Of a DNA stretch of 64,000 nucleotides, positions 1 to 64,000 are shown in pieces (positions within the stretch are counted from its first letter, which is position 1; each line of letters begins with the position of its first letter). The stretch is from Tissierellales bacterium. Lineage in GTDB: Bacteria; Bacillota; Clostridia; Tissierellales; Tissierellaceae. Made by a program: the position numbers and the translations under genes. The stretch lies in NCBI GenBank assembly GCA_014360205.1, contig JACIXZ010000002.1, forward strand, positions 1 to 64,000, written 5' to 3'. A model generated the notes under the pieces. That model ran no database searches. It had not been told where the DNA came from and saw only the letters and a list, made by a program, of their open reading frames with translations.

Positions 1-2
1 TA

Positions 3-98
3 AGGAAAACAACGCTTCAAGGGGGTGAACTACGACCTCTATCTGTACAATTATTATCTCACAACATTAGTGAGATGGAAAAGATATATAGTTATTAA
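3..98 (+). CDS. C-terminal end of an unidentified protein (cut by window start)
   Basis: An open frame enters from the left edge and ends at TAA 96-98, giving 31 residues that end in ...SHNISEMEKIYSY. The composition looks like real protein (mixed charged and hydrophobic residues), and the other two forward frames are less convincing: one stops at once and the other runs from 4 to 105 with less protein-like content. I do not recognise the family. It lies 34 bp upstream of ridA, so it could be the first gene of the same transcript. It is called on coding character alone. Confidence 0.4.
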   Translation, partial: RKTTLQGGELRPLSVQLLSHNISEMEKIYSY

Positions 99-132
99 AC
101 TATAACATTATTATACGAGGGGGTAGAAAGAA

Positions 133-510
133 GTGGCTATAGAATATATTTCTACAGAAAAGGCACCGAAAGCAATTGGACCATATTCACAAGGAATTAT
201 TAGTAGTGGATTAATATTTACTTCCGGACAATTACCTATTGATCCATCAACTGGAGAACTAATTACAGATATTAAATTAGCAACAAGGACTTGTCTAGAA
301 AATGTAAAGGCAATACTTGAAGAAGCTGGGTCTAAATTGGATAATGTAATCAAAGTAACAGTTTTCGTAAAAGACATTAATGATTTTTCAATAATTAATG
401 AAGTTTATGGTGAATATTTTACAAATCATAAGCCAGCAAGAAGCCTTGTTCAAGTATCTGAATTACCAAAAGGTGGTTTGATTGAAATAGAAGCGATTGC
501 AACAAAATAA
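133..510 (+). CDS. ridA: RidA family reactive intermediate deaminase
   Basis: This 125-residue protein is a full-length RidA/YjgF/YER057c family member. The family hydrolyses reactive enamine/imine intermediates released by PLP enzymes such as serine/threonine dehydratase. Visible signatures are the N-terminal [11 protein letters not shown] segment, the [11 protein letters not shown] strand, the [11 protein letters not shown] helix and the C-terminal [12 protein letters not shown] segment. The conserved Arg of the active site is present in KPARSLVQV. Translation starts at GTG 133, with GAGGGGG at 117-123 as ribosome binding site. It is convergent with dacF, and the two share a bidirectional terminator. 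Confidence 0.95.
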
Positions 511-538
511 AAAAAGGACCTAAATGGCCCTTTTTTTA
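508..538. terminator. Bidirectional terminator between ridA and dacF
   Basis: An A-tract followed by GGACC, a short TAAAT loop, GGCCC and a run of seven T forms a hairpin with one internal mismatch. Read on either strand it ends in a U-run. The ridA stop codon and the dacF stop codon lie at its two edges. Confidence 0.75.
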
Positions 539-1897
539 TTTTGAAATATAATTTATTTCTGGGATAGCATTTCTCTTTCTTCTTCTTTTTTTTCTTATTT
601 TATATTTTTTATATATTCTTTGTAAGATTAAAAAAACTATAATAAACCAGTACCAGTTATTGATAATACCACTAAGGAATCCAGAAGAAGTATCTGCACT
701 TATATCTGTTGATGCTACAATATTAGCTTTACCAAGGTATTCTCCATTTATTAAATAATGAACTTCACCTAATATTTGACCAACAGATATAGGAGCATGT
801 AAGTCTTCATTTAAAACGATTTTTCTTTCAATATTTTCAACATTGTATTTTGACAATGGAAATGCAATGTTTGAGTCTATAATACCAGCTACATAAGGAA
901 TATTTCCTCCTTCAATCGGGATATTATCAATGAATTGATCCTTATAACCAATTACTATATTGTCAAAATTATCAAAACCAAAATTTAACAATTCTATTGT
1001 ATTCTTATAAACTTCATTTCCATTAGCTTTGAGGACTACAGCCAATAATTTTTGACCTTCTTTTTCAGCATAAGAGACTAAACAGTTTTTAGCTTTGCTT
1101 GTATATCCAGTTTTAACGCCTAATGCATATTGGTATTTAATCGGAACTGGTTGACCGTTAATTTCTACTTTCTCAGTACTAAATAGTAATTTATTAGTTG
1201 TTTTAAGATAGCGTGCCTCATTTTTTATATTTGTTGGAGGAATCTCATATGTAACCTTAGTTATTATATTTCTAAATTCATCAAATTGCATTGCATATTG
1301 ACCAATAAGAGCTAGGTCATGAGCAGTGGAAACATGCTCATCTTCGTGCAAGCCATTTGGATTTACGAAATTTGTGTCAACAGCACCAAGTTCTTTTGCT
1401 TTATCGTTCATCATTTTTACAAAAGCATCAACACTACCACCAATATGTTTAGCTATTGCTAAAGCACAATCATTAGCAGATGCTATAAGCATACCATTTA
1501 ATAGTTGTTCTAGGGTTAAGACCTCTCCGACCTCAAGTGCAATATGGCTTCCATATGTTAAGTCAACTACCTCTTGATCAATTATTACATAATCACTTAA
1601 GTTTCCGTGTTCTAAAGCAAGAATAGCTGTCATCATTTTAGTAGTACTAGCAGGATACAATTTCTTATTTATATTTTTTTGATATAATATTTGCCCAGTA
1701 TCATAATCTATTAATATAGCAGCTTCTGCTCCTATATTAAGAGAATTATATGTCTCGTAATTCATCGAATTGCTGGCCAAAACAGATGAACTTAGACTAT
1801 AAGGGTCATCTCGCAACGAAGTTGCAAACGCTTCAGAGAAACTTGTTAGAAGCATTGTAATTGTTAAAATAGCACTAATAATGTTAATTTTTTTCAA
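536..1897 (-). CDS. dacF: D-alanyl-D-alanine carboxypeptidase (DacF-like low-molecular-weight PBP)
   Basis: This 453-residue serine-type D,D-carboxypeptidase of peptidase family S11 trims the terminal D-Ala of peptidoglycan stem peptides outside the membrane. It has an N-terminal signal peptide (about residues 1-26), the catalytic SxxK motif (Ser84-Thr-Thr-Lys87), the SxN motif (Ser140-Ala-Asn142) and the KTG motif (Lys260-Thr-Gly262). A C-terminal PBP5-like domain follows. The chain ends in one membrane helix and a cluster of Lys/Arg, so the protein is probably a membrane-anchored ectoenzyme. The start is TTG (complement of 1895-1897), preceded by GGTGGTGAT. An extended -10 lies upstream on the minus strand. 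Subfamily placement (DacF versus DacA/B) is inference. Confidence 0.93.
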   Translation of the reverse strand: MKKINIISAILTITMLLTSFSEAFATSLRDDPYSLSSSVLASNSMNYETYNSLNIGAEAAILIDYDTGQILYQKNINKKLYPASTTKMMTAILALEHGNLSDYVIIDQEVVDLTYGSHIALEVGEVLTLEQLLNGMLIASANDCALAIAKHIGGSVDAFVKMMNDKAKELGAVDTNFVNPNGLHEDEHVSTAHDLALIGQYAMQFDEFRNIITKVTYEIPPTNIKNEARYLKTTNKLLFSTEKVEINGQPVPIKYQYALGVKTGYTSKAKNCLVSYAEKEGQKLLAVVLKANGNEVYKNTIELLNFGFDNFDNIVIGYKDQFIDNIPIEGGNIPYVAGIIDSNIAFPLSKYNVENIERKIVLNEDLHAPISVGQILGEVHYLINGEYLGKANIVASTDISADTSSGFLSGIINNWYWFIIVFLILQRIYKKYKIRKKRRRKRNAIPEINYISK

Positions 1898-1926
1898 AAT
1901 ATCACCACCAAAATTATGTTATTTTT

Positions 1927-1935
1927 ATTATATCA
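1927..1935 (-). promoter_or_regulatory. Extended -10 promoter element for dacF
   Basis: On the minus strand this reads TGATATAAT, a consensus extended -10, about 30 bp upstream of the dacF start. No good -35 is visible, as is common for extended -10 promoters. Confidence 0.5.
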
Positions 1936-2051
1936 AAAAAACCAACTAAAATACATTTGTTTATAGAAATATATTAATCATTTAATTATATCCTTATAAA
2001 TAGTATAATAAATATAATAGTTTAGTAGATTAATTATTAGGGGGAATTTGT

Positions 2052-2681
2052 GTGGGTTATTTCAGTAAGAGAGAAAAAATATTAATCACGATAATTGCAA
2101 TGTTAATAATTATTATTTTTGTATTTAGAAATCCCTCTGATGATTTAAATGTTGCTAAAGAAAACAATTTGGTAATAATAAATGATGAATCAAAAACAGT
2201 TGAAGAAGAAAAAAATAATGAAGAAATACCTTCTGAAATTATAGTTCATATAAGTGGCCAAGTTTATCAACCGGGAATATATAGACTATTTTCAGGAGAT
2301 AGGGTAATAGATGTAGTTAATTTAGCAGGAGGGCTAACAAAAGATGCTGATTTAGATAAAATTAATTTAGCAAGAAAAATAAGTGATGAAGATAAAATAT
2401 ACATACCTAAAATTGGTGAAGATGTAAATGTAAATTCAAATAACAGCCCCCCTGAATTTATAGAAAGTAAAGATGATAAGACTTCAACTAGCAAAATTAA
2501 CATTAATACATGTTCAAAAGAGGAGCTGGTTAGTTTACCAGGAATAGGGGATGTATTAGCTGATAGAATAATTGAATATAGGAATAAAACAAAGTTTAAT
2601 GAAATAGAAGACATAAAAAAAGTTGCAGGGATAGGAGATGCGAAATTTAATAGCATAAAAGATTTAATAACTACGAAATAA
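2052..2681 (+). CDS. comEA: ComEA family DNA-binding protein (helix-hairpin-helix)
   Basis: This 209-residue membrane-anchored DNA receptor is of the competence/DNA-uptake type. One N-terminal membrane helix (about residues 9-25) is followed by an acidic linker and an SLBB domain (about 62-122, with the VHISGQVYQPGIYRL core). A C-terminal double helix-hairpin-helix module (about 146-209) carries ININTCSKEELVSLPGIG and VAGIG, which bind DNA backbone. It starts at GTG 2052 behind an AGGGGGAA site. selD begins only 11 bp after its stop, so comEA is probably the first gene of a transcript running through the sel genes. Its usual partner comEC lies 6.7 kb downstream instead of next door. Confidence 0.92.
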   Translation: MGYFSKREKILITIIAMLIIIIFVFRNPSDDLNVAKENNLVIINDESKTVEEEKNNEEIPSEIIVHISGQVYQPGIYRLFSGDRVIDVVNLAGGLTKDADLDKINLARKISDEDKIYIPKIGEDVNVNSNNSPPEFIESKDDKTSTSKININTCSKEELVSLPGIGDVLADRIIEYRNKTKFNEIEDIKKVAGIGDAKFNSIKDLITTK

Positions 2682-2692
2682 GAGGTGAGACA

Positions 2693-3727
2693 ATGGATAA
2701 AAGACTTACTCAATTAACAAAGAGTTCTGGGTGAGCTGCTAAAATCGGTCCCGATATACTTGCTCAAGTTTTGAGCAAATTACCCAAAATGCATGATGAA
2801 AGATTATTAGTGGGAATAGATACATCTGATGATGCAGCAGTTTACAAAATTAATGACGAATTAGCGATTATTCAAACTTTAGATTTTTTTACTCCCGTAG
2901 TAGATGATCCATATACATACGGACAGATTGCTGCTACAAATTCTTTAAGTGATGTGTATGCGATGGGTGGAGAACCTACTTTGGCCATGAATATCGTTTG
3001 TTTTCCCGATTGTTTGGATCCAGAAATTCTTTCTGAAATTTTAAAGGGAGGATATGATAAAGTAAAAGAGGCAGGGGCAATCCTAGTAGGAGGGCATAGC
3101 GTTGCTGATGATGAACCTAAATATGGATTGTCTGTTACAGGATTTGTTCATCCTAATAAAGTAAAATCTAATAGTAATGCTAAAATAGGTGATTATTTAG
3201 TTCTAACAAAGCCATTAGGCGTTGGAATAATAAATACTGCGATAAAAGGTGATATAGCAAGCAAAAGTGCATATAATAGATGTGTTGAAGTTATGACAAA
3301 ATTGAATAAATATGCTAAAGAGGCTTGTGATAATTTAAAAGAAATTCATAGTATAACAGACATAACAGGATTTGGTCTGTTAGGTCATGCTTTAGAAATG
3401 GCAGAAGCTAGCGATGTAAGCCTTCTTTTATTTAGTGACAAAATTCACTATATAGAAGAAGCTAAAGATTATGCATCTATGGGGATCATCCCTGCAGGTG
3501 CTTACAAGAATAAAACTCATATTGGAAATAAAGTAGTGTTTAATGAACATGTAGCTCAATATTTAAAAGATATCATGTTTGATCCACAAACATCTGGAGG
3601 ATTATTAATATCTGTGGGAGAGGATGATTTAAATAAACTGGAAATTGGTCTAAAGGAAAGGAATGTGGAGTATAGCATAATAGGCAAAGTAGTAAACAAA
3701 GAAGAATTTAGAATTTATGTTAGCTAG
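2693..3727 (+). CDS. selD: Selenide, water dikinase SelD, selenocysteine-containing (in-frame UGA)
   Basis: SelD makes selenophosphate, the Se donor for Sec-tRNA, from selenide and ATP. The ATG at 2693 has AGAGGTGAG upstream. Reading through TGA 2732-2734 as Sec gives a 344-residue protein with U14 in the motif SSG-U-AAKIGP, where the catalytic Cys (Cys17 of E. coli SelD) normally sits. Downstream the AIR-synthase-type ATP-binding fold is intact: [16 protein letters not shown], the [13 protein letters not shown] loop, [10 protein letters not shown] and DPQTSGG. Ending translation at the TGA or starting after it would remove the Gly-rich N-terminus and catalytic residue. A hairpin follows the TGA at SECIS distance. 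It sits between comEA and selA, 11 and 16 bp away. Confidence 0.95.
2729..2785 (+). promoter_or_regulatory. Putative bacterial SECIS element of selD
   Basis: Just after the UGA codon (2732-2734), positions 2760-2767 and 2771-2778 form a perfect 8-bp stem (TTGCTCAA / TTGAGCAA) closed by a GTT loop, 25 nt beyond the UGA. GGGT at 2729-2732 can pair with ACCC at 2782-2785 as an outer closing helix. Bacterial SECIS elements are hairpins directly downstream of UGA whose apical loop carries a GU recognised by the SelB C-terminal domain. The geometry fits, but exact boundaries need folding. Confidence 0.75.
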
Positions 3728-3743
3728 TAAGGAGAGTGCTTCG

Positions 3744-5150
3744 GTGGTTGAAAAAAAATATTACAAACTAATTCCAAAGGTGGATGAAATATTAAATGAT
3801 GAAAATATTCAAGAGTTGTTAAAATTTATGCCTAGGAAAATAGTTATAGATGCCATAAATGAAGAACTTAATAAAATCAGAACAATCATAAAAATGGGTG
3901 AAGATGAAGCAAAGATAAATTCATATCTAAATAATGTTATTTATAACATAATAGAAAATTGTAAAATTAAGAATAATTTTAATTTGAAGAGAGTTATAAA
4001 TGCTACTGGGATAATAATTCACACAAACTTAGGACGATCTTTATTGAATCCAGAAGTAATTGATAACTTGAAAGAAGTCAGCATTAATTATTCTAATTTA
4101 GAGTTTGATATAGAAAAAGGAACAAGGGGCTCTAGATATTCACATCTTGAACGAATCATATCTCAAGTAACTGGTAGTGAGGCCTCTTTAGTAGTAAACA
4201 ATAATGCTGCTGCAGTATTATTGGTTTTAAGTACATTAGCCAAAAATAAAAAAGTAATTATTTCACGAGGAGAACTTATTGAAATTGGGGGTTCATTTAG
4301 AATACCTGAGGTAATGGAGCAAAGTGGAGCTGTTTTAAAAGAGGTAGGGACCACAAATAAGACTCATTTTGAAGATTATTTGAATGCGATTGATGAGGAT
4401 ACATCATGTATTATGAAAGTGCACACATCAAATTATAAAATACTTGGTTTTACTAGTGATGTACCAATATCTGAACTAAATAAATTAAAAACTGATAAAA
4501 TTTATTTGATAGAAGATCTGGGAAGTGGAGTACTAATAGATCTCTCAAAATACGGGATATGTTATGAACCTACCGTTGCTGAAAGTATAAAAAATGGAGC
4601 AGATATAGTGACTTTTAGCGGAGATAAACTTTTAGGCGGACCTCAAGCTGGAATAATAGTAGGTAAAAAAGAGCTAATAGATAGAATGAAAAGAAATCCT
4701 TTAACAAGGGCACTTAGAGTTGATAAATTTACAATATCTGCATTAGAGAGTACTTTTAGATATTATTTGGATGATGAGATATCAATAGAAAAAATACCTA
4801 CTTTAAAGATGATGATGAAAAGTTTAGAAGAAATAGAAACTCAAGTAAAGAGAGTATTTAAAAAACTTCAAGCAATTATTAATTCGGAAAATATAATTTT
4901 TGGTATTGCCGATGATTTTTCGGAAATAGGGGGAGGTTCATTGCCTCTTGAAAGACTTAGAACTAAATGTTTAACTATAGAAGTTAAAGGAATTAGCATA
5001 GTTGAATTTGAAGATAAACTTAGAAACTATGAAACACCAATCATAACTAGAATATCAAAAGATAAAATTATACTTGACTTCAGAACAATAAGAGAGGACG
5101 AAGAGGATATTTTATTAAAAGCAATTTTATACGCATGTGAGATTATTTAA
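3744..5150 (+). CDS. selA: L-seryl-tRNA(Sec) selenium transferase
   Basis: SelA is a PLP enzyme that converts Ser-tRNA-Sec to Sec-tRNA-Sec using selenophosphate. GTG 3744 is the likely start because AAGGAG (3729-3734) lies 9 nt before it, giving 468 residues, the usual length. An ATG at 3717 would overlap selD and lacks a site. Seen are the N-terminal LPKV-like/VIDAINEEL segment, INATGIIIHTNLGRS, the EFDIEKGTRGSRY tRNA/active-site segment, and the PLP lysine in SGDKLLGGPQAG (about residue 295, matching E. coli Lys295). It lies in the order selD-selA-selB. Confidence 0.97.
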   Translation: MVEKKYYKLIPKVDEILNDENIQELLKFMPRKIVIDAINEELNKIRTIIKMGEDEAKINSYLNNVIYNIIENCKIKNNFNLKRVINATGIIIHTNLGRSLLNPEVIDNLKEVSINYSNLEFDIEKGTRGSRYSHLERIISQVTGSEASLVVNNNAAAVLLVLSTLAKNKKVIISRGELIEIGGSFRIPEVMEQSGAVLKEVGTTNKTHFEDYLNAIDEDTSCIMKVHTSNYKILGFTSDVPISELNKLKTDKIYLIEDLGSGVLIDLSKYGICYEPTVAESIKNGADIVTFSGDKLLGGPQAGIIVGKKELIDRMKRNPLTRALRVDKFTISALESTFRYYLDDEISIEKIPTLKMMMKSLEEIETQVKRVFKKLQAIINSENIIFGIADDFSEIGGGSLPLERLRTKCLTIEVKGISIVEFEDKLRNYETPIITRISKDKIILDFRTIREDEEDILLKAILYACEII

Positions 5151-5167
5151 GGGGAGTAAGATAAGAA

Positions 5168-7081
5168 ATGAATCATATTATCATTGGAACAGCTGGGCAT
5201 ATAGATCATGGGAAAACTACTTTAATAAAAGCTCTAACTGGTAGAGAAACAGACAGATTAAAAGAAGAGAAAGAAAGGGGTATTTCGATAGAGTTAGGGT
5301 TTACTTATTTTGATTTGCCTAGTGGCCAGAGAGCTGGCATTATAGATGTTCCAGGTCATGAGAAATTTATCAGGAATATGCTGGCAGGTGTAGTAGGAAT
5401 AGATTTAATACTTTTTGTAGTAGCGGCAGATGAGGGAGTTATGCCTCAAACTTTAGAACACTTAGCCATTTTAGATTTAATAGGAGTTAAAAAAGGATTT
5501 ATTGTTATCACTAAAGCTGATTTAGTAGATGAAGAATGGCTGGAACTTGTGAAAGAGGAGATAAAAGAAAGTGTCCAAGGAACATTTTTAGAAAATTCTA
5601 AAATGATACCTGTTTCTAGTACAAAAAAAACAGGGATTGATGAAGTAATTGAAGAAATAGATAAACTATCTAATTCTATAGAACAAAAGGATATAAATGA
5701 TTTACCTAGGCTTCCTATAGACAGAGTATTTACTATTCAGGGTTTTGGAACTGTTGTAACAGGAACTCTTTTAAGTGGTAGACTAAAGGTGGGAGATGAG
5801 GTTGAAATATTTCCAAAATCAATTACTTCCAGAATTCGAAACTTACAGGTTCATGAAATTGATGTAAAAGAAGCTTATGCAGGGCAAAGAGTAGCCGTCA
5901 ATCTCTCTAATGTAAAGAAGAACGAGATAAGCAGAGGAGATTGTTTAGCTCTAACTGGGACTATGAAGGAAACAATGATGCTAGATGTAAAAGTTAAATT
6001 AATCAAAAACCTTGATAGACATATAGAAAATAGAACTCGATTAAAGCTATACCTTGGAACAGATGAAATAATGTGCAGGATGATATTATTAGATAGAGAC
6101 TTTCTAGAACCTGGAGAAGAAGCATTTGCTCAACTTAGACTAGAAGAAAAAACAGTGGCAAAAGCAAAAGATAGATTTATTTTGCGTTTTTTTTCACCAA
6201 TGTTCACAATTGGAGGCGGCGAAGTATTAGTTGCGAATCCAAAGAAAAGGAAAAGATATGATGAAAATATATTAGAAGAACTTTCCGTAAAAGATGAGGG
6301 AAGCATTTCAGATCATATAGAAAGCTTACTAAAAGCTGAGAAGGACATTTTTTACAATATCAAGGAGATTTCTACTGAATTATCATTATTAGAAGATAAA
6401 TGCTTAGAGGAAGTAAAAAAATTAGAAATTGCTAGAAAAGCTACTGTGTTTGAATTAAACAGAGAAATTTATCCAATCCATGAAACAAAGCTAAATGAAT
6501 TGACAAAAACTATAACAAAAGAATTGTTAGAATTTCATAATAAATACCCATTAAGGTATGGAATCCCAAAAGAAGAGATTCGAGCAAAATATCTCGGGAA
6601 GAATAAACAAAAGTTAGGAGATATGATCATTGATTATTTAATAAGCCAAAAGGAAATCAAACAATATAAAGATTTGCTATCCCTTCCTGACTTTACTCCT
6701 AGTTTGTCAGATGAAGAAAAAGAATTAAAAGAGAAGATCATTAGATTTTTAGAAACGAAGGAATACAATTTAACTAAAATAGAAGAAGTATTCGAAAACA
6801 ACAAAAGTATAAATAAGAATAAGCTTGAAGATTTAATATTTTTTATGATTAATACTGCTGATATAATTAAGATAGCAGATAGTTATCTAATAAGTTCAAA
6901 TAAGTATAATGATGCTAGATCGATTCTTAAGACATATTTGCTAGAAAACGAATATATAACTGCTTCAACATATAGAGATTTGTTAAATACAAATCGGAAA
7001 GTTGCTATATCATTACTTGAACATTTTGATCAAATTAAGTTTACCAGAAGAGATGGAGATAAAAGATATCTAATAGGATGA
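5168..7081 (+). CDS. selB: Selenocysteine-specific translation elongation factor SelB
   Basis: SelB carries Sec-tRNA-Sec to UGA codons marked by a SECIS hairpin. At 637 residues it is full length. The N-terminal EF-Tu-like GTPase has G1 GHIDHGKTT (residues 10-18), G3 DVPGHEKF and G4 TKAD. Two beta-barrel domains follow (with IQGFGTVVTGT), then a C-terminal array of winged-helix repeats (about residues 380-637) that binds the SECIS RNA. It lies 17 bp after selA and 13 bp before the response regulator, suggesting one transcript. The start ATG follows GGGGAG. Confidence 0.97.
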   Translation: MNHIIIGTAGHIDHGKTTLIKALTGRETDRLKEEKERGISIELGFTYFDLPSGQRAGIIDVPGHEKFIRNMLAGVVGIDLILFVVAADEGVMPQTLEHLAILDLIGVKKGFIVITKADLVDEEWLELVKEEIKESVQGTFLENSKMIPVSSTKKTGIDEVIEEIDKLSNSIEQKDINDLPRLPIDRVFTIQGFGTVVTGTLLSGRLKVGDEVEIFPKSITSRIRNLQVHEIDVKEAYAGQRVAVNLSNVKKNEISRGDCLALTGTMKETMMLDVKVKLIKNLDRHIENRTRLKLYLGTDEIMCRMILLDRDFLEPGEEAFAQLRLEEKTVAKAKDRFILRFFSPMFTIGGGEVLVANPKKRKRYDENILEELSVKDEGSISDHIESLLKAEKDIFYNIKEISTELSLLEDKCLEEVKKLEIARKATVFELNREIYPIHETKLNELTKTITKELLEFHNKYPLRYGIPKEEIRAKYLGKNKQKLGDMIIDYLISQKEIKQYKDLLSLPDFTPSLSDEEKELKEKIIRFLETKEYNLTKIEEVFENNKSINKNKLEDLIFFMINTADIIKIADSYLISSNKYNDARSILKTYLLENEYITASTYRDLLNTNRKVAISLLEHFDQIKFTRRDGDKRYLIG

Positions 7082-7094
7082 TTGAGGTGAGTCC

Positions 7095-7805
7095 ATGGGA
7101 GAGAAAATATTATTATTAGATCCTGACAAAAATTTTACTAAAACTTTAAAGTATAGCTTTGAACAAGATAGCTTTCAAATAGATGTATTGCCAGATTGCG
7201 AAAATATTATTGATCTAATTGAAAAGAAACATTACGATATATTAGTAACAGAGCTTCAGCTATTAAAATCAAGTGGTTTATCTATATGCCAAAGTGTTAG
7301 AAGTTTTTCAAACATACCTATTATATTCATTTCAATGGTAAATGATGATATAAAAAAGATACTTGCGTTTGAGTATGGAGCAGATGATTATCTAGTAAAA
7401 CCTTTTAACATATTAGAACTAAAAGCTCGAATTAAGGCAATACTTAGAAGGACATCTAATCTAAATTACGATAGGAATAACGAAACTATTGAGATTTCAG
7501 ATATTAAAATATATACAATTGGCAGAAAAATAACAAAAGCTGGGCAAGAAATAACTTTAACAGGTAAAGAATTTGATTTGATGTATGTTTTAGCTTCTAA
7601 CCCTGGAAAGATATTCACAAGGGAGGAATTATTAGAAAAAGTATGGGGATATGCATACTATGGGGACTTAAGAACTGTAGATGTACATATCCGAAGGATT
7701 AGGGAAAAGATTGAGGAAAATCCTAAGGACTCTCAGTATATTTTGACCAAGTGGGGAGTAGGATATTATTTTAAAGAAAAAGGGGTTAGCAGTATTTCCC
7801 CGTGA
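7095..7805 (+). CDS. Atypical OmpR/PhoB-family response regulator with Asp-to-Glu at the phosphorylation site
   Basis: This 236-residue two-domain regulator has a receiver domain (about 1-120) and a winged-helix DNA-binding domain (about 135-230) of OmpR/PhoB type: LTGKEFDLMYVLASNPGKIF, REELLEKVWGY and DVHIRRIREKIE. In the receiver the expected phospho-acceptor Asp is Glu53 (in YDILVTELQL; codon GAG 7251-7253). The acidic pocket is D9-P-D11, and the switch Ser (PIIFIS) and Lys (YLVKPF) are kept. No histidine kinase gene is nearby. Glu at this site often mimics phosphorylation, so it may be permanently active or phosphorylation-independent; that is inference. It follows selB by 13 bp in the sel operon and precedes selC. 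Its targets are unknown. Confidence 0.9.
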   Translation: MGEKILLLDPDKNFTKTLKYSFEQDSFQIDVLPDCENIIDLIEKKHYDILVTELQLLKSSGLSICQSVRSFSNIPIIFISMVNDDIKKILAFEYGADDYLVKPFNILELKARIKAILRRTSNLNYDRNNETIEISDIKIYTIGRKITKAGQEITLTGKEFDLMYVLASNPGKIFTREELLEKVWGYAYYGDLRTVDVHIRRIREKIEENPKDSQYILTKWGVGYYFKEKGVSSISP

Positions 7806-7903
7806 TAGATAAAATTTAAGTATAAGTAATTGAAATTTGAAAATAATTTTTAGAGTTAAATTTATATTTTCTCTTTGTATTACAAAAATATAATGTATAA
7901 TCC

Positions 7904-7931
7904 TTGACAACTAATTATAGTATGCTATACT
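7904..7931 (+). promoter_or_regulatory. Promoter of selC
   Basis: A perfect TTGACA (7904-7909) is separated by 16 bp from TATACT (7926-7931). A TG dinucleotide one base before the -10 makes it an extended -10 as well. It points at the tRNA-Sec gene starting 18 bp downstream of the -10. Confidence 0.85.
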
Positions 7932-7949
7932 AATTAAGTGCAAAAATAA

Positions 7950-8046
7950 GGGAGTAGATGGGTGCTGGTGTGCCCTCTGGTCTTCAAAACCAGCGCGAGG
8001 GGTTAGGAGCCTCTTGGGTGGGTTCGATTCCCACATACTCCCGCCA
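7950..8046 (+). tRNA. selC: tRNA-Sec (anticodon TCA)
   Basis: This 97-nt tRNA has an encoded CCA (8044-8046) and anticodon TCA (7984-7986) in a CTTCAAA loop on a 5-bp stem (7977-7981/7989-7993). The D-stem is 6 bp with a 4-nt TGGT loop, the hallmark of bacterial tRNA-Sec. A long variable arm (GAGG/CCTC) and a 5-bp T-stem with TTCGATT loop follow. Seven acceptor pairs are perfect; the expected eighth would be G7957 opposite A8035. It has its own promoter and ends 6 bp from the stop codon of the convergent alaX-like gene. Confidence 0.97.
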
Positions 8047-8052
8047 CAAAAC

Positions 8053-9267
8053 TTATTTAGCATTTAAACTTTTTATGATGTTTGAAATTACATCATTAAT
8101 AAATGATTCTTTATGATCTTTTCTAATATTTCCTTGGATATTATGAGTGTTTCCACCACCTTTTATTTCGTATTTTTTTGAGAGCTCGTAGAAGATAGTT
8201 TTCAAATCTAAATCAAGGTCTTTAGGTGAAGAAATATTAAATTGTATGCAATTATTTGATTCAAATGTATATATTTGGAATATATTTTGTTCACAAGATG
8301 TGACATAATGTTTAATATCATCCAGATAATTATAATCATCAGCATCTAAAGATTTAATTACAAAATTAAGTCTTGCAATTGTCTTTAAATTGGATAAAAT
8401 TTCTTCAGCTTTTAATTTTATAATACTTTTTTTAAGTTCTTTTAATTGTTTTTCTAAAATTTTATTATTCTCTTGAATTTCTAATACTTTTTTTAGAACA
8501 TCGTTCTCATTTGCTGATAGATTTTTTCTAATGTTTTCTATTAAAGAATATATAGACAGATAATTATTAAGCGCCCTTTGTCCTGCAATAAATTTTAATC
8601 TAATAGTAGATCTAACTTTTTCAAACCCAACTATTTTAATGATTCCAATTTCTCCTGTTGAAGAAACATGAGTACCAGCACATATTGAATAATCTAAACC
8701 ATCAATCTCAACTATTCTAATATTCTCATCAATATTTATTTTTTTCCTTATAGGTATTTTTTCTAATTTGTCTGGGGTTACTATATACGAACTAACTTTG
8801 AAATTTGATTGAACGATTTTATTTGCTAATAGCTCAGCTTTTTCAATTTCCTTTTCTGTAATCTCTTTAGTTGATATGTCGATTGTACTATATTTTGATC
8901 CAAGATGAAAGCTCTCAGTCTGCCAGTTAAATATATTCAAAAAAGCTTTTGAAAGTACATGCTGAGCAGTATGTTGTTGCATATGATCAAATCTTCTTTC
9001 CATATCTATTGATAGTTTTACATCAAGAGTATCAATATTTTCATTTAGAACATGAACAATATCAAGACCATCTTCATATACATCCTGAACCTCAATATTA
9101 TTTATATATCCAACATCTCTTGGTTGACCACCTGATTGATCTGGATAAAAAATAGTTCTGTTCAATTTCAAATAACATTTACCATCTTTTAAATATTTTT
9201 CGGTGACATAGGCATCAATATAGGATAAGTATGGATTTTCCCAGTATAATCTTTCCGTCATATACAA
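8053..9267 (-). CDS. AlaX-type alanyl-tRNA editing protein with DHHA1 domain
   Basis: This 404-residue stand-alone editing protein is related to the C-terminal half of AlaRS. Such proteins hydrolyse Ser or Gly mischarged on tRNA-Ala. The N-terminal beta-barrel carries YPDQSGGQPRD. The editing domain has the zinc-site motifs HTAQH and CAGTH, both complete. A coiled coil follows (about 240-300) and then a DHHA1 domain ending in GGGNTHNIQG. This is the long AlaX (AlaX-L-like) architecture. The start is TTG (complement of 9265-9267) with AAAGGAG 5 nt upstream; an ATG two codons in is possible. It is tail-to-tail with selC, 6 bp apart. Confidence 0.9.
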   Translation of the reverse strand: MYMTERLYWENPYLSYIDAYVTEKYLKDGKCYLKLNRTIFYPDQSGGQPRDVGYINNIEVQDVYEDGLDIVHVLNENIDTLDVKLSIDMERRFDHMQQHTAQHVLSKAFLNIFNWQTESFHLGSKYSTIDISTKEITEKEIEKAELLANKIVQSNFKVSSYIVTPDKLEKIPIRKKINIDENIRIVEIDGLDYSICAGTHVSSTGEIGIIKIVGFEKVRSTIRLKFIAGQRALNNYLSIYSLIENIRKNLSANENDVLKKVLEIQENNKILEKQLKELKKSIIKLKAEEILSNLKTIARLNFVIKSLDADDYNYLDDIKHYVTSCEQNIFQIYTFESNNCIQFNISSPKDLDLDLKTIFYELSKKYEIKGGGNTHNIQGNIRKDHKESFINDVISNIIKSLNAK

Positions 9268-9308
9268 TTCATCTCCTTTGTATAAATAATACCATAAATA
9301 TTCTTATA

Positions 9309-9317
9309 TGATATAAT
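9309..9317 (+). promoter_or_regulatory. Extended -10 element upstream of comEC
   Basis: TGATATAAT, identical to the elements in front of dacF and rnpB, lies about 37 bp upstream of the comEC start in the 80-bp divergent region with the alaX-like gene. No -35 match is evident. Confidence 0.45.
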
Positions 9318-9353
9318 TATATTATTCATTTCAAATCGACTAAGGAGAAAGTG

Positions 9354-11747
9354 ATGAAAAGGCCTTCGTTTCTAGTACTTTTTGGTTATATCATTGGAAT
9401 TTTACTTGCTTATTTTTTTAACATAGATATTTTTTTATTATTTATTTTTATTACTTGTTTTATAGTTATACTATTAGTACTTGATAATCGAGGTAAAAAG
9501 TTAATATCACTGTTCTTCTTGCCACTTATTTTAGCAATTATTATCAGCAATTTACAACTATCGAGTGATTTAGATAAATACAGTGGAAGAGATTCCAACT
9601 ACTTAGGAATTATTGATAAAATTAAAATCGACGATAAAAAGACAAAACTTGAAATCATATTGATTTCGGTCGATGATTCTTATACTAACGAAAGGATTAT
9701 GCTTACTACAGACAATGACAATGATTTTTTACTTGGGCAAACTTTAAGCTTCAATGGAACTATAAAAAAAGCTAAAACAAATACCAATCCAAATCTATTT
9801 AATTATAAACAATATTTACTAACAAAAAAAATACATTATACTATTTACTTAGAAAGTGAATCTGTAAACATAATTAATAAAAGTATTCCATTTAAGTATG
9901 TAGCTCAAACAAAATTTCAAAACTTGATTAAAAATAATTTTAGTTCCTTGCCAAAAGACAGCAGAGATTTAATGATTAGTACTATTTTAGGTGATAGCAG
10001 TTATCTTGACGACTATCAATACGATATATACAAAGATATTGGTTTAATTCATTTATTAGCAGTATCAGGATTACATATTAATTTGATTTCTTCATTTATT
10101 ATTTTTATATTAGCTAATTTAGGATTAAACAGAAAATTAAATTTAATAATTACTATAATTGTTATAACAGTATATGGCTATTTAATTGGATATCCTCCGT
10201 CAAGTGTGAGAGCAATATTGATGATTTCTTTGAGTTTATATTCGTCATTAGTATACAAACCTTATGACTCTTTAAATTCTTTATATATTGCTGCGATAAT
10301 TAGTTTATTTATTAATCCATTTTGGATTTTTAGGGTTGGATTTTTGCTTTCATATATAGCTAGCTTTTCGATATTAGTTTTCTCTAAGAAAATGAATCAA
10401 TTTTTTTATCCATATAAGGGGAGGCTTATTAATAGTTTATCAACGATATTATCAGTAAATATATGTCTTATACCAGTTCAAATTTATTTCTTCAACTCAT
10501 TTAATTTTCTTTCAATATTAGCAAATTTGATAATTATACCACTTGCTAGTATAAATTTGATAATTGGCTTTTCTTCAATATTGTTTAATAAATTGATTGA
10601 TATTTTATATTATACTATATATATTCAAAACTCATTAATCTATAGACTGAGTTTATATGAGAATTTAAATTTCACTTTCAAATCACCATCATTAGAAGAG
10701 TTTGCTATATATATTTTTTTAATAATACTTATATTTAATCCTGAATTTTTTTTGAATTTAAAAAATGAAATAAAAAGAGTAATCATATATTTCACTATTT
10801 TATTTATTTTAGTAATGAATTTTAACTATTTTGAAACTAAAAATGACATAATCATAGATTTCATTGATGTTGGGCAAGGAGATAGTTCTTTATTAAGATA
10901 TAAAGATAAGAATATTTTAATTGATACTGGAGGCTCTGTTTTTTCAGAATTTGATGTTGGTAAGAATATTACTCTGCCTTTTTTGCTAAAATCAGGAGTA
11001 AACAAACTTGACTTAATGATTATTTCTCATTTTGATGCAGATCATTACAAAGGAAGTAAAGCGATTATTGAAAATATCGATGTAAAAAATATTGTTTCAA
11101 GTGACACACCAGAAGATTCAGAGTTTTTAATGGGTATCCAAAAGAGTAAAATTCCATTTCATGTTTTATCTAACGGAAGCAAAATAATGATAGATGATAA
11201 TTTTGAAATCGAAATATTGTGGCCAGGGAAAAACGCAATTTTAAAAGACAGTGGAAATAATAATTCTTTGGTTTGCTTAGTAAAAGCAAATGGACATAAA
11301 TTACTTTTTACAGGGGACATTGAGAAAAAAGTAGAGAAGGAACTTATTAAAACATTAGACTTAGATGTTGATATTTTAAAGGTAGCGCATCATGGGAGCA
11401 AAACTTCCTCAGATTCTGAGTTTATAGAAAAAACATCTCCTATTATTAGCATTATATCAGTAGGAGAAGGAAATAATTTTGGACATCCAGCAGATGAGAC
11501 AATTGAAACTTTAGAGAAAGCAAACAGCAAAATATATCGAACCGATAAGTCGGGTTTAATAAGAGTGATAATTAAAGAAGATAAACTGGTATTAAGTACT
11601 TATTCGAAACCTTTTTATCAAGAAGATTTATATAGTTATTTAATAGATAAAATGTTTGATATATTTATTTTTATATTATATTTATATTTATCGTTTAAAT
11701 TAATATGTATTTATAGAAATTTGGAGGAACGATTGAATGGATTTTAA
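9354..11747 (+). CDS. comEC: ComEC/Rec2 DNA-uptake channel protein
   Basis: This 797-residue polytopic membrane protein is thought to carry single-stranded DNA across the membrane during transformation. An N-terminal hydrophobic pair of helices and a DUF4131-like segment come first. The competence domain follows with HLLAVSGLH and PPSSVRAILM, then many helices. From about residue 500 there is a metallo-beta-lactamase-like domain: DVGQGDSSLL, SHFDADHYKG and VAHHGSKTSS. The start is placed at ATG 9354 behind AAGGAG; a GTG at 9351 is also possible. It overlaps holA by 11 bp. No comEB (dCMP deaminase) lies between comEA and comEC. Confidence 0.95.
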   Translation: MKRPSFLVLFGYIIGILLAYFFNIDIFLLFIFITCFIVILLVLDNRGKKLISLFFLPLILAIIISNLQLSSDLDKYSGRDSNYLGIIDKIKIDDKKTKLEIILISVDDSYTNERIMLTTDNDNDFLLGQTLSFNGTIKKAKTNTNPNLFNYKQYLLTKKIHYTIYLESESVNIINKSIPFKYVAQTKFQNLIKNNFSSLPKDSRDLMISTILGDSSYLDDYQYDIYKDIGLIHLLAVSGLHINLISSFIIFILANLGLNRKLNLIITIIVITVYGYLIGYPPSSVRAILMISLSLYSSLVYKPYDSLNSLYIAAIISLFINPFWIFRVGFLLSYIASFSILVFSKKMNQFFYPYKGRLINSLSTILSVNICLIPVQIYFFNSFNFLSILANLIIIPLASINLIIGFSSILFNKLIDILYYTIYIQNSLIYRLSLYENLNFTFKSPSLEEFAIYIFLIILIFNPEFFLNLKNEIKRVIIYFTILFILVMNFNYFETKNDIIIDFIDVGQGDSSLLRYKDKNILIDTGGSVFSEFDVGKNITLPFLLKSGVNKLDLMIISHFDADHYKGSKAIIENIDVKNIVSSDTPEDSEFLMGIQKSKIPFHVLSNGSKIMIDDNFEIEILWPGKNAILKDSGNNNSLVCLVKANGHKLLFTGDIEKKVEKELIKTLDLDVDILKVAHHGSKTSSDSEFIEKTSPIISIISVGEGNNFGHPADETIETLEKANSKIYRTDKSGLIRVIIKEDKLVLSTYSKPFYQEDLYSYLIDKMFDIFIFILYLYLSFKLICIYRNLEERLNGF

Positions 11748-12756
11748 AGAATTTATTGTATCTATTAAAAATAATGAAATAAAAGAAAAATATTTGTTTC
11801 TTGGAGATGAAGATTATTTAATAAAAGAATCATTAGACCTTTTGAAGAAGATTTATATTCCCGAAGGAACAGAGGGAATGAATATTTTGGAGCTTAATTT
11901 TGAGGTTAATGACATTGATGATTTAAGAAATAGTGTTGAAACATTACCATTTTTAGCAGAAAAAAAGTTAACAATAGCATTTAATTCTGAAAAATTGATA
12001 GAGAATAACGAATTCAAGCAAATTGAAAATGTTCTAAGTGATTTAGGAAAACACCAGATTCTCATTATTTTAGATAATAATAAAAAATTAAGCAGTAATA
12101 CCAAATTCATGAAATTATTTTCAAAAGAAGAAATAGTATATTTTGAAAAACTTAAAGGAAAAGATTTGATCAATTGGATTTATAAGAAATTCAAATCTTA
12201 TAATAGGACAATAACTCAACAAGACATTAGTTATTTAATTTTACAAAGTGGATATACTAGTAAAAACTTGAAACTAAATTTATATGATTTAGAAAACGAA
12301 ATAATAAAAATTGTCACTTATTCAGACGATACTATCATAGATAAAAATACTATCGATAAATCTATAATAAAATTATTAGATCAAAACATATTCAATTTAT
12401 TAACTAGTATAGGTGAACAAAATGTAGAAAGGTCTCTAAAAATATTTTCAGAAATTTATCTATTAGACGAACCTATTATTAAGATAATTTATATGATAAA
12501 TCGTCAGTTTAAGCTGCAGTTAGCTTATAGAAGTTATAGAAGGGCAAATTATACTGATTCTGAAATAATTTCTAAACTCAAAATTAAACCTTATGAGTTC
12601 AACAAAATTTCTGCTTTAAGCAATAGATATACTATAGATAGATTAGTTAAATGCATATACTTAGTTATTGAAACAGAGAAAAATTTAAAAAGCAAATCAG
12701 TAAATGATAGATATGAAGTTGAGAAGTTAATTGTCAATCTTGCAAATTTAAATTAA
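11737..12756 (+). CDS. holA: DNA polymerase III subunit delta
   Basis: This 339-residue clamp-loader delta subunit (YqeN type) opens the beta sliding clamp in the DnaX complex. The N-terminal part has EKYLFLGDEDYLIKESLDLL and ETLPFLAEKKL, typical of the family. The rest is the expected helical AAA-like and collar region with low sequence conservation. The start ATG overlaps the comEC end, with GGAGG 8 bp upstream. It ends at a terminator shared with convergent rpsT, the usual holA/rpsT arrangement in Firmicutes. Confidence 0.92.
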   Translation: MDFKEFIVSIKNNEIKEKYLFLGDEDYLIKESLDLLKKIYIPEGTEGMNILELNFEVNDIDDLRNSVETLPFLAEKKLTIAFNSEKLIENNEFKQIENVLSDLGKHQILIILDNNKKLSSNTKFMKLFSKEEIVYFEKLKGKDLINWIYKKFKSYNRTITQQDISYLILQSGYTSKNLKLNLYDLENEIIKIVTYSDDTIIDKNTIDKSIIKLLDQNIFNLLTSIGEQNVERSLKIFSEIYLLDEPIIKIIYMINRQFKLQLAYRSYRRANYTDSEIISKLKIKPYEFNKISALSNRYTIDRLVKCIYLVIETEKNLKSKSVNDRYEVEKLIVNLANLN

Positions 12757-12764
12757 AAATAAAG

Positions 12765-12790
12765 AACTTCGGGTTCTCCGAAGTTTTTAT
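12765..12790. terminator. Bidirectional terminator between holA and rpsT
   Basis: An 8-bp GC-containing stem (12765-12772 with 12778-12785) closed by GTTCT is followed by a T-run on the plus strand. It is preceded by an A-rich tract that serves as U-run on the minus strand. It lies 9 bp after the holA stop and at the rpsT stop. Confidence 0.85.
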
Positions 12791-13053
12791 TACATTGCTT
12801 TATTGAGTTTTTTAGTTAATTGACTAATTTTTCTAGAAGCTTGATTCATATGAATAACATTTTTGTGGGCTGCTCTCTTTAATTTTTTGTCAATCGTTTT
12901 AAGTAAAGCCCTTGCTTCATCAATTTGGTTTGCTTGCAAAGCAGATTCAAATTTTTTAATGTATGTTTTAATTTCTGATTTTCTAGCTTTATTTAATGCA
13001 GTTCTTTTTTGAGTGACCAATATTCTCTTTTCAGCAGATTTTATATTTGCCAT
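12790..13053 (-). CDS. rpsT: 30S ribosomal protein S20
   Basis: This 87-residue primary 16S rRNA-binding protein starts MANIKSAEKRILVTQKRT and ends in a helical SQLTKKLNKAM tail, normal for the family. The ATG (complement of 13051-13053) has GGGAGGTGA 5 nt upstream. An in-frame codon 27 bp further out has no such site, so the shorter start is chosen. Confidence 0.97.
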   Translation of the reverse strand: MANIKSAEKRILVTQKRTALNKARKSEIKTYIKKFESALQANQIDEARALLKTIDKKLKRAAHKNVIHMNQASRKISQLTKKLNKAM

Positions 13054-13220
13054 CGTTTCACCTCCCTCACAATCTAACAAAAATTATTTTACCATCAATA
13101 TAACTTTATTGCAAGGGAAATTAACAATTAGGTTAAACTAACTAATCAATTACATCTTTAGTAAAAATATTATTTTCAAGTAATTAAGTCAACACTTTTA
13201 ATTGATTTACACAAATATAG

Positions 13221-13229
13221 TGGTATAAT
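13221..13229 (+). promoter_or_regulatory. Extended -10 promoter of lepB
   Basis: TGGTATAAT (TG at 13221-13222, TATAAT at 13224-13229) lies 40 bp before the lepB start. TTGATT at 13203 is a possible weak -35 with a short 15-bp spacer. Confidence 0.55.
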
Positions 13230-13268
13230 ATCAATAGGTTATTTTAGAATGAGTGGGAGGAAAACATC

Positions 13269-13820
13269 TTGGAATTTGATGATGAAAATAAGAAGGAGAA
13301 AAATGAATTGGTTGAATGGATTAAAAGCATAGCTATAGCTATACTTATTGCTATTTTAATTAAAACATTTGTATTTAATACAACATATGTAGTTGGGAAC
13401 TCTATGTACCCTACCCTGCATGATAGTGATAGGTTGATAGCTTTTAAACTGCCGCTGTATTTCACAGATCCTAAACCTGGTGATATCGTTATATTAAGTG
13501 CTCCTGACTCGGAAAACAAAGATTATATAAAGAGAGTTATTGCAGTTGAAGGAGATATAGTTCAGATATCAGACGGTAAAATCTACGTAAATGGAGTGCA
13601 AATTGAGGAAAATTATTTAACGGGAGATGAATATACACATATTTACAGTGAAAACTATTGGATAATACCTGAAGGGGAAGTGTTTGTTCTAGGGGATAAC
13701 AGAGCTGAAGGAGCTAGTAAAGATAGCAGATACTTTGGTACTGTTAAAATAGAAGATATCAAAGGGATAGCTAAATTTAGATACTATCCATTTGATTCTA
13801 GATTTGGAAAGTTAAATTAA
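13269..13820 (+). CDS. lepB: Signal peptidase I
   Basis: This 183-residue type I signal peptidase cleaves secretory signal peptides at the outer membrane face. One N-terminal membrane helix (about 17-36) is followed by the catalytic Ser45 in VVGNSMYPTL and Lys88 in DYIKRVIAVEGD. The GDNRAEGASKDSRYFG box closes the fold. The start is TTG 13269 with GGAGG 8 nt upstream. It occupies the place between rpsT and lepA where spore-forming relatives usually carry gpr and spoIIP. Confidence 0.95.
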   Translation: MEFDDENKKEKNELVEWIKSIAIAILIAILIKTFVFNTTYVVGNSMYPTLHDSDRLIAFKLPLYFTDPKPGDIVILSAPDSENKDYIKRVIAVEGDIVQISDGKIYVNGVQIEENYLTGDEYTHIYSENYWIIPEGEVFVLGDNRAEGASKDSRYFGTVKIEDIKGIAKFRYYPFDSRFGKLN

Positions 13821-13838
13821 CCTCCCAATTTTGGGAGG
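13821..13838 (+). terminator. Hairpin after lepB, possible terminator
   Basis: A perfect 8-bp inverted repeat (CCTCCCAA / TTGGGAGG, TT loop) starts one base after the lepB stop. The following tract (ATTTCCTAT) is only weakly T-rich, so termination may be partial and lepA may be read from lepB. Confidence 0.5.
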
Positions 13839-13877
13839 ATTTCCTATATTAGAATAAAATTATTTGGAGGGAAATTA

Positions 13878-15689
13878 ATGCATGTAAGCAAAAAAAACAT
13901 AAGGAACTTTTCTATAATAGCACATATAGACCATGGCAAATCAACACTTGCAGATAGACTTATTGAAAAAACAGGTATGATGACGCAAAGAGAAATGCAA
14001 GAGCAAGTTTTGGACAAAATGGATCTAGAGAGAGAAAGAGGAATAACAATTAAGCTAAAAGCAGTTAGACTTAATTACAAGTCGAAAAATGGAGAAGAAT
14101 ATATTTTTAATTTGATAGACACACCCGGGCATGTAGATTTTAACTATGAAGTCTCCAGATCATTAGCAGCTTGCGAAGGGGCTATTTTGGTCGTAGATGC
14201 AACACAAGGTGTTGAAGCTCAAACCCTTGCAAATGTATATTTAGCTATTGAACAAGATTTAGAAATATTTCCAGTGATAAATAAAGTTGACTTACCAAGC
14301 GCCAGACCAGAAGAAGTTGTTCAGGAAATCGAGGATATCATAGGTATAGATGCTTCTTTTGCTCCTTTTATTTCTGCTAAAGAAGGGCTAAACATAGATA
14401 AAGTTTTAGAAGGCATAGTAGAAAACATACCCGCACCAAAAGGAGATGAAGAAAAGCCATTAAAAGCATTGATTTTTGATTCTTATTATGATCCATACAA
14501 AGGAGTAACTTGCTACATAAGAGTATTTGATGGGAAAATATTTCCCGGGATGAAAATCAAGATGATGTCTACGGGAAAAGAGTTTGAAGTAATTGAGGTT
14601 GGAATAAATACATCTAAACAAATTCCTATTGATTTTTTAAGTGCTGGAGAAGTTGGATATGTAGCAGCTAGCATCAAAAATGTAAAAGAAGCAAGAGTGG
14701 GGGATACTATAACTGATGCTTTTAATCCTACAGATAAACCATTGCCAGGATATAAAAAGGTTACACCGATGGTATACTGTGGTATTTATCCAGCAGAAGG
14801 AGAAGATTTTAATAGTGTTAGAGATGCACTGGAAAAACTACAGGTAAATGATGCCAGCTTAGTATTTGAACCAGAAACATCGCAAGCACTAGGATTTGGA
14901 TTCAGATGTGGATTTTTAGGGTTACTACATATGGAGATCATTCAAGAAAGACTTGAAAGAGAGTTTGACTTAAATATAATTACAACTTCTCCAAGTGTAA
15001 TCTACCGTGTTCATAAGACTGATGGAGAAGTAATTGAAATTCAAAATCCTTCAAATTTACCAAAACCTTCAGAAATTGATTATATTGAAGAGCCTGTAGT
15101 ATCTGCATCTATAATGTCCCCTTCAGAATATGTTGGTGCAATCATGGAGCTTTGCCAAAACAAGAGAGGGATTTTTATTAATATGGAATATTTAGATGCA
15201 AAGAGAGTTAATTTGAAATATGAATTGCCTCTAAATGAAGTAATATACGATTTTTTTGATGCTTTAAAATCAAAGACAAGAGGATATGCATCATTTGATT
15301 ATGAATTAAAAGGATATAACAGGAGTGAATTGGTAAAATTAGATATATTGATTAATGGAGAGTTAGTTGATGCATTTTCTATGATAGTTCATGTGGACAA
15401 AGCATATGAGAGGGGCAGAGCTATTGCAGAGAAACTAGTAGATATAATACCTAGGCATCAATTTGCAATTCCAATTCAAGCAGCAATTGGCTCGAAGGTA
15501 ATAGCTCGAGAGACAATTAGAGCTTTGCGAAAAGATGTTCTAGCAAAATGTTATGGTGGAGATATAACAAGAAAGAAGAAATTACTAGAAAAACAAAAAG
15601 AAGGTAAGAAGAGAATGCGACAAATAGGTTCAGTAGAAGTACCTCAAGAAGCTTTCTTAAGTGTTTTAAAATATGATGAGAAGAAGTAG
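13878..15689 (+). CDS. lepA: Elongation factor 4 (LepA), back-translocating GTPase
   Basis: This 603-residue ribosome-associated GTPase has the canonical length. G1 is [10 protein letters not shown]3 DTPGHVDF and G4 NKVDLP. EF-G-like domains II, III and V follow, and the LepA-specific C-terminal domain ends in [20 protein letters not shown]. The ATG follows TTGGAGGG. hemW starts 6 bp after the stop, so lepA and hemW are one operon. Confidence 0.98.
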
Positions 15690-15695
15690 ATTAAG

Positions 15696-16835
15696 ATGAA
15701 AGAATTAGGAGTTTATATTCATATTCCATTTTGCTTAAAGAAATGTAATTATTGTGACTTTGTTTCTTTTAGTAGCAATGACAAAAAAATATCAGAGTAT
15801 ATTAATTATATTACAAAAGAAATACAAATATATAGAAATACTCTAAATGAAGATTATATAGTAAATTCAATTTTCATAGGAGGAGGCACTCCTTCCTTAA
15901 TTGATAGCAAGCACTTAAAAACTATCATTGATGAAATAAATCAAAGTTTTAAAGTAGACAGTGAGGCGGAAATAACTATAGAAGCAAATCCTGGAACTTT
16001 AGATAATACAAAATTAGCAATATATCATGAAATTGGGATAAATCGAATTAGTATTGGGGCACAGTCATTGAATGATGATATTTTGAAAAAACTCGGGAGA
16101 ATTCATAACTCTTACGATGTTCTAGATGCAGTAGAATTAATAAGGACAAATCAATTTAAAAATTACAATATAGATATGATGATAGGTCTTCCTGATCAGA
16201 CCATTTATAATGTTTTAACAGATTTAGAAAATGTTATAAAACTTAAGCCTACTCATATATCCTTATATAGCTTAATAATTGAGGAAGGGACTCTGTTTTT
16301 CGAATTGGAAAAGCATGGGCAATTAAACCTTCCTAATGAAGATGAAGAGAGAATTATGTATCACAAAGCTATAGAGTTATTGGAAAAGAATGGATATAAA
16401 CAATATGAAATTTCTAATTTTGCAAAAGAAGGTTTTGAGTGCAGACATAATTTGAAATATTGGACTTTAATGCCTTATATAGGGTTAGGTTTAAATAGCC
16501 ATTCATACATTGAAAATACAAGATATTCTAATTATTCAAATTTTGATGAATACTATAAGAAAATCAAGGAAAACAAACTTCCTGTATCTTCTGAGGAATA
16601 TATTGACGATATTTCTAGAATGACAGAGTATATTATTTTAGGTATTAGGTTGAATAAAGGAATCAATAAGAAACATTTTAAAGAGAATTTTGGAATAGAT
16701 ATTGAGGATTACTATAAAGATGCCATAATCAAAAACAAGCAAAATGGAAATATTTATGAAGATGAAGAAACAATTAAATTGACCAAAAAAGGACTTGATT
16801 TCAGCAATATAGTAGAATTGGATTTTTATATTTAA
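15696..16835 (+). CDS. hemW: Radical SAM heme chaperone HemW
   Basis: This 379-residue radical SAM protein has the cluster motif Cys13-x3-Cys17-x2-Cys20 (CLKKCNYC), then GGGTPS and the GAQSLNDDILKKLGR segment. The C-terminal HemN-like domain is present. Its length and the LepA-HemW-HrcA order fit HemW, a heme-binding chaperone, and not true coproporphyrinogen dehydrogenase HemN, which has a longer N-terminus. Whether it inserts heme in this organism is not shown. Confidence 0.93.
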   Translation: MKELGVYIHIPFCLKKCNYCDFVSFSSNDKKISEYINYITKEIQIYRNTLNEDYIVNSIFIGGGTPSLIDSKHLKTIIDEINQSFKVDSEAEITIEANPGTLDNTKLAIYHEIGINRISIGAQSLNDDILKKLGRIHNSYDVLDAVELIRTNQFKNYNIDMMIGLPDQTIYNVLTDLENVIKLKPTHISLYSLIIEEGTLFFELEKHGQLNLPNEDEERIMYHKAIELLEKNGYKQYEISNFAKEGFECRHNLKYWTLMPYIGLGLNSHSYIENTRYSNYSNFDEYYKKIKENKLPVSSEEYIDDISRMTEYIILGIRLNKGINKKHFKENFGIDIEDYYKDAIIKNKQNGNIYEDEETIKLTKKGLDFSNIVELDFYI

Positions 16836-16846
16836 CACAAAAATAC

Positions 16847-16879
16847 TTGACAAATTAAAAATAGAATGATAGTTTATAT
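16847..16879 (+). promoter_or_regulatory. Promoter of the hrcA-grpE-dnaK-dnaJ operon
   Basis: A consensus TTGACA lies at 16847-16852. The -10 is less clear, in the TAGTTTATATA stretch at 16870-16880. The CIRCE operator begins 7 bp downstream, in the expected place for repression near the transcription start. Confidence 0.6.
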
Positions 16880-16885
16880 ATAGAA

Positions 16886-16912
16886 TTAGCACTCAACAAT
16901 AAAGAGTGCTAA
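16886..16912 (+). promoter_or_regulatory. CIRCE operator (HrcA binding site)
   Basis: A perfect CIRCE inverted repeat, TTAGCACTC then 9 nt then GAGTGCTAA, lies between the promoter and hrcA. HrcA binds this repeat and represses class I heat-shock genes, so the operon is autoregulated. Confidence 0.98.
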
Positions 16913-16941
16913 TAATCATCCAAATAGTAGAGGTGATTAAG

Positions 16942-17988
16942 ATGTTGGATGAAAGAAAGTTAAAAATCCTTTTAGCAGTTATTGATAGCTATATAGTTAC
17001 TGGAGAACCGATTGGCTCAAGGACAATAACCAAGTTCTATGACCTAGGGGTAAGTTCAGCTACTATAAGGAATGAAATGTCAGATTTAGAAGATTTAGGC
17101 TATTTAAATAAAACACATACTTCATCTGGAAGAGTTCCTTCAGATAAAGCATATAGGTTTTATGTTGATAATTTTTTTCAAAATAGCATAATTGAGTTGG
17201 ATAATAATAAGAAAGAACAGATAAAAAAATTTCTAAAAGAAGAATATAAAGAAATTGATCAACTTATTCAAGACATAGCTAAAGTTCTTTCTCAATTAAC
17301 TAAATACACAGCCGTGGCATTATCACCTCAAATAAAAGAAACTAAAATAAAACACATACAACTTTTACAAATGGATGAAAATCAAATTCTTGTTATTATG
17401 GTAAATGAAACTGGATTGATAAAAAAATCAACTATAAATCTCGACAAAACTATTTCGGAAGATAATTTAATGTATATTAGTAACTATTTATCCAAGAAAT
17501 TTAAGAATAAGACTTTTACTGAGATAACAAATGAAATCAATAAAGACATATTGGATGATTACATTGAGTATAAAAATGAAATAAAAAAACTAATCCCTAT
17601 GCTTTCTCGTACTATGGATGATTATGAAGGATTGAGAGTATATGCAGATGGCTTAACAAACATATTTGAGTTTCCGGAGTATAGGGATGTTGATAAAGCT
17701 AAAGAAGTTATTTCTCTATTAGAAGACAAACAAAAACTGATTTTTGCTCTTAATAACACTAATCTGGAAGATATAGATGTTAAGATCGGAGAAGAAAACA
17801 ACAATGATTCTATGAAAGATTTAAGCATTATATCAGCTACTTACAATACTGAAGGTGAAATTGTAGGTAAAATTGGGATTATTGGACCTAAGAGAATGAA
17901 TTATATTGAGTTAATTAAGACGATCAGAACATTTTCAGAAAGTATATCGGATATCATTGATGACTATTTTAATAGTAATGAGAGGTGA
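16942..17988 (+). CDS. hrcA: Heat-inducible transcription repressor HrcA
   Basis: This 348-residue repressor of class I heat-shock genes has an N-terminal winged helix (MLDERKLKILLAVIDSYI, SSATIRNEMSDLEDLGYL), a GAF-like middle and a dimerisation region. The start ATG 16942 has AGAGGTGAT 5 nt upstream. An earlier in-frame codon at 16906 lies inside CIRCE and is rejected. It leads the operon hrcA-grpE-dnaK-dnaJ. Confidence 0.97.
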   Translation: MLDERKLKILLAVIDSYIVTGEPIGSRTITKFYDLGVSSATIRNEMSDLEDLGYLNKTHTSSGRVPSDKAYRFYVDNFFQNSIIELDNNKKEQIKKFLKEEYKEIDQLIQDIAKVLSQLTKYTAVALSPQIKETKIKHIQLLQMDENQILVIMVNETGLIKKSTINLDKTISEDNLMYISNYLSKKFKNKTFTEITNEINKDILDDYIEYKNEIKKLIPMLSRTMDDYEGLRVYADGLTNIFEFPEYRDVDKAKEVISLLEDKQKLIFALNNTNLEDIDVKIGEENNNDSMKDLSIISATYNTEGEIVGKIGIIGPKRMNYIELIKTIRTFSESISDIIDDYFNSNER

Positions 17989-17993
17989 TATAA

Positions 17994-20391
<2,398 letters not shown>

Positions 20392-20401
20392 TTAAAATAA
20401 A

Positions 20402-20431
20402 GAGTCAAAGCTAAAAAATTAGCTTTGACTC
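20402..20431 (+). terminator. Hairpin between dnaK and dnaJ (terminator or attenuator)
   Basis: A perfect 13-bp stem (20402-20414 with 20419-20431, AAAA loop) starts 11 nt after the dnaK stop and is followed by AAAATTTTATTTTA. It probably lowers read-through into dnaJ and may stabilise the 3' end of the upstream mRNA. Confidence 0.7.
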
Positions 20432-20462
20432 AAAATTTTATTTTACTAATAGGAGTAGGTGT

Positions 20463-21581
20463 GTGGCTGTGAGAGATTACTATGAAATACTAGAAGTTAG
20501 CAAAAATGCCTCTTCAGAAGAAATCAAAAGATCTTTTAGAAGGTTGGCTAAGAAATACCATCCTGATTTAAATCCAAATGATAGCGAGGCCGAAAAAAAA
20601 TTTAAAGAAGTAAATGAAGCTTATGAAGTATTAAGCGATGAAGAAAAAAGAGCAAGATATGACAGATATGGACATGCAGGTGTAAATCAACAAGGAACAG
20701 ATTTTGGTGGATTCGGGGATATATTTGATGATCTGTTTGACATCTTTGGTGGTGGTTTTTCAAGAGGGTTTAATAATAGACAAAGAGGACCTCAACGGGG
20801 TTCTGATATAAGATATGATATTACATTAGAATTCAGAGAAGCAGTCTTTGGAGTAAACAAGCAAATTTCTGTTACAAGAATGGAAGAATGTACTAATTGT
20901 GATGGTACCGGAGCAAAACCAGGGACCACAAAAACTACATGCCCTAAATGTAAAGGGGTTGGAGAACTGAGATATAACCAACAAACGCCTTTTGGAAGAA
21001 TGGTTAGAGTAATGCCCTGCGACGAGTGCAATGGTACTGGTGAGATTATCAAAGAAAAATGTGATCATTGTAATGGAACTGGAAAAGAACAAAAGAGTAA
21101 AAAGATAACAATAAATATACCAGCTGGTGTGGATGATGGGAATGTTATAACATTAAGAGGCGAAGGGAATATAGGTGAGAAAAATGCACCTAGAGGGGAT
21201 TTATATGTATATATCAGGGTAAAAGAAGATCCTTTATTTAAAAGAGAAGGAAATAATCTATATGTAACTGTTCCAATAACCTTCACTCAAGCAACATTAG
21301 GTGCAGAAATAGAAATTCCTACATTAGAGGGAAATGTAAGTTATAGTTTGCCAGAAGGCACAAAGTCTAATTCAACATTTAGATTAAAAAACAAAGGAGT
21401 ACCTTATGTCAGAGGTACAGGTAGAGGCGATTTGTTTTTTACAGTAGAGATTGTTATACCAACTAATTTAAACGACAAACAAAAGAAGATGCTTATAGAT
21501 ATGTCAAAAGAATTTGGGGAACAATATAAGGCACCAAATAAAAAGAGATTTTTTGATAAAGTAAAAGATGTTTTTCATTAA
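20463..21581 (+). CDS. dnaJ: Chaperone DnaJ (Hsp40)
   Basis: This 372-residue type I J-protein has a J domain (1-70) with the HPD tripeptide in KKYHPDLNP and a Gly/Phe region (about 75-110). Four zinc-binding CxxCxGxG repeats ([32 protein letters not shown]) come next, then the C-terminal peptide-binding domain. The start is GTG 20463 with AGGAG 7 nt upstream. It stimulates DnaK. Confidence 0.98.
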
Positions 21582-21603
21582 CAACCACTTCAGTGGTTGT
21601 TAA
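21578..21603 (+). terminator. Hairpin after dnaJ
   Basis: A perfect 12-bp inverted repeat (21578-21589 with 21592-21603, TC loop) includes the dnaJ stop codon in its 5' arm. The following ATTCATATA is a poor U-run, so termination is uncertain. Confidence 0.55.
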
Positions 21604-21670
21604 TTCATATATAGTAAATTATAATTTTTTAATGTATAATAATATAAAATAATCTTTAGGATGTGTTGGG

Positions 21671-22588
21671 ATGAAGTGGTATGAATTTACGATTAAAACA
21701 AATAGAGACAATGAAGACCTTTTAACATATATTTTATATGACATTGGAGCTAAGGGGTTAGAGATAATAGATAACGATACCATAAATGAAGTAATTTCCC
21801 AAAAGGATAAGTGGGATTTTATAGATATAGAAATAAATCAGAATTTAAATGAATTTATATTAATAAAGTCATATTTTTCTGAAGTAGACGATATTGAGAA
21901 AATAAAATCCTTGATTGAGGAGGAAATTGGGAAAAAGGATTTAGGATCAATATCTATAAATATTAGAGATGAGAGCGAGTGGGCAGAAAATTGGAAAGCT
22001 TTTTTTAATACATTAAGAATTGGGAATAATATAATCATTAAACCATCATGGGAAAAACACAAACCAAATGACAGAGATATAGTTATTGAATTAGACCCTG
22101 GCATGGCTTTTGGAACAGGTATGCACGAAACAACCTACATGTGCGGACAAGCTTTAGAAAACTTGAACCTTCAAGGTAAAACAGTTTTTGATATAGGTTG
22201 TGGAAGTGGAATTTTAAGCATAATAGCTGCTAAGCTTGGAGCTAATAGGGTTATAGGTGTTGATTTAGATTTAACTAGTGTTGAGATAGCAAATAGAAAT
22301 ATAGTTGATAATCAAGTAAATTCGATAGTAGAAATAAGGCATGGAGATTTATTAAGCCAAATAGATGAAAAAGCAGATTTAATTGTGATGAATATAGTGG
22401 CTGAAGTAGTTGCAAATACAATTCCCATATTAAATGAATACTTAGTAGAAAACGGAATTTTTGTTTGTTCAGGCATAATTGATTCAAAGAAAGACATTGT
22501 GTTAGATTCTTTAAACAAAAATGATTTTGAAATATTGGAAATAAAAAATATGAACGACTGGATTTGCATTGTTGCAAAGAGGAGATAA
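21671..22588 (+). CDS. prmA: Ribosomal protein L11 methyltransferase
   Basis: This 305-residue SAM-dependent methyltransferase trimethylates ribosomal protein L11. The N-terminal substrate-recognition domain contains WAENWKAFFNTLRIG. The catalytic domain has DPGMAFGTGMHETT, the SAM loop VFDIGCGSGILSI and the NIVAEVV motif. It is followed one base later by rsmE, the usual pairing. Confidence 0.97.
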   Translation: MKWYEFTIKTNRDNEDLLTYILYDIGAKGLEIIDNDTINEVISQKDKWDFIDIEINQNLNEFILIKSYFSEVDDIEKIKSLIEEEIGKKDLGSISINIRDESEWAENWKAFFNTLRIGNNIIIKPSWEKHKPNDRDIVIELDPGMAFGTGMHETTYMCGQALENLNLQGKTVFDIGCGSGILSIIAAKLGANRVIGVDLDLTSVEIANRNIVDNQVNSIVEIRHGDLLSQIDEKADLIVMNIVAEVVANTIPILNEYLVENGIFVCSGIIDSKKDIVLDSLNKNDFEILEIKNMNDWICIVAKRR

Positions 22589-22589
22589 A

Positions 22590-23342
22590 ATGCATAGATT
22601 TTTTATAGATGAACTACCTAAGGACAAAAATATCTCAATAAAAGGGAAAGATGCAAAACATATTAAAGATGTATTGAGAATGAAAATAGGCGATTCCGTA
22701 GAGTTGGTTTGCGAACCTAAAAAATTCATATGTGAAATTGAAAAACTAAATGAAAACTCTGTAGATTTAAAAATTATTGAAACAACTAATATTTCCAATG
22801 AGCCAAAATTGAAAATCAATTTGTTTCAGGCGATTCCTAAATCAACTAAGATGGAATTGATTATACAAAAATGCACCGAAGTAGGAGTGGTATCATTTAC
22901 TCCTGTTATAACTTCTAGAACTATTGTAAAAATAAATGATATAAAAAAAGAGATAAAGAAACTTACAAGGTGGCAAAATATTGCATATGAAGCGGCAAAA
23001 CAGTCAAAAAGAGATATAGTTCCCAAAGTAAATACAATAATTGATTTTAATGAAGCTTTGAATCAGTTTAAGAACAATATTACAATAGTTCCATATGAAA
23101 ATGAAAATATAGAGGATTTACACTCAGTTAGAGAGAATTATGTAAATGCAAATGAAATAAATGTTTTTATTGGTCCTGAGGGTGGATTTGCTGATGAAGA
23201 GATTGAGAAACTTAAAAAAATTGATGCAATCACAGTATCTTTAGGAGCAAGGATTCTTAGAACAGAAACAGCAGGAATAGTTATATCTACTATTTTATTA
23301 TATGAATCAAATGATTTAGGAGTGATTAAATGGAAAGAGTAA
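22590..23342 (+). CDS. rsmE: 16S rRNA (uracil1498-N3)-methyltransferase RsmE
   Basis: This 250-residue SPOUT-family methyltransferase has the PUA-like N-terminus (MHRFFIDELP, AKHIKDVLRMKIGD). The knotted SAM site carries IGPEGGFADEEIE and LGARILRTETAGI. ATG 22590 is chosen because AGAGGAG lies 4 nt before it; an in-frame upstream codon would overlap prmA. It overlaps mtaB by 13 bp. Confidence 0.96.
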   Translation: MHRFFIDELPKDKNISIKGKDAKHIKDVLRMKIGDSVELVCEPKKFICEIEKLNENSVDLKIIETTNISNEPKLKINLFQAIPKSTKMELIIQKCTEVGVVSFTPVITSRTIVKINDIKKEIKKLTRWQNIAYEAAKQSKRDIVPKVNTIIDFNEALNQFKNNITIVPYENENIEDLHSVRENYVNANEINVFIGPEGGFADEEIEKLKKIDAITVSLGARILRTETAGIVISTILLYESNDLGVIKWKE

Positions 23343-24625
23343 CATTTCATACTTTGGGGTGTAAAGTTAACCAGTATGAAACGGAATCAATGATAGAGTT
23401 GTTTAAAAATAAAGGTTATATTATTGTTGATAAAGAAGATTTTGCAGACATTTATATAATAAACACTTGCACAGTGACAAATATGTCTGATAGAAAATCA
23501 AGGCAATTTATCAGAAAAGCTAAAAAAATCAACCCCAATTGTCTAGTGGCAGTTGTTGGATGCTATGCTCAAGTATCGCCAGAAGAAGTTGAAAAAATAG
23601 AAGATGTAGATATTATTATAGGTACCAACAACAGAAATATGATAGTTGAATTATGTGAAGACTTTAAAAAGAATGGTAAAAGAATAAATAAAGTAATTTC
23701 ATCAAATCAACTAAAAACATTTGAAAAAATAAATATAAATAGTGTAGAATCCAAGACAAGGGCATATTTGAAGGTTCAAGATGGATGTAATCAATATTGT
23801 AGTTATTGTATAATTCCATATGCTAGAGGGCCTGTAAGAAGCAGAAACTATTTAGAAATAGAAAATGAAGTAAAAAAACTTGCTGAAAATGGTTTTAAAG
23901 AAATCATCCTCACGGGAATTCATATAGCCTCATATGGTAAAGATTTAGGCAATATAAATTTAAAAAATTTAATATACAATCTAAGCTTTATTGACGGAAT
24001 AAAAAGGATTAGATTGAGTTCTATAGAACCTAATATTATAGATAAAGAATTTATGGATATTGCATATAATACAAATAAATTATGTGATCATTTCCACCTA
24101 TCTCTTCAAAGCGGAAGTGATTCTGTACTCAGAAGAATGAACAGAAAATATAGCACATCAGAATATTATGAAAAAGTAGAATTGATCAGAGAATATTTCC
24201 CAAATGCTGGAATTACGACAGATATTATAGTTGGGTTTCCTGGAGAAACAGATGATGAATTTGAACAAACTCTTGAATTTGTCAAAAAAGTAAAATTTTC
24301 AAAGATTCACGTATTTAAGTTCTCTCCAAGAAAAGGGACAAAAGCTTTCAGTATGGAGAATCAAATTCCTAGCGAAATAAAAGAAAAGAGGAGTAAAACT
24401 CTAATCGATTTAAGTGAAAAATTGATGAATGAATTTTATGAGAAATTACTAAATCATAAATCAGATGTGCTATTTGAATCAAAATACAATAACGAAGATT
24501 TTATTTATGAAGGTTACACAACTAATTATGTAAGAGTAATAAAAAAATCTGATTTTGACTTAATTGGTCAAATTAAAAATGTGACACTAAAAGAAGTCTC
24601 TTTAGACAAAATAATTGCTATTTAG
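23330..24625 (+). CDS. mtaB: tRNA (t6A37) methylthiotransferase MtaB
   Basis: This 431-residue radical SAM methylthiotransferase converts t6A to ms2t6A at position 37 of tRNAs. The N-terminal UPF0004 domain keeps its cluster cysteines in TLGCKVNQYE (Cys11), NTCTV and VGCYAQ. The radical SAM motif is CNQYCSYC with IPYARG, and a TRAM domain ends the chain. It follows rsmE, as in related Firmicutes, and overlaps it. Confidence 0.96.
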   Translation: MERVTFHTLGCKVNQYETESMIELFKNKGYIIVDKEDFADIYIINTCTVTNMSDRKSRQFIRKAKKINPNCLVAVVGCYAQVSPEEVEKIEDVDIIIGTNNRNMIVELCEDFKKNGKRINKVISSNQLKTFEKININSVESKTRAYLKVQDGCNQYCSYCIIPYARGPVRSRNYLEIENEVKKLAENGFKEIILTGIHIASYGKDLGNINLKNLIYNLSFIDGIKRIRLSSIEPNIIDKEFMDIAYNTNKLCDHFHLSLQSGSDSVLRRMNRKYSTSEYYEKVELIREYFPNAGITTDIIVGFPGETDDEFEQTLEFVKKVKFSKIHVFKFSPRKGTKAFSMENQIPSEIKEKRSKTLIDLSEKLMNEFYEKLLNHKSDVLFESKYNNEDFIYEGYTTNYVRVIKKSDFDLIGQIKNVTLKEVSLDKIIAI

Positions 24626-24644
24626 CATTAGAGGAGGTGAAAAA

Positions 24645-24983
24645 GTGGATTGTTTGTTTTGCAGTATAATAAAAAAAGAAATACCTAGCGATATAATATA
24701 TGAAGATGATCAAGTAATAGCTATAAAAGATATAAACCCACAAGCACCTGTACATTTTCTTATTATACCTAAAAAACATATTAAGTCGCTAAATGAGATT
24801 GAAGATACAGATTTAGAATTGGTTTCTCATATTGTAAAGCTAATTCCAGAATTAGCTAGGGAAAATAAGCTAAATGAAGGGTACAGAGTAGTTAACAACT
24901 GTGGTGAACTAGGGGGACAAACAGTAGATCATATTCATTTTCATGTATTAGGGAAAAGACAAATGTTATGGCCACCAGGCTAA
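24645..24983 (+). CDS. HIT family (histidine triad) nucleotide-binding protein
   Basis: This 112-residue protein is of the Hint/PKCI branch, a purine nucleoside phosphoramidase-like family. Seen are CLFCSIIKKEIPSDIIYED, the middle APVHFLIIPKKHI and the catalytic histidine triad HIHFHVLG near the C-terminus. The start is GTG 24645 with AGGAGGTG 6 nt before it. An earlier in-frame codon would overlap mtaB without a binding site. The physiological substrate is unknown. Confidence 0.94.
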   Translation: MDCLFCSIIKKEIPSDIIYEDDQVIAIKDINPQAPVHFLIIPKKHIKSLNEIEDTDLELVSHIVKLIPELARENKLNEGYRVVNNCGELGGQTVDHIHFHVLGKRQMLWPPG

Positions 24984-24989
24984 AAACAG

Positions 24990-25018
24990 TTGATAAATAG
25001 TTATTTATGATGTATAAT
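24990..25018 (+). promoter_or_regulatory. Promoter of rpsU
   Basis: TTGATA (24990-24995), a 17-bp spacer and TATAAT (25013-25018) make a near-consensus housekeeping promoter. It gives a leader of about 60 nt before rpsU. Confidence 0.85.
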
Positions 25019-25086
25019 GAGTTAGTATCATATCATAGTTATTAGTGTTATATCACTCTTGTAGTTAAGAGGGGAGGGAAGGGTCT

Positions 25087-25269
25087 ATGACAGAAATCAA
25101 AGTTGGTGAAAATGAATCTCTTGATAATGCTCTTAAAAGATTTAAGAGACAATGTGCTAGATCAGGCGTCATTGGAGAAGTAAGGAAAAGAGAACATTAC
25201 GAAAAACCAAGTGTAAAAAGAAAAAAGAAATCTGAAGCAGCAAGAAGAAAGAAAAATGCTAGGTATTAG
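25087..25269 (+). CDS. rpsU: 30S ribosomal protein S21
   Basis: This 60-residue basic protein has the standard S21 sequence ([17 protein letters not shown]..., then a Lys/Arg-rich tail [15 protein letters not shown]). S21 is near the anti-Shine-Dalgarno end of 16S rRNA and helps initiation. GGGGAGGGAAGG lies upstream of the ATG. It is followed by yqeY, as in most Firmicutes. Confidence 0.98.
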
Positions 25270-25285
25270 TAAGAAGGTGTAAATA

Positions 25286-25729
25286 ATGTCACTAAAAGAT
25301 AAATTAATGGATGACATGAAAATTTCCATGAAGAATAAAGACACTATCAGGAAAAACACTATTACTATGGTAAGAGCAGCAATTAAGCAAAAAGAAGTAG
25401 ACGATAGAAAAGAACTTAGCGATGATGAGATACTAGATATCATTTCCAAACAACTTAAAGAAAAAAGAATGGTAATAGAGGAATTTAAAAAAGGGAATAG
25501 AGATGATTTAGTAGAACTTACAGAAACGGAAATGAAAATTCTATTAGAATATCTCCCTGAACAATTGTCATATGATGAAGTGAAAGAACTCGTCAGAAAT
25601 ACGATTGAAGGTATGGGTGGAGCAACATCAAAAGATATAGGCAGAATCATGAAAGAAGTAATGCCCAAAGTAAAGGGAAGAGCGGATGGAAGCTTAGTGA
25701 ATAAAGCTGTTAAAGAGCTATTAGAATAA
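25286..25729 (+). CDS. yqeY: GatB/YqeY domain protein
   Basis: This 147-residue protein matches the free-standing YqeY family, homologous to the C-terminal tRNA-contacting domain of GatB. Seen are SLKDKLMDDMKISMKNKD, the long middle helices and the C-terminal GRADGSLVNKAVKELL. Such proteins are thought to bind tRNA or assist amidation, but the exact role is not established. It is cotranscribed with rpsU and ends in a terminator whose stem includes its stop codon. Confidence 0.93.
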   Translation: MSLKDKLMDDMKISMKNKDTIRKNTITMVRAAIKQKEVDDRKELSDDEILDIISKQLKEKRMVIEEFKKGNRDDLVELTETEMKILLEYLPEQLSYDEVKELVRNTIEGMGGATSKDIGRIMKEVMPKVKGRADGSLVNKAVKELLE

Positions 25730-25753
25730 CCTGAGGAAACTCAGGTTATTTTT
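25725..25753 (+). terminator. Terminator after yqeY
   Basis: An 11-bp stem (25725-25735 with 25740-25750), GAAA tetraloop and a T-run form a strong intrinsic terminator. The TAA of yqeY is in the 5' arm. Confidence 0.93.
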
Positions 25754-25812
25754 GTGTAATGATGAAAATATTGGGTATAGTTTAATAGAGCTAAAGTAAG
25801 GGAGGTGATTCA

Positions 25813-27114
25813 ATGAAAAAACGATTTGGTCTAATTTTTGTTACTCTTTTATTATTTTTAGCAATACTACCAATATATTCACTTGCTAGTCAAGAAATAG
25901 GCAGCAGAAATACAGTATATGTTATACCTATAAAAGGTGAAATAAACAATGCTACTGCAAATTTTGTTAAAGAAGAAGTAAATAAAATAAACAACAAAGG
26001 AGCAGCGGCTATAATATTTGAAATTGATACATACGGAGGATTAATAGACTCAGCTATAAATATCAAAGATACTATTGTTTCTACTAATATTCCCACTATT
26101 TCATTTGTTAACAATAAAGCTATTTCTGCAGGAGTTTTAATAACTATTTCATCAGAACATGTTGTAATGTCTGAAACTTCTGTAATTGGTTCGGCAGAAA
26201 CTATACCTAACACAGAAAAAGCCTTGTCTATGTGGAGATCTGTTTTAAGAGATACTGCTCAATTAAGGGGAATAGATCCTATTATTATAGAATCAATGGC
26301 TGATTCTGACATAGAAATTGAAAACGTTATTGAAAAAGGAAAACTTTTAAGTTTGACCGCAAGAGAAGCACTAGATTTAGAAGTTGCCCAATTGATATCA
26401 TCCAACTATGATGAGATGTTAGAGTACTTTAATATAGATTATTCTAATATAGAAATAGTAGAAGAAGATCTTCAAATTAGATTTGCTAAAGCAATTTCCA
26501 ATCCGACAGTAAGCACTTTATTGCTAACTTTAGGGTTTGTGGGTTTAGTTTTAGAGATATTTACACCTGGATTTGGAGTGGGGGCTGCTATATCTTTAAT
26601 TGGATTTGGTTTATATTTTGGAGGGAATATCTTGGCAGGCAATTCTAGCTGGACAGCTATTATTTTATTTGTTGTCGGATTAATATTACTCGGCATTGAA
26701 GCTCTGGCACCTGGTTTTGGGCTTCCAGGAATTTCTGGGATCATAATCATTGTTGTTGGAATAGTACTAGCTATGGGAAATGTTGAATATGCTGTAATGT
26801 CATTAAGCATTTCAATAATTATTGCTACAGCTTTAGGTGTTATTTTAGTAAGGAAAGGCTATAACAGCAAACTATTTAACAAAATTGTGCTTAATAATGA
26901 ATTAGATACTCAAAAAGGCTACATTAGCAGCGAGGATAGGTCTTATTTAAATGAAAAAACCGGTAAAACAATAACTGATCATAGACCATCTGGATTTAGC
27001 TTAATAGATAATAAGAAATATGATACTATTTCAGATGAAGGATTTTTACCTAAAGATTCTGAGATAATTGTAGTAAGAGTAGAAGGAAGCAAAATATTTA
27101 TAAGGAGGAAATGA
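25813..27114 (+). CDS. NfeD family membrane protease-like protein
   Basis: This 433-residue long-form NfeD (YqeZ type) has a signal peptide (about 1-25) and a ClpP/crotonase-like protease domain (about 32-205, with [15 protein letters not shown] and [10 protein letters not shown]). Several membrane helices lie at about 228-335, and a C-terminal OB-fold NfeD domain contains [18 protein letters not shown]. It is followed one base later by the flotillin gene floA. NfeD-flotillin pairs act in membrane microdomain organisation; a proteolytic target is not known. Confidence 0.92.
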
Positions 27115-27115
27115 A

Positions 27116-28096
27116 ATGATAGGAACCATACTAATTGCATTTGCAATCGTGATACTTTTGATTTTATTCTTTACATTCGTTCCAATAGGGCTCTGGATTA
27201 CAGCATTTTTTTCAGGAGTAAAAGTAAAAATATCTACACTTATAGGAATGAGGCTTAGAAGGGTTGTGCCTAATAAAATAGTAAACCCGATGATTAAAGC
27301 TACTAAGGGTGGATTAAACATTAATATTGATGAATTAGAAGCTCACTATTTAGCAGGAGGAAACGTAAATACATTAGTTGATGCTTTGATTGCAGCACAA
27401 AGAGCTAATATACCATTGGATTTTGAAAGAGCAGCAGCTATTGATTTAGCAGGGAGAAATGTGCTTGAGGCTGTTCAAGTGAGTGTAAATCCAAAAGTTA
27501 TTGAAACCCCTAAGATAGCTGCAGTTGCAAAAGATGGTATAGAAGTTATCGTCATTGCAAGGGTTACAGTCAGAGCGAATATAGAAAGATTAGTAGGAGG
27601 AGCTGGCGAAGAGACAATTATAGCAAGAGTAGGGGAAGGAATCGTTACCACAGTAGGAAGCTCTGAAACACACAAAGGAGTACTTGAAAATCCTGATAGC
27701 ATTTCATACACTGTGTTACAAAAAGGATTAGATGCAGGTACTGCATTTGAGATTCTTTCAATAGATATAGCAGATGTTGATGTTGGAAGAAATATAGGTG
27801 CAAAACTTCAAATGGATCAGGCTGAAGCAGACAAGAAAATAGCACAGGCTAAAGCTGAAGAAAGAAGAGCTATGGCTGTTGCAAGAGAGCAAGAAATGAA
27901 GGCTGAGGTTCAAGCCATGAATGCTAAATTAGTTGAAGCCGAAGCACAAGTTCCATTAGCAATTGCTCAAGCATTGAGGGAAGGGAATTTAGGAGTTATG
28001 GACTATTATAATATGAAAAATTTGCTCGCAGATACAGATATGAGATCATCAATATCTAAACTTACTGGAGAAAATGAAACGAAGAAAGATAAATAG
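27116..28096 (+). CDS. floA: Flotillin-like protein FloA
   Basis: This 326-residue SPFH-domain scaffold protein of functional membrane microdomains has an N-terminal membrane-inserted hairpin (about 2-32). The SPFH region contains [19 protein letters not shown] and [17 protein letters not shown] coiled-coil region rich in Glu/Ala follows (about 240-300). Length and sequence fit FloA/YqfA. GGAGG precedes the ATG, directly behind nfeD. Confidence 0.96.
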
Positions 28097-28107
28097 GAAG
28101 TGATTCC

Positions 28108-28524
28108 ATGAATATTTTTGAATTATTAGTTGTGATATTAGTTTTTACTTTTTTTAGAAGTTTTTCAGAGAAAAAGAAGATCGAACAGAGTAAAAAAACT
28201 AATACACCAAATACTATTGATAAAACTAATTACGAAAAACCTAAGGGACTTTCAAATCAGTCTTCTAAAAAGAGAAAAGCACAAGAATTTGATAATAACA
28301 GAAGCTTAGAAAATAAGCTAGATTACAAAGCTGATGATAGATCTTTAGAACAAAAGATAAGCGACTGGGAAAAACAGCTTTATGACTCAAGTTTTTCAGA
28401 CAGAGATTATTATGAGATTGAAGAAATCAACGAAAGAAAGATTACTATTGACCTAAAAAATGACTTTTTAAAAGGAATAATTTTTTCGGAGATATTAAAT
28501 GAACCGAAGAGTAAAAGGAATTAA
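28108..28524 (+). CDS. Unknown small membrane-anchored protein
   Basis: This 138-residue protein has one N-terminal hydrophobic segment (about residues 2-18) that could be a membrane anchor. A long, highly charged, probably disordered middle (about 20-112) is rich in Lys, Asn, Ser and Asp. A more ordered end follows with DLKNDFLKGIIFSEILNEPKS. I recognise the FSEIL-type tail as recurring in small Firmicute membrane proteins but know no function. It lies 11 bp after floA and ends in a perfect terminator, so it is cotranscribed with nfeD-floA. In B. subtilis this place holds yqfB and the sporulation genes yqfC/yqfD, to which it is not obviously related. Confidence 0.8.
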   Translation: MNIFELLVVILVFTFFRSFSEKKKIEQSKKTNTPNTIDKTNYEKPKGLSNQSSKKRKAQEFDNNRSLENKLDYKADDRSLEQKISDWEKQLYDSSFSDRDYYEIEEINERKITIDLKNDFLKGIIFSEILNEPKSKRN

Positions 28525-28561
28525 GAAGAGCTTCATATGAAGCTCTTCTTAATTCCTTTTA
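28512..28561 (+). terminator. Perfect 50-bp palindromic terminator
   Basis: Positions 28512-28561 read the same on both strands, forming a 23-bp stem with an ATAT loop. It ends in CCTTTT on both strands. The last codons and TAA (28522-28524) of the upstream gene are inside the 5' arm. Confidence 0.9.
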
Positions 28562-28569
28562 AACTAAAA

Positions 28570-28598
28570 TTGGATAGAAAAATACATGTTGTTATGAT
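28570..28598 (+). promoter_or_regulatory. Promoter of the phoH-pgpH-ybeY operon
   Basis: TTGGAT (28570-28575), 17 bp, TATGAT (28593-28598). The predicted transcription start near 28605 leaves the ATG at 28604 untranscribed, which supports the downstream TTG start of phoH. Confidence 0.7.
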
Positions 28599-28636
28599 AT
28601 TATATGATATATAAGCTATTTTTAGGGGGTAAAATA

Positions 28637-29605
28637 TTGATTAGCAATAAAGAATCAATCAGCATAACATTGGATGATCATAATATAATAAAAAATTTGT
28701 TTGGGAATCTCGATCAAAACATTGAATTGATTCAAAACAAATTTGATGTAGACATTCATTTGCTAAATGATGAGATAATCATTCAAGGGAATAAAGAAAA
28801 TATAAATCGTGCTCATGATTTGATTAATGCATTAATAGACTTGATAAAAAGACAAAAATTTTTATCATATCAAGATATAAACTATGCTATAAATATATTA
28901 AAGAACACAAATGACTATAAATCAATAGATTTAATGAATGATTTGATAACCATTAGTGCACAAGGCAAAAGTATTATGCCAAAAACTATAGGCCAAAAAA
29001 GATATGTAGATGCTTTAAGACGAAATGATATTGTTTTTGGAATTGGTCCAGCGGGTACAGGTAAGACTTATTTAGCAATGGCAATGGCTGTACAAGCATT
29101 TAAAAACAAAGAAGTAAATAGAATAATATTAACTAGGCCTGCTGTGGAGGCAGGAGAAAATCTGGGGTTTTTACCTGGAGACTTACAAGAAAAAGTAGAT
29201 CCTTATTTAAGGCCAATTTATGATGCCCTTTTTGATATTTTAGGGTCTGATAATTTTTTAAAGCTTTTTGAGAAAGGATTAATTGAAGTTGCTCCTTTGG
29301 CATATATGAGAGGAAGAACACTAAATTCTTCATATGTAATATTAGATGAAGCACAAAATACTACAAATGAACAAATGAAGATGTTTTTGACTCGTCTTGG
29401 TTTTGGATCAAAAGCAATAATTACTGGAGATGTGACTCAGATTGATTTAGCAAAAGGTAAACAATCTGGATTAGTAACTGTATCCAAAATTCTTAAAGGG
29501 ATTAGTGGGATAGAGTTTGTTAATTTGACAAGTGCGGATATTGTAAGACATCATTTAGTTCAAAAAATTATAGAGGCATATGAGAGAGCAGAAAATCAAA
29601 GCTAA
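28637..29605 (+). CDS. phoH: PhoH family ATPase (PhoH/YlaK-type)
   Basis: This 322-residue PhoH-like P-loop ATPase has an N-terminal KH-like region, Walker A GPAGTGKTYLA, RPAVEAGENLGFLPGDL, Walker B SYVILDEAQN and TGDVTQIDL. PhoH next to YbeY suggests a link to rRNA processing or RNA metabolism. The start is TTG 28637 with AGGGGGT 6 nt before it, downstream of the predicted promoter. pgpH follows directly. Confidence 0.93.
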   Translation: MISNKESISITLDDHNIIKNLFGNLDQNIELIQNKFDVDIHLLNDEIIIQGNKENINRAHDLINALIDLIKRQKFLSYQDINYAINILKNTNDYKSIDLMNDLITISAQGKSIMPKTIGQKRYVDALRRNDIVFGIGPAGTGKTYLAMAMAVQAFKNKEVNRIILTRPAVEAGENLGFLPGDLQEKVDPYLRPIYDALFDILGSDNFLKLFEKGLIEVAPLAYMRGRTLNSSYVILDEAQNTTNEQMKMFLTRLGFGSKAIITGDVTQIDLAKGKQSGLVTVSKILKGISGIEFVNLTSADIVRHHLVQKIIEAYERAENQS

Positions 29606-29616
29606 GGATGGTTATT

Positions 29617-31041
29617 ATGAAAAAATATTTTTTTAAATCAAATGAATTAGTTAAGCACTTTTCCAATTATAAATTAAACTTATTCATGATTATTTTATAT
29701 TTAATTGGCATCTTTAGTATTATAGCAGGATTAAAAAGTCCAAACATTATTGGTAGTTCTTATAACTATATAAATAATATCCTAATAAACAAAACATTCA
29801 TATCTTTACTAATTTTGATTATTACAGGAGTCTTTATATATTTACTTTATGATAATTTCAGAAATTTAATTTTAAAAAGAAACAACATAGCATTAATATT
29901 TATTATTTTAACTTTAAATATTGTTTTAAACTATCTATTGAGAGATTATAGGATGTTCATATTGACATTTTCTTTTGGAGCAGTGTTAATTTCTCAACTT
30001 CTTGGATACAAAATCGCTTTAATTACAAATATTTTTATGAATTTAACTCTTGCCATATTATTGAATTGGAACATTTCACAGTTCATAATTCCAGCTTTAA
30101 GTATAAGCATTGCGTTAATGTTTACTAAAGAAACTGCACAAAGAAGTAAAGTAATCTTATGTGGATTACAAATAGGGATTTTTAGTGCGATTATATACAC
30201 TTTTTTTATATTAAGTGGTTTTGAGAGCAGAATTGGTTATAGAATTGCAATAATTGAGTTGTTTCTAGGGGGTATAGCTTCTGCAGTTATTGCACTAGGG
30301 ACACTTCCTGTTTGGGAAAAACTTTTTGGTATTTTGACACAGTTTAGATTAATAGAACTTTCTAACCCTAATCAACCACTACTAAAAAGATTATCAATGG
30401 AAGCTGCAGGAACTTATCAACATAGTATTTTAGTTGGTAATTTATCTGAAGCTGCGTGTGATGCAATAGGTGCGAATTCATTACTTGCCAGGGTTGGCTC
30501 TTACTATCATGACATAGGTAAGCTAAAGAGACCTTTGATGTTTAAAGAAAATCAATTTGGTATTGAAAATCCACATGACAAACTTAAAGTTCTTCAAAGC
30601 TTAGATATCATATTAAGTCATAGAGACGATGGGATCTCATTAGCTAATGAATATAAATTACCCAGAGAAATTGTAGAATTTATCGATGAACACCATGGAA
30701 CTACTTTAGTTGCATATTTTTATAATAAAGCTAAAGAGGAGAGATTGTCCTTACCAGAAGAAAGATTTAGATATAAGGGAAGAAAGCCACAAAGTAAGGA
30801 AACCGCAATTGTCATGTTGGCGGATTCTTCTGAAGCTGCAGTTCGAAGTATCGATAAAATAGAGGAAGAAATTATCTCAAAAACGATTGGAAATATTATA
30901 AAGTCCAAATTAGAAGACAATCAATTAAATGATTCTCATTTAACAATAAAAGATTTATCAGTCATTCAAGAAGTATTCACTAATTACTTTAAGGGAGTAT
31001 ATCATCAGAGAATTGAATATGAAAAAAAATTGGGGGAATAG
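29617..31041 (+). CDS. pgpH: HD-domain membrane protein, PgpH-like c-di-AMP phosphodiesterase lacking the extracellular domain
   Basis: This 474-residue protein has about seven membrane helices (residues about 20-230) followed by a cytoplasmic HD domain with all metal-binding signatures: TYQHSILVGN, YYHDIGKLKRP, LSHRDDG and EHHGT. PgpH/YqfF homologues hydrolyse c-di-AMP and are usually about 700 residues, with a large extracellular 7TMR-HDED domain between helices 1 and 2. Here that loop is only about 17 residues. ATG 29617 follows AAGGA; an ATG at 29608 is an alternative. The position between phoH and ybeY is canonical for yqfF. Enzymatic specificity is inference. Confidence 0.88.
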   Translation: MKKYFFKSNELVKHFSNYKLNLFMIILYLIGIFSIIAGLKSPNIIGSSYNYINNILINKTFISLLILIITGVFIYLLYDNFRNLILKRNNIALIFIILTLNIVLNYLLRDYRMFILTFSFGAVLISQLLGYKIALITNIFMNLTLAILLNWNISQFIIPALSISIALMFTKETAQRSKVILCGLQIGIFSAIIYTFFILSGFESRIGYRIAIIELFLGGIASAVIALGTLPVWEKLFGILTQFRLIELSNPNQPLLKRLSMEAAGTYQHSILVGNLSEAACDAIGANSLLARVGSYYHDIGKLKRPLMFKENQFGIENPHDKLKVLQSLDIILSHRDDGISLANEYKLPREIVEFIDEHHGTTLVAYFYNKAKEERLSLPEERFRYKGRKPQSKETAIVMLADSSEAAVRSIDKIEEEIISKTIGNIIKSKLEDNQLNDSHLTIKDLSVIQEVFTNYFKGVYHQRIEYEKKLGE

Positions 31042-31043
31042 TT

Positions 31044-31508
31044 ATGAGAATTCTATTCGACAATAGGCAGATGAGAATTGATATTGATGATAATATGCAA
31101 AAGGAAATTATGCGTAGCATAGAAGTTTGCATTAGAGCTGAAAACAAGCCCTCTAACTGTGAGATTAGTGTATCATTTGTAGACAATGAAGAGATTCAAG
31201 AATTAAATAAAGAGTATAGAAATATTGACAAGCCAACAGATGTTCTCTCATTCCCATTAGGTGACTACGATAATAGCACGAATCATTATTTACTAGGAGA
31301 TATTATAATTTCAACTGACAAAGCTATAGAACAGGCTTATGAATTTGGACATAGTATTTTGCGTGAAATAATATATCTTACTGTACACAGTATGTTTCAC
31401 TTATTAGGATATGATCATTTAAACGAAGATGAAAAAGCAGTTATGAGACAAAAAGAAAAAAATGTTCTAAAGGAAATAGGGATATTTAGAACTGGCGAAG
31501 GTGATTAA
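31044..31508 (+). CDS. ybeY: Endoribonuclease YbeY (rRNA maturation factor)
   Basis: This 154-residue single-zinc metallo-endoribonuclease of the UPF0054 family takes part in 16S rRNA 3' maturation and ribosome quality control. The zinc motif is HSMFHLLGYDH, a variant of the HGxLHLxGYDH consensus with Ser for Gly. NKEYRNIDKPTDVLSFP is the other signature. GGGGGAA precedes the ATG, and the 3' end touches the next gene. Confidence 0.96.
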   Translation: MRILFDNRQMRIDIDDNMQKEIMRSIEVCIRAENKPSNCEISVSFVDNEEIQELNKEYRNIDKPTDVLSFPLGDYDNSTNHYLLGDIIISTDKAIEQAYEFGHSILREIIYLTVHSMFHLLGYDHLNEDEKAVMRQKEKNVLKEIGIFRTGEGD

Positions 31509-31509
31509 A

Positions 31510-32217
31510 TTGGATTTAAAAAGATTTATAGAGAGTTTTAATCGTGCAGTCAATGGGATCATTTCAACTGTAAAAATGGAAAGAAATATGAAGATACACT
31601 ATTTAATAGCTGTAACCGTTTTGATCTTAAGTTTATTGCTAAATTTTACCAAGGCGGAATTTCTCATATTAATTTTTGCAATATCACTTGTATTGGTTTC
31701 AGAACTGTTTAATACTGCAATTGAGAAAACTGTTGATATGATTACAATTGATTACCATCCCTATGCTAGAGTGATAAAAGATATTTCTGCTGGTGCAGTC
31801 CTTATAGCTAGTATCAATTCTGTTGTTGTTGGATATTTGTTATTTTTTGACAGACTAAATCCATTTAAAGATATAGTATTGCAAAGGATTAAGAATTCTC
31901 CAGTATATTTAACTTTTGTGGCTTTATTGATTGTCATACTTGTGGTTTTAGGGCTTAAGAGTAAATATCATAGAAACAAGGGAACCCACTTTCAAGGAGG
32001 GATTGTTAGTGGGCATAGCGCTGTAGCTTTTTTGATTGCAACCATAATTTCTGTGTTGACTAATAATCTACTTGTTATAACTCTTTCATTTGTTTTAGCA
32101 TTTTTAGTAGCTGAAAGCAGAGTAGAAGGAGAGATACATTCTACAAGGGAAACCGTTTTTGGAGCAATAATTGGAATTTTAGTAGGAATAATAATATTTC
32201 AATTAATATATAAATAA
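31510..32217 (+). CDS. Undecaprenol kinase (DgkA) fused to a PAP2-type phosphatase domain
   Basis: This 235-residue membrane protein has two domains. Residues about 1-125 match the prokaryotic diacylglycerol kinase/undecaprenol kinase family, with the SELFNTAIEKTVDMI signature. Residues about 125-235 are PAP2-like, with VSGHSAVAF and the catalytic SRxxxxxH motif (SRVEGEIH). The kinase would make undecaprenyl phosphate, and the phosphatase half might act on undecaprenyl pyrophosphate or a related lipid; the latter is inference. TTG 31510 is the likely start, with AAGGTGATT upstream. It overlaps or abuts ybeY and precedes cdd. Confidence 0.88.
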   Translation: MDLKRFIESFNRAVNGIISTVKMERNMKIHYLIAVTVLILSLLLNFTKAEFLILIFAISLVLVSELFNTAIEKTVDMITIDYHPYARVIKDISAGAVLIASINSVVVGYLLFFDRLNPFKDIVLQRIKNSPVYLTFVALLIVILVVLGLKSKYHRNKGTHFQGGIVSGHSAVAFLIATIISVLTNNLLVITLSFVLAFLVAESRVEGEIHSTRETVFGAIIGILVGIIIFQLIYK

Positions 32218-32238
32218 GATATGTTAGGAGAGAATAAT

Positions 32239-32649
32239 ATGAACGATATAGAATTAATCAAACTAGCATTAAAAGCTAAAGAAAATGCATATGTACCATA
32301 TTCAAAATTTAGAGTAGGTTCAGCACTAGTGACTGCAGATGGGAGTGTATATACTGGTTGTAATATTGAGAATGCCTCTTATTCTCCTACTATTTGCGCT
32401 GAAAGAACAGCCATATCAAAAGCTGTATCAGATGGGCACAGGGAGATTAAAAAGATAGTTATTGTTGGTGACTCTAATTTCACATATCCCTGTGGAGTAT
32501 GTAGACAAGTGATAAGAGAATTTGGCAAAGACGCAGAAATCATAATAGCTAATGATGTTGATAATTACAGAAAATACAAATTGGAAGATCTTTTACCTCA
32601 TAGTTTTGGACCTGAAGATCTTAGTGGTGGAGTTGAAAAAAGTGTATAA
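32239..32649 (+). CDS. cdd: Cytidine deaminase
   Basis: This 136-residue zinc enzyme deaminates cytidine and deoxycytidine in pyrimidine salvage. The catalytic CAERTA segment (Glu proton shuttle) and the PCGVC zinc ligands are present, with the N-terminal YVPYSKFRVGSAL substrate loop. The start is ATG 32239 behind TAGGAGAG. It overlaps era by 8 bp, so the two are translationally coupled. Confidence 0.97.
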   Translation: MNDIELIKLALKAKENAYVPYSKFRVGSALVTADGSVYTGCNIENASYSPTICAERTAISKAVSDGHREIKKIVIVGDSNFTYPCGVCRQVIREFGKDAEIIIANDVDNYRKYKLEDLLPHSFGPEDLSGGVEKSV

Positions 32650-33532
32650 ATCAGGTTTCGTAACTGTAATAGGTAGACCAAATGTTGGCAAATCAACACT
32701 TCTTAACCAGATAATAGGAGAAAAAATATCTATTATATCTGACAAGCCTCAAACGACTAGAAATAAAATTCAATTAGTATACACTGAGAATGACTGTCAA
32801 ATAGTATTTTTAGACACACCAGGCATTCAAACACCTAAAAATGTATTAGGCGAATATATGCTTAAAGTATCAAAATCAACACTAGAAGAAGTAGATGTTG
32901 TGACTTTTATGGTTGATAATAGTTTAGAAATTGGGAAGCAAGACAGTGGAATCATTGAACAATTAAGAGAAATCAATACACCTATAATACTCCTTATTAA
33001 CAAAACAGATAAATTATCAAATACAGAAATTGATTATCTAGTACAAAAATATGAGGCTATGAACATGTTTGAAGATATTATACCTATATCAGCTATTTTT
33101 AATAATAATATAGATAGGTATATAAATGCCATAAAAGAGCTTTTACCAGAAGGTCCTCAATATTATCCAGATGATATGATAACTGATCAGCCTGAAAGGA
33201 TAATAATAGCAGAAATAGTAAGAGAGAAGGCACTACTGAACTTAGAAGAAGAAATTCCTCATGGCATATATGTAGAAGTTCAAGAGATAAAACAAAGAGA
33301 TAATAAAGATTTATTAGATGTATTCGTAAATTTATATTGTGAGAAAGAATCACATAAAGGTATGATTATTGGGAAGAATGGAAGAATGCTAAAAAAAATA
33401 GGAACAGAAGCAAGGAACGATATTGAAAAATTAATGGATACTAAAGTGAACTTAAAAATATGGGTAAAAGTAGAAAAAAATTGGAGAGATAGAGCTGATA
33501 AAGTGAAATATTTCGGATATAAACTCAGTTAA
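32642..33532 (+). CDS. era: GTPase Era
   Basis: This 296-residue 16S rRNA-binding assembly GTPase has G1 GRPNVGKST, G3 DTPGIQ and G4 NKTD, and a KH domain with GMIIGKNGRMLKKIG. The start is GTG 32642 with GGTGGAG 9 nt before it, overlapping the end of cdd. Upstream in-frame codons lie inside cdd without a ribosome site. The product length is normal for Era. Confidence 0.97.
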   Translation: MYKSGFVTVIGRPNVGKSTLLNQIIGEKISIISDKPQTTRNKIQLVYTENDCQIVFLDTPGIQTPKNVLGEYMLKVSKSTLEEVDVVTFMVDNSLEIGKQDSGIIEQLREINTPIILLINKTDKLSNTEIDYLVQKYEAMNMFEDIIPISAIFNNNIDRYINAIKELLPEGPQYYPDDMITDQPERIIIAEIVREKALLNLEEEIPHGIYVEVQEIKQRDNKDLLDVFVNLYCEKESHKGMIIGKNGRMLKKIGTEARNDIEKLMDTKVNLKIWVKVEKNWRDRADKVKYFGYKLS

Positions 33533-33546
33533 TAATGAGGATTAAT

Positions 33547-34305
33547 ATGATGGACAATATAAAAACTAGTGGAATAGTAATAAAGTCTAAAAAATACAAG
33601 GAAAGCAGTAAAATATTAACAGTTTTCACTTATGAGCTAGGAAAGATTAATATTTTAGCTCAAGGTGTTTTAAAACCAAATTCAAATGCTTTAGCATATT
33701 CCGAAATTTTTTCAACAAGTGATTTCATTTTAAAAAAAGGTAGAAACTTTTATTATATTGTTGGTGCTGATTTAATAAATTCAAATTATTCACTCAGAGA
33801 ATCGATTGAATCAATGGCTATTGGATTTTATTTGATAGATTTAGTTGACAAGGCTATACCAGAAGAAGAAAAAAACGATAAAATATATAATATGTTAACA
33901 AAAGCCCTTGAAATTATACAAAAGGGAAGCATTACAAATATAGACTTGATTTTAGCTTTTGAGCTAAAGCTAATTAGCTTTGTAGGATATAAACCTGATC
34001 TAACAAGTTGCATAGAATGTCAAACTTTAAAATCAACACAGTGGTATTTTGATATTGAAAAGGGTGGAATTCTTTGTTCGAAATGCAAGAATAAATCAAG
34101 TATAAAAATTGAAAAAAAATTCATAAGACAGATGATAGAATATATAAATTTACCATTTGATAACATAAATAGCGAAATAATTATTTATCAGGATAAACTA
34201 ATAATGCAAGAGACATTATATAAATATATATTGGATAAGTTAGACATAAAAGATCTCAAATCATGGTCTTTGGCGAGGGAACTCTTAGAAAATTCTTTAG
34301 CTTGA
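33547..34305 (+). CDS. recO: DNA repair protein RecO
   Basis: This 252-residue recombination mediator loads RecA onto SSB-coated DNA in the RecFOR pathway. An N-terminal OB-fold (TSGIVIKSKKYKESSKILTVF) and a helical body are followed by a zinc-type site (CIEC ... CSKC). The start is set at ATG 33547 with GAGG 6 nt upstream; ATG 33550 and 33535 are alternatives. It follows era by 14 bp. The small yqzL gene found here in some Firmicutes is absent. Confidence 0.94.
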   Translation: MMDNIKTSGIVIKSKKYKESSKILTVFTYELGKINILAQGVLKPNSNALAYSEIFSTSDFILKKGRNFYYIVGADLINSNYSLRESIESMAIGFYLIDLVDKAIPEEEKNDKIYNMLTKALEIIQKGSITNIDLILAFELKLISFVGYKPDLTSCIECQTLKSTQWYFDIEKGGILCSKCKNKSSIKIEKKFIRQMIEYINLPFDNINSEIIIYQDKLIMQETLYKYILDKLDIKDLKSWSLARELLENSLA

Positions 34306-34354
34306 CATATTTTGAATAATTTGGTAGATTTAAATAAGTTATAAATAAAATATA

Positions 34355-34535
34355 TGATGAAAAAGAAGGTTTTATTTCTTGAATTATAGAGAGTCTAGGG
34401 CGGTGGAAACTAGATATAAAGGGAATAAAATTGGAGCTTTTGAGTATATGTTATTAGAGTGGATGCTAAAACATCAACTAGGGTGGAACCGCGGAATTAA
34501 CCTTTCGTCCCTATAGGGATAGGAAGGTTTTTGCT
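34355..34535 (+). promoter_or_regulatory. Glycine T-box riboswitch upstream of glyQS
   Basis: The conserved T-box AGGGTGGAACCGCG is at 34480-34493; its TGGA pairs with the uncharged tRNA 3' end. The terminator stem runs 34499-34529 (AACCTT with AAGGTT plus an inner CCC/GGG) followed by TTTTTG. In stem I, AAAAG (34361-34365) pairs with CTTTT (34437-34441), and 34370-34376 pairs with 34424-34430. This leaves an internal loop in which GGA (34433-34435), a glycine codon, is the likely specifier. Uncharged tRNA-Gly would stabilise antitermination. Confidence 0.93.
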
Positions 34536-34571
34536 TTTATCAATAAAACATATTATACGAGGAGGACTAAT

Positions 34572-35459
34572 ATGAATTTTCAAGAACTTATGTTAAAATT
34601 ATTGAATTTTTGGGGTGAAAAAGGCTGCTTGATTATGGAACCATATGATATAGAAAAAGGTGCTGGAACAATGAACCCACATACTTTTTTACGCGCTCTA
34701 GGACCAGAACCATGGAATGTAGTTTATGTTGAGCCATCTAGAAGGCCGGCAGATGCTAGATATGGAGAAAACCCAAATAGAGTATATCAACATCATCAGC
34801 TTCAAGTAATACTCAAGCCTAGCCCAGAAAATATTCAGGATCTTTATCTAGAAAGCTTAAAAGCTATTGGAATAGATCCAATTCAGCATGATATAAGATT
34901 TGTTGAAGACAACTGGGAAGCTCCAACTTTAGGAGCATGGGGACTAGGATGGGAAGTGTGGCTTGATGGAATGGAAATAACACAGTTTACTTATTTCCAA
35001 CAAGTTGGTGGAATTAATTGTGAACTAGAATCAGGAGAAATAACCTATGGACTTGAAAGAATAGCTATGTATTTACAAGATGTAGATAATGTTTTTGACA
35101 TAAAATGGAATAACAACATAACATATAGGGACATTTTTGGGAAAGCTGAATATGAGCATTCTGTATATAGTTTTGAAATGGCGGATATCGAAGTTTTAAA
35201 CAATCTTTTTAATATATATGAAAACGAAGCTAACAAGATATTGGAACAAGGGCTTGTGCTACCTGCTTACGATTATGTTTTGAAATGTTCACATACTTTT
35301 AATGTTTTAGATGCAAGAGGTGCAATTTCAGTTTCGGAAAGAACAAACTTTATTTCTAGAGTGAGAAATCTCGCAAAAAATATAGCCTCAATATATTTAA
35401 AACAGAGAGCAGAAATGGAATATCCACTTTTAAAAAAGGCAGGTGAAAGAAATGAATAG
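34572..35459 (+). CDS. glyQ: Glycine--tRNA ligase alpha subunit
   Basis: This 295-residue catalytic alpha subunit of the bacterial alpha2-beta2 class II GlyRS has the characteristic [19 protein letters not shown] start, [19 protein letters not shown] and [21 protein letters not shown]. It lies behind the T-box, with an AGGAGGA site. It overlaps glyS by 8 bp, consistent with coupled translation of the two subunits. Confidence 0.98.
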
Positions 35460-37527
35460 AAGGTACTTTTTAGAAGTTGGAGTAGAAGAACTTCCAGCTA
35501 GATTTATCGATGATTCATTGACTCAGCTAAAAAATAATTTTGAAAAAACCTTAAATGAGAATAGAATTGATTTTAAAGAAATCATTACTTATCAAACACC
35601 AAGGAGATTAGCAATAGATATAATGGGATTAGAGCCTAAAGGAAAGAGTGAAGAAGTTGAGGTCAAAGGGCCTGCTAAAAAGATTGCATTCGATTCCTTG
35701 AATAATCCAACTAAAGCATTAGAAGGATTTTTAAAAGCACAAAATGCTAAAATTGATGACATATATATTAACACGATTAATAACGAGGAGTATATTTTTA
35801 TAAAAAAAGTCAATGAAGGCAAACTCTTAGAAGATGTGTTAAGAGAAAATATAGCAAGCAATATTAAAAATATTACTTTCCCTAAATCTATGAGATGGGG
35901 AGGGAAAAATATTAAATTCGCTAGACCTATCAGATGGATTGTTTCATTATTGGATAATGAAATAATGGATTTTGATTTTGAAGGAATATTAGTGTCAAAT
36001 ACAACTAGGGGGCATAGATTTTTAGGAAGTCAAAGTATAGTTATCGATGACATTGACAGATATAAAGAATTGATGAGAGAAAATTATGTAATAGTTGATC
36101 CTAAAGAGAGAAAAGACATCATAAGATATAATTCACAGAAATTGGCTAGAGAAAAGGGTGGAAATATCTTAAAAGATGATGATTTACTAAATGAGGTTAA
36201 CAATTTGGTTGAGTATCCAACACCTATTATGGGTAGAATAAAAGAAGAATATTTAAATCTTCCATTCGATGTTATTGTAACTCCTATGAGAGATCATTTA
36301 AGATTCTTCCCTTGTGTCGATGATAAAAATAGGTTATTGCCTTATTTCATAACAATTAGAAATGGAGACGACAAATTTATTGATACTGTTATAAGAGGAA
36401 ATGAAAAAGTTCTAGGAGCAAGACTTGAAGATGCTAGGTTCTTTTACAATGAAGATATCAAATTACCATTAGAATCTTATGTTGAAAAATTGAAAAAATT
36501 GACTTTTCAAGAGAAACTAGGGACTATGTATGATAAGACAATCAGATTACAGAGACTTTCCGGAAAGATATCAGATTATTTAGAAGTAGGAGAAGAAACC
36601 AAGAAGAATGTTTTAAGAGCTAGTTATCTTTCTAAGGCTGATTTAGTAACCAAAATGGTAACCGAATTTACGGAACTTCAAGGGAAAATGGGCATGGAGT
36701 ATGCTGAAAAATCTGGTGAGAACAAGATAGTAAGCCAAGCAATTTTTGAACAATATTTGCCAAGATTCTCACAAGATATTTTGCCATCGACAACAGCAGG
36801 TGCAATAGTATCGATAGCAGACAAATTAGATTCAATATGTGGGTTATTTGCTATAGGTATCCAACCTACTGGTTCACAGGATCCATTCGGACTAAGAAGA
36901 GGAGCACTTGGAATTATAAACATAATAATCGATAAAAAGTTAAATATGTCTTTGAAAGACTTAATTGACTTTTCCCTTTATATTTATATAGAGGAGAACA
37001 ATTTAGCTTGTGATTTTAATAAAGTAAGAAAAGAAATAGTTGACTTTTTTATGGCTAGAATTAAAAATATGCTGACAGATCAAAAAATCAGACATGATGT
37101 TGTAGATGCTGTTATATCTACAGGAACTGACAATATTTATGATATTGTCATAAGAGCAAATAAGATTATGAAATGGCTAGAAATGGATAAGTCAGCAGAA
37201 ACAATTGCATCATTTGACAGATTGACTGTATTATCTGAAAAAGCAATTTCTTCAAATGTAGTTAGAAATCTGCTTTCGAAAGAAGAAATTGAATTATATG
37301 ATGCCTATAACAGAATAGAAGATAAGTTTTATACATTAATTAATAAAAAAGAATATGATAATGCTTTAGTTCTACTAAGTAGCCTTTCTGATGTGATAAA
37401 TAATTATTTAGATAATGTAATGGTAATGGTTGAGGATGAAAACATAAGAAATAATAGATTAGCTTTGATTAAGTTAATAAGGGATATGAGTTTAAATATT
37501 TGTGATTTATCTCTTATTCAAATATAA
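35452..37527 (+). CDS. glyS: Glycine--tRNA ligase beta subunit
   Basis: This 691-residue beta subunit of heterotetrameric GlyRS binds tRNA. Seen are [34 protein letters not shown], an HD-like region ([13 protein letters not shown]) and [18 protein letters not shown], with an anticodon-binding C-terminus. ATG 35452 with AGGTGA 6 nt upstream is preferred to an earlier in-frame codon at 35443. The length is normal. Confidence 0.97.
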
Positions 37528-37544
37528 AAATAAAGTAAAAATAG

Positions 37545-37570
37545 GAGTGTTCGCTTTGAGCACTCTTTTT
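37545..37570 (+). terminator. Terminator after glyS
   Basis: An 8-bp stem (37545-37552 with 37558-37565, one wobble) and GCTTT loop are followed by TTTTT, 17 nt after the glyS stop. Confidence 0.88.
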
Positions 37571-37647
37571 ATTAAAATAAACAAGGATTTAATATTACTA
37601 GTTTAGAATATATAATATATTGAGTTATTAATAGAAAGGAGATAAAA

Positions 37648-38664
37648 ATGAATATTAGACAAAGAACTGAAGAAGAAGAAAAAACAAGATTATCTCCTTT
37701 TGCTCAATTAAGCCTAAACAGCAAAGGAAGAGAGAAAGCTGAGATCAAATGTGAAATACGAACAGATTATCAACGTGATAGAGACAGAATAATTCATTCA
37801 AAAGCATTTAGAAGATTGAAACATAAAACTCAGGTATTTATAGCACCTGAAGGTGATCACTATAGAACTAGGCTCACTCATACACTAGAAGTTTCTCAAA
37901 TTGCTAGAACTATAGCAAGAGCATTAAAGCTAAACGAAGATTTAGTTGAAGCTATTTCATTAGCTCACGATTTGGGGCATACACCATTCGGGCATACAGG
38001 AGAAAAAGTATTAGACAATTTGCATCCTAATGGTTTTAAACACAACATTCAAAGCTTAAGGGTTGTTGATTTATTGGAATATCATGAAAATAGACCGGGA
38101 CTGAATTTGACATTTGAGGTGAGAGAGGGTATAATTAATCACTCTGGAGAAAATGTTTCATCAACATTGGAAGGACAACTTGTAAAATATGCTGATAGAA
38201 TAGCTTACATCAATCATGACATAGATGATGCAATTAGAGCAGGGGTGATTAGTAGTAAAATGTTGCCAAGTGATTGTGTAAAAATATTAGGGGATACTCA
38301 TTCAAAAAGAATTAACACATTAATAACTAATATAATTATGAGTAGTTCAGGCCAAAATGTGATTAAGATGAGCGATGAAGTTAGAATTCAAATGGAGAAT
38401 TTAAGAAATTTTATGTTTGAAAATGTATATTACAATAAAAAAGCTAAAAAAGAAGACGATAAAGCAGAGTATGTAGTAGAACAAGTTTACAATTATTATT
38501 TCAAACATTTCGATAAATTACCAGAAGATACTATGCTAATTTATAAAGACACTTTAGCAACAAAAGAAGACATAATTTGTGATTATATAGCAGGGATGAC
38601 AGACAGATTTATAGTTAATATTTTTATGGATTTGTTTGTACCAAAAGCCTGGGATAAGATATGA
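37648..38664 (+). CDS. dgt: Deoxyguanosinetriphosphate triphosphohydrolase-like protein
   Basis: This 338-residue HD-superfamily dNTPase of the Dgt type releases tripolyphosphate from dNTPs. The HD residues are in RLTHTLEVSQIARTIA and LAHDLGHTPFGHTGE, with RAFRRLKHKTQVF and YADRIAYINHDIDD further family motifs. AAAGGAGA precedes the ATG. It lies directly before dnaG, as in many Clostridia. Its length matches the short Dgt-like subfamily, so strict dGTP specificity is not implied. Confidence 0.94.
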   Translation: MNIRQRTEEEEKTRLSPFAQLSLNSKGREKAEIKCEIRTDYQRDRDRIIHSKAFRRLKHKTQVFIAPEGDHYRTRLTHTLEVSQIARTIARALKLNEDLVEAISLAHDLGHTPFGHTGEKVLDNLHPNGFKHNIQSLRVVDLLEYHENRPGLNLTFEVREGIINHSGENVSSTLEGQLVKYADRIAYINHDIDDAIRAGVISSKMLPSDCVKILGDTHSKRINTLITNIIMSSSGQNVIKMSDEVRIQMENLRNFMFENVYYNKKAKKEDDKAEYVVEQVYNYYFKHFDKLPEDTMLIYKDTLATKEDIICDYIAGMTDRFIVNIFMDLFVPKAWDKI

Positions 38665-38679
38665 AAATGGTGGTATTAA

Positions 38680-40467
38680 ATGGTGCTTCTTGATGATAAT
38701 GTAGTTGATAAAATAAAAGAAGAAGTTGATATTGTTGAGTTGATTGGGAGTTATGTTCAATTAAAAAAGACTGGCGTGAATTATTCTGGTCTTTGCCCTT
38801 TTCATTCTGAAAAGACACCTTCATTTATAGTTTCGCCTATTAAGAAATTGTATCACTGTTTTGGTTGTGGAGAAGGTGGAGATGTAATAGGTTTTATTAT
38901 GAAGAGGGAAAACCTAGATTTTATTTCTGCTATTAAGTTTCTATCAGATAAATATAATATTGAAGTTGGTATTAAAGATAATGAGCTAGGTAATAGTTTA
39001 AAGAAAAGAATATTTGACATAAACGCTATTAGTAGTGAATTTTTTCACAAAAATTTATTGCAAAATAAGCATGCCCAAGAATATTTATATAATAGAAAAA
39101 TAAACTTAAAAATTGCAAAAGAATTTAATATAGGTTTTGCATTAGATTCTTGGGATTCTTTGGTTAAATATTTAAAGGAAAAAGGAATAAGTGAAGAAGA
39201 GATAGTAAGGGCTGGATTAGTTAGTAGAAGGAAAAACGGAAATGGATATGTCGATAGATTTAGAAATAGGATTATATTTCCTATTTTTGATGTCAAATCA
39301 AGAATCATAGGGTTTGGAGGTAGAGTCCTAGATAATTCATTACCTAAATATTTAAATTCTCCAGACTCAATAGTTTTTAGCAAAAGGAATCATTTATATG
39401 GATTAAATAATTTCATAAAATCTTCAGATCGAAATAGGATTATCTTGGTTGAAGGCTATATGGATGTAATTTCTTTACAAAGCAAAGGAATCACTGGTGC
39501 TGTAGCGAGCTTAGGAACTGCTCTGACAGTTGAACAATCAAAATTATTAAAGAATTATAGTTCTGAGATATACATATGTTATGACTCTGATGAGGCTGGA
39601 GAAAGAGCTACACTAAAAGCAATTGAAATACTTACAAGAATCGGAGTAGAACCAAAAGTTATTATTTTACCAACAGGAAATGATCCTGATGATTTTATTA
39701 ATAAAAATGGAATTGATGAATTTGAAAATCTTATCAATAATGCTTTATCTTTCGTTGAATTTAAAATACAAAATGTTGAGAAAAAATTCGATATTACCAA
39801 AGAAAACCAAAAAATATTATTTTTACAAGAAGTTGCTAAAATTTTAGCTGATTTGAAATCTTCAGTAGCTAGAGAAATATATATACAAAAATATTCTGAT
39901 AGATATAATGTATCAAAAGAATCCATTACAAGAGAAATGGGTATAAATATATCGAAAGAACCTAAAAAAACTTTAGTTAAGAAAGAGAAAACAACATATA
40001 TTAAAGCGGAATTGGAAGCAATATCATTACTATTACTCAATAACGAAGAGACTAAAAAGTTATTGGATTATTTAGATGAAGATCATTTTCAAGATTTCTA
40101 TTGCAAATTATGTTTTACCACATTAAAAAATAGGATAAATAATTCAATGAATATTTCGCCTCAAGACATTTTAACAGATCTTTCAGATTATGTTGATTAT
40201 AGACCAATGATAGAAAAAATATTATTTAGAGAGACAAACTTTGATATTAGCAAATTAGACGAAATAATTACAGATGTTATAAACAATTTAGAGTTAAATA
40301 AGCTCATTGCTAGAAGAGAAAAACTGATAAAAAAAATAAAGGAAGCTGAAAATGATGAGAAATACAATGAAGAAATTATTAAACTTACTATGGAAGTAGC
40401 TCAACTTAATAAAGAAATAGCTCTGATTAACAGAAATGGGGAGGAAGTAAGTTGGACGAAAAAATAA
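38680..40467 (+). CDS. dnaG: DNA primase
   Basis: This 595-residue replication primase has an N-terminal CHC2 zinc-binding domain ([11 protein letters not shown] ... [10 protein letters not shown]). The core has the EGYMDVISL and YDSDEAG Toprim motifs, and a C-terminal helicase-binding region follows. The ribosome site is weak (GGTGG region), which is odd for an essential gene and could reflect low expression. It overlaps rpoD by 16 bp, the usual macromolecular-synthesis operon. Confidence 0.97.
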
Positions 40468-41612
40468 AGGATAATAAAAATAATTTAACTAGCAAACAGA
40501 TTGCTGAAAACAATTTAATTAAAAAAGGCAAAAAATATGGTTTGCTTACAGATAAGGAAATTTTTGATACACTAGAAAGTATTGAATTAGAGCCTGAGGA
40601 AATTGATGAATTCTATCAAAAGTTAGAAGAATTAAATATAGATATAATAGAAGAAAAGGAAGATATAGAAGTTGAAGATATAATTCGAGATCCTGAAGAT
40701 ATGATAACAGATATTGCAATAGATGATGTTGAAAGTGAAGTTGATGATGACATTAAAGGGGATATAACTTTACCTAAAGGCGTAACTGTCGATGATCCAG
40801 TTAGAATGTATTTAAAAGAAATAGGCAAAATTCCACTATTGTCAACTGAAGAAGAAATTGAACTTGCAATGAGAATGGAAAATGGGGACGAAGAAGCTAA
40901 GAGGAAACTTGCAGAAGCAAACTTAAGATTAGTAGTTAGTATTGCTAAAAAATATGTAGGTAGAGGTATGCTTTTTTTAGATTTGATACAAGAAGGTAAT
41001 CTAGGTTTGATGAAAGCAGTAGAGAAGTTTGAATATAAAAAAGGTTTCAAATTTAGCACTTATGCTACTTGGTGGATTAGGCAAGCAATAACAAGAGCAA
41101 TAGCAGATCAAGCAAGAACTATAAGAATACCTGTTCATATGGTAGAAACTATAAATAAATTAGTCAGGATACAAAGACAATTAGTGATGGAATTAGGTAG
41201 AGACCCAACACCTGAAGAAATCGCAGTTGAGATGGAAATGGATGTTGAGAAAGTTAGAGAAATAATGAAAATAGCTCAAGAGCCAGTTTCTTTAGAAACA
41301 CCAATAGGGGAAGAAGAAGACAGCCATTTAGGAGATTTCATACCTGATGAAGAAATACTTGCACCAGCTGATGCAGCTACTTTTACAATGTTAAAAGAAC
41401 AGTTAATGGAAGTTCTAGATAGTTTAACACCTAGAGAACAAAAAGTATTAAAATTAAGATTTGGTCTTGAAGATGGCAGAGCAAGAACTTTAGAAGAAGT
41501 AGGAAAAGAGTTTGATGTAACACGCGAGAGAATTAGACAAATAGAAGCTAAAGCTTTGAGAAAATTAAGACATCCTAGTAGAAGTAAAAAATTAAAAGAT
41601 TTTTTAGAATAA
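40452..41612 (+). CDS. rpoD: RNA polymerase primary sigma factor SigA/RpoD
   Basis: This 386-residue housekeeping sigma factor has an acidic N-terminal region 1.1 and then region 1.2 ([17 protein letters not shown]). Region 2 contains [20 protein letters not shown], and region 3 and region 4.2 contain [19 protein letters not shown]. The start is TTG 40452 with GGGGAGGAAG upstream, inside the dnaG end. A terminator overlaps its stop codon. Confidence 0.98.
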
Positions 41613-41637
41613 GATTCGTTTACCGAATCTTATTTTT
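41608..41637 (+). terminator. Terminator after rpoD
   Basis: An 11-bp perfect stem (41608-41618 with 41624-41634) and TTTAC loop are followed by TTTG. The rpoD stop codon (41610-41612) is in the 5' arm. trmK begins 14 bp downstream. Confidence 0.88.
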
Positions 41638-41650
41638 GAAAGGAGAAATA

Positions 41651-42343
41651 ATGAAATTATCAAAAAGACTTCAATCTCTAATAAATTATGTGCCTCAAAA
41701 TTCGATTGTTGCTGATATTGGAACTGATCATGGATATGTACCTTGTGCTTTAATTGAAAATGGAATTTCTAAATATGTTATTGCAACAGATGTGAGCCAA
41801 AATTCTTTATCAAAGACAACTGAACTGATAGACACAAAGCTTTTTAAAGATAAGATAACAACGAGAGTAGGAAACGGTTTAGAGCCAATCAAACCATTTG
41901 AGGTGGACACAGTTATTATAGCAGGGATGGGAGGGACTCTAATTTCTGAAATACTTAATCAAAATCTAAAGAAAGCCGACACATACATTAATTTTATTTT
42001 GCAACCTATGGTTGCTTCAACTGAGTTGAGAATTTTCTTAAACAATAATGGATTTGAAATTATTGATGAGGATTTGGTTGAAGAAGACGACTTTATTTAT
42101 GAAATCATTTTTGCTAAAAGAGGGCTTGAATTTATTGGTGATGATATTTATTTTGAAATAAGTAATAAATTAATAAATAAAAAACACCATCTGTTAGAAA
42201 AATTTATATCAAAAAAAATTGAACAGTGTATTGATGTTAAAAAGGAATTAGAGGATCATTTATACTCTCAAAAGGCAAACGAAAGATATGACGAGATAGA
42301 GCACAAAATATTAAAATATAAGGAGGTGCTTAAATGCTTGTAA
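41651..42343 (+). CDS. trmK: tRNA (adenine22-N1)-methyltransferase TrmK
   Basis: This 230-residue SAM-dependent methyltransferase (YqfN type) makes m1A22 in tRNA. The SAM loop is VADIGTDHGYVPCALIENG, and the family motifs IAGMGGTLISEIL and LQPMVASTELR are visible. A C-terminal helical extension follows. ATG 41651 has AAAGGAG 6 nt upstream. It overlaps the Nif3-like gene by 10 bp, as in related genomes. Confidence 0.94.
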   Translation: MKLSKRLQSLINYVPQNSIVADIGTDHGYVPCALIENGISKYVIATDVSQNSLSKTTELIDTKLFKDKITTRVGNGLEPIKPFEVDTVIIAGMGGTLISEILNQNLKKADTYINFILQPMVASTELRIFLNNNGFEIIDEDLVEEDDFIYEIIFAKRGLEFIGDDIYFEISNKLINKKHHLLEKFISKKIEQCIDVKKELEDHLYSQKANERYDEIEHKILKYKEVLKCL

Positions 42344-43422
42344 GAGACGTAATCGAGGTAGTAGAAAAATTTGCCCCATTATTTTTAGCGGAAGAATGGG
42401 ATAACTCTGGACTTCAAATTGGAAATTTAGACACAAAAGTAAAAAAAATATTGCTAAGCCTTGATTTAACAGAGGAAGTAGTAAATAAAGCTATAGAAGA
42501 TGGTTACGAATTAATAATAACACATCATCCATTTTTATTTAATCCAATAAAGTTGTTGGAATTAAACACTTCCAAAGGGAGATTAATAGAAAAAATAATA
42601 AAAAATGATCTTAATATATATTCTGCTCATACTAATTTAGATCTAGCAAAAGGTGGAGTAAATGATGCACTGGCAACTCTATTAGAATTGAAGGAAACAT
42701 CTATATTAAGTCCAATTTGCGATAATTCTTTATATAAGATAGCTGTTTATGTTCCAAAAACTCATGAACAAAGCATATTAGATGCATTGTCAAAAGCTGG
42801 AGCAGGAGCTATTGGGAATTATAGTGATTGTAGCTTTGCTGTAAATGGAATTGGAAGATTTAAACCTAAACTAGGAAGCAATCCATTTATTGGAGAGCTC
42901 AATAAGATTGAACAAGTTGAAGAAGTTAAAGTTGAAGCAATTGCAACTAAGGATATTTTAGACAATGTAATAACAGAGATAAAGAAAGCGCATCCTTATG
43001 AAGAGGTTGCTTTAGATGTATTTAAATTAGAAAATTATAATTTTCAATTTGGATATGGAAGAGTAGGGAATATTGAACAAATGCAACTTAGAGAATTTAT
43101 TGAATTAATAAAAATAAAGTTGGATACTGACAAATTACTAGTTTACTCAATTAAAGATGATGAATTTCCTATTTCTAAGGTGGCAGTATGTGGAGGTAGT
43201 GGAAGTGATTTTATTACCTTAGCTAAAAAAAACGGAGCCGATTTGTATATAACTTCAGACATTAAATATCATGATGCTCAACTAGCTAATGAATTAGATC
43301 TAATATTAATAGATGCAGGACATTTTTTTACTGAAATTCCAGTGATGTATAAATTAAAAGAATTAATATTGGAAAACTTTAAAGAAGAAATAGAATGTAC
43401 AGTATATAGGGATTATTGCTAA
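42334..43422 (+). CDS. Nif3-like dinuclear metal center protein (YqfO type)
   Basis: This 362-residue Nif3/DUF34 protein has an N-terminal and C-terminal metal-binding half (WDNSGLQIG, ITHHPFLF, YSAHTNLDLAKGG ... TSDIKYHDAQ, DAGHFFTE) with a PII-like domain inserted in the middle (about 125-230), the YqfO form. The role is unsettled; related proteins are linked to metal or GTP-cyclohydrolase-like activity. AAGGAGGTG precedes the ATG. It follows trmK, the common pair. Confidence 0.92.
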   Translation: MLVRDVIEVVEKFAPLFLAEEWDNSGLQIGNLDTKVKKILLSLDLTEEVVNKAIEDGYELIITHHPFLFNPIKLLELNTSKGRLIEKIIKNDLNIYSAHTNLDLAKGGVNDALATLLELKETSILSPICDNSLYKIAVYVPKTHEQSILDALSKAGAGAIGNYSDCSFAVNGIGRFKPKLGSNPFIGELNKIEQVEEVKVEAIATKDILDNVITEIKKAHPYEEVALDVFKLENYNFQFGYGRVGNIEQMQLREFIELIKIKLDTDKLLVYSIKDDEFPISKVAVCGGSGSDFITLAKKNGADLYITSDIKYHDAQLANELDLILIDAGHFFTEIPVMYKLKELILENFKEEIECTVYRDYC

Positions 43423-43451
43423 TGTAGCAATATTTTATGAGGTGATAAACC

Positions 43452-44165
43452 GTGAGAGACTTAGATTTAATATATGAGCTAGACATAATTTACAACGAAA
43501 TAACAATAAAAGAAAAAGAATTAGAAAGACTAAACAATAGATTGGAAATAAATAAAACAGAGGAAGAAAAGAAAAGATATATAATTGAATTAGACAATTT
43601 AAATAATTTACTTAATGATAAGCACAGCATATTAAGGAAAAAAGAAAATGAACTAAAAGACTATAAATATAAGCTTAATAATTTAAAAGATAGCTACGAA
43701 AAAACAAATGTAAAAGACACTAAACAGTATGAATATTTTATTAGTTCTATAAACAATTTAGAAAATAAAATCGATTTATTAGAATCAGAAATTTTAGAGT
43801 TAATGATTAGTGAGGATAAAATTAGTAATAACATTATTAGAGTAAAAGAAAAAATCAAAGAAATATCCGATGAAATTGTTAATTTATATGATGCTAACTA
43901 TGCTAATGTAGATATATTAAAAAAAGAAATAGAAGCTTTACAAAAAGAAGTTTTAGAGATACGCAAAAAAATATCTATAAGTAAATTATCTGAATATGAA
44001 AAAATTAAATATAGAAAAAAAAGAGCAGTAGCAGAAGTTAAAGATAAAGCATGTACTTCTTGTGGTATGATCCTGCCAACTTCTTATATAGATTTTTTGA
44101 AAAAAAGTGATGATATAATAGTTTGCGAAAATTGTGGAAGCATTCTATATATAAACAAAGAATAA
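43452..44165 (+). CDS. Zinc-ribbon coiled-coil protein (DUF164/CT398 type)
   Basis: This 237-residue protein consists almost entirely of a long coiled coil (about 8-185, heavy in Lys/Glu/Asn/Leu) followed by a C4 zinc ribbon (CTSCGMILP ... CENCGSILY). This is the layout of the DUF164/CT398 family, whose members bind partner proteins; no function is certain here. GTG 43452 has TGAGGTGA upstream. It follows the Nif3-like gene by 29 bp, so trmK, nif3-like and this gene form an operon. Confidence 0.88.
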   Translation: MRDLDLIYELDIIYNEITIKEKELERLNNRLEINKTEEEKKRYIIELDNLNNLLNDKHSILRKKENELKDYKYKLNNLKDSYEKTNVKDTKQYEYFISSINNLENKIDLLESEILELMISEDKISNNIIRVKEKIKEISDEIVNLYDANYANVDILKKEIEALQKEVLEIRKKISISKLSEYEKIKYRKKRAVAEVKDKACTSCGMILPTSYIDFLKKSDDIIVCENCGSILYINKE

Positions 44166-44218
44166 AATTACAATCAAAATATTGATATAATTATAATATT
44201 TATTTAGCTATCAATTTA

Positions 44219-44227
44219 TGATATAAT
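44219..44227 (+). promoter_or_regulatory. Extended -10 promoter of rnpB
   Basis: TGATATAAT lies immediately upstream of the RNase P RNA, about 8 bp before its first paired base. No clear -35 is seen; this is an extended -10 promoter. Confidence 0.8.
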
Positions 44228-44235
44228 GAATAAAA

Positions 44236-44562
44236 GAGTAAGTTGTATGGTCGCATGCAATAGCATGAGGAAAGTCCGTGCTCCATAGAGTAAGGTGCTG
44301 GGTAATACCCAGTGGGGGTGACCCTAAGGAAAGTGCAACAGAAAGAAACCGCCACAATGGCAAGGGTGGAAAGGCGAGGTAAGAGCTCACCAGCATTTAG
44401 GTGACTAAATGGCTATGTAAACCCCATCTGGAGCAAGACCAAGAAGGAGCTTAAGAAGATAGTTGCTCGCTATCGCTCCAAAGGTAGGTCGCTTGAGCAC
44501 ATTGGTGACAATGTGCCTAGATAGATGACCATATAAACAGAACACGGCTTATAGACTTACTC
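44236..44562 (+). ncRNA. rnpB: RNase P RNA
   Basis: Catalytic RNA of ribonuclease P that matures tRNA 5' ends. The conserved blocks GAGGAAAGTCCGTGCTCCAT, AGAAACCGCC, GGTAAGAGCTCACC, the ACCCCATCTGGAGC region and ATAGATGACC...ACAGAACACGGCTTA are all present and in order. The first and last strands pair as helix P1 (GAGTAAGT with ACTTACTC). It looks like the A-type architecture, though I did not fold it. Its own promoter lies upstream and a terminator follows. Confidence 0.97.
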
Positions 44563-44569
44563 ATCACGT

Positions 44570-44610
44570 GAACCTATTAAGGGAGTACCTTAATAGGTTC
44601 TAATTTTTTA
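44570..44610 (+). terminator. Terminator after rnpB
   Basis: A 13-bp stem (44570-44582 with 44588-44600, GAGTA loop) is followed by TAATTTTTTA. Confidence 0.93.
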
Positions 44611-44722
44611 GAAAATTTAAAATCACAAAAATTGTAATCGTTTTGTAATAATTTTATTGTATAATCAACCACAGTGATTTATAATATAGCTAATAGGGCA
44701 AAATGCCAGACAAGGGGTGTGG

Positions 44723-45760
44723 ATGTTGAAAAGTAGATTAATTAATACATTTATTTTAGCATTGTTTGTTTTTATTTTGAGTGTAGGGTTTAAAGATGCA
44801 GGAATATTTGTTACAGACTATACTGTTAAAATTGATGATAAGGTTGTTGAAAAATTTAAAGATGGTGAAGAAATAGTTTTAGCAAAAGAAAATAAAGATA
44901 GCTTTCAAGTTATAAAAGGTGATTCCACTTATTTAATTCCCAAAAACGCAATGATAAGAACTACAAGAGGAACAAATGAGTATAAAACTATCGCTGAAAC
45001 TAAAGTATATGCTGATGCATCCTATGACTCCAAAGTGATAACAACTCTTAAGGAAGGAACGATTGTAAGTCTAGAGAAAACAAACAAAGAGTTCGGTTAT
45101 TTTACATATGCTAAGGATAAGGCTGGATTCATTGACTTTTCATCATTACAAAGAATTGAAAAACAAAATATTACTTATGGATACGCAAAAGAAGATAAAG
45201 TAATTAGCAGCAATGGCAAATATCTAGCTTTGATTAAAAACGAAAAAGTTTCAATTATAGATTATAAAGATGGGAAATATATAATTACAGATAATAAAGG
45301 GAATGAATTTACTGTTGGCAAAACTTTGATTGGATTATATGAAACTCTTGAAGATATTAGCAGAGGTGCAACAAGAACAGCAAGTGATGATATAACAGAT
45401 ATTATAAATGCTGCACATAGCCTAATTGGAAAGCCTTATGTATATGGGGCTACTGGACCAAATAGTTTTGATTGCTCAGGTTTTACTTATTCATTATATA
45501 GAAATGTATTAAATATAACCATACCTAGGTCATCAATAAACCAAGCTAATGCAGGGATTAAAGTAAACAAATTTGATCTAAGACCTGGAGATTTAGTATT
45601 TTTTAATACTGTTGGTAGAAATATCTCTCATGTAGGATTATATATTGGAGATGGTAAGATGATCCATGCATCGTCAGGGAGAAAAATGGTAACTATAGAT
45701 AATATTTTTTCAGGATGGTACAGTGGAAGATATGTTACAGCTAGAAGAATAATAAAATAG
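44723..45760 (+). CDS. NlpC/P60 family cell-wall hydrolase with SH3-like domain
   Basis: This 345-residue secreted or membrane-anchored peptidoglycan endopeptidase has an N-terminal hydrophobic segment (about 8-25). The extracellular part has an SH3-like region (about 95-145) and a C-terminal NlpC/P60 domain (about 225-345). The catalytic Cys is in NSFDCSGFTYSLY and the His in ISHVGLYIGDGKMIH. The region before the SH3 domain resembles SLH/copper-amine-oxidase-like linkers but is not assigned. ATG 44723 is preferred (AAGGGG upstream); a TTG one codon later is possible. It carries its own terminator overlapping the stop. Confidence 0.9.
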   Translation: MLKSRLINTFILALFVFILSVGFKDAGIFVTDYTVKIDDKVVEKFKDGEEIVLAKENKDSFQVIKGDSTYLIPKNAMIRTTRGTNEYKTIAETKVYADASYDSKVITTLKEGTIVSLEKTNKEFGYFTYAKDKAGFIDFSSLQRIEKQNITYGYAKEDKVISSNGKYLALIKNEKVSIIDYKDGKYIITDNKGNEFTVGKTLIGLYETLEDISRGATRTASDDITDIINAAHSLIGKPYVYGATGPNSFDCSGFTYSLYRNVLNITIPRSSINQANAGIKVNKFDLRPGDLVFFNTVGRNISHVGLYIGDGKMIHASSGRKMVTIDNIFSGWYSGRYVTARRIIK

Positions 45761-45788
45761 GTGCTTTTAATTAAGCACTTTTATTTTT
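45759..45788 (+). terminator. Terminator after the NlpC/P60 gene
   Basis: An 8-bp stem (45759-45766 with 45773-45780) and TTAATT loop are followed by TTATTTTT. The TAG stop (45758-45760) is at its 5' edge. The downstream T-run overlaps the leader of folD. Confidence 0.8.
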
Positions 45789-45805
45789 GGAAAAGAGGTG
45801 TTATT

Positions 45806-46663
45806 TTGGGATTTATTATAGATGGTAAAATCATAGCAAGAAGTATCAAAGAGGATATAAAAGAACAAGTAAATTCTTTAAGAGAGAATAAGTATATTCC
45901 AAAACTAGCTATTGTTAGAATAGGCGATAATTCTAGTGATATCTCATATGAGAAAAGTATAGTAAAGGCTTGTGCTGATGTAAATATTGAAACCGAAAAA
46001 ATCACATTAGATAATGATATAGATACGACCAAGCTACAAAATATAATAAAACTATTGAATGATAGAGATGATATAACTGGGATAATTGTTTTCAGGCCAT
46101 TTCCATCCAATATAGACGAAAACTTAATTAGAAATACTATAGATATAGATAAAGATGTGGACTGTATGCATCCTATTAATTTAGAGAGGATATTTGAAGG
46201 TGATTATACTGGATTTACTCCTAGCACGTCAAAAGCTGCACTATTAGCTTTAATTAAGAGTGGGGTTGAATTAGAGGGCAAGAAAATTGCTATAATTAAT
46301 AGGTCTATGGTTGTTGGTAAGCCATTAGCTATGATGTTATTATCTAATAATGCAACTGTTACAATTTGTCATTCAAAGACTAAGGACTTAAAGTCAATAA
46401 CGAGGAGCTCAGATATTGTAATAACTGCCTTAGGAAGAGCTAAATATTTAGATAAAGATTATTTCAACAAAGATTCTATAGTCATAGATGTTGGAGTAAG
46501 CTTAGACTCTGATGGCAAAATATCTGGAGATGTTGATTTCTCAGACGTTTTGGATAACGTAAAGATGCTAACCCCTGTACCTGGAGGAGTTGGGAGTATT
46601 ACAACCTGTGTTTTGCTTGAAAACACAATAAAAGCAGCTTTAAAACAAAGGACCTTGATTTAA
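45806..46663 (+). CDS. folD: Bifunctional methylenetetrahydrofolate dehydrogenase/cyclohydrolase
   Basis: This 285-residue FolD interconverts 5,10-methylene-THF and 10-formyl-THF. Seen are the catalytic Lys in ISYEKSIVKACAD, IVFRPFPSNID (variant of the PLP-type motif), DKDVDCMHP, the NAD(P) segment INRSMVVGKPLA and CHSKTKDL, and TPVPGGVGSIT. The start is TTG 45806 with GAGGTG 5 nt upstream, which gives the normal length. A 45-bp upstream extension would lie in the terminator. Its C-terminal codons form the 5' arm of a terminator. Confidence 0.95.
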   Translation: MGFIIDGKIIARSIKEDIKEQVNSLRENKYIPKLAIVRIGDNSSDISYEKSIVKACADVNIETEKITLDNDIDTTKLQNIIKLLNDRDDITGIIVFRPFPSNIDENLIRNTIDIDKDVDCMHPINLERIFEGDYTGFTPSTSKAALLALIKSGVELEGKKIAIINRSMVVGKPLAMMLLSNNATVTICHSKTKDLKSITRSSDIVITALGRAKYLDKDYFNKDSIVIDVGVSLDSDGKISGDVDFSDVLDNVKMLTPVPGGVGSITTCVLLENTIKAALKQRTLI

Positions 46664-46682
46664 AATCAAGGTCCTTTGTTTT
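46642..46682. terminator. Bidirectional terminator between folD and the PBP1A gene
   Basis: A perfect 19-bp stem (46642-46660 with 46664-46682, TAA loop) is rich in GC in the middle and ends in TTTT on each strand. The last six codons of folD are in the 5' arm and its TAA stop (46661-46663) is the loop. Confidence 0.92.
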
Positions 46683-49515
46683 AAGGATTTTCTCCTTCGA
46701 CAGGAGTCTCGTTATTATTTCCTCCATTCCCATTTGGATTTTCAGGATCGAAAGGAATGATAGGAGAATCCGGTTCCTCAATAGGAGGTAATATTATTGT
46801 TGATTCATTATGATCTGTGCATATTTCAGTAGGAGCTTCATAATCAAAATCAAGAGGAACTATTCCATTATTATCAGCAGGATTATAAGGCGGATTACGT
46901 CTTATAAATACCCTTGTCGCTAAATTTTCTTCAGGACAAAACTCGTTAGCAATCTTACCATTAGTTGTATCTATTGTTAATTCTATATGTGTTTCACAAA
47001 TTGAAGTTGGTTCTGTCCCTCTTACAAAATACTCGTCTCTAATTGTTCCTCTAGGATCCTTATGGCAATGTTCAGAAGGCAGCAATCCAGATTGTGTACA
47101 AATTGTCTGTGTAACTATTCCTTCAGGCACTGGATAACTCATTTTACTTTCTAACCCCTCGTGAATAACGGTATTAATATGTTTCCAAAGAGTTGCCACT
47201 GTTGAACTACCCTTAGATAGTGTTATTTTAGGAGTATCATTACCTATCCAAGTCCCTGTAACATAATATGGCGTATAACCTACAAACCATATATCTGCTT
47301 GATTTTGAGTAGTACCAGTTTTACCAGCTACAACCATATTTGGCATTTTTGCTCTTGAAGCAAGACCATTTGATACTGTGGTTCTTAAGATATCTCCCAT
47401 TATAAATGCAACTTGTTCTGAAGTGATACGGGTTTCTTCTGGAACATTATCAATTAGAATATTTCCATTTTTATCTAGAACTTTGGTGAATGATATAGGT
47501 TCAACATATACACCTTTATTAGCTATAGCACCATAACCTGCAGTTAATTCCAATGGAGTAAGACCATTACTCATACCTCCTAATCCTAAAGCCGCAAGGT
47601 TTTCATCGTTTATGTTTGGATTATCTTTTGCTCTAACTATACTATCATTAATATTAAGTTTATCTAAGAATTCTAAAGAAGTGTTTATGCCGATGTCTTG
47701 TAAAACTTTTACTGCATTTACATTAACTGACTGCTCAACACTTTTTCTTAATGTATGAAGACCTCTATACCCGGAATACCAGTTTTTAGGCCAAATTTCT
47801 CCACTTGAATTATAAAATGGGATATCATCAATTACACTTGCTGCTGTATACGATGAATTAAGCGCTGGCCAATATACAGATAGTGGTTTTATAGCAGAAC
47901 CTGGCTGCCTCTTTGAATCAGTGGCTCTATTCAAAATACGTGAACCTTTAACATCTCTGCCACCGACTACCGCTTTTATATGTCCAGTTTTGTAATCTAT
48001 AGTTATCGTGGCTGATTGAGGTTGAACAATTCCTTCTTTTTGCACATAATAGTATTTATTATTTAATATTAAGTTGTCATCAATTATTTGATAAAAATCA
48101 CTTTTGCTATCTAGATAAGACTTATCAATTATAATTTTACCATTTTCAACCTTGTAAATATCTTCATCCAACATAACAGATCCAACAGTGTGGGTAACTA
48201 AATTCTTCTTTTCGTCAATAGTGTAAAAATCTGCAATATCAAAGTGTTTTGCATAAGGGGTAACCTTCTTTGAATCTATAATTAAATTCCCGTTTTCAAA
48301 AGAATATTCTCCAGATTTTAATATCAAATTATTATCATCATCCATCAGATTGCTTTTTTTATAGAAGATTATATTATCATTTGAATCAATAATATCTCCT
48401 GACCTATTGCTTGACCAATCTATTAATACAGGATTTTTATAATTTTGAGTATCTCCAAATAATATTTCAACAAAATTATCGTATATGTTTTCTAATTGTC
48501 TTTGCATATTCAAATCGATTGTAGAATATATACTTAATCCTCCAGTATACAATAAATCTTGTGCTTGCTCAAATGTAAACCCTTTATCTTCTATCAATTT
48601 ATCGATTACATCTTTTTTAACCATATCAGTGAAATATGAAGAAATATCATTTAATTTTTTTTGCTCAGGTTTTAGGCTGCTTTTCATATCTTGATTTAAA
48701 GCCTCTTCATATTCAGTTTGGCTAATTTTACCAAGTTCAAGCATTTTATTTAGAACTATTCTTTGCCTTTTAACAGATTCTTCATTAAAAACACAAATAT
48801 ATTTTTCTCCTAAGACTTCTATTTCTCCTACTTCGAAGTGTTTCTCAGGGTCGAAATCTTCTGGTTTTACCCTATAATATGGCTGATAGTTAGCAGTGCT
48901 TTTAACTATTCCAGCAATCATAGCAGCTTCAGCCAATGTCAATTCTTCAACATCTTTAGAAAAATATGTTCTAGAAGCTTCTTGAACCCCATAGGCATTT
49001 TGACCAAAATAGTTTCTATTTAAATAAGCTTCAAGAATCTGATCTTTTGACAAGACTTTCTCTACTTGCAACGCTAAATAAGCTTCTTTAATTTTTCTTG
49101 TAATTGAAATGTCGTTATTTAAGTAAACATTTTTAACTAATTGTTGTGTGATTGTACTACCACCACGTAAACTTCCCTTAGTTATATTATCAATTAATGC
49201 AGCACCTATTCCTCTTATATCTACACCAGGATGTTCAAAAAACCTTTCATCCTCAATTGCAACAAATGCATCTATTAAATGTTTTGGCATCTTTGTTATG
49301 CTTACTACAGTTCTTAATTCCTCAGCTTGTATTTTTTCCACTAAATTTCCTTCTAAATCATATATAGTTGAAGTTTGATTTAAAGATGAAACTATAGTTG
49401 TAGGGTCAATCTCAGGAACTTCACTGATTATACCCACAACCCCCATACCTACTACGCCAGTTGTTAGTATGCCCACAAATAACAATGACAATAATATTAT
49501 TTTAAGAGTTTTCAA
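46681..49515 (-). CDS. Class A penicillin-binding protein 1A
   Basis: This 944-residue bifunctional peptidoglycan glycosyltransferase/transpeptidase has a short cytoplasmic start and a membrane helix (about 4-27). The GT51 domain carries EDERFFEHPGVD, GGSTITQQLVKN and AYLNRNYFG. A long insert (about 340-490) precedes the transpeptidase with Ser-x-x-Lys (RQPGSAIKPL), SxN (EQSVNVNAV) and KTGT (GKTGTTQNQADIWFVGYTP). A C-terminal tail with several Cys is rich in Pro/Gly/Asn. The start is TTG (complement of 49513-49515). The insert and tail are typical of clostridial PBP1A, but their role is unclear. Confidence 0.95.
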   Translation of the reverse strand: MKTLKIILLSLLFVGILTTGVVGMGVVGIISEVPEIDPTTIVSSLNQTSTIYDLEGNLVEKIQAEELRTVVSITKMPKHLIDAFVAIEDERFFEHPGVDIRGIGAALIDNITKGSLRGGSTITQQLVKNVYLNNDISITRKIKEAYLALQVEKVLSKDQILEAYLNRNYFGQNAYGVQEASRTYFSKDVEELTLAEAAMIAGIVKSTANYQPYYRVKPEDFDPEKHFEVGEIEVLGEKYICVFNEESVKRQRIVLNKMLELGKISQTEYEEALNQDMKSSLKPEQKKLNDISSYFTDMVKKDVIDKLIEDKGFTFEQAQDLLYTGGLSIYSTIDLNMQRQLENIYDNFVEILFGDTQNYKNPVLIDWSSNRSGDIIDSNDNIIFYKKSNLMDDDNNLILKSGEYSFENGNLIIDSKKVTPYAKHFDIADFYTIDEKKNLVTHTVGSVMLDEDIYKVENGKIIIDKSYLDSKSDFYQIIDDNLILNNKYYYVQKEGIVQPQSATITIDYKTGHIKAVVGGRDVKGSRILNRATDSKRQPGSAIKPLSVYWPALNSSYTAASVIDDIPFYNSSGEIWPKNWYSGYRGLHTLRKSVEQSVNVNAVKVLQDIGINTSLEFLDKLNINDSIVRAKDNPNINDENLAALGLGGMSNGLTPLELTAGYGAIANKGVYVEPISFTKVLDKNGNILIDNVPEETRITSEQVAFIMGDILRTTVSNGLASRAKMPNMVVAGKTGTTQNQADIWFVGYTPYYVTGTWIGNDTPKITLSKGSSTVATLWKHINTVIHEGLESKMSYPVPEGIVTQTICTQSGLLPSEHCHKDPRGTIRDEYFVRGTEPTSICETHIELTIDTTNGKIANEFCPEENLATRVFIRRNPPYNPADNNGIVPLDFDYEAPTEICTDHNESTIILPPIEEPDSPIIPFDPENPNGNGGNNNETPVEGENP

Positions 49516-49670
49516 ACCAAAGCCCTCGCTTTCTTAAAAAATAAAATGCAACTTATAATATACCTAGTAATTATAACACAATATTCAATTATATAAAAGT
49601 GTTGCCAATATAGTGTATTTATGTAGTATAATGAGATTGTTAATACCAGATTTTAAAGTGAGGATTATTT

Positions 49671-50765
49671 ATGGAAAATACATTATTAGTGGCAGTGGAA
49701 TTACCTGGAGAAGATATAGAAACATCTCTTGATGAATTGAATGAATTAGTAAAAGCAGCTGGAGGTAAAGTTGTCGCAAGTGTCGTTCAGAAAAGAGATA
49801 AAATAGATGCGAAATTTTTTATCGGCAGTGGTAAAGTCGAAGAGATCAAGGATATCTCTAAAAAGACCGATATTGATTTAATCGTATTCAATAATGAACT
49901 TTCACCTGCACAATTAAGGAATCTCGAAGAAGCTATTGAAATAAAAATTATTGATAGAACAATGTTAATATTAGACATTTTTTCTAAAAGAGCTGTTACT
50001 AAAGAGGGGAAACTACAAGTGGAGTTAGCTCAACTCAAATATATTCTACCCAGATTAACAGGGATGAGAGATTATTTATCGAGAGAAGGAGGAGGAATAG
50101 GTACTAGAGGGCCAGGGGAACAAAAGCTTGAAATCGATAGAAGGCATATACAAAAGAAAATAAATACAATTGAAATCAAATTGAAACAGATTGAAAAAGA
50201 AAGAGAAATAAAGAGAAATAAAAGGAATTCATCAAATTTACCTGTTGTTGCTTTGGTAGGTTATACAAATTCTGGGAAATCTACTATTCTTAACAACATA
50301 ATAAGGAAGCACTCTTCTAAAGACAAATCGGTTTATGCAAAAGATATGTTATTTGCTACTTTAGATACAGCACATAGAAAAGCTAGACTGGAAAATGGAG
50401 ATGAAGTTATTTTTGTAGATACTGTTGGTTTTGTATCAAATCTACCAACAAAACTTGTTGAAGCATTTAAAAGCACACTAGAAGAAATAAAATATGCTGA
50501 TCTTTTAGTGCATGTAATAGATATTTCTAATAAAAATATAGATCTACAAATTAAAACAACTATGGATATTATAAAAGATTTAGGAGCAAATCAAATTCCA
50601 ATAATCAATGTATTTAATAAAACTGATAAAGTCTCAAATAATGATATATTAGTAAATTTGGAAAACATTGGAGAAAAAATATATATATCTGCGTTAGATG
50701 ACAAAGACATAAGTTACTTATTAAATGTAATAACTGAAAGACTAAAAGACATAAAGTCAATTTAA
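49671..50765 (+). CDS. hflX: GTPase HflX
   Basis: This 364-residue ribosome-splitting GTPase of the Obg-HflX superfamily has an N-terminal HflX domain (GAKVVASVVQKRDKIDAKFFIG-like region, split here as FFIGSGKVEEI). The helical linker contains LSREGGGIGTRGPGEQKLE, followed by the G domain: G1 GYTNSGKST, G3 DTVGFVSNLP, G4 NKTD. The ATG follows GTGAGGA. It is divergent from the PBP1A gene. Confidence 0.96.
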   Translation: MENTLLVAVELPGEDIETSLDELNELVKAAGGKVVASVVQKRDKIDAKFFIGSGKVEEIKDISKKTDIDLIVFNNELSPAQLRNLEEAIEIKIIDRTMLILDIFSKRAVTKEGKLQVELAQLKYILPRLTGMRDYLSREGGGIGTRGPGEQKLEIDRRHIQKKINTIEIKLKQIEKEREIKRNKRNSSNLPVVALVGYTNSGKSTILNNIIRKHSSKDKSVYAKDMLFATLDTAHRKARLENGDEVIFVDTVGFVSNLPTKLVEAFKSTLEEIKYADLLVHVIDISNKNIDLQIKTTMDIIKDLGANQIPIINVFNKTDKVSNNDILVNLENIGEKIYISALDDKDISYLLNVITERLKDIKSI

Positions 50766-50796
50766 CTTTTATTTATTCATGGTAAGAGGATGATTT

Positions 50797-51441
50797 ATGA
50801 AGAACTTAATTTTCAAAACATTATATCAAAATTCAAAAATAGAATTAGATATCTATAAATCTAAATTCATAGCTTCAGCATATCCGGTAAAAAGTCAAAT
50901 AGAAGCTATTAATAGAATAGAAGAAATTTCAAAGGTTTACCATGATGCAACTCATAATTGCTATGCATATATTATATCTGATGAAACAAATTTATATGAA
51001 AAATTTTCTGATGACGGAGAACCGTCAGGAACAGCTGGATTACCAATCCTTCAAACATTAAAAAATAAAAGCTTGATAAATTCTTTAATAATTGTAACTC
51101 GTTATTATGGAGGGATAAAACTTGGCAAAGGAGGGTTGGTAAGAGCATATACTAATGCATCCTTGTTGGCAATCGAAAATTCAAAAATTGCAATAATGAA
51201 AAAACATTGTATATATAATATAGAAATAAACTATAATTACAAAAATATCATAGATAAAATAATAAAAGATAATAATTTATTCTTAGAAAATGTTATTTAC
51301 TTGGAAAAAATATCAATGATAATTAATATTGATATGGAAATTGAAGATAAAATAATAAAAAAAATGATAAGTGCAACGAATGGTGAAATAAAATATGAAA
51401 AAATAAGCACAACATATAAATCGATTGCGTTTGAATACTAA
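50797..51441 (+). CDS. YigZ/IMPACT family protein
   Basis: This 214-residue protein has the UPF0029/IMPACT N-terminal domain (SKFIASAYPVKSQIEA, THNCYAYI, SDDGEPSGTAGLPIL, ITRYYGG-type RYYGGIKLGKGGLVRAY) and the DUF1949-like C-terminal domain. Bacterial YigZ function is not settled; the eukaryotic relative IMPACT regulates translation. The start ATG has AAGAGGA upstream. It is 31 bp after hflX. Confidence 0.9.
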   Translation: MKNLIFKTLYQNSKIELDIYKSKFIASAYPVKSQIEAINRIEEISKVYHDATHNCYAYIISDETNLYEKFSDDGEPSGTAGLPILQTLKNKSLINSLIIVTRYYGGIKLGKGGLVRAYTNASLLAIENSKIAIMKKHCIYNIEINYNYKNIIDKIIKDNNLFLENVIYLEKISMIINIDMEIEDKIIKKMISATNGEIKYEKISTTYKSIAFEY

Positions 51442-51477
51442 AAAAATATGGGTATATATTAACTCGAGGTGATTAAG

Positions 51478-51882
51478 ATGAGAGGATATGAAAGCTTAAA
51501 GGAACAAATGTTAAATCTTAAAAATTGGGCAGTGGTTGGGGTAACTGCAAAACAAGATAGGTATGGGTATAAAATATGGAAGATACTTCAGGAGCACGGA
51601 TACAATGTTTATGGAGTAAGCCCTAATTATGAAGAAATAGAAGGGATTAAAATTTATCATACTATAAGTGATATTCCTGATAATATTGATGTCGTAGATA
51701 TGGTAGTAGCACCAAGAATTAGCATAAATATATTGGATGAAATAAAGCAGAATGGAATAGAACTAGTTTTTTTTCAACCAGGCTCTTATGATGAAGAAGT
51801 TTTAAAAAAGGCAGATGAATTAGGTTTGTCATATATAATAGAAGATTGTATTTATGCAACTTTGAAAGCAATGGAAAAATAA
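51478..51882 (+). CDS. CoA-binding domain protein (YccU type)
   Basis: This 134-residue protein is a single Rossmann-like CoA-binding domain (NWAVVGVTAKQDRYGYKIWKIL, GVSPNYEEIEG, IEDCIYATL), of the free-standing YccU family. The cellular role is unknown. ATG 51478 with CGAGGTGATT upstream is taken as the start. The neighbouring gene nadE begins 25 bp later. Confidence 0.9.
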   Translation: MRGYESLKEQMLNLKNWAVVGVTAKQDRYGYKIWKILQEHGYNVYGVSPNYEEIEGIKIYHTISDIPDNIDVVDMVVAPRISINILDEIKQNGIELVFFQPGSYDEEVLKKADELGLSYIIEDCIYATLKAMEK

Positions 51883-51907
51883 ATTTATCAGTCAAGGGAG
51901 TGAAATA

Positions 51908-52639
51908 ATGAAGGACCCGAATAAGGAAATTGAGGGAATTGTTGAATGGTTAAGAGAAAAAGTAACATCAGCAGGTGCTAAGGGTTTAGTTTTTGGGCTC
52001 AGTGGAGGTATAGATTCTTCTGTCATAGCAGGTTTAAGCAAATTAGCTTTTCCTAGCGAATCACTTGGTGTAATAATGCCAATAAATAGCAATGTACAAG
52101 ATGAAAGCGATGCCCTTTTAGTTGCGAAAACTTTGGATTTAGATACTATAAATATAGATTTAAGTGGAATATACCAAAGTTTTCTTAAGTCATTGCCATT
52201 TGAAGGAGAAAATCCGATGGCAAAAGCAAATTTAAAGCCTAGACTTAGAATGATGACTTTATATTTTTTTGCTCAAGAAATGAATTACTTAGTATGCGGT
52301 TCAAGCAATAAATCAGAATTGGAAATAGGCTATTTTACTAAATATGGAGATAGCGGTGTTGATTTGTTGCCGTTAGCTGATTTTGTAAAATCAGAAATTA
52401 GACAACTAGCTGAAGAATTAAAAATTCCAAGGGATATAATTGTTAAAGCTCCTTCAGCAGGATTATGGGAAGGACAAACTGACGAAAAAGAATTAGGATT
52501 TAGTTACGATATATTAGACAAATATATCAGAACTGGAGAAGGCCCAGAGGAAATAGTTAAAAAAATTAAGGAATTAAACATGAAATCTCAACATAAAAGA
52601 GAATTTCCTCCTATTTATAAAAAAATTAGTGAAAATTGA
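51908..52639 (+). CDS. nadE: NAD synthetase (ammonia-dependent)
   Basis: This 243-residue NAD+ synthetase catalyses the last step of NAD synthesis (deamido-NAD + ATP + NH3). The PP-loop is GLSGGIDSSVIAGL, with CGSSNKSELEIGYFTKYGD and LPLADFVKSEIR. No N-terminal glutaminase domain is present, so it should use ammonia. Short form, normal for the family. The ATG follows GGGAGTGA. Confidence 0.95.
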   Translation: MKDPNKEIEGIVEWLREKVTSAGAKGLVFGLSGGIDSSVIAGLSKLAFPSESLGVIMPINSNVQDESDALLVAKTLDLDTINIDLSGIYQSFLKSLPFEGENPMAKANLKPRLRMMTLYFFAQEMNYLVCGSSNKSELEIGYFTKYGDSGVDLLPLADFVKSEIRQLAEELKIPRDIIVKAPSAGLWEGQTDEKELGFSYDILDKYIRTGEGPEEIVKKIKELNMKSQHKREFPPIYKKISEN

Positions 52640-52690
52640 TCTCTCTTGTGCTAGAATATATGAGTTAGTGAATAAAAGGAGAGGTGCTAT

Positions 52691-53428
52691 ATGTCAGGAC
52701 ATTCTAAGTGGAACAATATTAAAAATAAAAAAGGTAAAGAAGATGCTAGAAAAGGAAAAGTTTTTACTAAACTAGCTAGATACATCATGGTAGCAGCCAA
52801 AGAAGGAGGCCCTGATCCAGACTATAATCCTTCCCTTAAAGCAGCTATTGAAAAGGCTAAAGCTGAAAATATGCCTAACGAGAATATCGAAAGAGCTATA
52901 AAAAAAGGGACAGGAGAATTAGGTAATCAAGTATTTGAGGAAATAATGTATGAAGGATATGGGCCATCAGGTATAGCCTTAATGGTTAGTTGTTTAACTG
53001 ATAACAGAAATAGGACTGCATCAGAAGTAAGACATGCTTTTGATAAATTCGGTGGAAACTTAGGACAAACTGGTTCAGTTTCATATTTATTTGATAGGAA
53101 AGGAATATTGGCCATAGAAAAAGATGATAACATTGATGAAGATGAGTTGACATTGTTGGCAATAGATTTAGGAGCAGAAGATATATATATAGAAGAAGGC
53201 GGATATCAGATAATAACTGACCCTAAAAACTTTTCTAAAGTAGAAGATGGGTTAAAGGAAGCTGGCTATAATTTTATAATGGCTGAAATTTCTTATATCC
53301 CTCAAACAACCATAACTTTAACAGATGAAAAAGACATAAAGAATATGAATCGTTTACTTGAAATATTAGAAGATAATGATGATGTTCAGGAAGTCTATCA
53401 TAACTGGGAGATGCCTGAAGAAGAATAA
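52691..53428 (+). CDS. YebC/PmpR family transcriptional regulator
   Basis: This 245-residue protein has the conserved [19 protein letters not shown] start, followed by the three-domain YebC fold ([55 protein letters not shown]). YebC proteins have been described both as DNA-binding regulators and as factors that help ribosomes on polyproline; which applies here is not decided. The ATG is preceded by GGAGAGG. Confidence 0.95.
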
Positions 53429-53442
53429 AAGGGGGATCTCCA

Positions 53443-54120
53443 ATGAAAAAAATAGACTATGTATTATTAGTTATATTGATTATAAGCATTTCTATTTTTG
53501 CATTAATTACAGCACTAGAAAACAATGCATATAATTTAGATTATTACATGGAATCCTATTCAAAGAATAATGTATATGAAATAACTAACAAATCATATGA
53601 TGAGCTAGAAACAATATCTAAGAAGATAATTGAAGTAATAAAAGGCAATGCAGATGCAAATGAACTTGAGCCATATTTCAATCAAAAAGAAATTCATCAT
53701 ATGAGAGATGTCCAAGGTTTGTTTAACATAGCTAAGATATTGAAACTAATATCAGCTATTTTAATTATTATTTTAATTTTTTATTTTTTGAAAAAAGAAA
53801 AAGCAAATATAATGGGTAAATGGATAGGATTAGGGCTAGCGGTTAATTATTTCATTCTATTAATTCTTTTTATACTAGTTACTACTGATTTTAACAGATA
53901 CTTCATAAAGTTCCATGAATTATTTTTTAGTAATGACTTATGGATTTTAGATCCAAGTAAAGATTTACTAATCCAATTAATGCCAGAAGCTTTTTTTACT
54001 GATATTATCATCAAAATTTTAATCAGATTTATAGTATATATTTTGATAGCTCAATTCATAGGTTATATTTTTTATAAAAAAGGCTTATATAATATACCGT
54101 CATTTAAAAAGACAAAATGA
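53443..54120 (+). CDS. Integral membrane protein, DUF1461-like
   Basis: This 225-residue protein has four predicted membrane helices (about 4-24, 90-112, 122-145, 183-207). An extracytoplasmic stretch between helices 1 and 2 contains QKEIHHMRDVQGLF, which resembles the conserved His/Asp motif of the DUF1461 (TIGR01906) family. The function of that family is unknown. It lies 14 bp after the yebC-like gene behind GGGGGA, so they are probably cotranscribed. Family assignment is by motif memory and not certain. Confidence 0.7.
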   Translation: MKKIDYVLLVILIISISIFALITALENNAYNLDYYMESYSKNNVYEITNKSYDELETISKKIIEVIKGNADANELEPYFNQKEIHHMRDVQGLFNIAKILKLISAILIIILIFYFLKKEKANIMGKWIGLGLAVNYFILLILFILVTTDFNRYFIKFHELFFSNDLWILDPSKDLLIQLMPEAFFTDIIIKILIRFIVYILIAQFIGYIFYKKGLYNIPSFKKTK

Positions 54121-54154
54121 TATTTATTTTTAATAATAAATATAATAATTACAT

Positions 54155-54246
54155 GACAGAGTAGGTATAGAGCGTTAAGTGCTTGAGGATGGGAAGTTGC
54201 TTCAAGACGAAAGATATTTCTGCGATTCTATGCCGCATCCGCTGTC
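54155..54246 (+). promoter_or_regulatory. THF riboswitch aptamer upstream of folT
   Basis: The region matches the tetrahydrofolate riboswitch: closing stem GACAG (54155-54159) with CTGTC (54242-54246), the internal GAG-TAGG segment, the conserved GCGTTAAGTG, GATGGGA, the ACGAAAGAT stretch and the TGCCGCATCCGCTG 3' core. This class senses reduced folates and controls folT. It sits in the leader of the folate transporter gene, which supports the assignment. Confidence 0.85.
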
Positions 54247-54295
54247 GATTAAAGGCTTTCTTTAGTCGACAGTTACTGTCAACTAAAGAAAGGAG
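54242..54295 (+). promoter_or_regulatory. Expression platform with two mutually exclusive hairpins
   Basis: Hairpin A pairs 54256-54266 with 54282-54292 (11 bp) and 54268-54272 with 54276-54280, covering the start of the AAAGGAG ribosome site of folT. Hairpin B pairs 54242-54254 with 54260-54272 (13 bp, one wobble) and uses the aptamer's own 3' closing strand. Binding of folate should favour the aptamer stem, exclude B, allow A and block translation. No U-run follows A, so control is likely translational. Confidence 0.75.
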
Positions 54296-54301
54296 ATTTA
54301 T

Positions 54302-54856
54302 ATGGAAAAGAAAAAAAACAAAATAAGTTTAGCAATAATGGTTAGAGCAGGATTCTTAGTAGCAATATCTATTGTTATGACAAGATTCGCATACGTAATG
54401 CTTCCGGTTGCTGGGGTTGGTGCACTTAGAATTAGTTTTGGGGAAGTCCCACTAATGATTTCAGGAGTAATGTTTGGCCCAATGGTAGGCGCATTAACTG
54501 GTATAGCAGCAGATTTAATTGGATTTCTAATTAATCCTCAAGGACCATATTATCCAGGGTTTACCTTAAGTTCAGCGCTTTGGGGAATTATACCAGGATT
54601 ATTTGTAATTTATTTCAAGAGCAGGAAAAATGATGAAAACATTTATTCTTTTAATAAAATGTTGATAATTGCTTTTGTAACAACCATTATAGTTTCTGTT
54701 TTATTAAATACTTTATGGCTTTCACAATTATTTGGCAGAGGATTTATGGTATTACTACCTACAAGACTTATTGCAAGTATAATAAATATACCAATCTACG
54801 CTTTTGTTATTTCTTATCTTATGAAATATTTAAAACAATTTGCAAATTTAGATTAA
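54302..54856 (+). CDS. folT: Folate ECF transporter S component FolT
   Basis: This 184-residue membrane substrate-binding subunit of an energy-coupling-factor transporter has about six helices. The conserved start KISLAIMVRAGFLVAISIVMTR is followed by VGALRISFGEVPLMISGVMFGP and GPYYPGFTLSSALWGIIPGL, as in the folate family. The ECF module (two ATPases and EcfT) is not in this window and is presumably shared. The THF riboswitch upstream supports folate as substrate. AAAGGAG lies 6 nt before the ATG and is part of the switch hairpin. Confidence 0.92.
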   Translation: MEKKKNKISLAIMVRAGFLVAISIVMTRFAYVMLPVAGVGALRISFGEVPLMISGVMFGPMVGALTGIAADLIGFLINPQGPYYPGFTLSSALWGIIPGLFVIYFKSRKNDENIYSFNKMLIIAFVTTIIVSVLLNTLWLSQLFGRGFMVLLPTRLIASIINIPIYAFVISYLMKYLKQFANLD

Positions 54857-54858
54857 TC

Positions 54859-54890
54859 AGCAATAGGCTTCCATATGGGAGCCTATTGCT
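54859..54890 (+). terminator. Hairpin between folT and aroC
   Basis: A 14-bp stem (54859-54872 with 54877-54890, one wobble, ATAT loop) begins 2 nt after the folT stop. Only TTTAAAG follows, so it is a weak terminator or an mRNA 3'-end stabiliser; aroC starts 17 bp later. Confidence 0.6.
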
Positions 54891-54907
54891 TTAAAGAGGT
54901 GAAAAAT

Positions 54908-56038
54908 ATGCTGAGATTTTTAACAGCAGGAGAATCTCATGGAGAAAAGTTAATTGGTATTTTAGAGGGGATTCCTTCAAATTTAAAAATAGACGAAAAA
55001 TTTATTAACCATGAATTATTAAGAAGAAAAATGGGGTACGGAAGATCTAATAGAATGAAAATAGAATCAGATAAAGTAAAAATATTGTCTGGAATTAATG
55101 AATACTATTATACTACTGGAGCACCTCTGGCATTAGAAATTATTAATTTAGGGAAAGAAATACCAAAGGTTGACTATCTAGAGCCAAGACCTGGACATGC
55201 AGATTTAGCAGGTCTAATAAAATATAATCAGCCTGATGCTAAATACATAATGGAAAGGGCTTCGGCAAGAGAAACAGCCATGCGAACCACTATTGGAGCC
55301 ATCTGCAAGTTATTTTTGTCTGAGTTTGGAATAAAAATATATAGCCATGTAATCTCTATAAATGATGTTGAGTCAAGCACAAACTATTATGATTCTTCTT
55401 CTGATATAGACTATTCAATAGCTGACAATTCTGTTCTTAGGATGATAGATACTAAAGCAGAAAAAGAGGCAGTAGAAAAGATTAATCTTGCTATTAAAAA
55501 TGGTTTTACTTTGGGAGGAAAAGTAGAAATTATTGGTACTGGAGTACCTATTGGGCTAGGCTCTCACATACAGTGGGATAAAAGGCTCGATAGCAAAATT
55601 GCTCAAAGCATGATGAGCATTCCAGGAATAAAATCAGTTGAAATAGGATTAGGCGAAAAAATAAAAAATTTGTATGGTAATTATGCAAATGATGAAGTGT
55701 TTTATGATAAAGTTAGAGGATATTACAGAAAGACAAATTTTTCTGGAGGAATTGAAGGTGGGATGAGCAACGGGGAAGATATTGTTATTCGATTAACTAT
55801 GAAACCTCTTCCAACTCAGGCTAATCCTTTGAAGACAGTTCATATAAATACAAAAGAAGAAACTTTAGCTTTTTCTCAGAGATCTGATGTTTGCGCTGTT
55901 GCTTCAATGTCAATTGTTGCCGAGTCAATGTTGGCAATTTCTTTGTCAGATTCATTTCTGGAAAAGTTTTCTGGGGATTCTTTAGAAGAGACCAAGAAAA
56001 ATTTTACTAATTATAAAAACTATATTGATAAGAGATGA
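54908..56038 (+). CDS. aroC: Chorismate synthase
   Basis: This 376-residue FMN-dependent enzyme makes chorismate from EPSP. The signature GESHGEKLIGILEG is at the start, with GYGRSNRMKIESD, PGHADLAGLIKY, RASARETAMRTTIGA and GGIEGGMSNGEDI. The ATG 54908 has AGAGGTGA upstream. The next gene, aroA, supplies its substrate. Confidence 0.96.
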   Translation: MLRFLTAGESHGEKLIGILEGIPSNLKIDEKFINHELLRRKMGYGRSNRMKIESDKVKILSGINEYYYTTGAPLALEIINLGKEIPKVDYLEPRPGHADLAGLIKYNQPDAKYIMERASARETAMRTTIGAICKLFLSEFGIKIYSHVISINDVESSTNYYDSSSDIDYSIADNSVLRMIDTKAEKEAVEKINLAIKNGFTLGGKVEIIGTGVPIGLGSHIQWDKRLDSKIAQSMMSIPGIKSVEIGLGEKIKNLYGNYANDEVFYDKVRGYYRKTNFSGGIEGGMSNGEDIVIRLTMKPLPTQANPLKTVHINTKEETLAFSQRSDVCAVASMSIVAESMLAISLSDSFLEKFSGDSLEETKKNFTNYKNYIDKR

Positions 56039-56042
56039 TTTT

Positions 56043-57320
56043 ATGATTATAAACCCAATTAATAGAGTCAACGGTGAGTTAAGAACTCCTCCAGATAAAT
56101 CAATATCTCATAGGGCAATAATATTGTCTTCTATTTCAAATGGTAACAATAAAATATCTAATTTCCTATTTTCCAAAGATACTTATATGACATTAAATGC
56201 TATGAGAAAGTTAGGTATCAACATAGAGACTAATAGCGCAGCAAAAGAAGTTTATGTTCAAGGGAAAGGACTCTATGATTTAAGACCAGCTAGTAGAATC
56301 TACTGTGGAAACTCAGCTACGACTATGAGACTATTGGCAGGATTATTATCTGGACAAAAATTTTCATCTTATTTATTTGGCGATGATTCATTAAATAGAA
56401 GGCCAATGGAAAGAATAAAAAAACCTTTGACTTTGATGGGGGCCAATATAAACTTAACAGACGGACATGCCCCTATATTTATTAGGCCCTCAAATTTAGA
56501 AGCGATAAACTATCATATGCAAATACCAAGTGCTCAAGTTAAATCATCTATTTTATTAGCATCATTATACACAAAAGGTATTACAAAAATTCAAGAACCA
56601 ATTTTGACTAGAAATCATACAGAAATTATGTTAGAATATCTAAATTGCAATATTGGTTCTAAAGAAAATGAAATTCAAATAACAAATCCTAACACATTAA
56701 TTTCTAAAGATATTTTTGTACCTGGGGATATTTCTTCTGCAGCTTATTTTATAGCATTAGCTCTGATAACAGATGAAAGTAGTTTAATTATTAGAGATGT
56801 TGGAGTAAACAAAACTAGAACTCATATTTTAGAATTATGGAAAAAAATGGGTGGTAAGATAGAGATAATCAATAAACGAAATTTTAATGGAGAAGATGTA
56901 TCAGATATCGTCGTAAAATCAAGTAAACTAAAAGGGATAGTTTTAAGCGAAGAAGATGTTTCTTTATGTATAGACGAAATACCTATATTAGCTGTAACTG
57001 CTGCATTTGCTCAAGGGGAAACTAAAATATATGGTGCGAAAGAGCTAAGAGTAAAAGAATCTGACAGGCTATATTTGACTTATACTAATTTAAAAAATAT
57101 GAAAGCACATGTGGAAATTGATGAAAACAATTTGTCGATAGTTGGAGGAAATGAAATTTTTGGGTCTGATATAGAAACTCAAAAAGATCACAGAATTGCC
57201 ATGGCTTTCACAATAGCAAGCCTTAGAGCTGTAGGGTCAAGTGTTATTAAAGACTATTCATCTGTAGAAATAAGCTATCCCAACTTTTACGAAGATTTAA
57301 ATAAAATAATTGAATATTAA
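56043..57320 (+). CDS. aroA: 3-phosphoshikimate 1-carboxyvinyltransferase (EPSP synthase)
   Basis: This 425-residue enzyme joins PEP to shikimate-3-phosphate. Seen are PPDKSISHRAIILSS, CGNSATTMRLLAGLLSGQ, RRPMERIKKPLTLMGA, IPSAQVKSSILLASLY, VPGDISSAAYFIALAL and KELRVKESDRL with DHRIAMAF. It is preceded by a modest AAGAGATGA site and begins 4 bp after aroC. Together the two genes cover the last two steps to chorismate; the rest of the pathway is elsewhere. Confidence 0.96.
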   Translation: MIINPINRVNGELRTPPDKSISHRAIILSSISNGNNKISNFLFSKDTYMTLNAMRKLGINIETNSAAKEVYVQGKGLYDLRPASRIYCGNSATTMRLLAGLLSGQKFSSYLFGDDSLNRRPMERIKKPLTLMGANINLTDGHAPIFIRPSNLEAINYHMQIPSAQVKSSILLASLYTKGITKIQEPILTRNHTEIMLEYLNCNIGSKENEIQITNPNTLISKDIFVPGDISSAAYFIALALITDESSLIIRDVGVNKTRTHILELWKKMGGKIEIINKRNFNGEDVSDIVVKSSKLKGIVLSEEDVSLCIDEIPILAVTAAFAQGETKIYGAKELRVKESDRLYLTYTNLKNMKAHVEIDENNLSIVGGNEIFGSDIETQKDHRIAMAFTIASLRAVGSSVIKDYSSVEISYPNFYEDLNKIIEY

Positions 57321-57383
57321 CTTTTAATTGTTTATTTAAACTTGTATAATAATTATATAACAAACAAATCAGGAGGTTATTTA

Positions 57384-57956
57384 ATGAAAACAATTTTACC
57401 AATAGCATTATCAAATAGGCATATTCACTTAAGTAAGGAAGATTTAGACAAATTATTTGGTCATGGATATGAACTTACAAAATTTAAAGATTTATCTCAA
57501 CCAGGTCAATATGCTTGTGAAGAAAAAGTAGAAATTGTAGGGCCAAAAGGCTCTATTAAAAATGTTAGGATTTTAGGGCCAACTAGAGGAAGTACTCAGA
57601 TAGAGATCTCTATTACTGATGCATACACCTTAGGGATAGAGCCAGTCATAAAGAATTCTGGAGATTTGGCAAATACACCAGGAGCTAAGATAATTGGACC
57701 AAAAGGAGAAATAGAAATAAAAGAAGGTGTAATTGTAGCGGCTAGACATATCCACATGCATACTACTGATGGAGAAGAATTTGGAGTTAAAGATAAAGAT
57801 GTAGTTAATGTAAAGACTAAAGGCCCAAGAGGCTTAATATTTGAAAATGTTTTGGTTAGGGTTCACCCTGAATATGCACTAGAAATGCACGTTGATATTG
57901 AAGAAGGCAATGCAGCTGGTGTTAAAAATGGTGATATAGTTGAAATAATAAGATAG
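57384..57956 (+). CDS. pduL: PduL-type phosphate acyltransferase
   Basis: This 190-residue protein belongs to the PduL phosphotransacylase family, which interconverts acyl-CoA and acyl-phosphate. The zinc and active-site histidines are in [20 protein letters not shown] and ALEMHVDIE. It starts directly at the catalytic domain, with no N-terminal peptide of the kind that directs PduL to microcompartments, and no shell genes are near, so it is probably a free phosphotransacetylase. ATG 57384 follows AGGAGGT. deoC, 10 bp downstream, yields acetaldehyde, so a link to C2 metabolism is plausible but inferred. Confidence 0.9.
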
Positions 57957-57966
57957 GGGTGTAAAA

Positions 57967-58620
57967 ATGGAATTAAACAAATATATTGATCATACTTTAT
58001 TAAAGCCTGAAGCAACAGAGCTTGATATTATAAAATTATGTAAAGAAGCTAAAGAATATAGTTTTATGGCAGTTTGCGTAAATCCTTGTTATGTAAAATT
58101 ATGTAAAAAAGAATTAGCTGATTCAGATGTTAAAGTAGCTACTGTAGTGGGATTTCCTTTGGGAGCAAATACAAAAGAAACCAAATTATTTGAAACAAAA
58201 GAAGCTTTAAATAATGGAGCCGATGAAATAGATATGGTCATAAACATAGGCAAACTAAAGGATAAAGATTATGATTATGTTTATAATGAAATAAAAGAGA
58301 TTGTTGAATTGACCAATCAAAAAAATGGCATAGTTAAAGTAATAATCGAAACCTGTCTTTTAAATGATGATGAGAAGATAAAAGCTTGCGAACTTGCTAA
58401 GAAAGCAAAAGCTCAATTTGTTAAGACTTCAACTGGATTTAGTACTGGTGGAGCAACTTTTGAAGATGTAAGACTTATGAAAAAAACAGTAGGGGATGAG
58501 TTAGAGGTTAAAGCATCTGGAGGAATCAGGGATTTAGAAACTTTAAACAAAATGATAGAAGCAGGAGCAACAAGAATTGGAACTAGTTCTGGTGTCAAGA
58601 TAATTAAAGACTTAAAATAA
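57967..58620 (+). CDS. deoC: Deoxyribose-phosphate aldolase
   Basis: This 217-residue class I aldolase cleaves 2-deoxyribose-5-phosphate to glyceraldehyde-3-phosphate and acetaldehyde. It has [37 protein letters not shown] and the Schiff-base Lys in [12 protein letters not shown], with KASGGIRD at the phosphate site. It lies 10 bp after pduL, and a terminator overlaps its stop codon. Confidence 0.97.
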
Positions 58621-58642
58621 GGGGATTTCCCCTTATTTTTTA
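58614..58642 (+). terminator. Terminator after deoC
   Basis: An 11-bp stem (58614-58624 with 58629-58639) with an ATTT loop is followed by T-rich sequence. The deoC stop (58618-58620) is in the 5' arm. Confidence 0.9.
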
Positions 58643-58717
58643 TTAAAAGAGATATTTTTGGGTATACCATGTACAGGTATACATTTAAAGACAAATGCTT
58701 TAGAAGGAGTGGTAAAG

Positions 58718-60010
58718 TTGACTCAAAATAAAATAAAAGAGAATTTGGGGAAAGGAATTAATGTTAGCTTTATATATACTGATAAATTTAAATCAAATCT
58801 TTTAAGTTTTTTCTTCATAAATACATTAAATAGAGAAGATGTAACTTACAATGCTTTGTTACCAATGGTATTAAGTAGAGGGAGTAAAAAATATAATAAT
58901 TTTATTGCACTGGAAAGAGAACTTGAACGTCTATATGGGGCTAATTTTGATTATGACGTGTATAAGGTAGGGGAGAAACAAATAATTAAATTTACTTTAG
59001 AGTGGGCAGATTCTAAATATACTAATTCAGAATCATTTGATGAAATGGCAATAGAAGTTCTTTTTGATATAATTTTTAATCCATTATTAAAGGATGGACT
59101 TCTTTTAGAAGAATATGTTGAACAGGAAAAAGCTAATTTAAAAAAGAAAATTAATAATAGAATAAACGATAAGAGAAGTTATGCAATTTCAAGATGTATT
59201 GAAGAAATGTGCAAATCAGAAAAATTTGGGATTTATAGTCTAGGATATGAGGAAGATCTAGAATTTATTGATAACCATAAATTAACAGATTATTACAAAA
59301 ATATGGTACTAAATACTCCTATAGAAATGGTATATGTAGGAAATCATAAAAATTTAAAAATAGATAAGTTTATTCCAGATGAGATTAAATATAGAGAAAA
59401 TGTAAATGAAATTCCTAGGGAAAGTATAAAGGAAAAATCATTGCATAGAAACCATATTGTTGAGAGATTGAAAGTAAATCAAGGAAAATTAGTTTTAGGA
59501 TTATTAACTGGTATTCCTTATGAAGATGAAAGTTTTGAAGCTTTGACTCTTGGAAACATAATTTTAGGAGGCAGTCCTAATTCTAAATTATTCAGAGAAG
59601 TTCGAGAAAAAAATAGCCTTGCATACTATGCTAATTCAATGCTATTTAAACATAAATCAATAATAATCATTGACTCTGGAGTAGATTTCAAAAATATGCA
59701 AAAAGCATTAGACTTGATAAATGAACAAATTAAGAGTATAAAAGAAGCTGATTTTTCAGAAAAAGATATTGAATTAGCTAAGAAAGAGATTATAACTAGT
59801 TTAAGATCGGTAGAAGATTCAAATCATTCTATCACTAGCTTCGAATTTGATAATATTATAACGTCAAATTTCGAAAGCATAGAAGATAGGATAAAAAAGA
59901 TAAATAATATTAAGAAAGATGAGATAGTCTCAGCTTTTAATAAGGTTAGTTTAGACACGATTTATGTATTAACAAGAGAAGGTGAGGAAGATGTCGATGT
60001 TACTGATTAA
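58718..60010 (+). CDS. yfmF: M16 family peptidase-like protein (YfmF type, no catalytic motif)
   Basis: This 430-residue M16-fold protein keeps the two M16 half-domains, but the region where the zinc motif HxxEH belongs (LPMVLSRGSKKYNN) lacks it, so it is probably the non-catalytic partner of the next gene. In B. subtilis the pair ymfF/ymfH is connected with 5-aminopentanol modification of EF-P; transfer to this organism is inference. The start is TTG 58718 with AAGGAG 8 nt upstream. It overlaps the next gene by 14 bp. Confidence 0.85.
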   Translation: MTQNKIKENLGKGINVSFIYTDKFKSNLLSFFFINTLNREDVTYNALLPMVLSRGSKKYNNFIALERELERLYGANFDYDVYKVGEKQIIKFTLEWADSKYTNSESFDEMAIEVLFDIIFNPLLKDGLLLEEYVEQEKANLKKKINNRINDKRSYAISRCIEEMCKSEKFGIYSLGYEEDLEFIDNHKLTDYYKNMVLNTPIEMVYVGNHKNLKIDKFIPDEIKYRENVNEIPRESIKEKSLHRNHIVERLKVNQGKLVLGLLTGIPYEDESFEALTLGNIILGGSPNSKLFREVREKNSLAYYANSMLFKHKSIIIIDSGVDFKNMQKALDLINEQIKSIKEADFSEKDIELAKKEIITSLRSVEDSNHSITSFEFDNIITSNFESIEDRIKKINNIKKDEIVSAFNKVSLDTIYVLTREGEEDVDVTD

Positions 60011-61274
60011 GAATGAAAAAATAAAAGAAGAAGTATATCAAGAAGTTCTTAATAATGGTTTAAAAGTTTACTACTATCCTAAATTAGGATTTACTAAAAA
60101 ATACGCAGTTTTTTCAACAAATCATGGCTCATGTGACAACGAATTTAGATCACTTAATAATGGAGAGATTATAAAGCTGCCAGATGGCATAGCTCATTTT
60201 TTAGAGCATAAGCTTTTTGAAGATCCAGAAAGAGATTTTTTTGAAAAATTCTCTGATTTAGGCGCTGATGTTAATGCATTTACTAGCTTTAATCAAACTT
60301 CATACCTTTTTAGTACGACTGAAAATTTCACGGAATGTTTATTAGAACTAGTAAATTTAGTAATGGAACCTTTTTTTACACATGAAAATGTTGAGAAAGA
60401 AAAAGGCATTATTGCTCAAGAAATACAAATGTATCAGGACAGCCCAAATTGGAAAGTGTTTTTTAATTTATTAAATGCTTTGTATATTAACCACCCAATT
60501 AAGATTGATATTGCTGGTACGGTAGATAGCATACAAATGATAAATAAAGAAAATTTGGACTTAGCATATAAATTATTTTATAATCCTGAATCGATGGTAC
60601 TAGTTTTAGTAGGAGACATTGATTTTAAACAAGTTATAAATGAATTGAATTCAGAATTTATGAAGCATTCGTTTGCCAAATTGAATTATGATAAAGTAAA
60701 AGTAATAGAGCCTCAAGAAATAAATATGGCAAGAATTGAAGAAAAAATGTCAACTTCATACCCGATTTTCAACATTGGAATAAAGGATATAAATGTAAAT
60801 CTAACAGGTAAAGAGACAGTTGAAAAAGATTTGATCACTAATATAATATTAGATATGTTGTTTTCAAGAAGCTCAGAATTTTATCAAAACTTATATACAA
60901 AAGGCTTGATTGACGATCATTTTGGAGCATATTACACTGGTAAAACAGATTATGGACATACTATAATTTACGGGATAAGTGAAGAACCAGATAGTGTATA
61001 TAAAATGATAATAGAACTTATGAAAGATCCTTTGAAATATTTAACTTTAGATTCATTTGAAAGAGCTAAGAAAAAGCAAATAGGAGAGTTTTTAATGGGA
61101 TTAAACTCTATTGAATATATAGCAAATAATTTTACAGATCTATATTTTCAAGATTTCTTATTAATAGATTATCTAGATTTATTAGAAAAAATTAATTTTG
61201 ATAACATAATAGAAAGGTTTAAAGAAAATTTTGTTGAAGAAAGGACATCTATATCTTTAATATTACCAGAATAA
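59997..61274 (+). CDS. yfmH: M16 family zinc metallopeptidase (YfmH type)
   Basis: This 425-residue M16 peptidase keeps the inverted zinc motif HFLEH (HxxEH) in GIAHFLEHKLFEDP and a downstream Glu in KEKGIIAQEIQMYQD, so it should be the active member of the pair. It also has the C-terminal half fold. Starts at ATG 59997 or 59991 are both possible; GAGG at 59984-59987 fits 59997 best. It overlaps the yfmF-like gene. Confidence 0.88.
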   Translation: MLLIKNEKIKEEVYQEVLNNGLKVYYYPKLGFTKKYAVFSTNHGSCDNEFRSLNNGEIIKLPDGIAHFLEHKLFEDPERDFFEKFSDLGADVNAFTSFNQTSYLFSTTENFTECLLELVNLVMEPFFTHENVEKEKGIIAQEIQMYQDSPNWKVFFNLLNALYINHPIKIDIAGTVDSIQMINKENLDLAYKLFYNPESMVLVLVGDIDFKQVINELNSEFMKHSFAKLNYDKVKVIEPQEINMARIEEKMSTSYPIFNIGIKDINVNLTGKETVEKDLITNIILDMLFSRSSEFYQNLYTKGLIDDHFGAYYTGKTDYGHTIIYGISEEPDSVYKMIIELMKDPLKYLTLDSFERAKKKQIGEFLMGLNSIEYIANNFTDLYFQDFLLIDYLDLLEKINFDNIIERFKENFVEERTSISLILPE

Positions 61275-61293
61275 ATATCACGGAGGTTTAAAA

Positions 61294-62031
61294 ATGTATT
61301 CTGTAGCATTTACTATTTTTGGATTAGAAATTAAATGGTATGGCATCATAATTTCATTTGCTGTTTTAGTTGGAATTATGTTAGCACTTAGATCAGCAAA
61401 AAAGAAAGGTTTAAAAGAAGATGACATACTTGATTTTGCTTTGTTTCTACTGCCTAGTGCAATAATTGGTGCTAGGATATACTATGTTATATTTGAGTGG
61501 GAATACTATTCACAAAATCCATCTCAGATATTAAACATTAGGAGTGGTGGATTGGCAATACACGGAGCTATAATAGCTGGTATTATAGTGGGGATAATAT
61601 TTTCGAGAGTTAAGAAAATTGATTTTTGGAAATTAGCTGACATAGTTGCACCTAGCTTGATATTAGGGCAAGCAATTGGAAGATGGGGAAATTATGTAAA
61701 CAAAGAGGCATATGGTGGACCAACTAATTTGCCTTGGGGAATAATTATAAACGGAGAAAAAGTTCATCCCACATTTTTATATGAATCAATATGGAATTTG
61801 ATAGGGTTTGGTTTGCTTATATATTACCAAAACAATAAAAGTAAAAATGATGGAGAATTGTTTGGATTATATCTGATCTTTTATTCTTTAGGTAGGTTTT
61901 TTATAGAAGGTTTAAGAACTGATAGTCTTATGCTTGGGAATATAAGGGTTGCACAGCTAATTAGCGTACTATTCATAATCGCTGGAACAATTATCTTTAG
62001 GAAAAAAAGGATGGAAGTAAAGAAGATATAA
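61294..62031 (+). CDS. lgt: Prolipoprotein diacylglyceryl transferase
   Basis: This 245-residue polytopic membrane enzyme transfers a diacylglyceryl group to the lipobox Cys of prelipoproteins. It has the IYYVIFEW segment, the RSGGLAIHGAIIAGI motif with its catalytic His, GQAIGRWGNYVNKEAYGGPT and the C-terminal HPTFLYESIWN ... EGLRTDSL. ACGGAGGT precedes the ATG. It is 19 bp after the yfmH-like gene and ends at a terminator. Confidence 0.95.
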   Translation: MYSVAFTIFGLEIKWYGIIISFAVLVGIMLALRSAKKKGLKEDDILDFALFLLPSAIIGARIYYVIFEWEYYSQNPSQILNIRSGGLAIHGAIIAGIIVGIIFSRVKKIDFWKLADIVAPSLILGQAIGRWGNYVNKEAYGGPTNLPWGIIINGEKVHPTFLYESIWNLIGFGLLIYYQNNKSKNDGELFGLYLIFYSLGRFFIEGLRTDSLMLGNIRVAQLISVLFIIAGTIIFRKKRMEVKKI

Positions 62032-62039
62032 ATATCTCT

Positions 62040-62073
62040 AAGAGGATTCCTATTAATGAGGGATCCTCTTTTA
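62040..62073 (+). terminator. Terminator after lgt
   Basis: An 11-bp stem (62040-62050 with 62060-62070, one wobble) with a 9-nt loop is followed by TTTAATTT, 9 nt after the lgt stop. Confidence 0.85.
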
Positions 62074-62377
62074 ATTTGCAAGAGCAAACACTAGATTTTG
62101 AAAGTTTACTACTTTATCATCAACATAAATACATAAATAAAAATCAGATTGTTTAACTCGATTCCAATACTCATTGCTAATTTTTAGCATAAGTTCTAGA
62201 TTTTTCAATCTTTAAAACTCAATATAATTATTTAGCGATTTCTTATCTAATCACCGTCATATACTAATTCTTACCTTAAAGAAGATCTCCAAATTAATTA
62301 TTTTATCCTACATGATTTTAGGACATTTATCCCTATTTTATCTCTAACGTATTAAATAGTAGAAATTTTTTAATAAT
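62074..62377. other. Intergenic region between lgt and mraZ with no gene seen
   Basis: This stretch of about 300 bp is AT-rich and has stop codons in all frames. I find no ORF with a ribosome site, no RNA motif I recognise and no repeat. It probably holds only upstream parts of the mraZ regulatory region, whose operator is annotated separately. Confidence 0.5.
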
Positions 62378-62407
62378 TGGTATACTATATAGGTATAGTG
62401 GTATAAA
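62378..62407 (+). promoter_or_regulatory. Possible promoter of mraZ
   Basis: TTGGTA (62378-62383), 18 bp, TATAAA (62402-62407) is the best fit. Other TATA-like sequences (62381, 62394) make the choice uncertain. The -10 overlaps the MraZ repeats. Confidence 0.45.
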
Positions 62408-62431
62408 GTGGGGGAAAGTGGAACATAGGGT
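62397..62431 (+). promoter_or_regulatory. MraZ operator: four 10-bp-phased repeats
   Basis: AGTGG occurs at 62397, 62407 and 62417, and AGGGT at 62427, exactly 10 bp apart. MraZ binds a series of short TGGG-like repeats with 10-bp spacing in front of its own gene, so this is a predicted autoregulatory site covering the promoter and leader of mraZ. Confidence 0.75.
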
Positions 62432-62440
62432 GTGATATAA

Positions 62441-62872
62441 ATGCTTATTGGGGAATATTTCCATACACTAGATGACAAAGGAAGGTTAACTATTCCTTCT
62501 AAATTCCGTGAGCCATTAGGATTTGAGTTCATCTTAACTAAGGGTCTGGATAACTGTTTATTTGTATATGCAAAAAACGAATGGGATATACTTGAGCAAA
62601 AATTAAAATCACTTCCACTTACCAACAAAGATGCAAGAGCTTTCGTGAGATTTTTCTTTTCAGGTGCTACTGAATGCTGTTTAGATAAACAAGGGCGCAT
62701 TTTGATACCATCTAATTTAAGAGAGCATTCACAGCTTGAAAAGGAAGCAGTAATAATTGGAGTTTCAACAAGGTTAGAAATTTGGAGTAAAAAGTTATGG
62801 GAAGAATATAATGAAGATGACAATTTAAGTTATGAAAGCATAGCGGAAAAAATGTCATTATTAGGTATATAG
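62441..62872 (+). CDS. mraZ: Transcriptional regulator MraZ
   Basis: This 143-residue AbrB-like regulator of the division and cell wall cluster has two tandem SpoVT/AbrB-type DNA-binding repeats: [21 protein letters not shown] and [18 protein letters not shown]. It normally represses its own operon. The ATG 62441 lies behind the four 10-bp repeats. rsmH starts 9 bp downstream. Confidence 0.97.
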
Positions 62873-62881
62873 GGGTATATT

Positions 62882-63814
62882 ATGGAATTTAAACATGTTC
62901 CAGTTATGCTAAATGAGGTTATAACTGGATTAAATATCAAAGAAAATGGTATATACGTAGATGCTACTATTGGAGGCTCTGGTCATTCTAAAGAAATTGT
63001 AAAATTGTTAAAGGATGGCAAGCTTATTGGTATCGATCAAGATATTAATGCAATAAAAAAATCATCTGAAACTTTACAAGAGTACAAAGAAAAAGTTGTC
63101 CTAATTCATAGGAACTATAAAGATATTAAGAATGTAATAAGTGAACTAGGGATTACAAAAGTAGATGGAATACTTGCAGATTTAGGGGTGTCTTCACATC
63201 AATTAGATACAGCTATAAGGGGATTTTCATATAATTTAGATGCTCCATTAGATATGAGAATGGATGTTTCTAAAGAATTTTCTGCTTGGAATGTTGTAAA
63301 TGAATATAGTTTAGAAGAGTTAACAGATATTTTTTATAAATATGGGGAAGAACGATGGAGTAAGCGAATAGCAGAGTTTATAATACAGGAAAGAAAAACT
63401 AAATCAATAGATACTACTTTTGAACTTGTAGATATAATAAAAAAAGCTATACCTAAAAAAGTAAGGCAATCAGGTCATCACCCAGCTAAGAGAATATTTC
63501 AAGCCATTAGAATTGAAGTAAACAATGAGTTAGGAGTTTTAGAAAATTCAATTGATGATATGGTGGATTTATTAAATGTTGGTGGGAGATTAGTAATTAT
63601 AACATTCCATTCACTTGAAGATAGGGTAGTAAAAGATAAATTCAAAGAATTAAGTACAGGGTGTATATGCCCTAAAGAATTTCCAGTATGTATATGTAAT
63701 CATGAAAAGAAAGTAGAAATTATAACTAAGAAACCTATTTTGCCTTCAGATGAAGAAATGAAAGTAAATCCTAGATCTCATTCAGCTAAGTTAAGAATAG
63801 TTGAGAGGATATAA
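62882..63814 (+). CDS. rsmH: 16S rRNA (cytosine1402-N4)-methyltransferase RsmH
   Basis: This 310-residue SAM-dependent methyltransferase makes N4-methyl-C1402 in the ribosomal P site. It has HVPVMLNEVI, VDATIGGSGHS, DGILADLGVSSHQLD, GFSYNLDAPLDMRMD, FQAIRIEVNNELG and RLVIITFHSLEDRVVK. It follows mraZ, the conserved start of the dcw cluster. The ribosome site before its ATG is weak. Confidence 0.97.
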   Translation: MEFKHVPVMLNEVITGLNIKENGIYVDATIGGSGHSKEIVKLLKDGKLIGIDQDINAIKKSSETLQEYKEKVVLIHRNYKDIKNVISELGITKVDGILADLGVSSHQLDTAIRGFSYNLDAPLDMRMDVSKEFSAWNVVNEYSLEELTDIFYKYGEERWSKRIAEFIIQERKTKSIDTTFELVDIIKKAIPKKVRQSGHHPAKRIFQAIRIEVNNELGVLENSIDDMVDLLNVGGRLVIITFHSLEDRVVKDKFKELSTGCICPKEFPVCICNHEKKVEIITKKPILPSDEEMKVNPRSHSAKLRIVERI

Positions 63815-63842
63815 ATAGAAGCAAATAAGAGGAGGGGCTTAA

Positions 63843-64000
63843 ATGATTGCTGAAAAAATTAATTATGAACGCATTGAAGAGCTGCCGGAGAAAAAAATAG
63901 AAAAAAAAGTACAGAAGAGATCTGTTGTCAATAAAACAAGCTATATTTTAGTCTCTATTTGCTTTCTTTTATCTTCTATATTTTTGCTTAAAGGATATTC
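63843..64000 (+). CDS. ftsL: FtsL-like cell division protein, N-terminal part (cut by window end)
   Basis: An ORF starts at ATG 63843 behind GGAGGGG and runs off the window after 52 codons. It has a charged cytoplasmic start of about 35 residues (Glu/Lys-rich) and then a membrane segment (SYILVSICFLLSSIFLL). Position after rsmH and this layout fit FtsL, the small bitopic division protein; homology is not visible at this length. Confidence 0.65.
   Translation, partial: MIAEKINYERIEELPEKKIEKKVQKRSVVNKTSYILVSICFLLSSIFLLKGY

Follow-up and report, generated by a model that had tools for sequence, protein, structure and literature searches.

An orphan response regulator with a degenerate receiver in the selenocysteine locus of a Tissierellales bacterium, probably the surviving half of an older two-component system

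Pseudo-receivers that carry glutamate in place of the phosphorylatable aspartate are well known (PMC12632262, PMC12548384, PMC4395418), and what turns a pseudo-receiver on or off has been called a mystery in the accessible part of PMC12632262. Glutamate is the commonest substitute in aspartate-less receivers (26%) and occupies the acceptor site of ChxR, according to the accessible part of PMC4395418. The pocket of CmrT consists of D9-G10-D11-E53-T80-K102, with direct hydrogen bonds in the structure 2QZJ, and constitutive activity was inferred for the protein; in the accessible part of that paper, dimerization was reduced by D9A and K102A but not substantially altered by E53A or T80A (PMC12548384). 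Among transcription factors associated with selenium genes, LysR_Se was proposed from its position beside selA/selB/selD; it belongs to the LysR family, whereas the protein described here is a response regulator, and the term "response regulator" is absent from the accessible main text of that comparative-genomics paper (PMC5322559). Among the matches listed in the accessible open-licence literature, no response regulator beside sel genes was described. A first-pass annotation of the present DNA, which knew of no described regulator of this type in a sel locus, agrees with those sources as to the position, none having been seen adjacent to sel genes in them, but not as to the pocket type, which is known from CmrT and ChxR.

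The 64,000-nt stretch of DNA analyzed here (the window) contains, at 7095..7805 on the + strand, a gene for a 236-aa OmpR/PhoB-type response regulator (RR), which Pfam and its orthologues indicate to have a degenerate receiver (pseudo-receiver) and an intact winged-helix DNA-binding domain. Response_reg (66.4 bits) and Trans_reg_C (106.6 bits) both exceeded the Pfam cut-off, placing the protein in the OmpR/PhoB type, whereas its best NCBIfam match, WalR, reached 214.5 bits, below the NF040534 cut-off of 340 bits, so that the protein does not qualify as WalR/YycF. The closest named relative, from Soehngenia longivitae, was 86% identical. In the predicted structure, strands and helices followed one another as in a receiver (mean pLDDT, 86; pTM, 0.55), the best 50 Foldseek matches listed were all response regulators of the same type or their domains, and the atypical orphan regulator structure 2hqr appeared among both the sequence and the fold matches. 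Receivers bind their metal through a pair of acids at residues 9 and 10. The window RR has D9-P10-D11 (codons 7119..7127, +), with proline in place of the second Mg-binding aspartate, and direct reading of the GAG codon at 7251..7253 (+) gives Glu53 at the phospho-acceptor position, a residue common to all three genomes searched of the window genus. The second metal acid is therefore gone as well as the acceptor Asp, and the protein combines a receiver fold with an aspartate-less pocket instead of the acid pair at 9-10 and Asp53 of a canonical phospho-receiver. In the orthologue alignment, D11 stands where kinase-linked orthologues have Glu. The Thr/Ser switch residue Ser80 (7332..7334, +) and the conserved active-site Lys102 (7398..7400, +) were both identified from the sequence and alignment. 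Residues 190-207 (7662..7715, +), which we take to be the DNA-recognition helix region, were nearly unchanged relative to kinase-linked orthologues. The first-pass annotation had read Glu53, the Lys and Ser switch residues, and an acidic pocket of D9-P-D11 correctly, but left the loss of the second metal acid unsaid.

The RR lies 3′ of a row of genes for which we presume the names selA, selD, comEA, and dacF-like. A dacF-like D-Ala-D-Ala carboxypeptidase gene (536..1897, −), divergent from comEA in many relatives, is followed by comEA (2052..2681, +), which neighbors the RR in many other Clostridia, and by selD (2771..3727, +), selA (3717..5150, +), and selB (5168..7081, +). As had been noted before, the RR begins 13 bp 3′ of selB and lies 5′ of selC (tRNA-Sec; 7950..8046, +), at a distance of 144 bp. 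The gap between the RR and selC (7806..7949, +), which in kinase-bearing families is the place of a histidine kinase and, as a rule, of a Germane-domain gene, held no detectable kinase remnant. The best site of a promoter-like scan was directly 5′ of selC (7904-7931), in a scan that gave no excess over shuffles (25 versus 33.9). Beyond selC, on the opposite strand, lies an open reading frame (ORF; 8053-9267) that we take to encode an AlaX-like alanyl-tRNA editing protein, found near comEC in several relatives. In the host genome, ten RR matches were obtained, of which six were full-length OmpR-type RRs; five of these adjoin a histidine kinase, and the window RR alone does not. A HATPase_c search returned 12 matches genome-wide, none of them inside the 64,000-nt window. 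The earlier description of an orphan with no kinase gene within 64 kb thus holds by gene position across the genome as well. A 43% paralogue of the window RR has its own adjacent kinase, and we infer that it is the closer WalR candidate.

To what extent the RR accompanies sel genes was assessed in 249 genomes of the order, searched with a family RR and with SelB; 124 RR orthologues were picked by eye from the search listing (weakest E, 2.5e-64). The sel linkage is real and old: 116 of the 124 lie on the strand of selB and begin −200 to 400 bp beyond it. Two RRs were on a contig other than that of selB, one of them (G127) after selD. The other six had no selB position in this tally; among them, SelB was present in the RR genomes G041 and G042, the RR of the latter adjoining selB, and the SelB search within the order gave no match in the RR genomes G001, G040, G195, and G203, of which G001, G195, and G203 are drafts (87, 97, and 87% complete, respectively). 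Three genomes, G021, G044, and G045, kept selDAB with no RR beside it, and comEA-selDAB was retained in G044 (family f8). In family f12, diverged RRs (41-43%) followed selB in four genomes with selDAB together (G114, G151, G153, and G155) and were left out of the linkage count and all residue counts; the other 14 f12 loci had selB in a different context with no RR directly 3′, and in G112 an RR of 28% lay three genes beyond selB, together with a kinase. At the f12 loci L324-L337, selB, mostly with selA, was located elsewhere in the genome and lacked adjacent comEA or RR, for which relocation or horizontal transfer is possible. The selB gene 5′ of the RR was read as two ORFs at L126 (G017) and L231 (G137), a possible frameshift or split gene. 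A tRNA-Sec was found at 62 of 123 loci, always 3′ of the RR and on the same strand: directly 3′ of the RR at 16/26 f1 loci and at the single locus of f5, and 3′ of the Germane gene at 6/6 f16 loci and at one or two loci each of f2, f11, f14, and f18. A tRNA-Sec was predicted in G203 (L220) at 5401-5498, 51 bp after the RR, in the 87%-complete draft in which no SelB was found; it is possibly a relic of a lost selDAB block around the RR.

Comparison of 123 orthologous loci, from families of the order and 20 loci fetched from outside it, pointed to an older system with a kinase. Rows dropped from this comparison were the second RR of G026 (L135), L298 (kinase and Germane gene with no RR called), and L318 and L319 (no RR); the truncated G006 (L139) was left out of residue counts and the tree, and eight loci that stop too soon after the RR for the presence of a kinase to be decided were listed apart, seven of them counting in the family pocket tallies. 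In 14 of 19 sampled families of the order, the gene after the RR encodes a protein of ~460-506 aa, apart from one shorter case where the contig ends; the one member of these RR-linked proteins that was scanned had the Cache_WalK, HAMP, HisKA, and HATPase_c domains of a WalK-like histidine kinase. A Germane-domain protein came next in 44 of 50 kinase-linked loci, and D9, D10, E11, D53, T80, and K102 were invariant in the RRs of all 50. Among the 20 loci from outside the order, one yielded no RR, two had selDAB before it (G451 and G570, the latter with one gene separating selD from selA), and 17 were locally free of sel genes. Kinase and Germane genes followed the RR in 16 of these 17, the seventeenth ending too soon; comEA directly preceded the RR in 10, nine of which had the full order comEA-RR-kinase-Germane and one of which was a comEA-RR pair at a contig end. 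Within the order, selDAB lies before the RR system and selC often after it. On an RR tree rooted on the outside-order loci, sel linkage was gained once and lost three times, and comEA-RR-kinase-Germane appears, from gene order and this tree, to be the older arrangement.

The kinase has been lost from part of this group. No kinase followed the RR in the 65 loci of families f1, f12, f15, and f17 with a long enough contig. In 71 downstream stretches (≤1.5 kb, some cut by contig ends), no convincing kinase or Germane remnant was found, compared with 32/32 controls in which the genes were recovered; four weak matches had E values of 0.26-0.93 (best kinase, 0.93; best Germane, 0.26). A kinase orthologue was not found elsewhere in 14 kinase-less genomes searched, where the best kinase match per genome showed either 28-34% identity with most of the length aligned or 41-48% with just the C-terminal core aligned; in G213 there was no kinase match at E 1e-45, whereas the control G183 gave 60% at full length. 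Kinase presence changed twice on the RR tree, both times by loss, on a quickly built tree in which 34 of 118 inner branches are starred, f1 and f12 are not cleanly split, and the long rows of G001 and G113 join suspiciously. The comparison of kinase-bearing with kinase-less loci counts related genomes as separate rows and rests on these two losses, and an independent-pairs test of kinase against pocket yielded only two pairs, putting significance out of reach. With the kinase and Germane genes gone in the window lineage, the RR came to lie directly between selB and selC. The median selB-RR gap, on start codons as called by script, was 69.5 bp with a kinase (n = 34), 17 bp in f1 (n = 24), 19.5 bp in f17 (n = 18), and 1 bp in f12 (n = 11), and it was not shrunk in the kinase-less f15 (107 bp; n = 13). 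Loss of the kinase as a consequence of lost sporulation, via the Germane protein, was considered but is not supported by the distribution of Spo0A_C: it had no match in the window genus (3/3 genomes) or in the eight genomes of the kinase-bearing f6 and was found in many kinase-less f1, f15, and f17 genomes.

The phosphorylation pocket has decayed in the window's kinase-less lineage (f1, f12, f17, and f5; 56 RRs with data, related rows whose counts are not independent). D9, D10, and D53 occurred together in none of the 56. The commonest change was loss of Asp10, in 53 (to Glu in two), leaving D10 in three; residue 53 was Asp in 31, Glu in 19, and Asn, Gly, or Ser in six; T/S80 was kept in 53 and K102 in 49. 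In f17, the metal acids were broken while Asp53 was still present in 16 of 18. Glu, Asn, Gly, or Ser at position 53 was found in f1, f12, and f5 and, in f15 and f17, in one member each. D9, T/S80, and K102 are kept by every one of the 20 proteins with Glu53 (one in f15), and T/S80 was lost in three of the six proteins with Asn, Gly, or Ser53. Parsimony placed 14 changes at the acceptor site, ~7-8 of them from D to E. The first-pass annotation had made Glu the defining feature, which these counts do not bear out, Asp being more frequent at the site and Asp10 loss being the commoner change; as 31 of the 56 kinase-less relatives have Asp53, Glu is not required. In the same annotation, Asp at the site in most relatives, together with a lack of sel linkage, was to speak against its proposal; Asp is indeed found in most (96/122), but the linkage is strong. 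A conserved Glu53 hallmark was rejected: although all three genomes of the genus have it and it is frequent in sister genera, D-to-E recurred among the 14 changes. Because Glu is the commonest substitute and the change is conservative, a selective excess of Glu53 is not shown. Family f15, which lost the kinase, retained the full D9/D10/D53 pocket in 13 of 15; loci such as L226, L227, L308, and L316 combine a fully intact pocket with no adjacent kinase. The orphan state alone thus does not force decay, given this intact pocket and the unshrunk gap, and cross-phosphorylation is possible; because no kinase orthologue was found elsewhere in the f15 genomes G213, G214, and G215, another kinase or donor may serve these RRs. 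Across f1 and f17, the derived residues D11 (98%), A91 (100%), G157 (93%), and E81 (63%; M81 in the window itself) suggest, as an alignment-based reading, a receiver that was remodeled rather than merely eroded.

The output side has been conserved. Among 43 f1 and f17 rows, the receiver had a mean identity of 0.58, the DNA-binding domain one of 0.71, and the surroundings of the recognition helix one of 0.90, compared with 0.82, 0.86, and 0.98, respectively, among 32 kinase-linked RRs of the order; values were lower in f12 (0.45, 0.57, and 0.70). R193, T194, D196, V197, H198, R200, R201, R203, and K205 were identical in 75/75 rows (f1, f17, and kinase-linked). Of the residues that we assume to make up the α4-β5-α5 dimer face, G95, D97, Y99, R118, and R119 were conserved in 100% of the 43 f1 and f17 rows and K88, E93, and D98 in 86-98%. 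The dN/dS of the RR was 0.033 in the one genus pair with unsaturated dS, indicating strong purifying selection, and its pN (0.03-0.08 within the genus) was below that of each of eight other genes measured in all three pairs. A search for a WalR-type or direct-repeat operator in 62 dacF-comEA intergenic regions (three of zero length) found no DNA-binding site: what we take to be the WalR consensus matched 1/62 regions, where mononucleotide shuffles averaged 0.27, and no repeat was common to more than four regions.

With moderate confidence, these comparisons lead us to favor a phosphorylation-independent pseudo-receiver, left over from an old two-component system, that would act on ancestral DNA sites and be controlled by its amount. 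The window RR is probably a permanently "on" leftover with its own job rather than a selenium switch. The old system of a WalR-like regulator and a WalK-like kinase has lost the kinase and the Germane gene in the window lineage. E53, D9, D11, S80, and K102 may hydrogen-bond directly, by analogy with the CmrT receiver, and such bonds could hold the α4-β5-α5 dimer in an active-like state that needs neither phosphate nor Mg. The protein would then bind the DNA sites of the ancestral system, its activity being set by the amount made, mainly from the comEA-selDAB transcript, and the ancestral regulon would more likely concern the envelope, DNA uptake, or the cell wall than selenium. The dimer, the ancestral sites, and control by amount are drawn from the CmrT parallel. 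Independence of phosphorylation, as the first-pass annotation had proposed, is likely. Short selB-RR gaps in f1, f17, and f12 fit operon control, but the gap of 107 bp in the kinase-less f15 does not, and the accessible part of PMC12548384 reports that E53A alone did not abolish CmrT function, which counts against our explanation, as do Asp53 in 31 of the 56 kinase-less relatives, the intact pockets of f15, and the fruitless search for a DNA-binding site.

Control of the sel genes, also proposed earlier, has been weakened by sel-free RR loci and by selDAB loci that have no RR. A selenium-status regulator would be made in proportion to selDAB expression and control sel or selenoprotein genes, hence its nesting between selB and selC; the position directly after selB in 116/124 order orthologues, the same-strand, 3′ location of selC wherever a tRNA-Sec was found (62 of 123 loci), and the tight selB spacing in the window's lineage are in keeping with it. 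We nevertheless regard it as unlikely: the 17 outside loci with no adjacent selB show no other sel genes at that place, 10 of them having comEA before the RR; G021, G044, and G045 keep selDAB with no RR beside it; and the G001, G195, and G203 drafts keep the RR with no SelB found, which speaks against the confinement to genomes with selenocysteine genes that a dedicated sel-operon regulator would show. It is likewise doubtful that the whole order keeps the RR between selB and selC because its amount follows selDAB transcription and so signals the capacity for selenocysteine; if true, the operon would have taken over as input once the kinase was deleted, and a phosphorylation switch would have given way to a regulator that acts on selenium-linked or competence genes through its dosage. 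Taken together, a sel-specific role of the window RR is not favored, and judging from its relatives, an older, non-selenium regulon is likeliest.

Other accounts keep an input at the receiver. The window RR might still be switched covalently, either at its remaining residues, by acetyl-phosphate or a kinase other than its own, or by a serine/threonine kinase, as could be imagined from the five other RR-linked kinases in the host genome and from the f15 relatives that keep a full pocket with no adjacent kinase; the missing acceptor Asp and second metal acid make this improbable. That the degenerate pocket senses a ligand, redox state, or partner protein, as proposed for RitR-like and other pseudo-receivers, would agree with derived residues 11, 91, 157, and 81 being widespread across f1 and f17 rather than random, and RitR mutants had the highest query TM-scores among the Foldseek matches listed (0.62-0.65), although these scores hinge on a domain arrangement that is uncertain in the model (pTM, 0.55). 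No binding motif was noticed, and we hold such a sensor to be rather unlikely. Losses of the kinase and active-site residues would also be expected of a decaying, non-functional gene, a reading that the unchanged recognition helix and the purifying selection on the RR (the dN/dS of the one unsaturated pair and the lowest pN of nine genes) contradict and that we consider very improbable. The locus forms a graded series within one order: an intact pair, a kinase-less RR with an intact pocket, broken metal acids, and a replaced Asp53. Because intact and broken forms share a nearly unchanged recognition helix, their activities are comparable on the same DNA. The locus also suggests that a place inside a sel operon throughout an order does not by itself make a gene a selenium gene.

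Among known systems, WalR/YycF of WalRK provides the best NCBIfam match, and the related kinase scanned has the WalK Cache domain, but the window RR falls below the cut-off and the host genome has a closer WalR candidate with an adjacent kinase. C. difficile CD1688 was rejected as a known orthologue and set apart by description, as the accessible part of PMC9380558 names other neighbors and neither comEA nor selB. Campylobacter CosR/CosS offers a parallel in that the kinase gene varies between species and the acceptor Asp is lost where the kinase is absent; however, the substitute is Asn rather than Glu, and the split lies inside one genus (accessible part of PMC3938529), whereas the changes around the window RR run through several families, with the kinase lost twice and, by parsimony, the acceptor site changed 14 times. 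ChxR of Chlamydia and HP1043/HsrA of Helicobacter are likewise OmpR/PhoB-type regulators, reported in the accessible descriptions to be active in the unphosphorylated state, but they belong to other lineages and are likened here by description. The closest resemblance in the pocket is to CmrT of Clostridioides difficile, an OmpR-family protein with a natural Glu53, D9-x-D11, T/S80, and K102, all of which the window RR shares; 2QZJ and the window receiver align at E 6e-22, and their DxD, Glu, and Lys fall at matching positions. CmrT is encoded together with the canonical CmrR and a kinase in cmrRST, whereas the window RR stands alone, in a sel locus and in another (RR-kinase-Germane) family, so that the comparison covers the receivers only.
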